From Bolinopsis microptera (taxonomy: Eukaryota; Ctenophora; Tentaculata; Lobata; Bolinopsidae), in the NCBI RefSeq assembly GCF_026151205.1, contig NC_087076.1, forward strand, positions 2,813,902-2,877,901: 64,000 nucleotides of DNA, written 5' to 3'. How positions within the stretch are numbered: the stretch's first letter is position 1; each line of letters opens with the position of its first letter. Below the pieces are notes generated by a model that worked only from the letters and a program-made list of their open reading frames with translations, was not told the origin of the DNA and did no database searches. Of this stretch, positions 1 to 64,000 are shown in pieces. The translations under genes and the position numbers were made by a program.

Positions 1-3000
1 AATTTCCTTGAATAGCGCGCTGTATTGCTGAAAAGAGAGTTAAATTATAAGTGATTATAATTATATTGATACGGGTAGAAATACTGAGCCTCAGATCGAA
101 ATAGAATAGAATGCTGCATAACACTGCCATTAATAATGGAAAGTTTAACCTGAAGTCAAACTCCTCGACAAATGATAAATTTCTCCTCACTTAAAACAAA
201 TTGCCAGAAGAATGATACCTTGAGTTCCTTGTAAAAATCGTCAGGAATTGAGTCGGATCCAGCCCAATCTCCTGAGTTGGCAATGGCTGAGAATAGAGTT
301 TGCATTGCATACGGTTGGGTCACCTTTCCTTGATCTGTTGCTTCTTTGATGTACACTGACAACTGAAACAAACGGCGTTAAATAAGAGTCTGTAATAGAA
401 TCTAGCATGGAATTATTACTTGTTTATTATTAATTAATTACTTATATCAAATATTGTGATTTAACAGTGTTCATGGTCGTAGAAATGAAAGATATATCAA
501 AAACAAGCAGGCCCAGATACGGATTCTCATAAAAAATATACAGCTTGTATATGTCATCTGGAATGATTCAGCTCACGGTCCAGGAATTTGTAATATACAC
601 TTGGCAAGACTAGTAAAACTAGATAAGTATTGATTTTTAAAAGCTTTAAAGTGACGTTAGTCGTTACGCTTTCGTGTGACTCTGTCACACTTGACACAAA
701 CGGGAAATGAGTCGCAAGCCTAGCTGTACGGCGCATTGCGTATGGTACGTGAGACTGAGCATGCAGCGCAGGCGAATCGGAAAAAATCAGTAATGCGCGC
801 GTCGCAAAATTTGTAAGCAAGACGCGCCATTCCGCGCGCGAACTTTCTATAGGATAAACGACAAAATCACGTACGTTTTCGCAAGATTGAAACAAGTAAG
901 ACTGTGACAAAAATTAGGTCATCAGTGACGAATCGGTCATTACCTCTGAAGTATTGTATTCGTCGTCATTCACGAACAATTTGATCCGGGAAACAAACAC
1001 TTTCCGGTTGTTATTCGCTCTTTGTGAACGCTGAAAATTGAATCTTTTAAAATACTGCCACTGGTAATAAAACAACGTGTATGCGTGAGTCCGTGACCAC
1101 ATATTATCTAGAAACACATGTTGTTAATCAGGGAAGAAAATATCAAATTTACTAAAAAGGTGTACTAACCACATGTTGGACCATCTCATTCAGTCCCTGT
1201 TCCTTGAAATAACTCTCTATGTGGTCCAGACTTCTTTTGGGACCGATTGGGAATATGTCCTGTGGCAAAAAGTCATTATGAGACAGAATAGTAGCATTAG
1301 TTGGAGCAACTTCAGGTTTCAATAGGACAATCAATAATTTAATTTTAATTCAAAAACTGCCAGTATGTAATTATTAGAATCACAACGAACATAAATTTCC
1401 CTTGCAGATATAACAGACTTAGTTAAAATTACAATGTTTCAACAAGCATGATAAGATATGAAACGTTCGCCGAGTTTGAAAACAACAGTCAGAGCCATTA
1501 CATTTTTCAGAAAAAAGGGTAACATTAAACAAATGGCTGACAGTGAGTGACCAGTATTTTGATAATATCTTGAATATTATTTTACCTGGAGGGAGGGGTC
1601 TAGAGAGGCTTTCTTGAGAGTAGAAGTTAAAGAAGCCATGTCCCTCTCCTGGAGCCATGTCCTGAACAGACTTGTTGCGTACATAACACTTACCTCTGAA
1701 ATAGATAACATGACACAATGTTCAGATAGCGTGAAGAACACATACCGGATATCCCTCATTACGGGACTAAATATTGTTAATTAGATGGCTCCCAACTTCC
1801 CCATCTACAAGTGGAGAATGTAAATAATGTAACAAACAACAAATGATACATCTTACTGATGTCTCCTTGTTATATATTAACAAACAAACCAGAGTGTGAT
1901 CAATTTTCAGAGACAAACGCCGGCGACATTGTGTACTTATATGTGTGTAGTTCACCACTTGAACCGAGGACAAACGGTAAACTCTAATTCTTTTAGGTGG
2001 AACTATTTATATTCACATATTTTCTGATAGTTTTCATCGACCGACTTAGTGGGTGCGCGCATTCGTTTAGATTTATTGGAACAGATTAGCATTATATAAT
2101 ATATATTACAATTATATATTAGATTATAAGAACATTTCGACGCACACTCACTTCAAACAAATAATAAGTGTCAGCTAACTTACACTAACTTGCAATATAA
2201 TAACCCGCAACCTGGTTAATTTAATCTTAAATTAGTTTATATTAGGATCACTAGTTCCTGAGAATAAGGACTGGCTATTCCACATTAGATTACAACACGC
2301 TAACATATTACAAAACATTAAAGATATGTAGTTAATTAGAGGTACTTGGTCGACAGTACAATGTACAATTTACATAATTTCCTGGAATCAGATGATACTT
2401 ATATATGTTGATGCAAGCCATGTATATTGTATTTGGTAAAGACAGCTATATAATAGGAAGAAGGTCATACTAACTGATCAGATTATATACATTTTTACGG
2501 CAGAAAGCAACAGCTAATTTTTTGTAATTTCTAGCAGTTTATTGCTAATGATCATAATATTGAAATGTCTGCGCTTTATGCTAACCTGTTATACCACAAT
2601 TACCAAGTACTGGCTGAAAATTAAACCGCCGAATATTTTCACACCTCCAAAACAGTAATAGTTACAGACGAGAGACAAGTCACGTGTCACAAAGGACATA
2701 TCACGTGACTTGACAACTTTACAACCGTTCGTTGAACTGGTTTTGGCCATGGCTGGAATTACAAAGCAATTAAAAAGTGAGCGCAGTAAAAATTCATTCC
2801 ATCAACTTACTGGATTAAGTGTTTTACCACTTCTGCAGTCGAAGGCAATGTATGTTAATATTTAAATTCACAGTACCACAATTATTATATTATTGAGATC
2901 TTAACGGCTGTTATGTTTACATTATCTCGAAGAAAATGGCAGATCGTGTTATTGTTTACTCAATACTCAGTACAACAAATATAAATTCCGTGTTATTTTC

Positions 3001-4785
3001 GTCAAAAGTGATAAACGGGGCATTTCCTATAAGGCCAATTAATCACACATGCGGTCAAATAACAGTATTCTAAATGTCAATTGTCAGTGTGTATAATTAC
3101 AATTAATCACGTTATTTTAAAACACATAATATTACATTAACCCTGCCACGGTCAGCAGTTTTTTAAGAAAATTGAAAAACAAAACAAAATAAGGAAATAA
3201 CAACTTACCATCCTTGAGAAGATGGTCCTGGGTAAGTCCAGAGAGAAGTGTTGGGGGAATAATGCCCTCGATGAGGAGAAGGGCAGTAGCACTGCCGAGT
3301 AGACACCGCTCTTCATCGCTCAAACATACTCTCATCACCATTATTATCTGCAGGATAGGGCTGGGTTACTGGGGTTTAAATATTGTAGTTTTATCTCGGA
3401 CTCTATTGATTGTTCGAGTGCATGCTACGCCCCAGTGGCATACATTTAAAAAGTGGCTAGGAATCCAGTCTGGAAAGAAAAAAAAACGGGTATACATTTT
3501 TAAAACGGGTATAAATTTCTAGGAATAGCGAGCTACGCTCGATATTCCTAGAAACTATTTTACTAGAAATGAGGGACTATATTATCAAAAAGTCAGCTTA
3601 TGCGTACACTGTACAAGATAGTTTGGAGAATGTTATCACAGCTTGTTACTTTGTGGGCCACATGGACAATATGACTAAATGCAGCAGTTGGACATTAAGA
3701 GACTTGTTTACATTTTACCATTCCTGGACGGTGAGATTGATTGGTATTTAAATGTCAAAACCAATTCATCGATCGAAATTCGAAAGATTGTGTTATCCTT
3801 ACCTTCCTAATTTCCTCTCCCAGACGATTTTGCAGCCACTTATATCTCCTTATGAACTGGATAAAGATGTTGGTGAAGGACTTGATATCATCCGGCTCCT
3901 GACGTATTAAGCAAATCTGAAAACAGAAAAGTTAGTAAAATAGTTTAAATACAACAAATCCATGAAATGAGGACGTTAGTTCTGTAATGTGACTGGGATT
4001 GAACAGGTAGAATTGCGACTTTTGGTATGTACATATTATATATTATACAATGAGTATGAGTAATGAGTACTATAATAATGTTTACTAACGTTGGTTCTAA
4101 TGTTACCCTCTATGGCACCACCTGCAGAGATGATCCCTCCAACAAACAAGACGTCCAGTAAAGTTTCTCCATACCTAAACACAAGAAAATGTTTTATAAA
4201 TCCAATACTTTAACACAAGTGTGTAAACGTGCAGTACAAATTATTTCAAATCGAATATAATTAATTATGAAAAAAAACACGAACAATGCACAAGCTAGTT
4301 TGAAATTAACATAAGAATCCTCAAACCTTTTCACGTCAAGTTTGCCGGTGGCGGTGTCACAGAGATATTTGAGTAGTTGATCGTGGTTGTTTCCTACATC
4401 TTCAAGTCCTGCTATTATCGCGTCTCGGAATACCTGCGGTTCGTACCTCTCCTTTTCGTCTGATAACGTTTGTAATTAGTTTATGATATGATTAGCGGGA
4501 ATAATACGCTGTTTACTGTTTGTCATTACATTCGATTACAGAACAAAAAAGACGCTGAAATTACCTAAAATAACACGTACCTCGCTTGAAATTACCTATA
4601 AAATAACAGCACGTACCTCGCTAAAATAACAGATAGCACGTACCTCGCTAAAATAACAGATAGCACGTACCTCGCTAAAATAACAGATAGCACGTACCTC
4701 GCTAAAATAACAGATAGCACGTACCTCGCTTGCGGGTTTTGTTCCTTGTTCCACTTAATGTAGGTTTAAGGGCTTTTCCAGACAT
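1..4785 (-). CDS. BZW: BZW/5MP-type eIF5-mimic protein (bZIP and W2 domain protein), C-terminus beyond window
   Basis: Ten minus-strand exons splice in one frame: 4785-4725, 4459-4327, 4174-4090, 3916-3803, 3347-3209, 1695-1586, 1259-1170, 1030-944, 362-219 and 27-1. The start ATG is at 4785 and gives MSGKALKPTLSGTRNKTRKR, followed by DEKERYEP, the conserved beginning of BZW1/BZW2. Later exons match the family in order: IRRYKWL, LSDEERCLLG, FRTWLQERDMASLTSTLKK and DHIESYFKEQGLNEM. The last exon reads QYSALFKEI, so roughly the final 70 residues, including the end of the W2 domain, lie outside the window. By family knowledge BZW proteins mimic the eIF5 C-terminal domain, bind eIF2 and eIF3 and tighten start-codon choice in the cytoplasm. 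The exon at 1030-944 is the least conserved. I cannot tell BZW1 from BZW2; many invertebrates have one gene. Confidence 0.93.
4574..4731 (-). repeat. 27-bp tandem repeat multiplying the exon-1 splice donor of BZW
   Basis: Read on the minus strand, exon 1 of BZW ends CGAG|gtacgtg at 4725/4724. The same CGAG-gtacgtg string recurs downstream with gtacgtg at 4697-4691, 4670-4664, 4643-4637 and 4616-4610 (27-bp spacing), then once more at 4580-4574 (36-bp spacing). Each unit ends ttattttag just before the next CGAG, so every unit looks like acceptor, 4-nt exon, donor. Four units look identical; the last is divergent. Confidence 0.9.
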
Positions 4786-6785
4786 ACAAGGGTTCCTTTC
4801 GACCACTAATATTAGAAGATACGATATTAAAGATAAATTTAAAATTGGTCAATTTATTCATCTATAAAATGTACATATTATATCAAGATCTAAAATATTA
4901 TTCATTCAATAATTGCAGGAAAGTCAAATAAGGTTATTAAAATCTATTTCAATTCAGCACAAATTTTCACAGTGCAATTCTTAAATTTGTTTACACTGGA
5001 CTGCCAGCTGTTTGATACTTTAATTAATTAATTAATTGGCTACAAAACTCTGACTGGCTGCAATGTCTCCGCACTTTAATAAAATATGCGATATTTGTCG
5101 GACATAATATGTCATAATAGTCATTTAAGTGTGAGTAGTACTTAGCGACATTTCACTGTCAGCAATAAAGAGCTACTCTCTTGTAATGCTCTTCGGTATC
5201 AGCTTATTTTACAGGGCTTTTATAAGTAACAAGTTAAAAGACATCAGCTTGAGAAACGATAATACTACGCAATTAGACTGATTATAAGCCAGAAAGTTAT
5301 GTTATTTACAAATACAAATTGAGACATATTCACGTACCAGTTCTCGCGAACGTGGCAAGTTGCTGGCGTAAAGCCAAAGAACTTCCATATTAATCAAAAC
5401 GGGATACATTATATCTATATCCAGACCTTCTACAACATCACAATGTCTTAACCTGATCTGGTGACTGAGCTGATATCATAATATATTACAGGAGCACCGC
5501 GCGCTGTACATTGCAAAAACAAAAGCAGGCGGCAACTCTGCTACATATCTGTTATTGGATGATAAATTGCATTATGACGCTTTTAGCAGTGGCCTCTACG
5601 AAGTGCAAAATATTAAGTTATCGTTTTTATACACAAAACTCAGAAAATTAGTAATTAAGGACATTCCAGCTTAGATTGTAGATTGTAGAAGGCCTGTATA
5701 AAAATTATAGCGAATCAATAACTTTATATAAACATATTATCATGATGACGTATTAATCTCAAATTGGAATCATATAATGTTATCAGCAAATATACAGAGT
5801 ACACATCTATAAAAATAGGACGTTCGACAGGTAATTCTATGTTATCGGAGTAAAAATAAACCCTTTCTAATCTTATAACCTTCAGTAAAATAGTTTCGTG
5901 TCAAACTTACTGCTAAATTCAAATCCAAGACTGCGAATACGATGAAATGATTAAACGAGGTGTGGAATTTTATCGTCGTAATAGTCCAGTAGCAGGGTGT
6001 AGTTACCCTGCCACTGTATGATATATTGTAATGTTATTACGACGATACAGTCTGTATCGTCGTAATAACATTACAATTTGCAGACTTGTATTAATCACTT
6101 CATGCGCCTGAAATACGAGTATTTCACGCTTAACAGTGCCGCAACACAAAACTTGTTTTTCATGAAAAAATAATAAATACAATATACCGTGTAAAAATGA
6201 GGCTGAAATTAACAGGTTCCTGGTTACTCTAAAAACCCATTAGTTCAAATTTTTTTAGCTTTAGAAAAATAATATCAGCGCTCTTGTAAGCTCAAAAAAA
6301 GTAAATTGACAAATTCATGGTTATCCGGGATTGAAAATACTTCAAAGTAACGCTAAGTTTGGTGACAGGTTAATGATTTATATCAATAACACAACTAAGT
6401 CACCAAACCTCACTAAGAGTATCAAATCATAGATAATAGCCACAATATTGTAACTGTCAATTCTAGATATCTTCAAAAACTCATCGCGGAAGTTGGCCAT
6501 CACCAACTTGAATATTACTTTAAATGTTATTATGAAAATATTGATTCTATAAAAGCAGTATCAACAAACCCCCATGCGACCATTCAAAATTATATTGAAT
6601 TTAATTAAAATCAAATTACAACCTACATTACATTAGAACGGTCAAGAAAAGGGCTGCATTCCTGATGTGGATCCTGGAAACAAGTTTGGCAACGTCATGC
6701 TCAGGCACTACAAATCGCAAGTCCGGAATCCCCTTGTAAAAAGATGCGAAAACGGGATTTTGTGGTAATCATATTACATAATGTG
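4786..6785. other. Upstream region of BZW, no confident gene
   Basis: AT-rich DNA upstream of the BZW start codon, presumably holding its promoter and 5' UTR. A weak candidate alternative first exon lies at 5388-5338 on the minus strand: an ATG, 17 open codons and a gtacgtg donor identical to that of the annotated exon 1. It resembles no protein I know. The segment at 5983-6018 carries ccagtagcaggg, which is also the terminal motif of the palindromic element farther right. Otherwise I see only simple AT-rich sequence. Confidence 0.5.
6025..6077. repeat. Perfect 25-bp hairpin
   Basis: The arm 6025-6049 is exactly complementary to 6053-6077, with a 3-nt loop (gtc). The arm contains ttattacgacgataca. 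The inner motif cgtcgtaata also occurs just upstream near 5973, so this may be the remnant of a small foldback insertion. Confidence 0.85.
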
Positions 6786-7275
6786 CAGGCACGTAGCCAG
6801 GGGGGGGGGGGGGGGGGGGGCTAGGGGGGCGGCAGCCATTAAATCCAAGCAAACATTCTAGAAGACTTCTATAATTATAGTCAATAGTGTCCCCTAGACC
6901 GTAGGAAATGTAAAAATCTTAAGACGATGAGGCCTGAGTAAGTCGTTAATTCTGATTGGAGAATGCAGATTGCTGTTGTGAAGTTACCAAATTTACGTGA
7001 GTACTTGATTCTTTTCAATCCCAGTTTATTGCTGTCCTACAAATTTCTTTAATGCCAAATGTCGTCTAAAACACCCTGTTTCGCAAACAATTTCCGGGGG
7101 GCTGCGCCCCCCTAGCCCCCGCCAAGGGGCTCCGCCCCTGGACCCCGCTGGGGGCTGCGCCCCCAGACCCCTACCACAGCTTGCTCGCTTCGCTCGCTGC
7201 GCAGCTTGATTGGACGCGTCGGCTCGCTTCGCTCGCCGACAGCCCCCCTCAAAGAAAAATCCTGGCTACGTCCCT
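6786..7275. mobile_element. Non-autonomous element with inverted termini (about 490 bp)
   Basis: The left end reads caggcacgtagccagg and the right end is the complement of cagggacgtagccagg, a 16-bp inverted repeat with one mismatch. The left terminus runs into a long G homopolymer. The right half (about 7095-7250) is GC-rich and full of short palindromes such as cgcttcgctcgc. A weak minus-strand open frame in it has no recognisable domain. No transposase is visible, so it would be a deletion derivative or MITE-like copy. Confidence 0.65.
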
Positions 7276-8833
7276 GATAATGTGTCACTTTATTTTGAAA
7301 TTTGGATCTATTGGAGTTATTTTTCACAATTAGCGTTATCTTTCAAACGGTGGGTAAATTTGTAAACTGATTAGGTAATGACATGACATAAGTGATTTAA
7401 GTAACTATTACGGATTCACTTGCACCTTTTTGCCAGGATTCAAGAAATGAGGAGCTACTACATACATTATACAAGCTTGGCAAGAGTCAGCTTAGTCTAA
7501 ATCATAATGTAATGGTAGCTGAATCACGATTTAAACGATAGTTTCTTGGAATTATAGTTGTAACGTTGGGAGTGTCTTATAGTGAGCTAGCAGTAACTCT
7601 TAAATCGTAATGAATTTACACGACAACCATTATATTGATTTTGACAGATCTGCTTAAACAGTCCAGGAACCACAAAATGCAGCCCAATATTTCTTGAATG
7701 CTCTAGTATCATCAAAACGATGGCTTTTACGAAAAGCAAGACGAACACACATTGACTGAGAAGTAGTAATTCGCTTCAGAACGAATATTTAATATTTTAT
7801 ATAACTATAATTTAAGGAATTTTATTCATCAAACACTTTAATGTGCCCCAAAACACGACAAAAATAATCATGCCTTGAAACTGATATGGAACACAATATC
7901 AGGTATATAAATCAGTTCCAGATATCGAGGTGATTATACCAAACAGAGCTTTACACAACCACACCGCGTACAACATCGGTACAAATCAACAGTAATTCCC
8001 CTGGTTTATTAACATAATGTATCTGCTTAGAACCCAATCCTCGACCGTTTCTTCTGAAATGTGAACATTTGTTAACTTATTTAGTTAATTGTTAGCTAAT
8101 GTTGTTAGCTAGTTATGGCCGGTCCGATCAGTAAAGATTCAAAAGCGTTCAGCAAAGCATTAAATAGATGGTTAAAAATTCGCTTAACATCCACAAAATT
8201 TGAGGATTGCTTTTAATAGAAAATGTGACAACCACGATAACAGGTTAAAAGTATGATTGTTAATTGTTAGAACTGTCACGCAAGACTTAGGACTAAGCTA
8301 ACTTGATTGTCCGGCTTCCTTGGTAATTGAGAAAACTAATTAAGGCAATGATCCAGTTGATTATGCTCACAGTCATATAAAAAGTACAAGTTATGTTTTA
8401 AAAGTGTTACTAGCAATTAATTGGTTGAAGTAAGTGACGTTGTTAACTAAATGGTCGAGTTATTTTATTTATTTAAGTTAAACGAATTGAGTTAATGACA
8501 ATGTGTTTCCAGAATCTAAGTTACTTGTCACGTTAACTTGATAGTTTCGAGCATTCTCTAGGCCAACTTAACTTTAACAACAATTTAACCATTACCAAGC
8601 TTTCTAATTTTTATAAAAGAGCTATTCTTGAATTACAATAAAATAATTTATTATTTATAAACAAATTGTTTAAATTACTTACTGTAATATAAAAGCGAGT
8701 TTATGAAACTCAAGAATACTCTATTACTTTTTTGTGGTAAAACAACATGTATGCCTCGCTGTTTAGTACAGTTTCCTTTGAAACCCTGTTGAAATTGAGA
8801 TTATGTAATTATTCATCAAATCAAGACAAAAAT
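7276..8833. other. No gene seen
   Basis: AT-rich sequence with stops in all frames and no convincing exon. I looked here for a distal C-terminal exon of the USP22 gene and did not find one. Confidence 0.5.
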
Positions 8834-9411
8834 GGTCATGGTTAGGCTATCCACTCCGATAATCGTAACCGATAATTATCTCCGATAATTCGTTAAAAAA
8901 AGTTATCTGTTTATCTAGATAAAACATATTTTTATCGGTATAAAAATTCACTAGATATTATCGAAAATACTGCCACAATACCGTACAATTGTAAAGAAAT
9001 ATTAGTGTTTTTGCCTTCCCAAGTAATCCAAGAAACAGTCCCAAACGTCTTCTAGTATAATAGAAGAGGTAGTTTACTAAGATGTGAGCTTAAGAGGTTT
9101 TAAATTTACATTTGTATACCTATGGAACTGTAGAACTGTATGAACTGTTGAAATCCAGAGAAGGTTATTGACATTGTTCTCTTGTATTGAGGTGCTGGCG
9201 TTTTACCTTATATAATCATTCTGGAGATGGGAACGAGCATGTTACTGTTAACAAGAGTCAAAAATACCGGCAGGGCACTCAATTGAATTCCGTAAGTGTT
9301 CTGGGCGTGAAACATTGTCTTCAGGAGAAGGAATCTGTTGCTCCAAGTTATCAACAGAATAAGAAAACGGTTCACTGAATCACTTTAAATGCTTTACTGA
9401 TTCGAGGAGAT

Positions 9412-9712
9412 TTGGTATTTGGTGCACTACTGTTCTCAGGAGAAGGAAACCGTTGGTCTACTGTTTTGAAGAGAACTATTACACTACTGTTCTCAGGAGA
9501 AGGAAACCCTTGGTCTACTGTTTTGAAGAGAACTGGTAGTACACTACTGTTCTCAGGAGAAGAACACCGGTGGTCTACTGTTTTGGAGAGAACTATTGCG
9601 TTACTGTTCTCAGGAGAAGAAAAACGGTGGTCTACTGTTTTGAAGAGAACTACTAGTGCGTTACTGTTCTCAGGAGAAGAAAACCAGTGGGGTCTACTGT
9701 TTTGAAGAGAAC
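9412..9712 (+). repeat. 60-63 bp minisatellite, five units
   Basis: Units carry ctgttctcaggagaaggaaa and ggtctactgttttgaagaga. Lengths alternate by multiples of three, so one frame (LLFSGEGNRWSTVLKRT per unit) stays open for about 97 codons. I regard this as a by-product of the period rather than a gene. A second block of the same family is at 15376-15530, on the far side of the palindromic units. Confidence 0.85.
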
Positions 9713-9721
9713 TACTGCGTT

Positions 9722-12549
9722 TACTCCAGTAGCAGGGAATAGTTGAGTGTGCACTTCGATGTATACGATTTCTGACAACACAGGGTTGTTTGTTACATCA
9801 TTCTTAACCAAAATCGTTTAGGTACGCAATTTGTGTCGCTAGACATAACCCTACAGGGCAAATTTTCTAAATTACCCTCAGTCGCGTATACGGGATTTTT
9901 GTATTTCAGCTCCTGAAGGTCATAGAGACTTCAATTTTAGCTTAAAATTACCGCAATGGCCATATTTATATACAAGTTATGAAGCAACATAAGGTCTCCA
10001 GTGCTTTGTTTTATAGATATTGACAAAAAACTGTTTTTTGTCTCAGCGAACCAAAAATGGGACTGAATTTTGATAACTTGAACTAGGAAAATCGTAGAGA
10101 CTTAAATTTTAGCTTAAAATGAGCGCAAACATCACATTTATATATAACTTATAAAGCAATATAAGCCCTTTAATGCTTATTTGTTAAGATATTGACAAAA
10201 ATCGGTCATTTTGGCTACACGCATGAGGAAAAATACCAAATTGGGCAACAACTTTGGTCTTTTTTTGACCAGTTTTGTGCTCAAGTTATTAAAATGTGCT
10301 TTGATGTTGTAGATCGGGTGTTTTCTTCCAATGTGGGTTTCGGTATAAATCTGGAAGCACCCGGTTCATGGGTGATAGGGGTTAAAAACCCTAAAATGTC
10401 AGGTGATGGGCGAGACAATTGTCTGAATTTGGTTATAAAAACACTTGCACTCTTTGCTAGGGTTTGCTTTTTTCTGCTACATCGATCCGATTTCTAACTA
10501 CTAATCATCCGCATGCATGATTTCTATAAGGTACATCCGGCATGATGTAAAGTCTATATCAAAGCATTTTAATGTGGTCTTAACAAGTTGCAAGATATTC
10601 AAGTTCACTAATAAAACAAAGATTGTAGGTTATAATCCTTCTTTTAGTTTTACATATTGAGTAATTTTGGCTACACAGGAAAGATACCAAATTGGTTTAC
10701 CAAACTAAGATTGTAGGTTATCTATTATTCTTTACATGATTATTGACACAACTTCATTATAGTCAAACCTGTATTATTTTAAATATTTAATATTTATCCA
10801 CACTCTCCATAAGAATATTATTGGGAGTCATTTTTGTGGTTAAAATTCGATTAAATCAGTATTTCCAAGCAAAAAACTGTCCCAAATTTCTCCTCCGAAT
10901 ATGGTCCGCTAGTTCGAAATTTTAGCACTTATGAACGTTATTATTAGTCATTACATTAGTGTAATACCACTGAGACCAGATGTAGTGATCTATTCAGATA
11001 AAGCGAAGAAGGTGCATCTGAATGAGGAGAACTTTGCTGATCAAGATAAAAGAATATGAAGAGATATCAGCAGCTGACAGAAGAGATTGCAAGCTCCAGA
11101 CAGTAGCAGTTCGAGTTCGAGGCATTCACAACTGCAGCCTCCAAACCTTTAAGAACCACTGCACCTTGAACGTAAACACTAAAGAGAAAAAAGCCTGCAT
11201 GAAGATCGCTGAAATTAGCATGAGGGCATCATACACCATCTATCTGTCCAGAAACACCATTATATGGACAGATGATAGGGAGTTAGTCCAGAGGCTAGTA
11301 ATTGCATAGTTGGAGCGTAAAATGTTTGTAGAATGTAATTATTTTTACAAACTACCGTTCAAAACTTATAGATCAAGTGATTGCCTACTCACAATTATGT
11401 TACAACGTCGTGGGGTCAGTTGATATTGTTGCTAAAAATCAGGAGCAAGCGTCTTGAAACAGGATACCATGAATCTGTATAAGTTTTAAGTAGTTTCATT
11501 CTACGTTTAATATTATTATTGGGTCGTTTACGTTAAAGTTATATTCGCCATTTTATAGCCTCCCCCTCAAAAAGCCCACAATTACTCAATATTATGTAAA
11601 AGGAGGATAACCTACAATCTTTGTTTTATATTAGTGAATTTGAATATCTTGCAACTTGTTAAGACCACATTAAAATGCTTTGATATAGACTTTACATCAT
11701 GCCGGATGTACCTTTAAGAACTTATAGAAATCATGTATCTAAAAGAGAATGATGTAGAGGGGGATGATTAGTAGTTAGAAATCGGATCGATGTAGCAGAA
11801 AAAAGCAAAATCTAGCAAAGAGTGCAAGTGTTTTTATAACCAAATTCAGACAATTGTCTCGCCCATCACCTGACATTTTAGGGTTTTTAACCCCTATCAC
11901 CCATGAACCGGGTGCTTCCAGATTTATACCGAAACCCACATTGGAAGAAAACACCCGATCTACAACATCAAAGCACATTTTAATTACTTGAGCACAAAAC
12001 TGGTCAAAAAAAGACCAAAGTTGTTGCCCAATTTGGTATTTTTCCTCACGCGTGTAGCCAAAATGACCGATTTTTGTCAATATCTTAACAAATAAGCATT
12101 AAAGGGCTTATATTGCTTTATAAGTTGTATATAAATGTGATGTTTGCGCTCATTTTAAGCTAAAATTCAAGTCTCTACGATTTTCCTAGTTCAAGTTATC
12201 AAAATTCAGTCCCATTTTTGGTTCGCTGAGACAAAAAACAGTTTTTTTGCCAATATCTATAAAACAAAGCACTGGAGACCTTATGTTGCTTCATAACTTG
12301 TATATAAATATGGCCATTGCGGTAATTTTAAGCTAAAATTGAAGTCTCTATGACCTTCAGGAGCTGAAATACAAAAATCCCGTATACGCGACTGAGGGTA
12401 ATTTAGAAAATTTGCCCTGTAGGGTTATGTCTAGCGACACAAATTGCGTACCTAAACGATTTTGGTTAAGAATGATGTAACAAACAACCCTGTGTTGTCA
12501 GAAATCGTATACATCGAAGTGCACACTCAACTATTCCCTGCTACTAGAG
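9722..12549. mobile_element. Palindromic element, unit 1 (2828 bp)
   Basis: Long inverted arms, about 9722-10673 and 11577-12549, are close to identical. Both ends show ccagtagcagggaatagttg or the related ctagtagcaggg form. A spacer of about 900 bp separates the arms. The 101-codon open frame in each arm (10192-10497 plus, 12080-11775 minus) starts without ATG and exists on both arms because they are inverted copies; I do not call it a gene. The whole unit could form a hairpin with a stem of nearly 1 kb. Confidence 0.85.
10964..11309 (+). pseudogene. Decayed retroelement C-terminal domain in the spacer of unit 1
   Basis: Translation starts with PLRPDVVIYSDKAKKVHL, hits a frameshift and a stop near 11055, and resumes in another frame as EYEEISAADRRDCKL and later KIAEISMRASYTIYLSRN. 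This resembles the RPD(V/I)xxWS..KKV..IELTVP...KYEEL...ASxWIxxKR region that I recall from the C-terminal part of invertebrate and fish reverse-transcriptase proteins. The ELTVPxE-type segment is missing at the break. The assignment rests on memory of the family pattern. Confidence 0.55.
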
Positions 12550-15377
12550 TACTCCAGTAGCAGGGAATAGTTGAGTGTGCACTTCGATGTATACGATTTC
12601 TGACAACACAGGGTTGTTTGTTACATCATTCTTAACCAAAATCGTTTAGGTACGCAATTTGTGTCGCTAGACATAACCCTACAGGGCAAATTTTCTAAAT
12701 TACCCTCAGTCGCGTATACGGGATTTTTGTATTTCAGCTCCTGAAGGTCATAGAGACTTCAATTTTAGCTTAAAATTACCGCAATGGCCATATTTATATA
12801 CAAGTTATGAAGCAACATAAGGTCTCCAGTGCTTTGTTTTATAGATATTGACAAAAAACTGTTTTTTGTCTCAGCGAACCAAAAATGGGACTGAATTTTG
12901 ATAACTTGAACTAGGAAAATCGTAGAGACTTAAATTTTAGCTTAAAATGAGCGCAAACATCACATTTATATATAACTTATAAAGCAATATAAGCCCTTTA
13001 ATGCTTATTTGTTAAGATATTGACAAAAATCGGTCATTTTGGCTACACGCATGAGGAAAAATACCAAATTGGGCAACAACTTTGGTCTTTTTTTGACCAG
13101 TTTTGTGCTCAAGTTATTAAAATGTGCTTTGATGTTGTAGATCGGGTGTTTTCTTCCAATGTGGGTTTCGGTATAAATCTGGAAGCACCCGGTTCATGGG
13201 TGATAGGGGTTAAAAACCCTAAAATGTCAGGTGATGGGCGAGACAATTGTCTGAATTTGGTTATAAAAACACTTGCACTCTTTGCTAGGGTTTGCTTTTT
13301 TCTGCTACATCGATCCGATTTCTAACTACTAATCATCCGCATGCATGATTTCTATAAGGTACATCCGGCATGATGTAAAGTCTATATCAAAGCATTTTAA
13401 TGTGGTCTTAACAAGTTGCAAGATATTCAAGTTCACTAATAAAACAAAGATTGTAGGTTATAATCCTTCTTTTAGTTTTACATATTGAGTAATTTTGGCT
13501 ACACAGGAAAGATACCAAATTGGTTTACCAAACTAAGATTGTAGGTTATCTATTATTCTTTACATGATTATTGACACAACTTCATTATAGTCAAACCTGT
13601 ATTATTTTAAATATTTAATATTTATCCACACTCTCCATAAGAATATTATTGGGAGTCATTTTTGTGGTTAAAATTCGATTAAATCAGTATTTCCAAGCAA
13701 AAAACTGTCCCAAATTTCTCCTCCGAATATGGTCCGCTAGTTCGAAATTTTAGCACTTATGAACGTTATTATTAGTCATTACATTAGTGTAATACCACTG
13801 AGACCAGATGTAGTGATCTATTCAGATAAAGCGAAGAAGGTGCATCTGAATGAGGAGAACTTTGCTGATCAAGATAAAAGAATATGAAGAGATATCAGCA
13901 GCTGACAGAAGAGATTGCAAGCTCCAGACAGTAGCAGTTCGAGTTCGAGGCATTCACAACTGCAGCCTCCAAACCTTTAAGAACCACTGCACCTTGAACG
14001 TAAACACTAAAGAGAAAAAAGCCTGCATGAAGATCGCTGAAATTAGCATGAGGGCATCATACACCATCTATCTGTCCAGAAACACCATTATATGGACAGA
14101 TGATAGGGAGTTAGTCCAGAGGCTAGTAATTGCATAGTTGGAGCGTAAAATGTTTGTAGAATGTAATTATTTTTACAAACTACCGTTCAAAACTTATAGA
14201 TCAAGTGATTGCCTACTCACAATTATGTTACAACGTCGTGGGGTCAGTTGATATTGTTGCTAAAAATCAGGAGCAAGCGTCTTGAAACAGGATACCATGA
14301 ATCTGTATAAGTTTTAAGTAGTTTCATTCTACGTTTAATATTATTATTGGGTCGTTTACGTTAAAGTTATATTCGCCATTTTATAGCCTCCCCCTCAAAA
14401 AGCCCACAATTACTCAATATTATGTAAAAGGAGGATAACCTACAATCTTTGTTTTATATTAGTGAATTTGAATATCTTGCAACTTGTTAAGACCACATTA
14501 AAATGCTTTGATATAGACTTTACATCATGCCGGATGTACCTTTAAGAACTTATAGAAATCATGTATCTAAAAGAGAATGATGTAGAGGGGGATGATTAGT
14601 AGTTAGAAATCGGATCGATGTAGCAGAAAAAAGCAAAATCTAGCAAAGAGTGCAAGTGTTTTTATAACCAAATTCAGACAATTGTCTCGCCCATCACCTG
14701 ACATTTTAGGGTTTTTAACCCCTATCACCCATGAACCGGGTGCTTCCAGATTTATACCGAAACCCACATTGGAAGAAAACACCCGATCTACAACATCAAA
14801 GCACATTTTAATTACTTGAGCACAAAACTGGTCAAAAAAAGACCAAAGTTGTTGCCCAATTTGGTATTTTTCCTCACGCGTGTAGCCAAAATGACCGATT
14901 TTTGTCAATATCTTAACAAATAAGCATTAAAGGGCTTATATTGCTTTATAAGTTGTATATAAATGTGATGTTTGCGCTCATTTTAAGCTAAAATTCAAGT
15001 CTCTACGATTTTCCTAGTTCAAGTTATCAAAATTCAGTCCCATTTTTGGTTCGCTGAGACAAAAAACAGTTTTTTTGCCAATATCTATAAAACAAAGCAC
15101 TGGAGACCTTATGTTGCTTCATAACTTGTATATAAATATGGCCATTGCGGTAATTTTAAGCTAAAATTGAAGTCTCTATGACCTTCAGGAGCTGAAATAC
15201 AAAAATCCCGTATACGCGACTGAGGGTAATTTAGAAAATTTGCCCTGTAGGGTTATGTCTAGCGACACAAATTGCGTACCTAAACGATTTTGGTTAAGAA
15301 TGATGTAACAAACAACCCTGTGTTGTCAGAAATCGTATACATCGAAGTGCACACTCAACTATTCCCTGCTACTAGAG
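12550..15377. mobile_element. Palindromic element, unit 2, tandem near-identical copy
   Basis: Every landmark of unit 1 recurs exactly 2828 bp later (10192 to 13020, 11022 to 13850, 11775 to 14603). The parts I compared by eye show no differences. The units are in the same orientation and directly abut at actagagtactccagtagc. This is either a very recent tandem duplication or an assembly duplication. Confidence 0.85.
13792..14137 (+). pseudogene. Same retroelement-domain remnant in unit 2
   Basis: Identical copy of the remnant at 10964-11309, carried by the tandem duplication, with the same frameshift and stop. Confidence 0.55.
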
Positions 15378-15530
15378 TAGTTACTGTTCTCAGGAGAAGG
15401 AAACCGTCTGTCTACTATTTTGAAGAGAACTGGTACACTACTGTTCTTAGGAGAAGAAAACCGTTTGTCTACTGTTTTGAAGAAAACTGGTGCACTTCTG
15501 CTCCCCGGAGAAGAAAACTGATGCTCTAAT
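15376..15530 (+). repeat. Second block of the 60-bp minisatellite
   Basis: About two and a half diverged units (ttctcaggagaaggaaaccg) continue the array that ends at 9712. The palindromic units therefore look inserted into one original array. Confidence 0.8.
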
Positions 15531-15782
15531 ATTTTCAAAAGAAAGGAAGTGGTACTTTAGAAAGATTACTGGTAAACAGTAATAAAAGTCGACAATTAGT
15601 TTTTGCGAAATTTGGAAAACATTTTGGCTTTGGCCTTCAGCATAAAAATTATCGGTTTTATCGGTTTTATCTCTAGATAAAACCTAAATCTTTATCTGTT
15701 TATCTAGATAAAAGATTTCATACCGATAATGGATAGCCTAGTCATGGTAATAAGTCAAATTGTGAACAAAAATTGAATATGA

Positions 15783-18700
15783 TCAGTAAAACACATAAAT
15801 TTGGGCAGTAGTCGTCTGCAGGGGTATGTATACCACGAAAGCAGACAAAGTTTTCAGGTAGATAACATACTTGGTAAGGTAAGTGTCGTCACAACGGAAC
15901 CATTGTTCCCCAGCGTGGAGTACGTAGTTTATGTAGTGACCCGAGTCTGTTGTGCCCATGTGGTTAACTACAGCAAACAACCGGTACCTTCCCACTTCCT
16001 GCTGAGCCTGAGGAGGGAGGTTGTGAGGGGTGTTTGGCACTGAGCCAGGGTTACATCATGCTCAAGACCCAATACGAATGGTAAATATTGGGGGAGGGTA
16101 ATTTAGGGCTAATCCTCCAAGTAAATATAAAATCCCGGTAAATTAGGCTTTCTATTTGACACTAAATACATTTAATTGATTATTATTGGGGATCTGAAAG
16201 ATTCCCGGTATATCGGAGTACTACTGATTAAGTTGTATTGAGCAGAGGTTACTGGAAGTTCATCTCCCCTGGTGAGTACTATAACCGCCAATCGGTCTAA
16301 TGACCGCTAAAGAGCGGGCGAAGCTGAAATATTTTGAATCTGGCCGCTACCGTAAACTGGAAGTTCAACTTACAATTTTGTTACATTAAATTATAAAAAA
16401 ACTAAATTATAAACAACTACCATCGTCCATCACGTTCAATTAAATTCTAGAATAAAAATTAATTTGTACCTTGTTTGTCTTGTTGATAGAACACGTCAGA
16501 TAAGGAGAAAGATCTATCTCGAAGGGAAACTCCAGAGGATTGCCGAGTTTGCGAGTTTTTTTGCTGTGTCGGAACCGCTTGATGTGGATGCAAACAACTA
16601 CTGGGATCTGCTTCAATGAGAGCTGTTTTGTACCCTCTTGTGCAATACCGCACACACTGCATCTGGGCGTGGTTCACAGATTTATTTTTAATTTATGTAA
16701 TCAAGAAATCCACCTTTAAATCGAAGATACGAACACCTTGACGTTAAATTATATCATCTGGGTGTGCTTATTTCCATAGAAATAACTGTTATTCAATATA
16801 TAAATTAATTTAAAGGGGTGGCTGAATAACTCATCATTAAAAATTCACCATCTTGTCGACTTGTCCAGTAATTTAGCAAACTCAGCTAGGTTAGAAAATT
16901 AGTTCATATCAAAGACTGGAGGCGCAAGATTATACAGAATGAGCAGTCGAATCTTCTCAAACAAAAGGACAATCTCATTAATTCATTTCATGCCTTGATA
17001 ATATCTCGTATTTGGAGCATATGAAAAGCCTGTCTAGTTCGTTAAATATGCCATGCTGTATTAGACGATGCAATTTCATTTGTCCGGTCCTAAAATAAGC
17101 TGGAGCAGTCGAAGCTTAATTTTAAATTGCTCATAATCCCAGCAAGGTATTGAGCAATATTGAGCAATCAGGTTTAAAGTATTTAAAACGATTAAATGCG
17201 TGCTTGTTCGCACACACTGACTTCACTACTTTAAACTACTTAACTGTAAACCAGTATTAAAATGTCACATTACTCTCCAAACCCATTATATACTAATTCC
17301 TCTGAGCCCCAAAACCGGTCTTACCTGATTTTAGCCTCAGAGCCGAGACGTTCAGGTCGAGTGAATCTCTCAAGACACTCGTCCAGAGTGACGGGAGGCT
17401 CATCATCACTGGGCTCACTGTCCACACTGATGCTACTACACACACTGGCACTGTCCGAGATCTTGTCTCCGTTATCTCTCTGCGGAGAAGGTGTTAGTAA
17501 TTAGACGATCACACGGTGCAGGTGACAATACTTATTACCTATAGCATAGTGTCATTGAAAATGGAAATCATGAGGTTTAACAGCGTGGTAGAATCTCTGT
17601 TATTTTGAAAATTAACCTCGCATTTCCGACAAAAAACTGTCTGACAATTGTTTTAAAAAATTTGTCAATACTTAACTCAATCCAGGCAGATGAAAATATT
17701 CTGATTGTAGCCTTACAATATGGTTATATCTATTATGTAGGTTATATGTATTATGTACATTGTACTTACTGGAACGAGATCGAGAGATATATCCCAGAAT
17801 GGTTCGACAGTTGCGGAGATGTTGCTGCAGTTAGTGCAAGTTAGATCAGATTGCAAAGACCCCGTAAAGATCTGATGAATGGCACAGGAGCAATCCAGAG
17901 GAGTGTGAGGAATTCCATTACTTAAACCACTCGCTATCAGATCTTGTTTTACGAGATGTCGGTGCAGTAAATCTGAGGAAGTGACAGGTTAGCCGACATG
18001 TCATATTAACAATAAGACGGTGATAACTATCTCATATGCAGGGGTATGCAAGAGCACAGCGATTTCGCAAAGATTCTGATGAACAAACTTCTATAGCTAT
18101 ATCAAAGGAAATAGTTGTTCAGTTAATATATATTTGCTGTCTAGTTTTGGAAGCGAATTACTGTGTATTTTATATTTGCTGTAGTTTCGAGGTATGTAAA
18201 ATGGATTACCGAGGTAGGTAATGAAGAACTCATGGGCATCTTGTTGATCGTAGCCAGCAAGTACACGAGCTTGTGTCCACACTAAATGTAGCATCTTGTG
18301 GGGTGAGATGGGGTTTTTCTGTCCGGATAGCATCTCCTGATGGAGAATGGAGCAACTAAAATCACACTTATTAAATAAAGTGTGTTATATGTTTATATCA
18401 AAGTAGTGAAGATATTGAGACTGTTTGTTGTTATAAAAATGTGACGAACCTGGAAAAGCCAGACCATTTCACATGCCAAGCACTGTTTCCTCTCGTCTCC
18501 CGTACAGTGGTGCTGTTCTGGTAAAGTTGAAAATTAGTGGCTGAGATATTTAGGTCAGCAGAATAATTTTTACAGCTGACACTTGATCCAATTTAGATTA
18601 TGCTGTATGAACTATGAGAGGCCAGCTTAATAATGACCATAAAATAATTATTGGTAAAATATTTATGAAAAATATAAACAAATAAATAAATACTAACATT

Positions 18701-20071
18701 TATTACACGCTTCGACATTAAAATATACCCAACAAAGATGTATATTTAAGTCATACAAGCGGTCAATATGGTCATTATCATTACCAGAAAGGAAGTATTC
18801 TCTGAGAACTGGGGTATGGAGGAGGCTCTGCAAAATGCAGCTCATAAAACAGGTGCTCCCCAAGTTTGTTAATCCTCTCAAACCGATACTGCTTCCTGAC
18901 TTTATCCGTCGACGTTTTGAACTGTAAGAGAAAATGAATAAATTATACTCTAGTTAAAAGAGTTAAGTGCAATTTGGAAGAGAAAGTTTCATAAATTGAT
19001 GTAATCAAATTAATTAAATGGAGAGTTAGCGCATTACCTGCGAACGAGAAGAGAGATGTCCTCAATTGGAGGCTCCCAATCTTCAAACGCTGGAATACGC
19101 CCACGCTTTTCCGAATTGAGCCACATTCTGACACTTTCTAGGTTTTCGTTGAACACAAATGTTTCACACTTCATGCACCACACATGGCCTGTAAATGGTA
19201 GATAATGAATAAGGGCACATCCCAAGATGGCCTTCGGACAAGCATGGTGTGTTGTACTGTTACATGCAATTTAAACTGATTTTTTTAAATAATAGAATTT
19301 TTTAACAGAATCAACCAAAGGTTGAGATTCATTGTTGTAAAAATCAAAACTTAACCATTATTAAGATCCATAAACATTTTGTGGTTAGTTGAAGCATAAT
19401 GTGAAAACTTGTGGCTGTTTGTAGATGAATGGCATCCAAAGTAGCCACATTCCAAGCAGAGGAAGGTCCAACTGGAACTGTCGCTGCACTTGGAGCACTT
19501 TTTCAATTTACCTGGTGAGAGGTACAGTTAATGCAAAATCTCAAAATCAGACCCGTGCAGAGAACATGCGGATACTGCACTTTAAAAAACAACTGTTAAT
19601 AAACAGAAATTGTGCCCGAAATTATGTCACATATGATCTGTAAAATCTATCACAAACAAATGAACAGTCTACAGGGATTGGATCTTTTAACATAGCCATG
19701 TTTAATATTTGAGATGGTAATATACTGCAAATACTCATTTTCAATATTGAATTGCTCATACTTTTGTTTTCGAACATGCTAGAAACTCAATATTATCATA
19801 TAGCAATAGAACAATCCATTACAATTTGAATTAATCCAATCATTCAAAATATCTAAAAAATGAACATAGTTATTATTTGATTTGATATATTCCTTGATCG
19901 AGTGAGTGATAATAGAAAGTCATACCCCTGCACGGCCCTGTATAAAAACTCACTTCGCAAAAGCAACTCTTTCGAAGACCTCCCAGATACAAAGCAGTCC
20001 AACAGAAGTTTATATTTCTCAGATGTACAGATGTTTACGATATGCAGGCACTCCCCATGATCAATACTCAT
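15783..20071 (-). CDS. USP22: USP22/USP51-type ubiquitin hydrolase of the SAGA complex
   Basis: Ten in-frame minus-strand exons: 20071-19954, 19511-19356, 19188-19038, 18921-18785, 18517-18450, 18336-18210, 17972-17770, 17479-17325, 16662-16470 and 16007-15871, then a short terminal stretch to the stop at 15783. The N-terminus has a ZnF-UBP ([40 protein letters not shown]). The hydrolase domain has the Cys box [38 protein letters not shown], the zinc pairs CSC/CTNC and CSVC, and the His box SGHYINYV with WFRCDD. The predicted protein is about 490 residues, close to USP22 (525). By family knowledge it removes ubiquitin from histones H2B and H2A in the nucleus as part of the SAGA deubiquitinating module. 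The start fits the zinc-finger onset. The final exon is uncertain: after DDTYLTK the expected GYLLFYHK-like end is represented at best by AQIYVFY-stop. Confidence 0.92.
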
Positions 20072-22984
20072 ACCTAAGCAGAGTTGTCAGTTTAATACGA
20101 TAATGTAACTTGAATATGAAACTGTAATCATCACTCAGTCTATCGAGAAAAATATTCTAACTCTCGATCTCAGTAAAACAACAAAACAACAAATGTTAGG
20201 GAAAATAATACATATTTTTAATTCTAGAAAAGTACAATTCTAAAATGTTCTGCACAATGATAATAAGTAGCTCAGTGAAGGAATTAAAGCAGCTCAATAA
20301 GGAAATCTAACAAACAAGTGGACAATCTCAGCACCTCTTTTTAAACCAGCTACAAGTACACAATTTTTAAAGCAGAATTGGGCTATAGGGGCAATAAATA
20401 AGAACGCTTTCACGATGTTATTAGTTAAATTATGGAACAAATAGTTGATCAGAGCAAATGAAGCCAGATTTTTTAAATAGTTGATTCAACACAGAACTAG
20501 ATTCCTCGTTTTGGATTTTGTTATCTAAACTCCGATGATAACTGTTTGCTGTAGGAAAAGTTGCTTCTAAATATTATATTCAGCAATCAGTCATAATTTC
20601 GAAGCATGAATAAGAAGGGTCATCAGTGATGTTATACAGCCCATTTGATGGAAAACTGCCAGAGCACACAAAACTAGCATTTAACGAAAACGAGGTCTTA
20701 ACCGTTCAAGGGGTTATCGTTAAAAACGCACTTATTTTACTGCACAAAGTTCGAAATATGTCTAGTTTGTTACCCATCCAGTATATATATATATATATAT
20801 TTTTTGAAAACAAATTTAAATTTTGGTATTTATTAGTAACAATCAAAACATATCATATCATAAAAATAAAGCCGCGCGTTGGTTGACTGCCTCAGTAAGG
20901 TGAATAATTTAAGCTTGAAGGTGCCCTGCGCATTTACAGAACCTTATGCGGCGATCACATATTCATGAGGACCTGTGAGCGCCAAATTTAATTTAAAGTT
21001 TCTAGAAATCATACATCACTACGAGTTACTCATGCTTTTGGATTATAAGAGTGCGGATTGTCAGGTATTTCATTCATTCATACTTAATCGGTTTAAAGCT
21101 GTATATTTAGAACTCACTATTGTTTAAACTACGAAAGCAGGACGTAGATAATGGACAATATACCGACGACAATACCAAGGACCCGAGTGCTGCATTGACT
21201 TTTCCGGATCCGTTTTTACCGAAGGCTTATCCACCGGTTACTCATGCTGCATGTATAGTCTGATAATATTTTGTCTTATCTCTAGCAAGCATTCTGTAAA
21301 TTGAAGTGTCGTATTTATTATAGAAGAGCCAGCCAACCTCCGCATTATAATCTTTTGTGTGCCAAGTTCGTTTATAAAATCTAATCATATAATAAGATTG
21401 ATCCAATAATCTAAGATGAACGGTATATCATAGCTCATCGTTATTAAAATCCGAATGGATGAATTAATCAAGTAATGTTCCCTTTCAACACAACTAAACA
21501 ACAAACAAATGCTTGCTCACCAGTGGTGACGCAATCGTAGGGGCATGCAGTTGGTTCAGATAACTCTCACCCCGACGATGGCGTCGAGAAATTATCAAAT
21601 TATGCATTTGCGCCATACTGGACACATTTTATATTTAATATTTTCCATCAACATATATAAGAATTCGTCAAAAAAAGTACTACTAGACGGGCAAAGTGCT
21701 GGCTGCAACGACGAATGGCCACCATTTTTACTCCACAACCTACCTGGATTACGTAAATCACAAAGAACATAGTGTATAATCACTCAAACCCAAACTCATA
21801 CAACTCAAATTAAACAATCTGAATCAGAACAACATTTCAAACCACCTGCCATTCTAACAGCACATTCCTTATTTCACTGCCACATAGCGCATATCTTTGA
21901 TTCACGATGTCAATCCTTCGCAGCTCGGTGAGGCACAGTGGTGCATCTCGCCGATCTACCGAAGGTGGTTGCGAGAAGCATTATTTGATGCGCGCGCGAC
22001 CCAGTAGTGCATCGCGCTACAACGCATATCTATACTGATAACACACCCAATTGCGGCGAGGCAGCATCATCAAGTTATAAATATCAAATATATTTGAAGA
22101 TCAGGGCCAGTTGAATCGACCAATAAAATTTTAATTGAATAGTTTTAATAGATATCATCACAATCATAATCTGCGTGCCCTTCGGAGATGAATATTTAAC
22201 TTATTGCAATTATATACATTACTTGTTGAGTAAACATTGGCTGGTACTACGGACCAGTCCCCCAATAAATCGATGACTAGCACTGAACAGGATTAATTTT
22301 AAATTTCTTGGCAGGAAAAGACAGCGCTCGATTCACAGAGGTTTAGTACAAAAAGTTGTTGTGATTTGACTGTATACATTGTAGTTTATTTGTATATTAT
22401 TTGTATATTATTTGTATATTATTTGTATATTATTTGTAAATTACATAGCATATAATTGTATAAATAAATGTATATTGTAGGTATATAATATTAATAATAA
22501 TATTATTATGTTGTTATTTAGCGCCAAAATTTGGTGAAGAAAAAACAAAAAAGTATTATAATACATTGGCGTTGCCCAATGTTGACCATTGTAAATGATC
22601 TGGCCCAGCGCGCGCTAACATTTCGAGAAGAAAGCGGCGCGCGCTACTTCGAAGAAATTTAGACGAATAACATCCATCAATGCCCAATGATAAATAAACA
22701 GTTTGCTGAAGCTGAATTAATGCTTTTATTAAATCCTCGTAATCATCCGTTTGACGTTAACAGTGCGCGCATAATAAAATAATTTGTATCGCCTGACCTT
22801 TTATCATGTTGTATTGTCAATGAAATGATTTTTCAATCACAAACAAAGCATAACCCATGATTGACCAAAGTATAGCCCTGCACGCGCACTTGAGAGGCCA
22901 AGTCGGACAGATTCAGTCGCTGGTGCTCATTGTCATACGTTGTATGACTCGCCGCGCACGGGTGCACGGCTCCCCCTGTATCGT
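20072..22984. other. Intergenic, upstream of USP22; no gene seen
   Basis: Presumably holds the USP22 promoter. Mostly AT-rich, with a TA run at about 20781-20800, a GC-rich repeat fragment at about 21900-22025 (gcgcgacccagtagtgc, related to copies near 23680 and 63520) and a tandem 12-bp repeat (ttgtatattatt) at about 22388-22440. No exon chain could be built. Confidence 0.5.
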
Positions 22985-23260
22985 AAGAAACGACTGTGGG
23001 ATGCCCTATCCAGAGCCCTTGCGCTTGCAGTAGCGCGCGCCCGCCTTGACTTGTGAAACAAGCGCGCCCGCAGTGGCGCGAAAGCACATGGTTAGGTGAA
23101 ACTGTGGGGGTCATGACGTGCAATACAAGGTGCTCACGCTTAAAGCTGTTTTGATAGTTTATAGTTCACATAGCCATGTGTCTACGCGTACTGCGTGACG
23201 CGCTTGTTTCACAAGCGGTCGCGCGCTACTGCAAGCAAAAGGGCTCTTATCTGGTTAGAG
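22985..23260. repeat. GC-rich inverted repeat pair (foldback)
   Basis: The segment around 22990-23085, complemented, contains gcgcttgtttcacaag, gcgcgctactgcaagc and aagggctct in the same order as 23200-23255. The arms are about 65-90 bp and imperfect, with roughly 110 bp between them. GC content is strikingly above the surroundings. Confidence 0.7.
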
Positions 23261-23519
23261 CAAACTAAACAGCAATACATGCATATTTGGATGCAATATT
23301 TATTATTCGTTATTTTGACAACAATATTGTTCAAGATCGACCGGACCGTCGACGAGTTTAATTCGGCGCGCGTGGACCAATTGTGGTCCACGTTATTAGT
23401 TAATTTAATTTTTTAAACAATGATTGATGAACAAGCTAGTTTTAATATTTAAATTGACCTTAAATTATTTAAAACTCAGTTCGTATTCATCAAAATATTT
23501 GGTAAATATCGCTGTGAGA

Positions 23520-23690
23520 AGCCTCATTGAGTGCGCGGCGCGGCACAGTAACGTATCGCGATCGCGCTACAATATTTAACCAATTAGCACATACCGTTTT
23601 ACCTGGGGACCCCAGGCTATTATGTTCATAAGCATTTAAAGATTCGGCGGAATGACAGGGTGAGCGCTGCCCAGTAAGTATTGTAGGTTT
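23520..23690. repeat. Dispersed GC-rich repeat, copy A
   Basis: Contains tttacctggggaccccaggc, tattatgttcataa and ggaatgacagggtgagcgc. The same order of motifs recurs at 63455-63530. No pol III boxes or coding potential were recognised. The element class is unknown. Confidence 0.65.
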
Positions 23691-23694
23691 ACAA

Positions 23695-24070
23695 AATAAT
23701 ACGTGCGTGCGCGGCTTGAGCCGCGCCGCATAAGAACGGATGTGTGCAGGGGCTGGAGTACGCTTGTATGTAGATTAATGAAATGTTCAATTGTAAATAT
23801 TTAGAATTGACGATATATTATGATCTAATAGTAAATTTTACAAAGCTGGCTTTGGATTTAGGTAAGATTGAAGATTATAATTTATTTTTTAAAAACTACG
23901 GATAGTTTTAAGTTTATTTCTATTTGTCGTATAATCATAAACAAGTGAATCCTGTTTTCAAGAATGCGCGGCTTTGGCGGCCAGTTATTAACTTATACAG
24001 TAAATTGAACTTTAAATAGAAATGTGAATATATTAAAATTTAAAACTTTCAAAACGGAGGCTTATAAATT
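23695..24070 (+). repeat. Direct repeat copy 1, preceding the retrotransposon remnant
   Basis: About 375 bp beginning acgtgcgtgcgcggcttgag and ending aaaacggaggcttataaat. It recurs at 25749-26123 with scattered substitutions and short indels. In this copy the sequence runs straight into the reverse-transcriptase C-terminal reading frame. In the second copy it does not. Confidence 0.8.
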
Positions 24071-24621
24071 TGGAATATCTGTGTGGGGTGGTATTAGCAA
24101 TAACCGACTTGAACATATCTTTAAAACACAGAAAAAGTGTATAAGAATTCTGTTTGGGGATAGAGAAGCTTACCTAGAGAAGTTTAAAACGTGTGCCCGA
24201 ACACGACCTGTTGATAAGCAAAGACTGGGGGTGGACTTTTACCAAAAAGAACACTCCAAGCCCTTGTTTAAAACCCACAGGTTGTTGACGGTCCACAATC
24301 TGTACAAGTACACTTGTCTCTTAGAACTATTCAAAATTAATAAGTTAGAGGAACCATTATCACTGTACTCATCATTTAACAGGTCACCACGACGAGAGGA
24401 TTATTTCATTACATCACAACCATCCTCACAATTCCAAATTCATCTACCAATCATCCTACATGTGGAACAGCTGTCGACAAACATCAAGTAAGATAAGTTT
24501 TAATACTCCGACAAACGGGTTTAAGAATATATTGAAAATTGCCTTACGAGAATTGCAATTCAAGCATGATACACTTGATTGGTGTGAGCTTAATTTTGCC
24601 ACAAATGAGCTCAAGTTCTGA
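24024..24621 (+). pseudogene. Non-LTR retrotransposon, C-terminal part of the RT protein, frameshifted
   Basis: The frame reads YKFGISVWGGISNNRLEHI, KTQKKCIRILFG, KEHSKPLFKTHRLLTVHNLY and KYTCLLELFKI, the typical region downstream of the reverse-transcriptase core in CR1/L2/Jockey-like elements. Near 24430 the match shifts frame and continues as SSYMWNSCRQTSSKI and FKNILKIALRELQ to a stop at 24621. The endonuclease and RT core are absent, as in a 5'-truncated insertion. The apparent start at 24024 (GTG) is not a real initiation site. Confidence 0.8.
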
Positions 24622-25748
24622 TTTATGTGAGTTACTAAAATGACCATATATCTTTTCTCATACATACAACCACTGCACTCCAGCCAAAAACATTACTTAC
24701 ACCATACTCCGCAAATGATATATATATATATATATACACAAACACACTAGTACCGAGCAATCGCACTGTAAAACATGCTCACGATACACTCAAAATTGGA
24801 AATATTCAACGGCTTGTATATGAAACTTACACTTACACTCAGTGTACACCCAGTGTTAACTAGTATTACACACTGGTAAATTCTACGTAACGCGCGAAAA
24901 TAATAATTCTATGGCGTTTTCATTGTCACATCTCACGTCGACGGGATTAAACGCGCGCGCGCGTAACATCTTATCTTACTGCTATCTCAACGAATAAACA
25001 CACAACGACTTTGACAATTGACCGACGACTTAACGATTGTGAGTTATGACGGACTTAACTGTATGAGTCAACTACTAAAACTGCATTGTATACTATCTTA
25101 ATCATTATACTGGACATGATATGACGAAGTATCTTAAGCAGCACTTTATACCTCCACTTAGAACTTGATTAGTCACGAACAATATAATCATTATAAATCA
25201 ATACAATAAAACATCTTGATCAATAAATGCCTAGCAGCACCAGACAGCGGCCGTGTACCTTTTTCGACTCCACGGAGTCCCTGATGGACTTTTGTTTACT
25301 TTTGTTAATAATTTGGCCGCAACCTTTCTTTCTCGAAACACAAATCCTACTGTACTTCATTACAGTATTAAGACAATATAAAGCAAATCATGTGAATATA
25401 TGACTACGAAATAGATCTATAGATTTGTCCATAATATTTAATACCGTATTGATGGTTTTGAATTTTGTATATTGAATTTTAATGTGAAGCGTTTACTCTT
25501 CCCCCTCGGCAATTAATTAGAAAGTTAGATTAATGACAATAATTGCCAAATGACGTAGTAGATATAGATGTTCAATGTTGTAGAGTGATTTCAAGAGTAG
25601 TGGTCCACAGGGGTCCGAAAAAGCCGTACAGGCACTTGGGTCCTTATCCTTGTCACTAGTCCCAATTGGATTCACTTTACACAAAACATGAACGTTTACA
25701 ATTTAGACGTACACATTGGCACGATATTTATTAGAAAGCAAACAGTAT
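24622..25748. other. No gene seen
   Basis: AT-rich DNA with a short TA microsatellite at about 24717-24735 and a CG-rich patch (cgcgcgcgcg) near 24953. No exons, domains or TIRs recognised. Confidence 0.5.
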
Positions 25749-26123
25749 AAAATAATACGTGCGTGCGCGGCTTGAGCCGCGCCGCATAACAATTTATGCG
25801 TTTAGGGGCTGGAGTACGCGTGTTTACAGATTAATGAATTGTTGCATTGTAAATATTTAAAGTTGACGATATATTATGATTAGATTTAATAGTAAATTTT
25901 TCAAAGCTGGCTTTGGACTTAGGTAAAATTATAACTTATTTATTTTAAAGAAAAAACCACGGATAGTTTTAAATTTACATAGTCGTATAACTATAATCAA
26001 GTTAATCCTGTTTTCAAGAATGCGCGGCTTTGGCAGCCAGGTATTGACTTGTACATAAAATTGAATTTTAAATAGAAATGTGAATGTATTAAAATTTAAA
26101 ACTTTCAAAACGGAGGCTTATAA
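25749..26123 (+). repeat. Direct repeat copy 2
   Basis: Second copy of the 23695-24070 segment, same orientation, 2054 bp away. After cggaggcttataaat it leaves the homology and enters a 68-bp tandem duplication instead of RT sequence. Confidence 0.8.
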
Positions 26124-26270
26124 ATATTATTATATTATGATTGTAAAATAAAGGATAAAATTTTAAATTTGTTTCACTAAAATTTGTTTCACTAAATATT
26201 ATTATATTATGACTGTAAAATAAAGGATAAAATTATAAATTTGTTTCACTAAAAAATTTGTTTCACTACA
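26124..26270 (+). repeat. Tandem duplication of about 68 bp
   Basis: attattatattatgattgta, aataaaggataaaatt and aaatttgtttcactaaa occur twice in succession with few differences. Confidence 0.75.
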
Positions 26271-26271
26271 A

Positions 26272-27078
26272 CCTACCTTAGTTCCCAAAAATTTGTGTGC
26301 AATTAAATTGAGCACAATTTATTTGAGCCCGAAAAATTTGGGCAAAAAATTTGAACTCATTTGGGCGACCGAAAATTTGGGCACAAATTCTTCGAAAAAT
26401 GAACGATTTTCCACTAAAATTTCAGTTAGATATTTGCCTTAGTTCATTATTATTCCTTATTATTCCAGTCATTTTGCTTTCAATTTTAAGCATGTAGGTG
26501 GTAGTCTGAGTTGTTTCACATTATAAAATCTGCCCAGTAACTACTAAAAAATACAGTGATGATGGCACAGTACAAAATGATAGATATATACAATAGTGAT
26601 ATTTAGTCTCTCAATCAGATAGTATATTTAAAAGGGAGGCCAGATGACATAAGGAAAGGCTTTGAGAAGTCGGGTATAACTGATGCTTGTAGATCAGACT
26701 TTACGGTGGATGATAATCCATTTGCAGATCTTGTTTAAATCTGAAAATCTCTAGCTATCCGTACTTCTAGCCATTTGTTTTATTAGTAGCTGTTAGCTAT
26801 TCCAGTAATTTCTATTCATTTAAAATATAAGCCTTTTTAATTGGTCAAGCCATGAATGACAGATTAGAAAACTAAAATTTAAAATATTATTTCACTTGGA
26901 TATGAAGAAAAAGCCATCTTTCTATAGATTTCAGGGCCACAGGCCAAATGCCAAAAGTTTGGTTAGCAAAAAATTTAGCAGACGGAAAAGATTTACGCAA
27001 TTAATTTGGTCTGCAAAAAATTTGGGCGAGAGGCCCGCTCAAATTTTTTGTCGCCCAAATTTTTGGGAATTAAGGTAC
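26272..27078. mobile_element. 807-bp element with about 24-bp inverted termini
   Basis: The left end contains ccttagttcccaaaaatttg and the complement of the right end contains ccttaattcccaaaaatttg. Both subterminal regions are crowded with aaatttgggc/gcccaaattt motifs in opposite orientations. No transposase is recognisable; probably a non-autonomous DNA transposon. Confidence 0.7.
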
Positions 27079-28496
27079 CAGGACGCGCGCCGAGTTGGAA
27101 CAGATATTTTACGAGTGTCACTCGTTAATGGTTAAAGTAAGTACCGTTAAATTACGAATTATGTTACTTGGATTTGTTTTTACGCCTCATGCCTGCAATG
27201 TCTACATAGCACGACAATACCTATGCACTATGCGCGGCTCTCTTTTCAAACTTCTTGCATATGTGAGGGAAACGAGCAAGAGACTAAGTAAAAAGGTAAG
27301 TAAAAATGATGTGTGATTATTAAGTAAACAATTATGAATTAGGCGCGGCCTTGCTCACGGGTTTTAGGGTTAATGTGGTTATATTTAATATTCACCTTTT
27401 ATTACCTGCTGCATGATAGTATTATTTGCACTCCAGTCTGTGCTATATTGTATATGCATACGTCATTGCATTATCACTTTGAGCAGTCAGCAGTACAGTG
27501 ACATATGAATTATAATTGAAAAGTAGATATTATGCTTTTCATACAAGTTATGCTATTTAGGATTTGATATCATCTTTGTTGTATCGTGTATTAAATCTTT
27601 GTTATACTTACTCATAATATTAAATAAATTGTAATATCCAAATTATCCTTAAATTATTCTGAGAATATATATTCATTAATGATAAATTTGTATTCCTGTA
27701 GACATCAAATATTAGATTTGACTCCCGGTACAATTTACATAGTTATTTATCACTATCTTCCCAATTCCCCTATTATATAACCAAGAGGCTTGCATATGAA
27801 CATATTGACATGGGTGCAGAGGTGAGCCTGTACGGAACCTAGTAGTTTCAGTTCCTTGTTTAACTTGCCGTACAGCAAGGACATTCACTACTTTATTGTT
27901 AATTACAATAATCGTATTCGTAAAGAAAACAAAAAATGTTTGTTTTACTAAAACTTTCAAGAAAACTTGATATGGCAATCTACAGCCAAATGAGAAGGTG
28001 GCTCCTGTCCAAATATGCTCCAATGGTAACCTTCAGTACACATATTTGTACTTGTCAGCAATTCAAGTCTTGAGTTAGCTGGTATAATTTATTGTGCTTT
28101 ACTGCGGCATACAAACTCAACTTATGTTTCTGTAGATACATTTATTTTGTGTCGATTTATTTTGAGTTCGGGGGTCCATAACCTCAAAACAAATCAATGG
28201 TGAAATCCTTTTACTTCTCTAAAGAGAGAATTTTCTGCAAAGTTTATCTTTTATCACCAACGGGACATGTGCTCATGTGTGGTTTATCAGGCAGATTGTA
28301 AACTGTTCCATACATCTGAACAGTTTTTTGAATGAGAGATGTATAGACCATGTCATGATAGATTCGGAGAATATGTTCTAACAACCCAACAAGGTATAAT
28401 GCTATTGGAAAACATTTCTCAAATTGTCACTTGAACTGTAAATCATCTAAAATTTGTGCACCATTATAGGCAGACAATCAAGTACATTTATGCTGG
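27079..28496. other. No confident gene; upstream region of SOS
   Basis: A 103-codon minus-strand frame at 28023-27712 has no familiar motif and starts without context. I searched for exons of the N-terminal histone-fold domain expected in Son of sevenless and recognised none. Confidence 0.45.
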
Positions 28497-28828
28497 CCCA
28501 GGAAACCTTACTGGCTGGGGCCTATCCCCGAAAATAAAAGATATTTCCGGTTTTTTGCAAAATTTGCGCCTCGTAAATTCAAAGAAAAAATTTGAAACAA
28601 TGTAGATTTTCAGTTATCGTGAAAAGTCTCATTTTGGGCCAAATAAAGGTTCATAACTTTAACTTTGCAAATTCATGTCCTCTGATCGGTTGAATTGTGT
28701 CACGTGAAGCTGGAATGCGTCACGTGTGCAATAAACTTGTGCGAGCATGAAATGCAACTTTAACGCGACGCTCGCTGTGAAGACGCAATCACCTCTAGTA
28801 TTACGCCCAGCCAGTAAGGTTTGCTGGG
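28497..28828. mobile_element. MITE-like element, 332 bp
   Basis: Termini 28497-28519 and 28806-28828 are 23-bp inverted repeats with a single mismatch (core aaaccttactggctggg). The interior includes two CACGTG-containing stretches near 28700-28727. No coding capacity. Confidence 0.8.
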
Positions 28829-29051
28829 GGTGTGTCTGTACACCAGCTTCGTTTTGTGCCGTTATGATCAGTGCATTGGGTCTTTACCATTGTATTTGTA
28901 GTATTAAATTTTCGTTTGTTATATTTTAAGATTTAAGTTTAAATTTATATCACCGTATAATTTTTGTTTAAGCATTTACAGCACTTACTGAAACATAGCA
29001 CCTAAATATGTATTTTTTCAAAGTGAATACCTCCAATCTACTCTTGTTTAG

Positions 29052-32000
29052 GACTGATGCTCTCATGTTGACTATAGAGAGAAAAGTGTTTAAAACTGAC
29101 GAAAGTCTCGATCAGATCAGACAATTTAATGAGGTTGGTTTTGAAGAAAACACCTTGTCACTATTTCTGACATGTTTCCGGATTCCATAGACGTGGGCTA
29201 TAGTAGGGAGGCGGCACAAGTTGGCTGTAAGCCAATCATGTTACTCCATTGAACAATTAATTATCCGAGTATTTTTACAACAATCTAGCTACCAAAACCA
29301 ACGTCCAATATCCCTATAATACTTCAAATGGAATAGTTCCCCGTTTAAACGTTGTGATACCTCAGATTGTGGAAGCATTTCAAAATGAACAGAATTGCTA
29401 CATACAAGAGTTACAGATTATGGCGGAGAAAATAAAACCTGTTTTTGACAACCCCAAATCAGGTTTTTTTAAATTAGATGCTTTTCAAAATTAGTATCTT
29501 TTCAATAACTTAACATATATTTTATTTTCTTGAAATCGAATCTATAATATGACTAGCGTTTCACTGGCCCTAATTTCATCTTATCTTATTTATGCAGGTA
29601 GAAAATCGACAGAACAAAATTTTGATATTGACATGGTATCCGTAAAATAACATAACATTTATGTATCATGTAATAAGCTGAGAAACATTACACTGGTTTT
29701 AATTTCAGGCGTGAACGGGGATACGGTGGATGTTATATTTGGAAACGTATGTGAGTTGGTAAAAGTGGAATTAGAATTGCAGAGTTGCATGGAGGAAATG
29801 AAAGTTATCACTACCTCAGACACGCTGCTACCAGTGGGGTCTGTCTTCAATCACTTTGCTAAGGTAAAGAACAGTGATTACTAGGAGTCTTACTTTCTCA
29901 CCTGTATAGACGTGATAACAGGGGGCCCAGTTTTAACTTTTGAGTGTCAAATCTTATACATCCCTGAGTTTGTGGTTAATGTTTCTGTGTTCGTAGATCA
30001 ACTAAAGTGAATAGATAAGTGACTATAACCGTGTGCAAATAAAGTTTCATATTCATTAGTGAATTATCTGTTATCTTTTAGTCAGAACAGTTGGAGGTGT
30101 ACGTTTACTACGGCAACAATTATGCAATGTCAATGAATCACGTGGAAAAGCTGAAAACAGAAAAAGATAACCTCAGATACTCCTTCGTAAGTAGCACTTC
30201 CACATTCTAGAACATTCGGAATAAAATTCGATATTTACTAAAGACTGAACCTTTTTCTCAGAAGATTTTGACAGCTGTCAGAATCGTAATGAATTTATAA
30301 AAACTGATAAGCCCTTTTTATTCTCCTGAAGGTGGACGAATCACGAAGCCACAAATATTGATATTTTTCACGGTGTAGGTTAACGTTAGGGGGTTTTATT
30401 TTTGGTCTGGCAGAGTGTATCAGTGATAAGAGGCGGTGAAATTTGACCTCTGACTTTTAAACCTTGTCAGTGTGACACGAATCGCACACGACGAATTGAT
30501 TTCTTGTAATTTATAAGATGATCAAATATGACCTGTTAATTAAGAATCGGGCTCGGATGGAAGTTTAATCTATTCATGACATCACCTGGTGACGTTATAT
30601 GCCCTTATATGGTATTCAATAATGTGTCCTGCCCAGCTTACTGCACAATGGACAATTGATCTTGGTTACTTTAACGGCTTCAGCGTGATTTCAAGGCTAA
30701 AATCTTGCCGACAGTTGCAAAATCTTTTAAATACACCCTTTATTGATTAAAAGGAAGAATGATCTGGCAATGATCCTCCAAAGTAATATAAATTATAATT
30801 TTTTCTAAATTTCGTTAAGTCAACGTTTTTAATCCTTCATTGATTGATAAGTTGCCTGATTTCAGCGTATTTGAAATCTCGACATCAGAACTAGAACAAA
30901 TCTGCTCTGGCAAAATATAAGATTATGACCTAAACTTGTATAAGATTATTACCTAAACTTGTATAAGGAGTGACAACATCACCTCTTTATCAGAAAACTT
31001 AAAATCTTCACGAGGTTCCAATTTCAGGAAGATTGTGTGAAGTTGGGTTTCTCGGAGGATGCAGTAACGATACTGCTGGAAGTTCTGCTCTTCAAGCCAA
31101 TACAACACATCTCTTACGTATTTGACACTATCCGGGTACTTTGACATATTTTACACCTTCTTAGCCATGTAATCACTGGAATCCCAAATTTCGATTGTCG
31201 CGTTATCAGATGAATTTTAAATATTACGCCACATCACCATAAAATATGTTAGGATCTGATAAGTTGTTTGAAGAACTTGTCTAAGTTACACTCTGAAAGT
31301 GAGAAATTCGCGACCATCCAGAAAGATCTCCTCAGAGAAGCTTTGTATTTCTTGGATAATACGGAGTCTGCTGTTCAGGTTAGAAAAATAAATAGTTATT
31401 TAGATCAATATTATAATTTACAAGGGCTGGATGACAAATTTGAAAGTTCAAATTAAAAGTTCGGTTTATTGATCGAAGACAAAGTAGCCATATTTACAGG
31501 ATGTAATGGACAAGTTCTATAACGATTACAGATATTATCCACTCTACCTAGTGCCACGCCCTTCTCGTGACAACCCACTTCAGCTACTCTTCAGTGAGTT
31601 ACAGGGGAGGGGTCTTGCTTGTTTTTATGATATTACAAGAATCGTTTCCTTGTTATTTGATGCTTCTAGTAAGTTTGTTATCATGTCATTATTAGAAGCT
31701 TTACAATTCAACTGTACATTCCTGAGTAAAGTCACAGCGCTGGGAAAAGTTCGTATTTTTTGTGAATGATGTAAATGGATCTAAGTAGTCTCGCCTACAA
31801 GCTGCAACTACCTACAGTTTTAAACAATGTACAAGTTTTACAACCCTACAAGGGGACATGTTAACCTAACTGTAGTATAAATCTCTCCGAGAGAGACAAT
31901 GACTGTTGCTATATAATGACTGTTGCTATATATAGCAACATTGGTATATATACCAATCGTGTTGTGATCTGACCAGTCATCTCACCAAAAATATTTTACT

Positions 32001-35000
32001 AAAAAAGCTTCTAAAGTGTAATGAGATTTATAGGTTAGACGTGACCAACTTGATTCATGCGTTCCACTGCTTCACTACATGGGTGTTGACACGCTACGAC
32101 ACTACCTTGGTATGACAACTTTAGAACTCGGCTCTGTTTCTCAGTAAACCCCAACTCCTACAAATATTTCATGTTTACATTCTACAAAATACCGCGGGTT
32201 CAAATAGTGGCTCGTTTAGATTGGAACCGTGACCATGTGACCAGTTTGTGACCACGCGACCTTTCAGAGAGTTACATGAGCATGATCGTGGAGAAGAAGG
32301 CGGAGCTAAGACTAGTGGAAGTGACTGAGGAAACCATAACAATCAGCATGTTGGTAAGTTGATTGGCACGAAGCCAGATCAGTGCTCATTTACCACTACC
32401 AAACTAGTCTCTACCTGGCTTCAGGTTTTTAGCAAGCTCAAATGTTCCCTGATATGGTGCAATATTAAATATATTAAGTGGTGAGCTGCTTTAAAGGCTT
32501 CACTCTGGTTACATTTTGAGCTATGTTTTAAATTTATGGAATTTATTCGACGTAAATTTTTGAAATTAAAACACCATCTCTGAGCCCCAAATCGAACTAA
32601 AAGATGTTTTACCTTATCAAATATAGTTGGAAGTTTTATCAAGTTTACGGCTTCTGCGAAAGAGTTGGTAGTCATAAGCCCTGTACCTTCTGACTGTCTG
32701 AATGCATTGTCCTGAATCTATTTTTACTGGTGATAAATGTGACCTAATTAACAAAACCTACATGTTTAAATTGTGCGCTGAATGATATCTCCCGTTTATT
32801 TATATACATGGTGGGTCGGTGTAATACTTGGCGAGTAATGCCTAACTAGAGCTGTCCAGTGTCCTCAACCAATTTCAAAATTTTTTAGCTGTTTATTTTT
32901 GTGGTTCATTAAAAATGTTAGATGAATTTTCATTCGATTGTCTTTTCATTCAATTGTCTTTATTGAGGTTTATTGAGGTTTATCTTTAAGTGTTATAATT
33001 CATCACTTTTTCCATCGAGTTTCATTTTGACAAAGTGACTCAACTGTTTAAATTCTTTAAAATGTAGCTGTCATCCAAAACCTTTCTCAGGATAAAGAAA
33101 ACCGAGACATAATTTTACTGAAACAAAGATTTCCGATAACTGAAGTTGAAACTGTCAAAGATCTTCATAATGATCTCAACCAGGTAACATCCTAGACACA
33201 GAATTAACGACAAAAACATTCCCCTTATATTTTCATTTAAACACATTAATACCTACTTCAACCCTGTAAAGCCTCTCAACGACTATGTAATATGTATAGT
33301 GTATACATTTACAACCTTTAAATACCAAATCTTTAAACCTTTACTAGTGAAATATGCTCCGATATGTTCAGTTCATTTGCATACACCAGAAATATGATAA
33401 ACCTGTTCGTGATAAACTTAAACTTTACCTTTTCTTAGTTCAGTGTCAATCTAAAAGATCAAGTGATAAATCTGCTGCCGGCTAAAGCTGAAGATAAGAA
33501 TGATGTGGTGGTATCTTTAACCGTCCTACTTTGTCGAAGGTTTGCCATCTTCTGTGAACTGTAAAGTTGTGTTTTTAGTTTTACTGGTAATAACTTCCTT
33601 GATCTTGCTACTTGTGTTAAATTCAAACGTACTGCAAAAATTTAGCAATCATCAATCATGTTACATTCACAACTAGATTTCTAACACATCTGACTCACAT
33701 TCCCCCTCCACAGAGTGTTTGTCCCCGAAACTCGTAACTCTCTGCTCAACATGGGCCGGTTTATGTACTCTGAGTACGACGAAGTTTACTCCGGTCCGAG
33801 CACTTCTGAACCTGTACTCAACAATAACCTCTCCTCATTGGTGGAACGCCTCGTACAGGGAGCTGTCACTGGTAGGGTGTCTCTTACTTTTGTAATGTTC
33901 ATTCTAGGGCCTCTCGGAAACGGACTCTTTTGAAATAGACGTATTTTGAAATACCGAGATTTGGTAAATACAAAATTACCAAACTAATAAACCTGAATTT
34001 CCTTTGCTGAATATTGAATAAATCGTAAACTTCAGATGAAGGGTTTACTAAAGATTTTCTGACAGTTTTCAAACTTTTCACTACTTCGGGGATACTGCTA
34101 GGACTGTTGCAGGAAAAGTTTCACAAATACAAGATCGAAGATGCCAAGGTATGAATCTTTCAAGTGCTCGAGAAAACTTAGGTATTCTTTTCATTCTATA
34201 AAATGCTGTTCTATCGGAATATTTACTGGCGGATTATTAATTTATCCTTTATTTTGTAGGACAAGGAAATAACAGAGAAGACTCAGAAGTTAAAAGTTTT
34301 CAGTATTCTCAAAACCTGGATTCTTATTGACAAGACAGACTTTTTAAGGGATGGGCTTCTTGGATCAAACCTCTGGATATTCCTAGACAGGTTTTATTTC
34401 AGTATACTGTGTGATGGTTCATCTGTATAAGACATTGATATCTTTATTAAGGAAACTATTAGTTAGAATTGAGGAAGTCTTTTCATTGCGCGTTTTCATT
34501 GTTTGGCAGGCTCGATTTTAAGTTTTCGTGTGGCCGATAGAATGGCCATGTTGGCAGCAGGCAGTGTAATACTAATCTGATAGTGACTAACCTGGCACTA
34601 CTGAGTGAGCAAACTAACCTGGCACTATTGCTGGTTTGACACAGTGAGGCTCCTCTAGGACCCACTGGAATGTTCGCTGCTGAACACACAAAACACTGTT
34701 ATCCCCCACTAGAACAGATCCCTCTCCGCACTTCAGAGACACTGCTGAGCTGGAGGCAACAGGAAACTGGGAGTCTGTACTCATGAGACTCCACTTTTCT
34801 GGTAATCCAACACAGTTCTTGTCACCTGACAATGTTAAACAGGCTCTCATTGGCTGAACGCAATGTTAAACAGGCTCTTATTTGCTGAACGCAATGTTTA
34901 ACAACACTTTTAACCTATTGGTGTTATACTCAACTTTGGTTTCGCAAAAAATAGTGCATTGATGAGGTAACAAATTAATTCATGTGTGTAAATTGTTAAT

Positions 35001-38000
35001 ACAGGAAAAAGAATGCCTTACACGGACCTTCAGATACGGTTTTCCAATAAGCTCCGGTGCTTCCCGAAATAAATATAACATTGCGGACATCCAGCGAGAG
35101 TTTCTCTTCACACCTCCCCCTTTTCTCACCAAACACTAGTCTTATCTGCTCCACATGGTCACAGTATATCACTAAGCTAGCTTCGTCTTTAGTTACCTTC
35201 CACAGCTGTTCCTCCCCCCTTACTTCTTGCGTTAAAACCTCATTTTCTATGCAGTGGGCAATTTGTAGAGTGACGTATTCCTTGAAGTGGAGCTTTATAA
35301 CGGTTATATGGCCCAATGTTTCGGTGAAAAGAGCAAGATTAAGGCTTCTAGGGGATTCGAAAAACGTTGAGTCGAGTTTTATCAGCAGTGGATTTGTCTC
35401 AAGATCGTAGTTTATCACTTCGTTAACCCGTACTCTCTGCCAAACTGGAAGATACAAAGTTATATATCTCGTGATAGTCGCGTTTAAACAATATTTTAAA
35501 GAATTTCCGAGAATTACAGCAATACGTGCCACGTCATGGTGATACCATATTGTAAATGTTTTGAGGTTTGAATATGATTAACAGTAATAAAATGCTAAAA
35601 TACAGGTCCGATTTCTTAGATGAAGCTGAAGGATTTGAACTGTAAATTTCGATTTCAGTTGTAAGAAGACACCCTGGCTGCTAAAATGGGTGAAACTGAT
35701 AGAAAAGCTTATAGAGGACCCGACCAACAGCACTAAGATAATGAGTATTGGAACAATTGACAGTATCACATGTTTACTGGACGAAGAAGAACCTCCTCCC
35801 GATACCTTGTGGTATCTGACCAAAACACCTATCAAATACAGCTTACTTACTGTACGAACATTTCTTACGTTTCTTCCTGCTATATTTTTGTAGTGTTTGC
35901 ACTTCAAAATCTTATATTTTTATAAGCACAAATAACTTTTGTTTTTCCTTGATATTCACTCTGGCTCCGAAGATAATTTATATAAATTGTTTCAGCTACA
36001 CCCAGTAGAACTTGCCAGGCAGATTACTTTAATTGAACACAGCTGTTTTGCTAAAATGAGACTATTTGATATCATAGGTGAGTTATCTTTGAATTTACCT
36101 TCGTTACTATAAGTTACTATAGTACAACTGTAGACCAGCAGCATCAGTAGTTTCTTCCTCATATCTTCCCTGTTTCCTCTGTGCCTTGCTAATAATGAGA
36201 TTATTGTAGTAATATTTACAATTTACATGTTACCTCGTTATAAACGAGCACGATATTTCAGTTAATGAAGGTGAAGCAGTATCCAAACTGCGAGAATTCC
36301 AAGACAGATACAGTTTGTGGATAAGACGATCAATTGTTGAGAGTAGAAACTTAGAGGAGCGCTCAGCAATGTTTAGAAATATGTTTCACCTTCTGAAAGT
36401 AAGTTAAAATTTGCGAGCAATGAGTTGATATTTTCATTGAAATAAGATTAATAACATTATTTAAATCCACCAGTAACTGCGTTTTTGTGAACTGTGTTTT
36501 TGTCTAATACGGTTTAACTTCTCAGTCACTTCACAGTATCCGGAACTATAGTGGACTGATGGCTGTGTACAACGTTCTACAAAGTGCGGAACTGTACAGA
36601 CTGAAGCATTCGATGCGGCAGTTGTTGTTAAAATTCAAGGATACGCTGTCAAAGGTAAGCTGAATTAATTGGTTTCAACTGGGGGAACTTGGCGGTTACA
36701 TGTGGTATTGTTACATCCTGTGGAAAACCGGAAACAGCAAAGCTGTAGAAAACTAAATTAACAACAAGTTAAACAAGCAGTTTGAAAAAGTGCTCGTTTT
36801 TAAGGAAAGAAACAGTGTTGTAAATTTATGACTTTTAATTTGCTTTCATACGGTAAAAGGTTAATTAATTAATTAAGGACAACCGCTTTTATTAGGACGC
36901 CCCGTAATTCTTGAAAAAAAGGTACAGTTACTAACTTTGGTGGTACCTATGTTTAGTACAGTTAAAAGCCCTCAATAAATACTAAAATCTACTGTTTCAG
37001 ATCGAAGACCTCCCCAAGAATAATTACGAGGATTACTGGAAAACCATATTATCAGAAACTTCCCCTTCTATACCACTAATAGGTTATTTTAGTACTAATT
37101 ACTTGTAATTAGAGACTGCAGAATATTGTCTCATAAAAAGTTCGTGTCGAGGTTTTCAGCCGCACAATAAATCAAATACATGTTAATTATAGCCCATTAT
37201 TTCGGTTTAATTTTAGTTAAGTGGTTTTACAGTTGATTAGATTTTGCAGATCTGGCTAACAAGGCATAATCATTAACCGCAACATCACAGACCCTGTATT
37301 TTGAGTCGTGTTATTTATAATTTTCTCATTTTACGAAGGCACAATTCGATCTGGATGAGAAAATTGACTCAATTAAATCAACTCTGTCAGGATCGTACAA
37401 TCGGTTTGTTAAAGAATCCAATCTGAGTTTTGTAAATGGAGAGGAAGTGAACTTTGAAGCTTGTCTGAAAATGTCTGACAAGGTTGAAAACATCACGTTA
37501 TTACAGAAGCGGGCATTTAACTTTACCTGCCAGGAATCTATCAAGGTACGTGGTTATCTGGAGTTTTTCTAATTTTCCGTATTTCCAACTTTATTTAAAG
37601 AACTGGAAGATCATATTTCTAATATTGCACGCGAAACTGTTTTGTTAAACAAGAAATGGTGTTAAGAAAATGGGGTAAATTTACAGGTTACAGCTGACCT
37701 CTCACTAACATTCTTAAGTGCAACACAAATATCTGAGCCTTATTCTGTATGGAAACAAATAGTCTGGAAGTTGATACTTACAAAGCATCTTGATAAGATG
37801 CTTCAGTAAAGGTAGAAGAGGTGAAAAATGTACTTAATGAATAAACCCCATTTTCTTGATTTTCAAAACAGCCCCCAAGTAGATAAAATGATCCTACTAG
37901 TCCCAACTTTTCCAGGGGTTCTTGCTTGAAGTGTGCCCTTACGAGCGTAAAACAAGAAAAGAGTTTCTCTCAGATCTCTATGATAAGAGTCTTACGGTGG

Positions 38001-41000
38001 AACCCTTTAATGGTCCTCCTTCTTTCTTTAAGAGAGTTACTGATTACGATCTGTCCTGGGACCCAGTCGAGGTTGGTGAGGATTTGTTGTAAACAGAACT
38101 TGTAATGTTACGTCATATCCATTGATTTCGTGTCAAAATCAAGTTTATTGTACGGGTCTTGCTTTAGTCATTCTAAACTAAACAATTTTAGTTGTTTGGT
38201 AAGATCTGGTAGTAATTTAAAATTATCTCATTGATGACAAGTTAGAAAGTTAGCTCTCTTCTTCCTGCTCCCCTGTCTGACTCTGTAAAAGAGACTTACA
38301 CCTCTCATCACGCTTATTATTGACTTGATTCCGTCACACTTGAGCAAAACTCTTCATGTGTAATGTTTATGTGAAGCAAATATCACTTTTATCCGGAAAG
38401 TGACTGTGAAACATGTCGGGTTTCCCCTCCCTCTTTTCTCGGGTATAGACTACACTAATGATATGTATCAAATAGTGGGTTCTTTATTCTCTCTCTAGTC
38501 TTCTCCGACTAAGACTGATAAGTACACCCATAGAAGTCTCTTCACCTTTTCTGCGCCAACCAAAATCTATATAATTCGACCCCTGACAAACACTAAAAAG
38601 GCAGCGCCCTGACGCCCAGATACAACGATATAGTGTTATATTAGCGCTATCATGTCGGGGCCTGTTGCGTCTGTTTAGGCACAGTACAGGTTGGTAGTGA
38701 TACTAAAGTTAAAAACTCTCTCTTTTTGTCATCACTTTGTTGTTCAGTTACTTTCAACCAATCGAGAAGGGCTACGTTTACAGAGAGCTTGTTTTGTTTA
38801 AATAATTATAAAGTTTACTGCACTTGATAGGTTCCTGTTGACTTTGACATGTGATGTAGTGCTTTATACAATTCTTCTGCTGCAGCCCTTATTCCCCGTC
38901 CTGGGTACAGATGATCTAATGCGGCAACTTTAACCTTATTTTGCTATTGATCACGGCTTTTTGCGTCATTTTTGTTTAGATTTGCGATAGTTTCGTTTCA
39001 GTATGACAGAGAAATCTATTAATATCAAGAAGTTATTGAGGTTTTCTGGAAAAAACAAAACTATCAAGCCGGTAAAATCGACGAAGGGGCATGATTATGT
39101 AGGTGATTCCGTGTGTTTACTCGTTAGAAAATAATATTTTTGCACATGAAGTGTTTGTCATCTCCTAAGAACTCTTCACCATCTTCAATTGTTCTAATTT
39201 CAACTTTTCTGTGTAACAAATGGGGTCAGATTCTAGGCCCTATTTTATGGATATTAAGCCCGTTTAATGATTCTGATTGCACACGTTTAAATATTCGTTA
39301 CATTACTTTTTCCAAACAATTTTATCTAATCATGGGACTGATACCGTGTTTCTTTCAGTTTTTCGGTTGGAAGAGCACATCAGTCAAACCCAAGGGAGGA
39401 CCAAGTGTTGATAAAGCTACAGAAAAGTTCAATCTTTTTGCGAAGAAAGTACATGAGCAGATTTCAGAGAGTGAAGATGAAGATGATCCAGTCAGAAGTA
39501 AGTTGTTTTATTAGGCTTTTCAGTGCAGAACCAAATATTGATGAAATGTTGGCGGGGTCCCTTTCTTGCATCGCAACTATCCAACAAGACGAGTAGTTTG
39601 TTACATCTATATTGTCCGTTAACATTTATTTTCAGCTGCGGATTAATTCTCTGAAATTAGACACATGTCTAAAGCATTGCTTATTAACGACTAAAGATCT
39701 GTAATTTTCAGTCAGAAAAGGATCGACCCTGACAAAGTCAAAGTCATTTTGCAGCCGGAGGTTAGATGAACCACCCCCACTACCGCCTAGAGTAGCGGCT
39801 ATCAACAAGTCTAACTGTTTGAGTCGAAGTCGGAGTTTTAACACTGAGAACAGAAGCCCATGTAAGTGAATCCAGTGTTGAACTTTTCAACTTGGCCGCT
39901 TGAAGCGAAAACTGAACGGTTTATTTGTTATTAAACATTGACATCGTCATCACTTTCAAGTTCACAGTATCATAACATGATGCGCCGCGCGCAGTTTAAT
40001 TTCAAGTTTATACTCTAGTTTGATTTTACACAGACTATCTGCATTCTGCTATCGACCTTATTGATAAAAACTTATTATCAAAACATGTGATATTTTGTAT
40101 CCTAATTAAATTAATTTCAGATGACATGTATGTGCTGCCAGAAAAAAGACCACCAATAACCGCCGGTATTGGAGACAGGGGTTCGCCAATTTATATCCAG
40201 AGTTCTCCTTTGAACAGCCCTATATTGTACGGACACAATTCTCCAGTTTATGGACACCACTCACCAGTCTATGGACACAATTCACCAGTCTATGGACACA
40301 ATTCACCAATCTATGGACACAATTCACCAGTGTACAGAGAAGCTGCTCATATCTACGCTCAAGTCCCTCAGCTTTACGAACAGATGCAAAATCCTGCCAG
40401 AAAAGCCCAGAATTCGCCCCCTCAAGACAAACCAAAACAGCGTGTGAGACCTAATGTGAGACCAGTCGTTCAGGTATTGGATTTTTAAACTCGGAAATGA
40501 ACCGATATGGACTTTGGAACCTTTGAATATTGAATGATTCGCCCCAAAACAGCTGAGGTTATATCATTGTTACATAATCTTATTTTTTAAACTGTTAAAC
40601 TTGCAGAAGAACGTAGGATCACCATCTCCAAACAGTTTTGTCAGATCCACGGTTCAGACAGGGAAAGCGTCACCTTCACCACCTTGTAAGTTTGTCATCA
40701 TGACTTCAAGTTTTGTTATAGTACTGGGCACTATTTGACTGAAAGTTGACTCACTTTGTGTCAGTCAACATGTCAGGTTGTAGACTATTCGCCTTTTGTC
40801 AATATCGTTTCTTTGCCCCAAATATTGGCAACATATCAACACTCATTCTTAAACACACGCGCCTAATTTCAGTACGGAGAAGCAGAGCAAACAGTTCAAA
40901 GTCAAAAGTACCACGCAAATTAGGTCTGGAAAGTCCGCCTCCAGCGCTGCCACAAAAGACTAGGCAAACAACACTCCGTAGAAGAGTTGCAGTGCCGCCC

Positions 41001-41114
41001 CCAGAGTACGATATACCTGATGAATCCTACGACACCATTGAGAATTACCCAATGAGACCGCCACCAATTCCACCTAAAGTTTGCAAACCTCCTCCAATCC
41101 CTCCCAGGGCTTAG
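29052..41114 (+). CDS. SOS: Son of sevenless: Ras guanine-nucleotide exchange factor (5' end not resolved)
   Basis: DH exons at 29052-29137, 29709-29863, 30082-30186, 31028-31135 and 31274-31378 (LLFKPIQHISYVFDTIR matches the conserved DH helix). PH region: 31500-31593 or -31668, 32034/32039-32109, 32268-32353, 33091-33183 and 33439-33539; joins in 31.5-32.4 kb are ambiguous. REM: 33714-33871, 34066-34148, 34260-34390. RasGEF: 35659-35851, 35996-36077 (LHPVELARQITLIEHSCF), 36262-36398 (NLEERSAMFRNM), 36526-36654, 37001-37104, 37335/37339-37545, 37916-38088 (KEFLSDLYDKSLTVEPFN, an SOS-specific segment). Tail: 39002-39098, 39359-39497, 39712-39861, 40121-40473, 40607-40685, 40873-41114. The tail has PPPLPPR, PPPALPQK, PPPIPPK and PPPIPPRA-stop, Grb2 SH3-type ligands. 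By family knowledge SOS loads GTP on Ras downstream of receptor tyrosine kinases. No histone fold was found, so the gene may start farther left or lack it. Confidence 0.9.
34619..35444 (-). CDS. Nested antisense gene fragment: unknown extracellular domain plus sushi/CCP domain
   Basis: Inside the SOS intron 34391-35658, two minus-strand exons join in phase 1: 35444-35028 and 34825-34619. The first encodes about 139 residues (WQRVRVNEVINYDLETNPL, LWKVTKDEASLVIYCDHVEQ, CEEKLSLDVRNVIFISG) with W/C spacing like an extracellular beta domain that I cannot name. The second is a CCP/sushi module: CVGLPEKW, VSLKCGEGSVLVGDNSVLC, FQWVLEEPHC. Phase 1-1 exons are typical of secreted or receptor proteins. 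No signal peptide, ATG or terminal exon is visible within the intron, so it is either an exon cluster from a larger interleaved gene or a translocated fragment. The exon-1 donor (gtccgt) is weak; the exon-2 donor (gttagt) sits in a duplicated agtgccaggttagt. Confidence 0.6.
40228..40335 (+). repeat. In-frame 21-bp repeat in the SOS tail
   Basis: Five tandem copies of YGHNSPV (variants YGHHSPV, YGHNSPI) in the proline-rich tail, DNA unit tatggacacaattcaccagt. Each unit presents Ser-Pro and Tyr. Near-identity of the DNA units indicates recent expansion. Confidence 0.95.
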
Positions 41115-42004
41115 CTTGAACTTAAAACTTTATTGTCTCGAACTTGAGATTTGTACAGCTTTTGCACTGCCACGGTTTTGACGATAGAGACAGTTTAAAA
41201 TTGATTGCGTATTTTTTGATATTTGAAACTTTGGCAGAAAATTTTTAACATGGTTAGCCGATTACACGTGTAGATGTGAATCTACACTTATATTAGTTTC
41301 AAACGTAAAACAAATTAAATTCTGGGTTACAAAAGCGTTTAGTAATGTTATTTAACTACAATTTGAATCGTTTAAACAGCATTTATAATAAGATAACGTG
41401 TATTTGTATTTTATACCCAAAGTCAAATTATGTCGAAAACAAAATTATAAATAGATATATTCAATATCAACAAAGTTTACGTTAAAATTTTGATTTCTGC
41501 TGAAATAAAGCGATACTAATCACACTAATTTGTTATATTTTAAAGAATTTATGTCCTACATATTATGAACGATGAATAAATAAGCAATTTTCCCCAACAT
41601 GTCAATATCAGACTCTTCAAATTGTGAAGACGGGTGAAAAATTAAATCGCTGTAATATACAGCATGGCACAATACTTTACTTCAAAAACACTTTTACCAT
41701 TAAAATGACCATGAACTTCAATAATTAATTATAAAATAAGACTAAGTAGATGGAATTATTTATCAACCTCTACCTTCCGTCATCACGATTTTAAAGTCTC
41801 CTGATTTTGAGATTTCTGTGCTGACGATTTTCCCGCTTCTGGGGAACCAGAGACCTGTGAAATTAATTTTATTTTGATAAGACTGAAAGTAAATCTAGAG
41901 TAAATTGTATTAGTGGGATTAAGCGAGGATTATCTTGTTAATTTTAAATTTCAAATTACGATCATACTGTTAAAAGAAAGAGGATGTAATGCTAAATTGT
42001 GCAA
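41115..42004. other. 3' intergenic region between convergent genes
   Basis: Holds the 3' UTRs of SOS (plus) and the aspartate/glutamate carrier (minus). On the minus strand around 41859-41760 a stretch after ttcacag could be an extra 3' exon, but it encodes nothing recognisable. No other gene seen. Confidence 0.5.
41504..41509 (+). terminator. Candidate polyadenylation signal for SOS
   Basis: An aataaa lies about 390 bp after the stop codon at 41112-41114, in AT-rich sequence before the convergent carrier gene. Confidence 0.45.
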
Positions 42005-45000
42005 TTAATTTTCAGAAATAAATTGTTTTATTTCTTCTAGCCAACCTAATTTTTGCTCGAGATTTGCAAATGTTCTCTCAGTGTTGCGATAACCCCCAAT
42101 ATGGTCGGGATTTGCGCCGTAAGGAATATACGTTCCTATTTTCTGGGCTTTTGGGGGTTCGATATGTTTGGCGGGACCATACGGGAACCAGCGCTGTAAC
42201 ATCTCGTATACCCCTAAAAAAAGAAGAAATATAAACTGTCTATTTGTTTTTGTCCTTCCCGGCTGTGGAATGTCACCATTTATTTCGGAGATATTCTGTG
42301 TCGGTTTTAAAGGAATAACTGTGAGAATATCAAAAATACTTGGCTCCAGGTTTAACATCAAATTAAAAACTTGTTGTGTCTGAAATGCTAATATTATTTG
42401 TAATACATGATTAACTTAAACTTCTCTTACATTAAGGAAGCAAGAAATAGTTTAAATTATCCCGCATGCTAAACCAACAAATTACCCAAGTTATAACAAG
42501 TGTTCGCCACTTGTTTTTTATTGGCGAAATCTATAAATTTCAACATTTTAAAAACCTGATTTTATAGTATTAAGGTCAGACTTATTGATTATGCTCTGAC
42601 ATTGAATTTGGTTATTCTTATTTAAATCAAACTTTAATAATAATAATAGTGCAGGGGTAAATTCATCTTAACAGATGAGCAAACAAGGCCACGTTAGTTT
42701 ATTAACCCCCACACTGTACGCTAAATAGGTGGTTTTACAGTAAGAATATGAGCTAATATCTGTGCAGTTTGCACTCACCAAGAGTGACGCCGAATTGAGG
42801 TGATGATCTGAACATTCTTGCAGGAGCACCCTTCCAAAACACAGCCATGCCTTCCTCCCGGTAGAGGCGCTTAGCACAGCTTATTAAACCGGTGTACGGC
42901 TTCACGCCCTCTTTTGGTTTCACCTGAAATAACTAAACTGTTAAATAATGTGATTGGTAGCGTAGTTTTTATCGTTCTTATAAGTAATATTTTTGGGAAC
43001 TAGTACAAATTTACAGCAAAACTCAAATGAAGCCCTGAAAGGTGGAGGAGTGGATAATTTACAGAACATTCTAACTATGTCATAGTGACAGATTATTGAC
43101 AAGTGACATGCAGGGCACCCAAGACTCCTGCTTAGTTTTATGATGACGGAGTACCATAACTATGTACCTGCAGTCTTGTCTTTATTACATCAGCAGGCGT
43201 AACCAATGACGCGGAGGGAACACCAGCTAACGTGGCCGATAACAGGATCTTTGGAAATGAGGTCACTCCCGTTTCCCTGTCCGCAAATCCTTTCTTCAAG
43301 TGGGCGTAGGTTGGGAAGTAGATTGCAGAGAACGGTGCATCACGTAATAAACAAGCTCTCGCTCCCTAGATAGTAGTAATTGGAAGGGGGGGGGGGGGGC
43401 AAATAATTTTTAAATTTGTAATAAAGCTGTTATTATAATAATTTTTATATTTTTATACTATTATATTGATTTGTCTTTGAGCTAGCTGAATAGAAACCTT
43501 GTAGAGACCAGCAAATCCGAGTTCTTTAGCAACTTGCATAGCTGTCACGTGGTTATTAGAAACCACCTCCCCAGCTATCTGCAGTCTTATCTTTACAATC
43601 TCTATCGGGTTTGTGAACATCACTTGCGCACATCCTCCCTGTACAGCAGCAAATATAAATAATCTCTATTATATACCGCGCCTCTCTATACCGGGTACCT
43701 CGATACACAGGGCCTCTTCTTTCTCCAAAACTTTAAGTTAGTTTGCTCGTGTTGTGCAAGAAATTTGATTTATCATAGCTCATATCGTATTTGGTGCTGA
43801 TTTGAGTACATATCTAGCTGTATTCCATCACAATACGGCACAATACGTGCATATTATGACCTATTGGGAGATGTTTGACGCGTTATTAGGGAGCCTGTGA
43901 ACGGGCGAACCTTCCAATACTAATTTTTTTCTACCGTGAACTTTTCGTTTCTCCCGACAGGCCCGGTATATAGAGATTCTACTGTATCGAATATATTATC
44001 AGTTTATAACTATTGCATTTTATCTCTGGATAAAACTTGACACTTAATAAGTTACAGAGAGGAGGCAGCATGCAACCTGTTGTATTAAAGAAGACACTGT
44101 CGTAATCTTACCATTCCTCCAGCGAGTACCTCGCCATAAAATGGGATGCTCCCTGATTTAGGGTCTGTAAAATATTGTCTGACAGCATCGTTCGTCTGAA
44201 AATATGGATACACCATTTTAAGATTCTGCTAAACTCAAAAAATTGTTTTGTGTTGATTTCCATAATAACTCTATCCCAACCAGTTGTATAATTAGGGCAT
44301 AAACTGAAACTTGAGCCCGACAATGCGCGCAATCTGCATTTCATTCTTTGAAGGAACAAAACACATTCAAAAACGTAATACTCAGAATTTAACTAACCGT
44401 CATTTTTATAGCTTTTTCTGGAGCAACTCCACAGAGTTGGGGTAGAATACCCCGATATAAACCTCTAAAGCCTTCAAACTTAAGCACTTTCTTAAAACAA
44501 TCAAAGCTGTTTTTATAAAGAACTTCGTCCGCGATGGTTGTCACTTGATTTTGTAACCGCGTTTTAACCAAATCTATTGGGTAAACTGTCGCTGCTCCGG
44601 CCGCTGAGATCTACGAGTTAGGATTTGCAGCAATAATTACCAATTACAATAATTTTTTATGTGATAGCGAAGGTGAGGGGTTTGAGGTCAAGTCCTTCAG
44701 ATGCTTGCCTAGCGGTGAATGCCAAAAGGACATGTTGTAACTTGTAGCACACTACACTACCCAGCTGCGCTAAGCATGAGTGCATGTTTGTATTTCTAAG
44801 TGAGCTAATTAGCTAAGGCATAAGCCACTTAAGCTTAGCCACGAGCTGCGAAGGATTGGCATTGTCGGTCAACAACAAACAGAACGTGTTGCTAGATATC
44901 GAGTCTGCATGTCATTTGAATTACGCGCGACTCGACAATCCGCGCGTCAAAATCGCGCTAAGAATTCAATAAATAATTTCATGTTATCGCGCCTTCCGTA

Positions 45001-48000
45001 AAATTTTATCCAGTCGAGGTGTTAGTTCTAAGCGGCGTGTTAGGATTACACGCATTTCGACATTGACTGGATAGTGAGCTGAAGTGTTATAAATTGCAGA
45101 TTGTGGAACTGGTAACAGCTTCTTACCTCCTCCGACAGAACTCATACCGAAACGGTACGCCTGCACCGCCACTTGTTGACTAGCTGTTATCGGCTTAGAC
45201 TCTTCCTGCAAAATCAAGGTCAAATTAGACGACATCCATTATGAGGCATTGTTATTTGACCTTCTAAAAATAGTGTACAGTAATTAATTTATCAGAATAT
45301 GTGATACATGTCTTGGACACCCATATATATCAGATATAAGGGCATAATTTAATAGACTTTAGGGTATTAGATTATATTAGCGAACAGGAAAGTTTCAAGT
45401 TTTTTTTGGCACATTTCCAGACCACTTCACGGACACAGGGGGAGGCCCAACAGGTTTACCCTACCCTGGAATGTTGATATAACTCTCAGTCTGTACTCAA
45501 TGCCAGAATATCCCCGGTCTGCTATACAATTTGCAATTTTTTTAGTACAGTTACACCCCGATTTACGGGGGACCCCGATTTACTGCGGTATTATTCTTTT
45601 TTTTTGTGCACCAGCAAAAATATAGCTTGCAAATTAGGATGAAAAGATTGTATAGTGTATACATGATAATAATAAAAAATCACCTCTTTAGCTTTAGTTT
45701 GTTTAGATACAGTCATAGTCGGAATCAGCAGAGCGAAATCCTTTAGAGCGATTTTCCTGAAAATGTTCCAAAATTACATTCACAGATTTTATTAATTTTA
45801 GATGACTTCAAGGTATTTTTAGTTATGTAACGAAGGATTCTAGAACATAACTTAATAAAAAACAGGTACTAACCCCGAATTGTCGTGATCTAAAAGTCGC
45901 CATAGCAACGTGGTTTGGACGGGAGTTATAGCTTCTGAAAACCGCCAGGCTGCCTGGTCAAACTGGTCTGAAGTTATCGAAACGTAAAAAATACATAGTT
46001 ATTAGTTATAGACTATCAAACATCATGAACATAATTAACATAGTACGGTTAAAGTAAAGTTACACAGTGGGGATAATTAACCTTTAGTTATCTCCTTCTC
46101 CTCCAACTTGTCCACCACATTAGAGAAGATCTGTTTAACCAGCTCTATGTTGTGTATCAGGGCGTTCAGTGCTGTGAAGTAAGAATAACTTATCCGGGTC
46201 GTCTGCGCAGTCATTATCTGTATACATTGATTTACTAATACACAGTTAGAACACTTAGCTAATTGAATAATTGTTCAATTAGACAGATATTTAAAGTAGA
46301 AACTATACCGCTGCATGCTGTACAGGCCATGTATTATACACTATACATGCGATACACTGTTTACAATTAGGATGGTATGTTAACTATAGAAGTTGTACAA
46401 GTCTTGTACAAGTTGTGCCCTGTATCGATATGAAAAGCGTATTTTAAGCAAATATTTGCTCCATAATATGTCAATTTCTCAGGAGGTTAACGGGTTTCAG
46501 TTTGGACGACATCCAGCATTCATTATTACAGTACACATGAACATGATCATGTCTGTTTTGTATTGGATATATATATATATATTTTTAGATATTAACTATG
46601 TTTTATATTTTTGGTGACCATATGACCTATAATTCCTAACACATAAGATTATATGTAATTATAGGAAACGTCTGTTAAATAACTGCATAAATTGTAAATG
46701 CGACAAAGTCAGTGTCTTGAAGATTCGAGAGGGGTTCTACCAGTACACTTTGGTAAACCTGAATCTTTGAGCTGGATAATGTACACCATTGAATAGTAAA
46801 CCATTATTTTGAAATCGCAAATTATTGTTCAGTAATATGGAGTTTTTTGTATGATTATTATGTTAACCATTAGTTACCCAAGTACGTGGCTCATCACACA
46901 TTTAATCCTTAAGTAATATTTTTCCATTTTAATTAGGTTGTGATTATTATAATCGCTCTACAGATGAATCGAGTTATCAGATTTAGTTACGAGATCAGTA
47001 TCGGTACATTGGACACGGCTTATCAACAGTTCCAAAATCAGCATCAAGAATTGGTCCATTGCCTTGCTCTCTTTTAGCTTATATATATTATATATACATG
47101 TACAATACAATATACATGTCTGTTTACTTATAATGTTTATTTATTATAAACAGAAGTTAAATGATTACCCCGAGCAGGTTGTCTCTCAAGTATTTGGTGA
47201 AAGAAGGTCCTTTAAGTTTAGCCAGGGTATCACAGTACGCCATTGCATCAATACTGCCATCCGTCGAATCTTTAATTAGAGACTGAAAAGCTTGCCGAAT
47301 GTGCTCCCTAGGTACACTCTGAAAACAATTGTTATTTTAAATATGTGACGGTTAAAAGTCTCTTAGGATGCAAGAGAAATTCTAGCTAATAATATAATTA
47401 ATAATAGTTAATAGTTAATAGTACTATGTGTACAGTATGCAACTGTATAGTGTATAGTATTAAACTATTTTTTATACTTTTTGGGTGACAACATTATGAC
47501 AGTATGTACATAACACAAAGATAATATGAATTATAAGGAAACAGTTCTGTTAAAACTAACTGCAATAAATTGTGGAAATTCGTCAGGTCTCATGTGTCTT
47601 TGAAGATTCCGCCCAAAGTGCAGTTTCATCCAGCTACAGTCTTTGGTAAACTGAACCTCCTTATACGCCTGAAAATGTACTATCCTAGTTAGAAGTCTAG
47701 TTTAAATCATAATGTTTGCAAACTCGCAAATTATTGTTAACAGCATAAATATGGAGTTCTCTTTAAAACGTATGTATAAAATGTTCAAGGCAACATCTAA
47801 GTTACACCCAAAGTACCTGTGTTGCCTCCATCACACCCATATAATCCTCAACAGTAATATTCCCCTTTCCCTTCTTATCGCACATCCTAAACGCAAGTCT
47901 GAAATGCGCATCTGGCATCCTCATAATCCGCTCTACAGCCATGAACTCGTCGAGTGTGATCGAGCCAGAGTTACCGAGATCAGCTACTCTGGCTACAAGG

Positions 48001-50097
48001 GACACAGCTTCATCAGACACGTCCCAACGCAGGAAGTCACGCACAAAGACCATTGAAGGGATCACTAGTTGGCCTTGCTCATTTTCTATCGCATACTGAA
48101 ATAAGGGAGATTAAGTGGGTAAAATGTTTGAAAATATTGCCAATTTGCCCGATGATGGAAGAATAAGCAATTGTAAGGCAGCATTAAGATTTAAGGGGGT
48201 ATACACCAAAACTGGGTTTTGTGTCGGCCAACCCAAATGACCTCACAGGAAGTTCAGTGACCATTTGCACTTGTCTAGAAGTCTCTACCACATTCCTATC
48301 GACATTTTAGAATGTATAGATATCAAGATTTAACACGTATGTTCACAAGATGTGAACACTATTTGAGTTATAGCTTCTCAATAAAACAAATATTTTTTCC
48401 GAGAAATGCATTTTAACCAGAAAATGCTCGATTACAGAAATGCGTGTTTTCAAAAAAAATTGTTTGGTGTGGAAACGGTGCGCTAGATGGTCACTGAACA
48501 GTGAACTTCCTGTGAGGTCATGTGGATTGGAAAATTTGGTGTATACCCCCTTAGGCTTAAACAGTAAGACTCATTCAAACAGGCAAATAAGTCAATTAGA
48601 TAATGTAACAAAAGGATTCGATATTTAATTTAACACCAAGAATTTACTGGCTTACTCATATTACCAAACACTTTTAATCCTGTTGTGAAGTTACATACGG
48701 GTGATGACTAAAAAATGGGACTTTTTTCAAGGGTCTTTTTAGTGTCGATAAAACTATTTTTGGTTCAAACCAATGAAACAGCGTTGTAAAGCGGGCAATT
48801 TTGAACAAGTATGGTCAATGACAAGCGCCCATGAGCCCATTTTGATTGGTTCAGGAGGGCTTCTTTCTTCAAGCTCAAAAATCCGTCTGTACAGTTGGGC
48901 CTAAAATCGTGTTGGCGCAGTCTCTTCTTTTGTGCCCTAAGGCCCATGTATGCTTGCTAGCCATATTCCGGGCATGGACATGTGTTGCCAGGACTCTAAA
49001 GAAGTCCTCTATGGGTTGAGATTGTCAAAATTTACTTTGGTCGATCACTTTTGGGACGAAATTAACCCTATGGGCTGCAAGTAAAGATGTGGTTTTCGCA
49101 GAAAAATACGATCTAGCCCCATCCTAACGAACCACCTTCCACCCTTTGGGGATATTTTCTTGTAGGAACAACACCAGGCAAGGCTCCAAGCACTTTGATT
49201 TTTACGTGGTACCATTATAGACCATACTAAAGCCGATAGTTTGACCTAGCCTCGATCTTTCACACGGTAAAATTTTACCCCTCAGGTGGTTTTGAGCTCA
49301 AATATCTTCTGACTGGTTTTAGCTACGCTGAGGGGTGTTGAACCCTAGTCTTAAGCATACAATTCCCTACTTCTTGACGTATGGACAACAGTCAGACCGA
49401 AATACTTCTTCTCAACAATAGCAAAATATAGCGTTTAGTCAAGATTATACATATTTTCGAATTTGCTCACGACTTCCCATTTTTGGGTGTTATCTCTAAT
49501 CTTAGGGGCTTTGACACCTTTCAGACAACAAACATTTAGTCATGTGACTGCCCTGGAAATATAACCGAGAGTACAGCCAAAACAGATCACCAGGGATCTT
49601 GGTAGGGTGCCGGTTATGTGGCTCACCAGCAGTTCCTATTGGGTCATTTTCGTAAGTGCTATAATACAGGATGAACTTTTTGTCTCTGTAGCTCTGGCTA
49701 CCGACCTCTGCTGCTAAAATCGCTTTAGGATGTGATAGATAGGAAGTTTAGGCATACTCTCTGATAAATTGTTTTTGGTATGGAAGCTTTAACTACCTGT
49801 GAGGCGACTTCTGTGAACAGTGCTTTACTGTAAAATGTTTATAGGACCCCTCCCCTAGTTCGAGACCATTATCGGGGACAAAGATCAACCAATTTGATCA
49901 AATGGGGGCGGAAACTGTTCGAGTATCGTTCAGAGTAACTGGTGGTTGTGGTAAAATATCAAAATTTTGTTCAGGTGGAAGCTGAGGAATTTAAAACATG
50001 TAGTCCCATTTTTTATTCATCACCCGTTATTATATCTCACCTTCTTGAAAATTCTTCTGAGGGCTGATCCTGTAGTTGCTCTTTCTTCCAGTGACAT
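42005..50097 (-). CDS. SLC25A12: Calcium-regulated mitochondrial aspartate/glutamate carrier (aralar/citrin)
   Basis: Fourteen minus-strand exons form one uninterrupted 652-codon frame: 50097-50041, 48095-47817, 47668-47561, 47318-47169, 46217-46082, 45967-45874, 45756-45684, 45205-45127, 44603-44398, 44195-44112, 43638-43498, 43365-43168, 42923-42779 and 42213-42005. Human paralogues are about 675-678 residues. The N-terminal half carries EF-hand-type segments ([53 protein letters not shown]). The C-terminal half has three carrier repeats with signatures [22 protein letters not shown] and [11 protein letters not shown], and ends [20 protein letters not shown]. By family knowledge it exchanges matrix aspartate for cytosolic glutamate across the inner membrane, activated by cytosolic calcium, feeding the malate-aspartate shuttle. 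It could be the single invertebrate orthologue of SLC25A12 and SLC25A13. Intron 1 is nearly 2 kb and filled by two inverted-repeat elements. Confidence 0.96.
43668..43990 (-). repeat. Dispersed repeat with tctctata termini, copy 1 (in carrier intron)
   Basis: Read on the minus strand, cagtagaatctctatatacc, gagaaacgaaaagttcacgg and gtattgtgccgtattgtgat occur in the same order as in the plus-strand copy at 58960-59200. The opposite end also has a tctctataccggg motif, consistent with terminal inverted repeats. Confidence 0.7.
46590..46870 (-). pseudogene. Decayed duplicate of carrier exon 3 and its flanking introns
   Basis: 46590-46870 aligns by eye, with many substitutions and gaps, to 47455-47790, which contains exon 3 (47668-47561). 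Shared blocks include ggaaac..tctgttaaa..aactgca, cttgaagattc, ctttggtaaac and cgcaaattattgtt. The exon core is broken by gaps, so it does not encode a usable second EF-hand-region exon. Confidence 0.65.
48193..48552. mobile_element. MITE-like element in carrier intron 1 (360 bp)
   Basis: Termini aagggggtatacaccaaa and ggtgtataccccctt are inverted. Subterminal regions continue the inversion (aaatgacctcacaggaagtt against aacttcctgtgaggtcat). No coding capacity. Confidence 0.8.
48697..50026. mobile_element. 1.33-kb element with 25-bp inverted termini in carrier intron 1
   Basis: 48697-48721 (acgggtgatgactaaaaaat) is the inverted partner of 50002-50026 with one mismatch. The interior shows no domain I recognise and stops in all frames; likely non-autonomous. 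Together with the 360-bp element it makes up most of the intron. Confidence 0.75.
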
Positions 50098-51777
50098 AGC
50101 TAAAATCTATAATAGATGTCAGGGTACGTGAGAATACTGTTTAATTTGTGTTAATTAGTGTACTGTGTTAATTAGTGTACTGTTTAATTCGTGCTTTATG
50201 ACATCTTGATAGAACAATCAGATATGTGTGTGATTAATTTGTAATGGTGACAGGAAAACTATTAAGGAGAGGAGACCAGAGAAGCTTACTTCTCATGAGC
50301 ATATTCAATCTCATTATCTTTATGGCATATATTACAAATTGTTGCATCAGTATACAATTCATACTCATTTTCACCATTCATCATAATATTATAATATCAA
50401 CAATAAAAGAACCAGCGTTATATAACTATATAATGTATATGGTTCTAAGAGGGCTGCTATGAGAACACTAAAATTGATTGGATAAGAGAAAGACTATTGT
50501 GACAAATTAAACCAAGCTAATTCAATCTGGTCATGAAAATTGAAAATGATCAATCTAATCAGCAGAAAATATCTGGAAATCATCAACATGTCATAACTTG
50601 TCACTATAACCACATCTGGAAAACTTAGAGAACACACTGCTGTTCATCCTGCTATTGTTTGTTGACCTCGTCATAAAATGGAAAGATCCGATCAAAAGAC
50701 TGAGTGTTTTCAAGTTAGTAGAAGGACGGCTAAATCTACATCTGTGTCTGGGAGTAGCACCCACGGGTCAGTTAGTTAATATTATACCCCCCCCCCCCCT
50801 CTTCCTACACCCGTCATATTATATGATCGTTTAAATCATCGTCCTGGAAGAACAGTAGTACTGTTTTTATTTGTTGGACGTTGTTCATTATAGTGAGGAT
50901 TTGTTTAATGGCTAAGGGGATTGTGCTATAGGGGACTGTAAGAAATGCAGCTGTATCAGTTTGTAATATATTTACAGTTACCCTTATTATAAAAGTTAAT
51001 TGATTTTACATTATGTAACTAAGTAACCAGGCTGGCCTTCAAACAATAGCCCAGTTCGAAACAAGTTGACAGATATATTTTAAATAAAACAAGACTCATA
51101 AGATTTACTACAAAATGTAATAATAAAAGGCCTACTGAGAAAATTCGATTAGGAGCAACTTAAGTGCTCCAACGGACAAATTTATTTAGGGTCGTTCACA
51201 TATTATTATTAAGTAATAAGCCGAGGGTGGAGGGGGGGGGGGTTTCCAAATGATTACGCTAGTGTAATTTTGACACAATAGCTATGTGTAAAACTGATTA
51301 CGGAGCGGGGAGGGGGGTTAAAAATTGTCCAAAAAGTGATTACGTAATAATATGTGAACGATCTCTTACGAACGTACTTCAAATATAAACAAATCTGTGT
51401 CACAATAATATATTCTTTAGGGAACTTCTTTGTTAGATTTATTTTTCGGCACTGGTTTACCTTTTCGCGGAATCGTCCATATACGGCACGACGAAAATTT
51501 ATGATATATACCATACATGTACAATGTACAATGTACATGTAGGTACTAGGGAGAAATTAAATAGAGTGACATGTCACTTTTGTAGTAATTGTAGTTGAAT
51601 ATTGTGTGAATATTGCGTGATGGTGATCAGCACAAGTTGGAACAACGCACCGCCGTGGAAACTTTCTCAACACTGAGCGAGGGCCAATTTCACGGTGAAC
51701 TCGATATAATACAGTGCCGTATATTTAGCGTATAATATTATCTGTGACTAATTCTCAATTAACAAACTGAACTTCAG
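50098..51777. other. Divergent promoter region, carrier (-) and glutaminase-like gene (+)
   Basis: Separates the start codon of the carrier from the first recognised glutaminase-like exon. It must contain the carrier promoter and probably the missing first exon(s) and start of the glutaminase-like gene. A short ATG frame at 50678-50776 (MERSDQKTECFQVSRR) precedes a gttagt donor, but its phase does not fit the next exon. A C homopolymer is at about 50788-50799. Confidence 0.5.
51188..51364. mobile_element. MITE-like element, about 177 bp
   Basis: Left gtcgttcacatattattatt and right taataatatgtgaacgat are inverted. The interior contains G-rich runs at about 51231-51241. It lies in the divergent promoter interval. 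Confidence 0.75.
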
Positions 51778-54700
51778 GTCGACATCACTGGCAGACTACC
51801 TAGGAGTAGAAATAGATCAGCGTATTTTGAACATGTTTCTTGATGACGATACAGAGCTGGAGGTCTCCATTCCTAAATTCTTTAAGGTAACACTCATTTT
51901 ACTGGCTATGTTGCTATATTTTGCTATATTTTGCTATATTTTGCTATATGTTGCTATGTCTTGCTATATCTTGCTATATGTTGTTTGACAACCTCATATT
52001 AAAGACGACAAACAATTGCTTAAATTTGTTCCAAAAACTTTGCTACATTTTACACTAATAATGAGACTTTCTCTACGTCAACGAAAATTTATAGATTTTA
52101 GAAGTTTTACAATTAGATGGGTAGGAATGCAGGATATCTGAGGCTAGTTGAACTATGATGAGCATAATTGAGTATTCAATAATGTAACTTTATATAACAT
52201 TAGATTTCAAGACATAGTGTGTATTATAAGCTAAGCTGTTCCGCCATGAAAAACGTTTGACCCAAGTTACACAATTTATGGGCAAGTCGATCTTATATCA
52301 TTGTACAATGGACACAGCAGTACCAAGTACACAAATCTGATAGAACGAATAACGGCCGCGGCTGATGGTGCGATAAAGTGCGGTATTAAGTCAATAGTGC
52401 GATAAAGTGCGGTATTAAGTCAATAGTGCGATTCCGTACCTACTGCTGATATGTTACCTCTGCTTTTATGATCACTACTGTAAACGAGAATGGTCGGAAC
52501 AAATGTGGTAATTGTTTTTATTGTTTATTTTATATAAACAATAATAAATGTAATAGTAATACCACATTTGTCAGGCCTGTTTTCTCGCGCCTTGAATTGG
52601 GAAATTCAACAATAACTACAGTGTATACAACTATATTTCAGTTTTTGGAGAAGTTTGGAATTCATCCATTGACAGATCCGAGGTTCACCGATGTTATTTC
52701 ATTGTTAAAAGCGACTAAACATGATGAATCGGAGCAGCTTAATGATTCCAGTCAGTTCCCTGAGACTCTAGAGATTGAAGAATTTTACAGGTATGTAAAA
52801 AATGGGTTTTGACACAATTTTGCAAGGAATAACTAAAATGTAAGACCTAACAAGCATTCCCAAACCGATTTCATTTGATTTGCTCCTTCATAAAATAGAA
52901 AAATTATAATTTCATATAATTTGAACACGAGTCTTGAAACACTCTGTATGTACATATGTAATATGTATAGTGTATACACTATACTATACAGTGCAGGTTA
53001 GAAATCCTAAATATTCATAATCTTTATCTTTAGTATTTCCGGTTTGTTCACTATTTCAAGTTTCTGGAATTGTGCAGTCTTATCTGTTGGAATCGAAACC
53101 ATAAATGAAGTGATATTCGAGGAAAATTTGCTGATTCGATTACATTTACGCCAATTTGTAACATGTAACAATTCATGAAGTAAAACACCTCTCAATATAT
53201 TTTCAGGTGTATTCGACCGAACCTCTCATTTCTTAACAAGATATTTGCTGGCAACTTGATCATTTCAGAGTGGCTGTCGTTTGCTACTGAGTGTGAGAAA
53301 ATATACAATCAAATGCTTGAAAACAACGAAGGACAAGTTAGTATTAAAAGTATCAATGGGGGGGGGGGGGGGGGGGGGGGGTGGGTGACTTGGGGACATT
53401 AGCGGACATTGACGGACATTGGCGGACATAAGCTGACAAACATTATGAGCATTTTTTGCACATAATTTGGACAATTGGAAGGAGCCTATATTCATAAGGA
53501 GCCTATATTCACAACCTATCGAGGCATCCCCTTTGCGATTCAATCTCGGAAAGCATGCCTCCCCTTTGCAAACCGAACTCGGAAGCGGGAGCTCTGCCTT
53601 TAGATGTACGTATCGAGATGACTCGGGTCTCGGACAGAGTCAAAAAATTTACAAAGTTATCCTGGAAACAACTTTTGTTTACGTTTCAGGTTACCCTGAT
53701 CATTATGAGCCGAACATATTTTTTCAAAGCCTACCATTAGACACACGATTTTGGACTGGAAGCTTCCCCTTTGCACTTTTTCTGAAAATTACTTTTGTTT
53801 ACGTTTCATGCTAACCTGATTATTATGATAACATAAACATTTTTTAAATATCCAGATTCCTTAATCTTCTTCTTGTGTGTTTGATTGAACAAATCAATGA
53901 TCATGATTATGTTATCCTTCTCTTCTTGATTTCGCCACTTATTCCCTCTCTACCAGCATTGTGCTTGTTTATTCGTCACTCCTCTCTGATCCTTTACGGG
54001 AAATCAACGTCACGTGACTCCATACTGGACTCTAGACAGTGACTCAGCTCTAGACGGTGATTAGCACTGTTCCAGACACTGTCTGCTTGCCGACAGCCCT
54101 GTCAAGCGCAGAACGCCAGAACCACTCCATGTGTTTGTAGATCACGTGATACCAATGTAGATTGTAGTGGATATATTGGCTTGCCTATGGTCACGTGTTA
54201 TCGATCCTGCATTCTGATTCGCTCCAGGGCTGCATGTCTATAAATACCCACACACAGACCAGTAAGTCAGTTACTTCTTAGTCTGTTTTGATATTGATAC
54301 CCAGTATAAGTAGTGAAGTTATTTCTTCTGACCTCGTATTCCATTATTTTTCTTTCGTCTTTTTAAACCATAACAATTTTGATGAGGATCATAGAATCAA
54401 AGAATTTCTGCCCGTTTCAATTTCAGCTGGTATTGTTTCGAAGCCCATAGCTTTTTAGAAAAAATGCCACCCTTGCATTTCTGATAAGTATACATCTTGT
54501 ATCCATGAACAACGGTCCTCGACATCTCACTTTGCTTTGTGCCCCAAAATACCTTTAAAACAGGATTTACTGGGTGAACCATATAAAATTAGACTTTTTT
54601 TGAAAAAGTATTACCCGCCTAAATTTCAACAAAATTTAGCAATATTTAGCAAAATTTAGCGAATTTAGCTGTCCACTTTTGTCCGCTAATGTCCACCAAT

Positions 54701-57700
54701 GTCCGACAATTAAATGTCCTGTCCTTTTTGGATTCTATGAGACAAGCGGACATAGATAGACGTGTCACACCCCCCCCCCCTCCCCCCAACAATTTAAGGA
54801 TACGCTCAGCTAGAATTGCAATATTTGCAATATCTTATTATATCTATAATTAATATAATTACATTGAACACACTCCGTGTGTCACATAATAATTGTTCAG
54901 TTATATAATTTGCACCCATGCTCACTGCTCAGTGCTTACCTATGAAGTTTACAGATTGAATGTGCGAGTTGAACACTAAGGTACTATACAGGTAAGGTAC
55001 TTCATGATAATATCGCAGGTGTATAGCAAGTTACCCAACTTGTTTTTAAAAGGACAGGAAGGAGCGTTTAATGTCAGCATATGTACAGTTGACGGACAGG
55101 TAATTAAATTTAATAACTTAGTCTGTAAATCTTATGAAATGCAATTATGACTCAGCATTGTACGTGCTATACCTTCACAGAAAGTCGGATAATTGACTGC
55201 CTTTGTACATGATACAAAATCACGTACTGATAGAACATGTACCTGCTGTTATTTCAGATGTTATCATTTGGCGAAGACAAAAGACACATCCCACTGTGTG
55301 CTAGTGTATTACCCCTGTTGTATGGAATTGCAGTGACTAAGTTTACCAGTAGCTATGTTCACCAGTTCATTGGAAAAGAAACCCAACCAATTGATGGCAG
55401 TTTCCAACTTGGACCAGGAGGTAATTACATTGTTGGAACTTAGCCAGCATATTATAAATCACCTGTAAATATGATACATGATGTGCCGGCTGCTATCTTA
55501 CACTAAAGGAATGCTGCGTTGACAAGTTGTAATGAAAACTAAGCATACTTTGCCGCTATCCTATTTAGAACAGCAAGCAATATAAATATCATAACAAAAT
55601 TATCTGAAACTGAGTAATTAATTAATTAACCAGGTAATTAATTAATTGTCTGAAACCAGGTAAGCCCTACAACCCACTCACGGACGCAGGAGGAATAGTT
55701 CTGACAGATATTCTGTGTGAAGACAAGTCTACCAGCGAATCATTCGAGCACTTGTACACTAAGGTAATAAAATAACTTGCTAGTCGATATTAAATATTTA
55801 CAGCGTGCATTGCATTATATATTATAACAGTGTCTTATCTCCTGTTCTCTTATAACCATTATAATTATCTGTTATCTAGGAAGTTATTTATAGATTTCAA
55901 TAAATAACTCCGGCAGATAAGAAGTTTCACAGGCGAGGAAGCGGGGGTTGGTTTCAGTAACTCGTTCTGTCTCAGCATGTTAAACAATAACAATGAACTG
56001 TACGGTATTGGACACCACCTCAGAGAAAGAAGCTCTCTACCACACAGTGATAGACTGGATAGCACGGTGGAGATGTACATGCATCTCAACTCTATCAATG
56101 TGGGAACTGATGCAGGCTCTATTATTGCAGCTACTCTCGCTTCTGGGGGTGTGTGCCCACTTAATTATAAGAAGGTACATTTATCTTGCAATAAAACAAC
56201 AACATTGATTAATGAAACAAATAGGTTCAAAATGGTAAGGACACGTTACGAATTTGTTTTTCTAGCTTGAAACTCCATTCATAACGTAAAATTTAGGATT
56301 ATGGAAAGTAATTAAATTGTAGAATGAAACATAATATTTGAATCTTTTAGTAGAGTTCAGAGACGGAGAAACATTTTAAACATTTGGGCAACTTGCCAAC
56401 TTCATGTTGATATACATAACACTACACAATCTATTAGTTAGATACATAATGTATGAGTTTAACAGTTGAACGACACAATACAATCAGAAATAAAAATCAA
56501 CAGAACTAAAAAAGTTGATCACAAAGAGGCTATTATTTTTGCCAAGGCTTTTTAAAAATAAAGAAAGTTTTGGCTGCTTTGAAAAACAAGTCATTGACTC
56601 TTTCAAAGCAATATTGAATACTGTTTATTCTGGATAAAAAATATTTGCGGTCTTCTGTAAAAAAATATGTGAAATAGCTAAAAAAACAAAACTCTCAGAA
56701 TTCACTTAGAGGTGGTTTTAGCATACTGTATTACATAACCTAATTTTAACCCCCCTACCCCAACCAACCTCTCCCCCCCCCCCCCAACAACCCCCTCCCC
56801 CTCCCCGTAAGGCATTTTCAATATAGATGATACATCTTGTCCAGATTTTCAATATTCGAACTCAATAATATAATACTATATCTTCAACAGCGTGCTGTGA
56901 AGATCTTACTGGTGATGTTGAAAAAACTAAGTGAGTCAATTGGTCGTTAACAACACTGTCCTTCTTAAAACGTCATAACAACAACGTCAATAAAACTATC
57001 TGCATCATGCTACCGACCCCATTCACAAATCTGATCTAATGTCTTGAGATAGAGAAGATTTATCTAACCCAGTGATCTTCTAGCCCGGTGTGAATGGTCA
57101 TAGTTCTTGTAAAACTTCGATTCCCGCCCTTGTACTTTTGGAGAGCTGAAGAGCAAAATTTCAGTACTTTAATTTAGTGTTAATGATATTATAAAATATA
57201 TTTATTTTATTAATCCAACGCGAAAAAACAAATCTAACTTAAACTTCACTTACTCGTCCAATATGTAGACCAAACAAGTCATAGTATAAGGTTTGCTCAT
57301 TTCAGGGTCTGCTGTAATGAGGATTGGCAGCTCTGTTCTGTTGTACCAACCAGGGTACCCCTCAAGTCTGTCCAAGTCTGCTAATGTTTCGTCTGGTACC
57401 AAATATATCTCCCCTTCCACCTGCTGTTGATAGTGTTGTGAGGAAAAGGAGCAGACTAATAAATAATGAATTTAAATATACACCTCTACAGAAATTAAAT
57501 ACTCCTGGCAATTAAGTTCTAATTAAGTTCGCAGAATCCAGGACTAATTTAAAATAATCTGTAAAAACATACGTGTCCGCTTCCTTTGCGGTTGAGAAGG
57601 AATGGAATAGCAGATTGGGGATCTACCAACAACGGATATTTGTCAACCAAACGTCCAGTTCCTATGTAGTCACAGCCGGCTAGATATCCATGATTCCAAA

Positions 57701-60700
57701 AATCCCTCTTAAGTGTCCCATATACGAATACATAAGTCATTATTACGACATTCACATCATCTGATAATGTATTCCATTACTTAACATTGTGTTGCTGATA
57801 GGTTAACCTCACCTGAGGGATTGTTAACTTTTTGATTGTATGCTGTCAAAAACATTAAGTAGCTTAACACAATTGGTAATGGCGATGAAACATGGATATT
57901 GCAAAAAGAAGACACCATTACCATCATATGTATATATAATAATACAAATCGTAATAGACTTTGGTAAAGGTGGGACATGATCCACTTTTTCGCTAGAAAA
58001 GTCAAAACAATCTTTAAAAAACTATCTGAAAGAATTTAGCATTATTTTATTCTACAGCAGTCTCAGTAAACTGGATCACCTTCTCACTTTCACTTGAATG
58101 TATATTAATTTATTTTTCGAAAAAGGGGAAAAAATGTTTTGGGAATGATTCATGAATTTTACGTCCATTCTGTATGCAAAAAAAACAAATTAAATACTAA
58201 TGTTAAAGTTGTCCTTATATCTTAAAGATATAACTTACAACTCGTAGATGATAACCAACAATGATAGGTCCAATAATTGCGATCATTAAAAATATTTTAG
58301 CTGGCTGACAATTTATGATGAGTTTGGTGCCTTGCAAAGATCGACCGTGATCCCAGTACCGGGGCCCGGCCGTAGCCGGGATTGGACTTTTTACCAAATC
58401 CCGGTCCCGGCCAAAATACCAATTTTACCGCGATTTGTACCGCGATTTAAGATACAACTTCAATAAAGATTTTGGAAAAAATTTGCAGCGTGACGGGAAT
58501 AAATTTCTAGAGAAAAGTAATTATATAGCACATTCACTTTTTCGACTTTAAACTTCAAATTGAAAACAATTGAATATCTTGAACATGGATCACTTCTGCA
58601 TAAATAGTTGATTCCGCTAAATTTTGTGTCCAAAAAGAGCTAAAATCCCGGTCCCGGTCCTGGTCAAATTTGACTGATCCCAACCAATTTCAAATTGGAT
58701 AAAAAATCCCGGTCCTGGTCCCGGCCATTTCAAAATTCTTATCCCGGTCATTTACTGGTGCCGTGTCAGTACTCACATGACCCAGAGGAGTTTTACAGGT
58801 AATTTCCCCGAATTCAGTGAGGGATACTCTGAGTCTCATGATGTCTTGTGGAATGAATGACTACTCTGGTGCCTATGCCTTTGAGGTAATGTTAGAGTTT
58901 TGTTGTAAATACCATTTAAATTGCATCAACAGCATATCAATAATGTTTAGGGAAAACACTTTTATACAGTCAAACCTCTCTATACTGGGCTTCTCTGGGG
59001 ACACGAAAAGTGCACGGTATAGAAAAAAAACCTGGTATAGAGAGGTTTGCATTCGATCTCAATTCCTAATACCTTTCAAGTGTCATATACCCCATTAGGA
59101 GTATTATAAGAAAGTATTGTGCCGTATAGCGATGGAATAAAGCTCCACTATATATTATGAACTCACATCACCACCAAATGCGATGTGAGCACTAAAAAAT
59201 AACATTACGTTTGCCTTAAACAGGTTGGTTTACCATCTAAGAGTAACGTTGCGGGGCTCATGATGGTTGTTGTTCCAAATGTCATGGGCATGTGCATATT
59301 CTCGCCACAGCTAAATAGTACTAACAACAGTGTTAAAGGTGTTCAATTTTGCAAGGTTAGTTGGTTAAATGTTCGATAATATAAAATAAGGATTAGCTGC
59401 ATTTTGCTCACATTTACACATTTGCTCACATCACTCACAGACAGCCGCTCTGGCATGGTTAACCACCTTCCTTGTGTACGTGTTGTTGGTTACTCATATG
59501 AGCGGGATATAAATACCTCATTTCATATTTTAAGGCTGATAAATTACATTATTTTATGGCTGATAAATTTGCCATTTAACCCTTGATCACATGGAAACAA
59601 TATACATTGTTCCACAATGATAAGGAAATGACATTTGATCAATTTTATCATAATATATGTAATTAACTCAAATTATGTGAGTGTGTGACCCACCTTGTAT
59701 AATTATCACCTTTTGTATATAATGCTCATATTTATTCTGACACAAAATTGTCGCGATCTTGTTGCCAAAATTTATAAAACATAACCTCATCCAGTTTAAA
59801 TTTCAGAAGTTTATTGAGCGCTTCAGATTTCACCTATTTGAAAGGAACTTGAAAAAGAATGATGACAAGCTCAATCCTACTATAAGCAAACTTGGAGAAA
59901 CTAAAGTAATCATTAAATTGTAGATGTCATATCAATAATAACCTGTTCATCAGTAATTACAGATTACATTTCATTTCGATAGAAATTTAAGACTTTTAAT
60001 CTTTTAAATTTGTGCGGTTGCCAATGAAAAATAATGTTTCAGGAGCAGCAAATGATGTCTCTTCTCTTTGCTGCAGTTACAGGGAACATGAGCCAACTCT
60101 ACCGATACCATGCAGATAATATTGACTTTAATTGGAGTGACTATGATGGTAGGACAGCTCTCCATCTAGCTGTTTGTGGAGGTAACACCCACTTCAGAAA
60201 AATCGATATCTTGACTTGTTACCTTAATATCAGAATTTGAAGAACACTAGTTTTTCTCTACTATTTAAGAAGAGAAAGAAAGAAAACTATTTTAAAGAAA
60301 AATTTTATTTCAAGGAATGATTTAAAAAACTAACTTTAAGCTGCTGGTCTTAAATGATTCAGTTCACAAATCACAAAATCTTTGACAGGTATCTTTAGTA
60401 ACCATCTTTTGCGCACATAAAAAACGATTAAAAATAACAATTTCAGAGCAAATGGATGTGGTGGTGTTTCTAGTGAAGCAGTGCAAAGTGAACGTTAATC
60501 CTACAGACAGGTTTATCATTGCTTCCATCATTTGGACATTACTGCCATTTGTCATGTTTTCTAGACAATAATGCTTTTTTGCCACATTTTTATCTGTGTG
60601 TAGATACCCGACATGACTAAGATATTAAATGTCATTAAATTATTCAATCTTTTGGTTGGGATGGAGTAATACTGATTAATATGCCTACCTGCTGCACTGT

Positions 60701-60840
60701 ATTCACCATGTCTTTTTCACAGATGGGAAACGAGTCCAGTGGATGATGCCAGGAAACTACAAAACTTTTCCATATGCAACTTTCTAAGAAAAAACGGGGG
60801 CTTGACTTTTGGCGAAATGGATGCAAACTTAGACTTTTAA
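51778..60840 (+). CDS. GLS: Kidney-type glutaminase homologue with degenerate active site (N-terminal exon missing)
   Basis: Thirteen exons in one frame to the TAA at 60840: 51778-51886, 52642-52790, 53207-53336, 55019-55099, 55258-55420, 55660-55763, 55917-56174, 58799-58885, 59224-59355, 59807-59905, 60043-60181, 60447-60510 and 60723-60840. Domains in order: N-terminal helical region (PLTDPRFTDVISLL), serine-dependent glutaminase fold (VSICTVDGQ, YVHQFIGKE, GVGFSNSF, ISPNSVRDTLSLMMSCGM, VVVPNVMGM, NSVKGVQFCK) and ankyrin repeats (LLFAAVTGNMSQLYRY, DYDGRTALHLAVCGG, VVVFLVKQCKVNVNPTDRW). Canonical catalytic residues are mostly changed: the Ser stays (CASVLP) but the SxxK lysine is gone, NPMVNAGAI has become NPLTDAGGI, and CGMYD has become CGMND. 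The frame and splice sites are intact, so I read it as an expressed pseudoenzyme or an enzyme of altered function, not a dead gene. Mitochondrial location is inferred from family only. Confidence 0.92.
51901..51983 (+). repeat. 10-bp tandem repeat in intron
   Basis: About eight copies of ttgctatatt with variants (tatgt, tatct) directly downstream of the first recognised glutaminase-like exon. A separate 33-bp duplication (gtgcgataaagtgcggtatt) is at about 52367-52430. Confidence 0.8.
53355..54790. mobile_element. 1.4-kb element with G/C-run ends and subterminal gacatt repeats
   Basis: The left end is a G run followed by repeated gcggacattgacggacatt-type motifs (53395-53436). The right end has the complementary motifs (tgtccgctaatgtccaccaa at about 54679) and closes with a C run at 54770-54786. 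It occupies the intron between exons 3 and 4 of the glutaminase-like gene. No transposase is visible. Confidence 0.6.
53870..54371 (+). mobile_element. Possible solo LTR or captured promoter inside the 1.4-kb element
   Basis: A TATA-box context (gtctataaatacccacacac) at about 54237 is followed by tcagttacttcttagtctg, resembling an LTR transcription start, within a block beginning near tgtgtgtttg and ending ccataaca. Direct target repeats and a primer-binding site are not evident, so this is tentative. Confidence 0.3.
57250..57740 (-). CDS. GGACT: Gamma-glutamylamine cyclotransferase (GGACT), nested antisense
   Basis: Two minus-strand exons, 57740-57573 and 57423-57250 (stop TAA at 57252-57250), lie inside the glutaminase-like intron 56175-58798. 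Exon 1 reads MTYVFVYGTLKRDFWNHGYL, with the YGTL glycine-loop signature of the cyclotransferase fold; exon 2 begins VEGEIYLVPDETLADLDRLE and contains GWYNRT. The catalytic acid of the family is likely the E in DRLEGYP, by position. A second upstream ATG would add MNVVI; I prefer the internal start because MxxVFVYGTLK matches the human N-terminus. By family knowledge the enzyme frees lysine from gamma-glutamyl-lysine while forming 5-oxoproline. The predicted size, about 113 residues, is shorter than human GGACT (153), so a further 3' exon is possible, though the frame ends cleanly. Confidence 0.88.
58340..58765. repeat. CCCGGT-rich repeat
   Basis: Multiple copies of atcccggtcccgg and cccggtcctggtc occur at 58398, 58645 and 58708, with cagtaccgg near the left and tactggtgcc near the right. 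This looks like a degenerate element with CG-rich subterminal repeats, inserted just before the glutaminase-like exon at 58799. Confidence 0.5.
58960..59200 (+). repeat. Dispersed repeat with tctctata terminus, copy 2
   Basis: acagtcaaacctctctatac, ggggacacgaaaagtgcacg and gtattgtgccgtatagcgat match the carrier-intron copy at 43668-43990 in reverse orientation. It lies between the exons ending at 58885 and starting at 59224. Confidence 0.75.
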
Positions 60841-61129
60841 AAAGAAACAAAATAATGTTCGCAAACTCTCCATTTGTACAGTAGATAAACTTATGTTTAT
60901 ATTTACATTACATAATTATTGTGCATTAACAGTAATGAAGTTTTATTGAATATTATAAATTTAAATTATTTACAAAGTAGCAAATATATAGCAAATTGAA
61001 CAAACATATCAAATCGGCCGTAGTACATTCATTTGATCTATACTGTACTCTAGTGACAGAGTGTATTTCAGTATGCACTTTAGGTCATTCCTTAGGTCAT
61101 TCTGCACCAAAATCATCTAGATACACTAG
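60841..61129. other. 3' region of the glutaminase-like gene
   Basis: AT-rich sequence downstream of the stop codon. No clear aataaa and no other gene recognised. Confidence 0.4.
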
Positions 61130-61440
61130 ATATTATAGTCCTAATCCTGCAGAGCAAAATTTAGTTAAAAATATCCGCAAAAGCCATATTTAATATTTAT
61201 GTACAGGTTATGATGCATCATAAGGTTTACAGTTCTTTGTTTTAAAGATATTGACAAAAACTGTTTGTTTGCTTAAATAGTGAGCCTAAACATAGGACTG
61301 TATTTTGGTAACTTGAGCTGGGAAGCTGAAGGTCGTAGAGATTTTAACTTGAAATAACCTTAAAAGCTGTATTTATGTACGACTTTTGAAGCGTTACAAA
61401 CCATTAAATGCTTATTTGTAGAGATATTAATAAGAAATGT
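61130..61440 (+). repeat. Diverged copy of the palindromic-element arm
   Basis: Order and spacing of ttaatatttatgtacaggtt, agatattgacaaaaactgtt, gtcgtagagattttaac and aaatgcttatttgt parallel 9955-10200 in unit 1. The copy is much more diverged and no second arm is evident, so it is an old fragment of the same family. Confidence 0.7.
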
Positions 61441-61820
61441 CACAATGATCGTGATGTTACGAAGATTGACTAGCCTCAACAATAAACTCAACTTAAATAC
61501 AAGCTCCCACTATTTTGGGGAGCAGTAGTTATTTAATTTAGTTGCCAAAATTGACAAATGGCATTGTCCTTTCTAAAAGAGTATGCTTTATCCTTCAAAA
61601 ACTCATTACAGAAGCCTCACCATGCAGTGTCAACATTAAAGAGGTATCTATATTTAACGAGTTGTTGACAATGTATATTGTTAGTAGGTATACAAACAGA
61701 GCCCAACTGATATACTATATAGTACTGAACGATTGGTCAGGCGTCAGTGCAAATCTACAAACGCGACAGATGTAGTTTACTTAGAAAGCTGCTTTCTTGA
61801 CATGTCCTATAAACGTATTC

Positions 61821-62622
61821 ATGACAACTTTGTCTTCTACAGTCATTTGTGTAAGTTTACTTTTGGGCAACAGAATTAGAATTAACAGTTCTTCTCTCAA
61901 TTCTTTCTGTGATGACGATTTCGATGTACTGTGCAGAGGACCTTCTTTTCAATGCAAAGTTCATAAACATCAACTTTGTGGTGGCAATTTTGATTGTGTT
62001 GAACAAAGTGATGAAAATAACAAGATATGTCATGAAATGACTGAAGAAATGTGTGCCCGCAGATATTGCCATGAAATGCCTCTAAGTCTACCAATATCGT
62101 GGCTTAGTGATGGAATTCAGGATTGCACTGGAGGGGAAGATGAACTGAACCTCTGGCCGACCTGCAAAGTAAGCACTTCATTCTGCTACTTGCCAGAAGG
62201 CTATTTTTGTGAAAATGTTTCCAAGTGTGGGCCAGAGACCACTGAATTTGTGAAACTGGAGAGTATGTGTAATGGTTTGAACACCTAATTTGTGGAAGAA
62301 GCTGCTTGTGGACATTGCCAGTTTCCCAACAAAATTTGTGTCATACTGTCTTCCTGAGATTTCTCTTAGCATGGGTCAACACATCTCATTGTGCTCCAAT
62401 GAAACCTTCCAAATTCCTGACACTGGCATTATAGGAGTTACTGCTCCATATTCAATCTTTCTACCAGAGAACAAACATGAGTGCAGCAGCTTATACAGTG
62501 AGCAATATGTTTTTATGACCTGCAAAAACAGATGTTTAAACTCTCTGGTTTGTCCATTAAAAGTCGTAAGAATTACAAAGGCCTGTGGAGGTGAAAAGTT
62601 TCAAGAATCTTTTAGAGAATGA
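61821..62622 (+). pseudogene. Broken secreted LDL-receptor class A-type gene, intronless
   Basis: An ATG at 61821 opens with a signal-peptide-like stretch (MTTLSSTVICVSLLLG). A cysteine-rich region with LDLa-like modules follows: FQCKVHKHQLCGGNFDCVEQ, SDENNKIC and WLSDGIQDCTGGEDE. The frame stops at 62288 after CNGLNT. Similarity continues out of frame: FVEEAACGHCQFPNKIC, then FVSYCLPEISLSMGQHISLC, ECSSLYSEQYVFMTC and CLNSLVCPLK to 62622. At least two frame breaks and no introns suggest a retrocopy or a decayed single-exon family member. An undetected intron around 62285 could rescue part of it, but I see no good donor. Confidence 0.6.
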
Positions 62623-63379
62623 TCAAATCATGAAAACTGTTTGCCATTGTTGTCATTTTATCAGCCTTCAATGGCAAATTTGAACCTCCAACAATAAATG
62701 ATAAATGGCGATGACCTCTCCCCGTATCAGCAGCCTGCCTGTAATAAGCAGAACTGAGGTTTATCTAGTAACAAGATGATGTGAAAGTGCTCGAGTCAGT
62801 TAAAATGTTGTGAAAAGAATTTAGTTGTTAGTGTCAGCAGTGATTTTATATTTTCCCGATTTTTTGTGGTTACAAGATCGTGTCATTTCTCTGTCCAATA
62901 CAAGTCGATAGTACATTTATTGAGTATTATGTATCGCGCTGGAAATATTTTAAACGGTAATAATGTAATATCCTGTCCAAACCCAAAATACATAACATGA
63001 AGACTTTTTACAAAATAGCTGCTAGAATAATGCATGCCAAATATTCCCTCTTACAATCACAAATTATAATGCCTTCCTATCAACGCCTCTAATTTGGTCA
63101 TTAATCAACCAGACTAGCGTTTTGGTGTGTACAAAAGCTACCAGCCAGTACATTCCTTGCCCCGCTAGTTGATTGTCAAAAAATCATACAGCTCAGAACA
63201 AACGGCCATTTACCACTAAGAGCATTATATGTTTTCATTTGTTTAAATTTTATGCTGTAAAATGTGCTAAAACTTTGATTATTTGTTTAATTGTTGATTA
63301 TTTGTTTAATTGTTGTAACTTGTATCAAAAGCATTTAATTAAGCTAACTAATCAAACATTTTAATTTAAACTATTTATT
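62623..63379. other. No gene seen
   Basis: AT-rich, with stops in all frames and a small duplication of ttgattatttgtttaat at about 63274-63315. Confidence 0.45.
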
Positions 63380-63560
63380 GGAGGACTTCGGCGCTTCGAC
63401 GCGCCGCGCAAACTAGAATTCTTGCTTGCAACGACAAGATCGTTGCATTGCTTTACCTGGGGACCTCAGGCTATTATGTTCATAAACAGAGATTCGGTGG
63501 AATGACAGGCTGAGCGCGACCCAGTAATGCTCTGCTTCGCAGAGCAACGATCTGGAAGGG
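63380..63560. repeat. Dispersed GC-rich repeat, copy B
   Basis: tttacctggggacctcaggc, tattatgttcataa and ggaatgacaggctgagcgc match copy A at 23520-23690. A local hairpin tgctctgcttcgcagagca sits at about 63518-63536. Confidence 0.65.
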
Positions 63561-63812
63561 TTGACATCGTCAATCAAAACTAATCACAACACCACAAATT
63601 TATTACATTTATTAAGATCATGAATATGATGTTTTAACATTGAAACGTTGATTAATTCCTTTCCTGATAAAACCATTTTTCTTTGTCGTATCAAACGGGA
63701 CGGGATCAAAACAAATTTACACAATTCAAGAATACGTCTAATAACAATTAGTACATAAATAAACATAATTAAAAATTCAATAGTCGCACGCTACATCGAG
63801 GAAATGTAAAAT

Positions 63813-63962
63813 CATGAGATGTGTTCATGTTATTTTTGCTATTTCTCTTCTGACGTGTTCTAAGGCTTATCACATGAGCAGCAAAAATTGCACTAACTAT
63901 GAGAGAATATTTAATTCCTGTGACCACGGGCTTTTTGGTCTAACTCTAAATAATTTGGTCTA
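63813..63962 (+). CDS. Short signal-peptide ORF, possibly a truncated secreted protein
   Basis: ATG at 63813 gives MRCVHVIFAISLLTCSKAYH, a typical signal peptide, then KNCTNYERIFNSCDHGLFG and a stop. It ends where ttggtctaac is repeated (63937-63946 and 63955-63964) and reverse-transcriptase sequence begins, so it may be a first exon interrupted by a retroelement. No family recognised. Confidence 0.35.
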
Positions 63963-64000
63963 ACGCAATCCTCAGTGGAGTTCCACAAGGCACCGTTCTT
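63962..64000 (+). mobile_element. Start of a non-LTR reverse-transcriptase fragment at the window edge
   Basis: The last 39 bases translate as NAILSGVPQGTVL, the conserved (S)GVPQGxxL motif of retroelement reverse transcriptases. The rest lies outside the window. Confidence 0.75.

What the first reader, a model, noticed from the sequence alone, without database searches (positions are those of the whole stretch)
51778..60840. A glutaminase-like gene that has lost most of its catalytic residues but kept its frame
Compared with human GLS as I remember it, Ser286 is kept (codon about 55303) but Lys289 is missing because CASVLPLLYGIA replaces the QSCVKPLKYAIA-type segment. Gln285 becomes Ala, Tyr249 appears as Lys, Asn335 becomes Asp (55683-55685), the Glu381/Asn388 segment is rewritten (FCLSMLNNNNELYGIG) and Tyr466 becomes Asn (58856-58858). 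Tyr414 and Val484 are kept, as are the flanking structural motifs and ankyrin repeats. Thirteen exons splice in one frame without a stop. This suggests selection for a non-catalytic role (scaffold, partner regulator, polymer component) or an altered substrate.
Basis: partly seen in the sequence, partly recalled or inferred. Interest (0 to 1): 0.8.

Follow-up and report, generated by a model that had tools for sequence, protein, structure and literature searches.

The report
Catalytically dead glutaminase family, comb jelly
This comb-jelly gene has the shape of the glutamate-making enzyme glutaminase but has lost the chemical parts needed for the reaction, and it belongs to a family of such inactive copies that natural selection appears to have kept.

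Summary
A 13-exon glutaminase-like gene runs from 51,778 to the stop at 60,840; all 12 introns are GT-AG and there is no internal stop. It has EF-hand_14, glutaminase and ankyrin domains. Eight of ten catalytic or substrate residues of human GLS are replaced. The assembly statistics match Bolinopsis microptera, a comb jelly. I found 16 glutaminase genes: six keep all ten residues, ten do not. The window gene groups with five other dead genes (support 100/100; 9 of 12 introns shared in position and phase). They share N388L and Y466N, so those losses probably predate the duplications. The five relatives are strongly constrained (omega about 0.06). Omega 1 is also rejected for the window branch, although that branch is saturated. 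In the relatives the ankyrin domain has about one tenth of the omega seen in four intact paralogs. Best reading: a selected glutaminase pseudoenzyme, probably a non-catalytic scaffold or regulator acting through its ankyrin repeats. Ctenophore glutaminase expansion is already published; my searches found no report that members are dead. Expression, orthologs and biochemistry remain untested.

The parts
51778..51886 (+). coding exon 1 as seen after an AG acceptor, read in frame from 51779 (start of the EF-hand_14 domain); in-frame ATG at 51833-51835; the true first exon is uncertain
   Evidence: spliced alignment (from 51812), extended by eye and translated; ATG position
52642..52790 (+). coding exon 2 (EF-hand_14)
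53207..53336 (+). coding exon 3
55019..55099 (+). coding exon 4; Tyr249 -> Lys at 55028-55030 (lid loop)
55258..55420 (+). coding exon 5; Q285C (55297-55299), S286A (55300-55302), K289L (55309-55311)
55660..55763 (+). coding exon 6; N335D at 55683-55685
55917..56174 (+). coding exon 7; E381M (55977-55979), N388L (55998-56000), Y414 kept (56076-56078)
58799..58885 (+). coding exon 8; Y466N at 58856-58858
59224..59355 (+). coding exon 9; V484 kept (59248-59250), G483N shared with the sister clade
59807..59905 (+). coding exon 10 (end of the glutaminase domain, linker)
60043..60181 (+). coding exon 11 (ankyrin repeats)
60447..60510 (+). coding exon 12 (ankyrin repeats)
60723..60840 (+). coding exon 13 with stop TAA at 60838-60840
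   Evidence: (to 60807), extended to the stop

Best explanation
The gene encodes a selected, catalytically dead paralog of GLS. Shown from sequence: it keeps EF-hand_14, glutaminase-fold and ankyrin domains but lacks the Ser286-Lys289 dyad and most residues that hold glutamine. It shares an ancestor with five other dead genes (the D286/R289 clade), which share its intron positions and its N388L, Y466N, G483N and Q416H changes. Inferred: glutamine hydrolysis was lost before these genes duplicated, and the proteins were kept as non-enzymatic oligomers whose ankyrin repeats bind partners. They would act as scaffolds, or as regulators of glutaminase-based assemblies, while six intact paralogs do the chemistry. 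My estimates: a selected pseudoenzyme 0.9; acting mainly through ankyrin-mediated protein binding about 0.5; mixed assembly with active GLS about 0.25.
For: Residues: window K,C,A,L,D,M,L,Y,N,V at human 249, 285, 286, 289, 335, 381, 388, 414, 466, 484 against Y,Q,S,K,N,E,N,Y,Y,V in human GLS and in 6 of 16 genes. Domains: PF04960 E 3e-64, profile 1-286 of 286; PF17959 E 2.2e-11; Ank_2 E 4.7e-6. Clade with L010, L011, L012, L013, L014x: 100/100. 9 of 12 window introns at the same column and phase as in at least one of them, none shared with the intact intron-bearing L016. 19 residues shared with at least 4 of the 5 and absent from seven canonical sequences. Constraint: the five relatives fit omega 0.059 (lnL -6689.0 against -7112.2 at omega 1); the window branch fits 0.16 (-6689.0 against -6696.1 at omega 1). 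NG86: L010-L014x dN 0.045, dS 1.27; L010-L011 dN 0.0115, dS 0.080. No stop in 522 codons, although about 20 nonsense changes are expected per neutral substitution per codon. Ankyrin part of the relatives: omega 0.024 (0.010-0.049) against 0.257 (0.18-0.36) in 4 of the 6 intact paralogs, while the catalytic part is similar (0.063 and 0.081). The window's ankyrin part is 59% identical to L010, its catalytic part 44%.
Against: No expression, ortholog or protein data exist here. The window branch is saturated in synonymous sites: its length ran to the upper bound, so its omega is rough. It has the longest end branch within its clade (1.21). The ankyrin test was chosen after seeing conservation windows, rests on long branches, left out L006 and L007, and was made in the relatives, not on window orthologs. 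The dead clade's ankyrin part (L010) is no closer to human GLS than that of an intact paralog (L002) (41% and 40%), and the window's ankyrin part is also 54% identical to intact L016. The EF-hand part shows no such shift (omega 0.066 dead, 0.031 intact). Loss of glutamine hydrolysis does not exclude a new reaction. Cellular location is unknown because exon 1 is incomplete.
Confidence: 0.85

Rival explanations
1. Regulatory subunit: the dead paralog joins active GLS in mixed dimers, tetramers or filaments and tunes them, as catalytically dead paralogs do in trypanosomatid AdoMetDC and deoxyhypusine synthase.
For: EF-hand_14 and glutaminase fold kept. F355, F373 and N375 of the human filament interface kept (interface residues from PMC10912226). 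Precedents for activation by dead paralogs (titles and abstract starts). Human GAC Y466W, which cannot hydrolyse, forms stable filaments.
Against: F378C, D412E and Q416H at the filament contacts; activation loop rewritten; R387E; Tyr394 is His. Only 34-39% identity to the six intact paralogs and human GLS over residues 240-540. In the human filament, lid Tyr249 closes the pocket; it is Lys here.
Confidence: 0.25
2. New chemistry or a new ligand: the pocket was rebuilt to bind or act on another molecule.
For: In the five relatives much of the rebuilt pocket is fixed: L249, D286, R289, L381, L388 and N466 in 5 of 5, so the altered pocket is under constraint.
Against: The window does not keep D286 or R289 (it has Ala and Leu). 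Five of its eight replacements are Cys, Ala, Leu or Met, which looks more like a filled pocket (inference). I recognised no known catalytic motif.
Confidence: 0.12
3. Decaying gene: a recent pseudogene that has not yet gathered stops.
For: Longest end branch in its clade, 1.21; expression unknown.
Against: No stops, 12 of 12 introns with GT-AG. Omega 1 rejected for the branch average. A neutral phase longer than about 0.15 substitutions per codon would probably have left a stop. This does not exclude very recent loss.
Confidence: 0.06
4. Assembly or gene-model error hides an intact catalytic site.
For: None found; no transcript is held to confirm the model.
Against: The changed residues lie inside exons, and N388L and Y466N recur in five other loci.
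Confidence: 0.02

Closest known systems
Human GLS/GLS2 (kidney and liver glutaminase; PDB 8gwr, 5uqe, 8szl)
   Same: Domain order EF-hand_14, glutaminase, ankyrin repeats (human order recalled); 39% identity to GLS over residues 240-540
   Different: 8 of 10 catalytic/substrate residues replaced; activation loop and phosphate-site residues changed
Ctenophore glutaminase expansion (Pleurobrachia 8, Mnemiopsis 9; PMC4685580)
   Same: The same kind of expansion; 16 genes found here
   Different: That paper speaks of them as GLS enzymes. Here 10 of 16 have lost some of the ten residues, from one (L004, K289M) to ten (L012, L013); the window gene lost eight
Prozyme-type dead paralogs (trypanosomatid AdoMetDC prozyme, DHS paralog; PMC5201418, PMC3663545; titles and abstract starts seen)
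   Same: Catalytically dead paralog kept beside active copies
   Different: Unrelated enzymes (recalled); activation of a partner is reported there and untested here

Membership tests
Glutaminase homology family (Pfam PF04960 fold) | Full-length match to the family profile | tested here: met
   E 3e-64, profile 1-286 of 286
Animal GLS/GLS2-type glutaminase | EF-hand_14, glutaminase and ankyrin architecture | tested here: met
   PF17959, PF04960 and Ank_2 in order
Serine-dependent glutaminase (active enzyme) | Ser-x-x-Lys dyad (S286, K289) | tested here: not met
   Ala and Leu in an ungapped register
Serine-dependent glutaminase (active enzyme) | Substrate residues Y249, N335, E381, N388, Y414, Y466, V484 | tested here: not met
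   only Y414 and V484 kept
Serine-dependent glutaminase (active enzyme) | Glutamine hydrolysis in an assay | not testable with these tools
   needs purified protein
Pseudoenzyme under selection | Catalytic residues lost, fold kept, purifying selection | tested here: met
   the window-branch omega is rough because of saturation
Pseudoenzyme under selection | Expressed protein with a non-catalytic role | not testable with these tools
   no transcript or protein data held
GLS filament former | Filament interface residues F355, F373, N375, F378, Q379, D412, Q416 | tested here: inconclusive
   F355, F373, N375 kept; F378C, D412E, Q416H; L379 as in the six intact genes here
Processed pseudogene | Introns lost, frame broken | tested here: not met
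   12 introns, open frame

The most novel reading that the evidence does not exclude
Comb jellies turned much of their enlarged glutaminase set into a family of non-enzymatic ankyrin scaffolds or prozyme-like regulators. On this reading, part of what was counted as extra glutamate-making capacity in an animal group said to rely on glutamate signalling is really a new layer of control or structure.
Probability: 0.3. Interest if true: 0.8.

Novelty: new variant of a known kind. Interest (0 to 1): 0.58.

Why it matters
The published account that I read counts ctenophore GLS copies as enzymes and links their number to glutamate signalling and energy demand (PMC4685580). If many copies are dead, as 10 of 16 appear to be here, that link needs re-examination gene by gene. 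A selected clade of dead GLS paralogs also gives natural variants that separate the scaffold, filament and ankyrin functions of glutaminase from its chemistry; the ankyrin role is poorly understood (own knowledge).

Tried and rejected
Genome search for COX1 to place the organism found nothing. The PDB matches of an ionotropic receptor from the genome (60 shown of 387) placed no taxon. The species call rests on assembly size (264.65 Mb) and contig lengths (C1 26.206 Mb, C11 20.825 Mb) against the published table for Bolinopsis microptera (265 Mb, largest 26.2 Mb, N50 20.8 Mb). Scaffold counts differ (346 published, 232 contigs held), so it is an inference.

Further GLS genes: searches with PF04960, the window protein (80 of 96 candidates scored) and PF17959 gave no locus beyond the 16, except two ankyrin-only matches on C9; weak matches may be missed. 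One common clade for nine dead genes (all but L004) is neither supported nor rejected (AU p 0.30); window plus L009 alone is rejected (p 0.026). Synonymous distance between the window and its relatives could not be computed (saturated). I did not submit the spliced protein for structure prediction, because the tool states that it takes only proteins that the DNA gives letter for letter.

Rows dropped: codon fits used 468 aligned codons for 6 genes and 259 (human 272-530) for 16 genes, on fixed trees; the order of L012 and L013, unresolved, was set by hand. Human GLS was in the tree but not in the codon fits. The domain comparison used 4 of 6 intact genes (L006 and L007 left out, ankyrin parts not well modelled) and, for invariant counts, 3 or 4 of the 5 relatives. 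The N-terminal part of L009 and the C-terminal parts of L006 and L007 are poorly modelled.

Full report
What is there. A spliced alignment to human GLS and to a paralog recovers a 13-exon gene. The aligner gave 51,812-60,807; I extended the ends by eye to an AG acceptor (exon from 51,778) and to a TAA at 60,838-60,840. All 12 introns are GT-AG and the 543-codon frame has no stop. Pfam finds EF-hand_14, a complete glutaminase domain and ankyrin repeats. Where translation starts is open: an in-frame ATG lies at 51,833-51,835, and an upstream exon is possible.

Catalytic residues. Against human GLS (letters from PDB 8gwr) the window has Y249K, Q285C, S286A, K289L, N335D, E381M, N388L and Y466N, and keeps Y414 and V484. 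The loss is focused: 8 of 10 catalytic sites against 22 of 76 other positions that are invariant in seven canonical sequences (Fisher p = 0.0028). PMC10912226 (12 of 24 passages shown) describes how Lys289 activates Ser286 and how Tyr249 and Phe318 lock the substrate. All four are missing here; Phe318 falls in a gap. Hydrolysis of glutamine by this mechanism is therefore not expected. The roles of the other substrate residues are recalled.

Where it is. The genome is 264.65 Mb with C1 at 26.206 Mb and C11 at 20.825 Mb. These match Bolinopsis microptera in the table of PMC11797021 (passages). Scaffold counts differ (346 against 232), so the species is an inference.

The family. PF04960 gave 41 exon matches, which I assign to 16 genes (models). 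Six keep all ten residues: L001, L002, L006, L007, L008, L016. Ten do not: L004 (one change), L003 (five), L005 (six), L009 (seven), a clade of five (L010, L011, L014x with eight; L012, L013 with ten), and the window gene (eight). The five share L249, D286, R289, L381, L388 and N466 in 5 of 5. A search with the window protein added no further GLS gene (80 of 96 candidates scored).

Ancestry. A maximum-likelihood tree of 17 proteins puts the window with those five at 100/100. Intron positions agree independently: 9 of 12 window introns coincide in column and phase with at least one of the five (162/0, 202/2, 246/0, 327/1, 476/0, 520/0, 551/0, 597/1, 618/2). Three of these nine (476/0, 520/0, 618/2) also occur in L009. 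Nineteen residues are shared with at least 4 of the five and absent from seven canonical sequences, among them N388L, Y466N, G483N and Q416H. So at least part of the loss probably predates the split. The tree needs three changes of state and starred branches force two, so catalytic loss probably happened more than once.

Selection. A codon model of my own (GY94 type, F3x4, fixed tree) gives omega 0.059 for the five and 0.16 for the window branch; fixing either at 1 lowers the log-likelihood by 423 and 7.1. In a 16-gene fit over residues 272-530 the window branch reached the length bound (omega 0.03; omega 1 worse by 4.4 log units), and another constrained fit shifted several branch lengths. 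The window estimate is therefore rough and only the rejection of 1 is used. Two close pairs give NG86 dN 0.045, dS 1.27 (L010-L014x) and dN 0.0115, dS 0.080 (L010-L011). Zero stops in 522 codons bound any recent neutral phase to roughly 0.15 substitutions per codon at the 5% level.

What is being kept. After noticing conservation windows, I compared domains. In the five relatives the ankyrin part fits omega 0.024 (0.010-0.049); in four of the six intact paralogs 0.257 (0.18-0.36). The catalytic part is 0.063 and 0.081, the EF-hand part 0.066 and 0.031. Counting invariant residues in three genes each: 49 of 78 ankyrin and 177 of 300 catalytic in the dead clade, 28 of 78 and 199 of 301 in the intact set (Fisher p 0.0087); with four genes each p is 0.0074. 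The window's ankyrin part is 59% identical to L010 and its catalytic part 44%. Against this: the window's ankyrin part is also 54% identical to intact L016, and to human GLS the ankyrin part of L010 is no closer (41%) than that of intact L002 (40%). The test is post hoc and branches are long, but it points to the ankyrin repeats as a retained working surface.

Mechanism. The best-supported reading is a selected pseudoenzyme. The fold, the EF-hand domain and the ankyrin repeats are kept, and five of the eight replacements in the pocket are Cys, Ala, Leu or Met. I infer an oligomeric scaffold or regulator acting by ankyrin-mediated binding. Mixed assembly with intact GLS is possible: F355, F373 and N375 of the human filament contact are kept, but F378, D412 and Q416, the activation loop, R387 and Y394 are changed.

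Literature. Ctenophore GLS expansion is known: Pleurobrachia 8, Mnemiopsis 9, described as enzymes (PMC4685580; its section 6 read; passages). I found no report of dead GLS paralogs. Searches: glutaminase with pseudoenzyme (19 papers listed, none on GLS paralogs by title and abstract start), glutaminase with cnidarian and expansion (11), glutaminase with ctenophore (7), catalytically inactive glutaminase (0), inactive-paralog terms (4), ctenophore with pseudoenzyme (0). Only open-licence papers are held, so this does not prove absence.

Verdict. Open points are expression, orthologs and function.

Noticed in passing
window 43168-48110, - strand: Fragments of a mitochondrial carrier (Mito_carr; at 43168-43245, 43579-43641, 44551-44610 and around) and an EF-hand exon (47805-48110) whose best PDB match is Aralar1: probably the aspartate/glutamate carrier gene, a glutamate-metabolism gene about 3.7 kb from exon 1 of the pseudoglutaminase.
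   Followed up: partly
window 53398-54710: Intron 3 holds an element with imperfect 41-nt inverted ends (80% complementary, 1231 nt between the arms), perhaps a DNA transposon relic.
   Followed up: no
L001, L002, L004, L005 (C11, C6, C1): Four GLS genes are intronless over the modelled part, and L008 has only two introns there; L016, in the same clade as three of the intronless genes, has 12 introns, none at the position and phase of any other GLS gene modelled here. This suggests retrocopies followed by intron gain.
   Followed up: partly
L004 (C6:12008666-12009526): A near-canonical intronless GLS with only K289M among the ten sites and branch omega about 0.09: possibly a young pseudoenzyme.
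   Followed up: partly
L010 and L011 (C5 near 16.99 and 17.01 Mb); L012 and L013 (C5 near 16.24 and 16.20 Mb): Members of the dead clade lie in close pairs; L010 and L011 are 99% identical over human 240-540.
   Followed up: no
genome, PF10613 search: 32 matches to the ionotropic glutamate receptor ligand-binding domain, several in clusters, many with long open frames.
   Followed up: no
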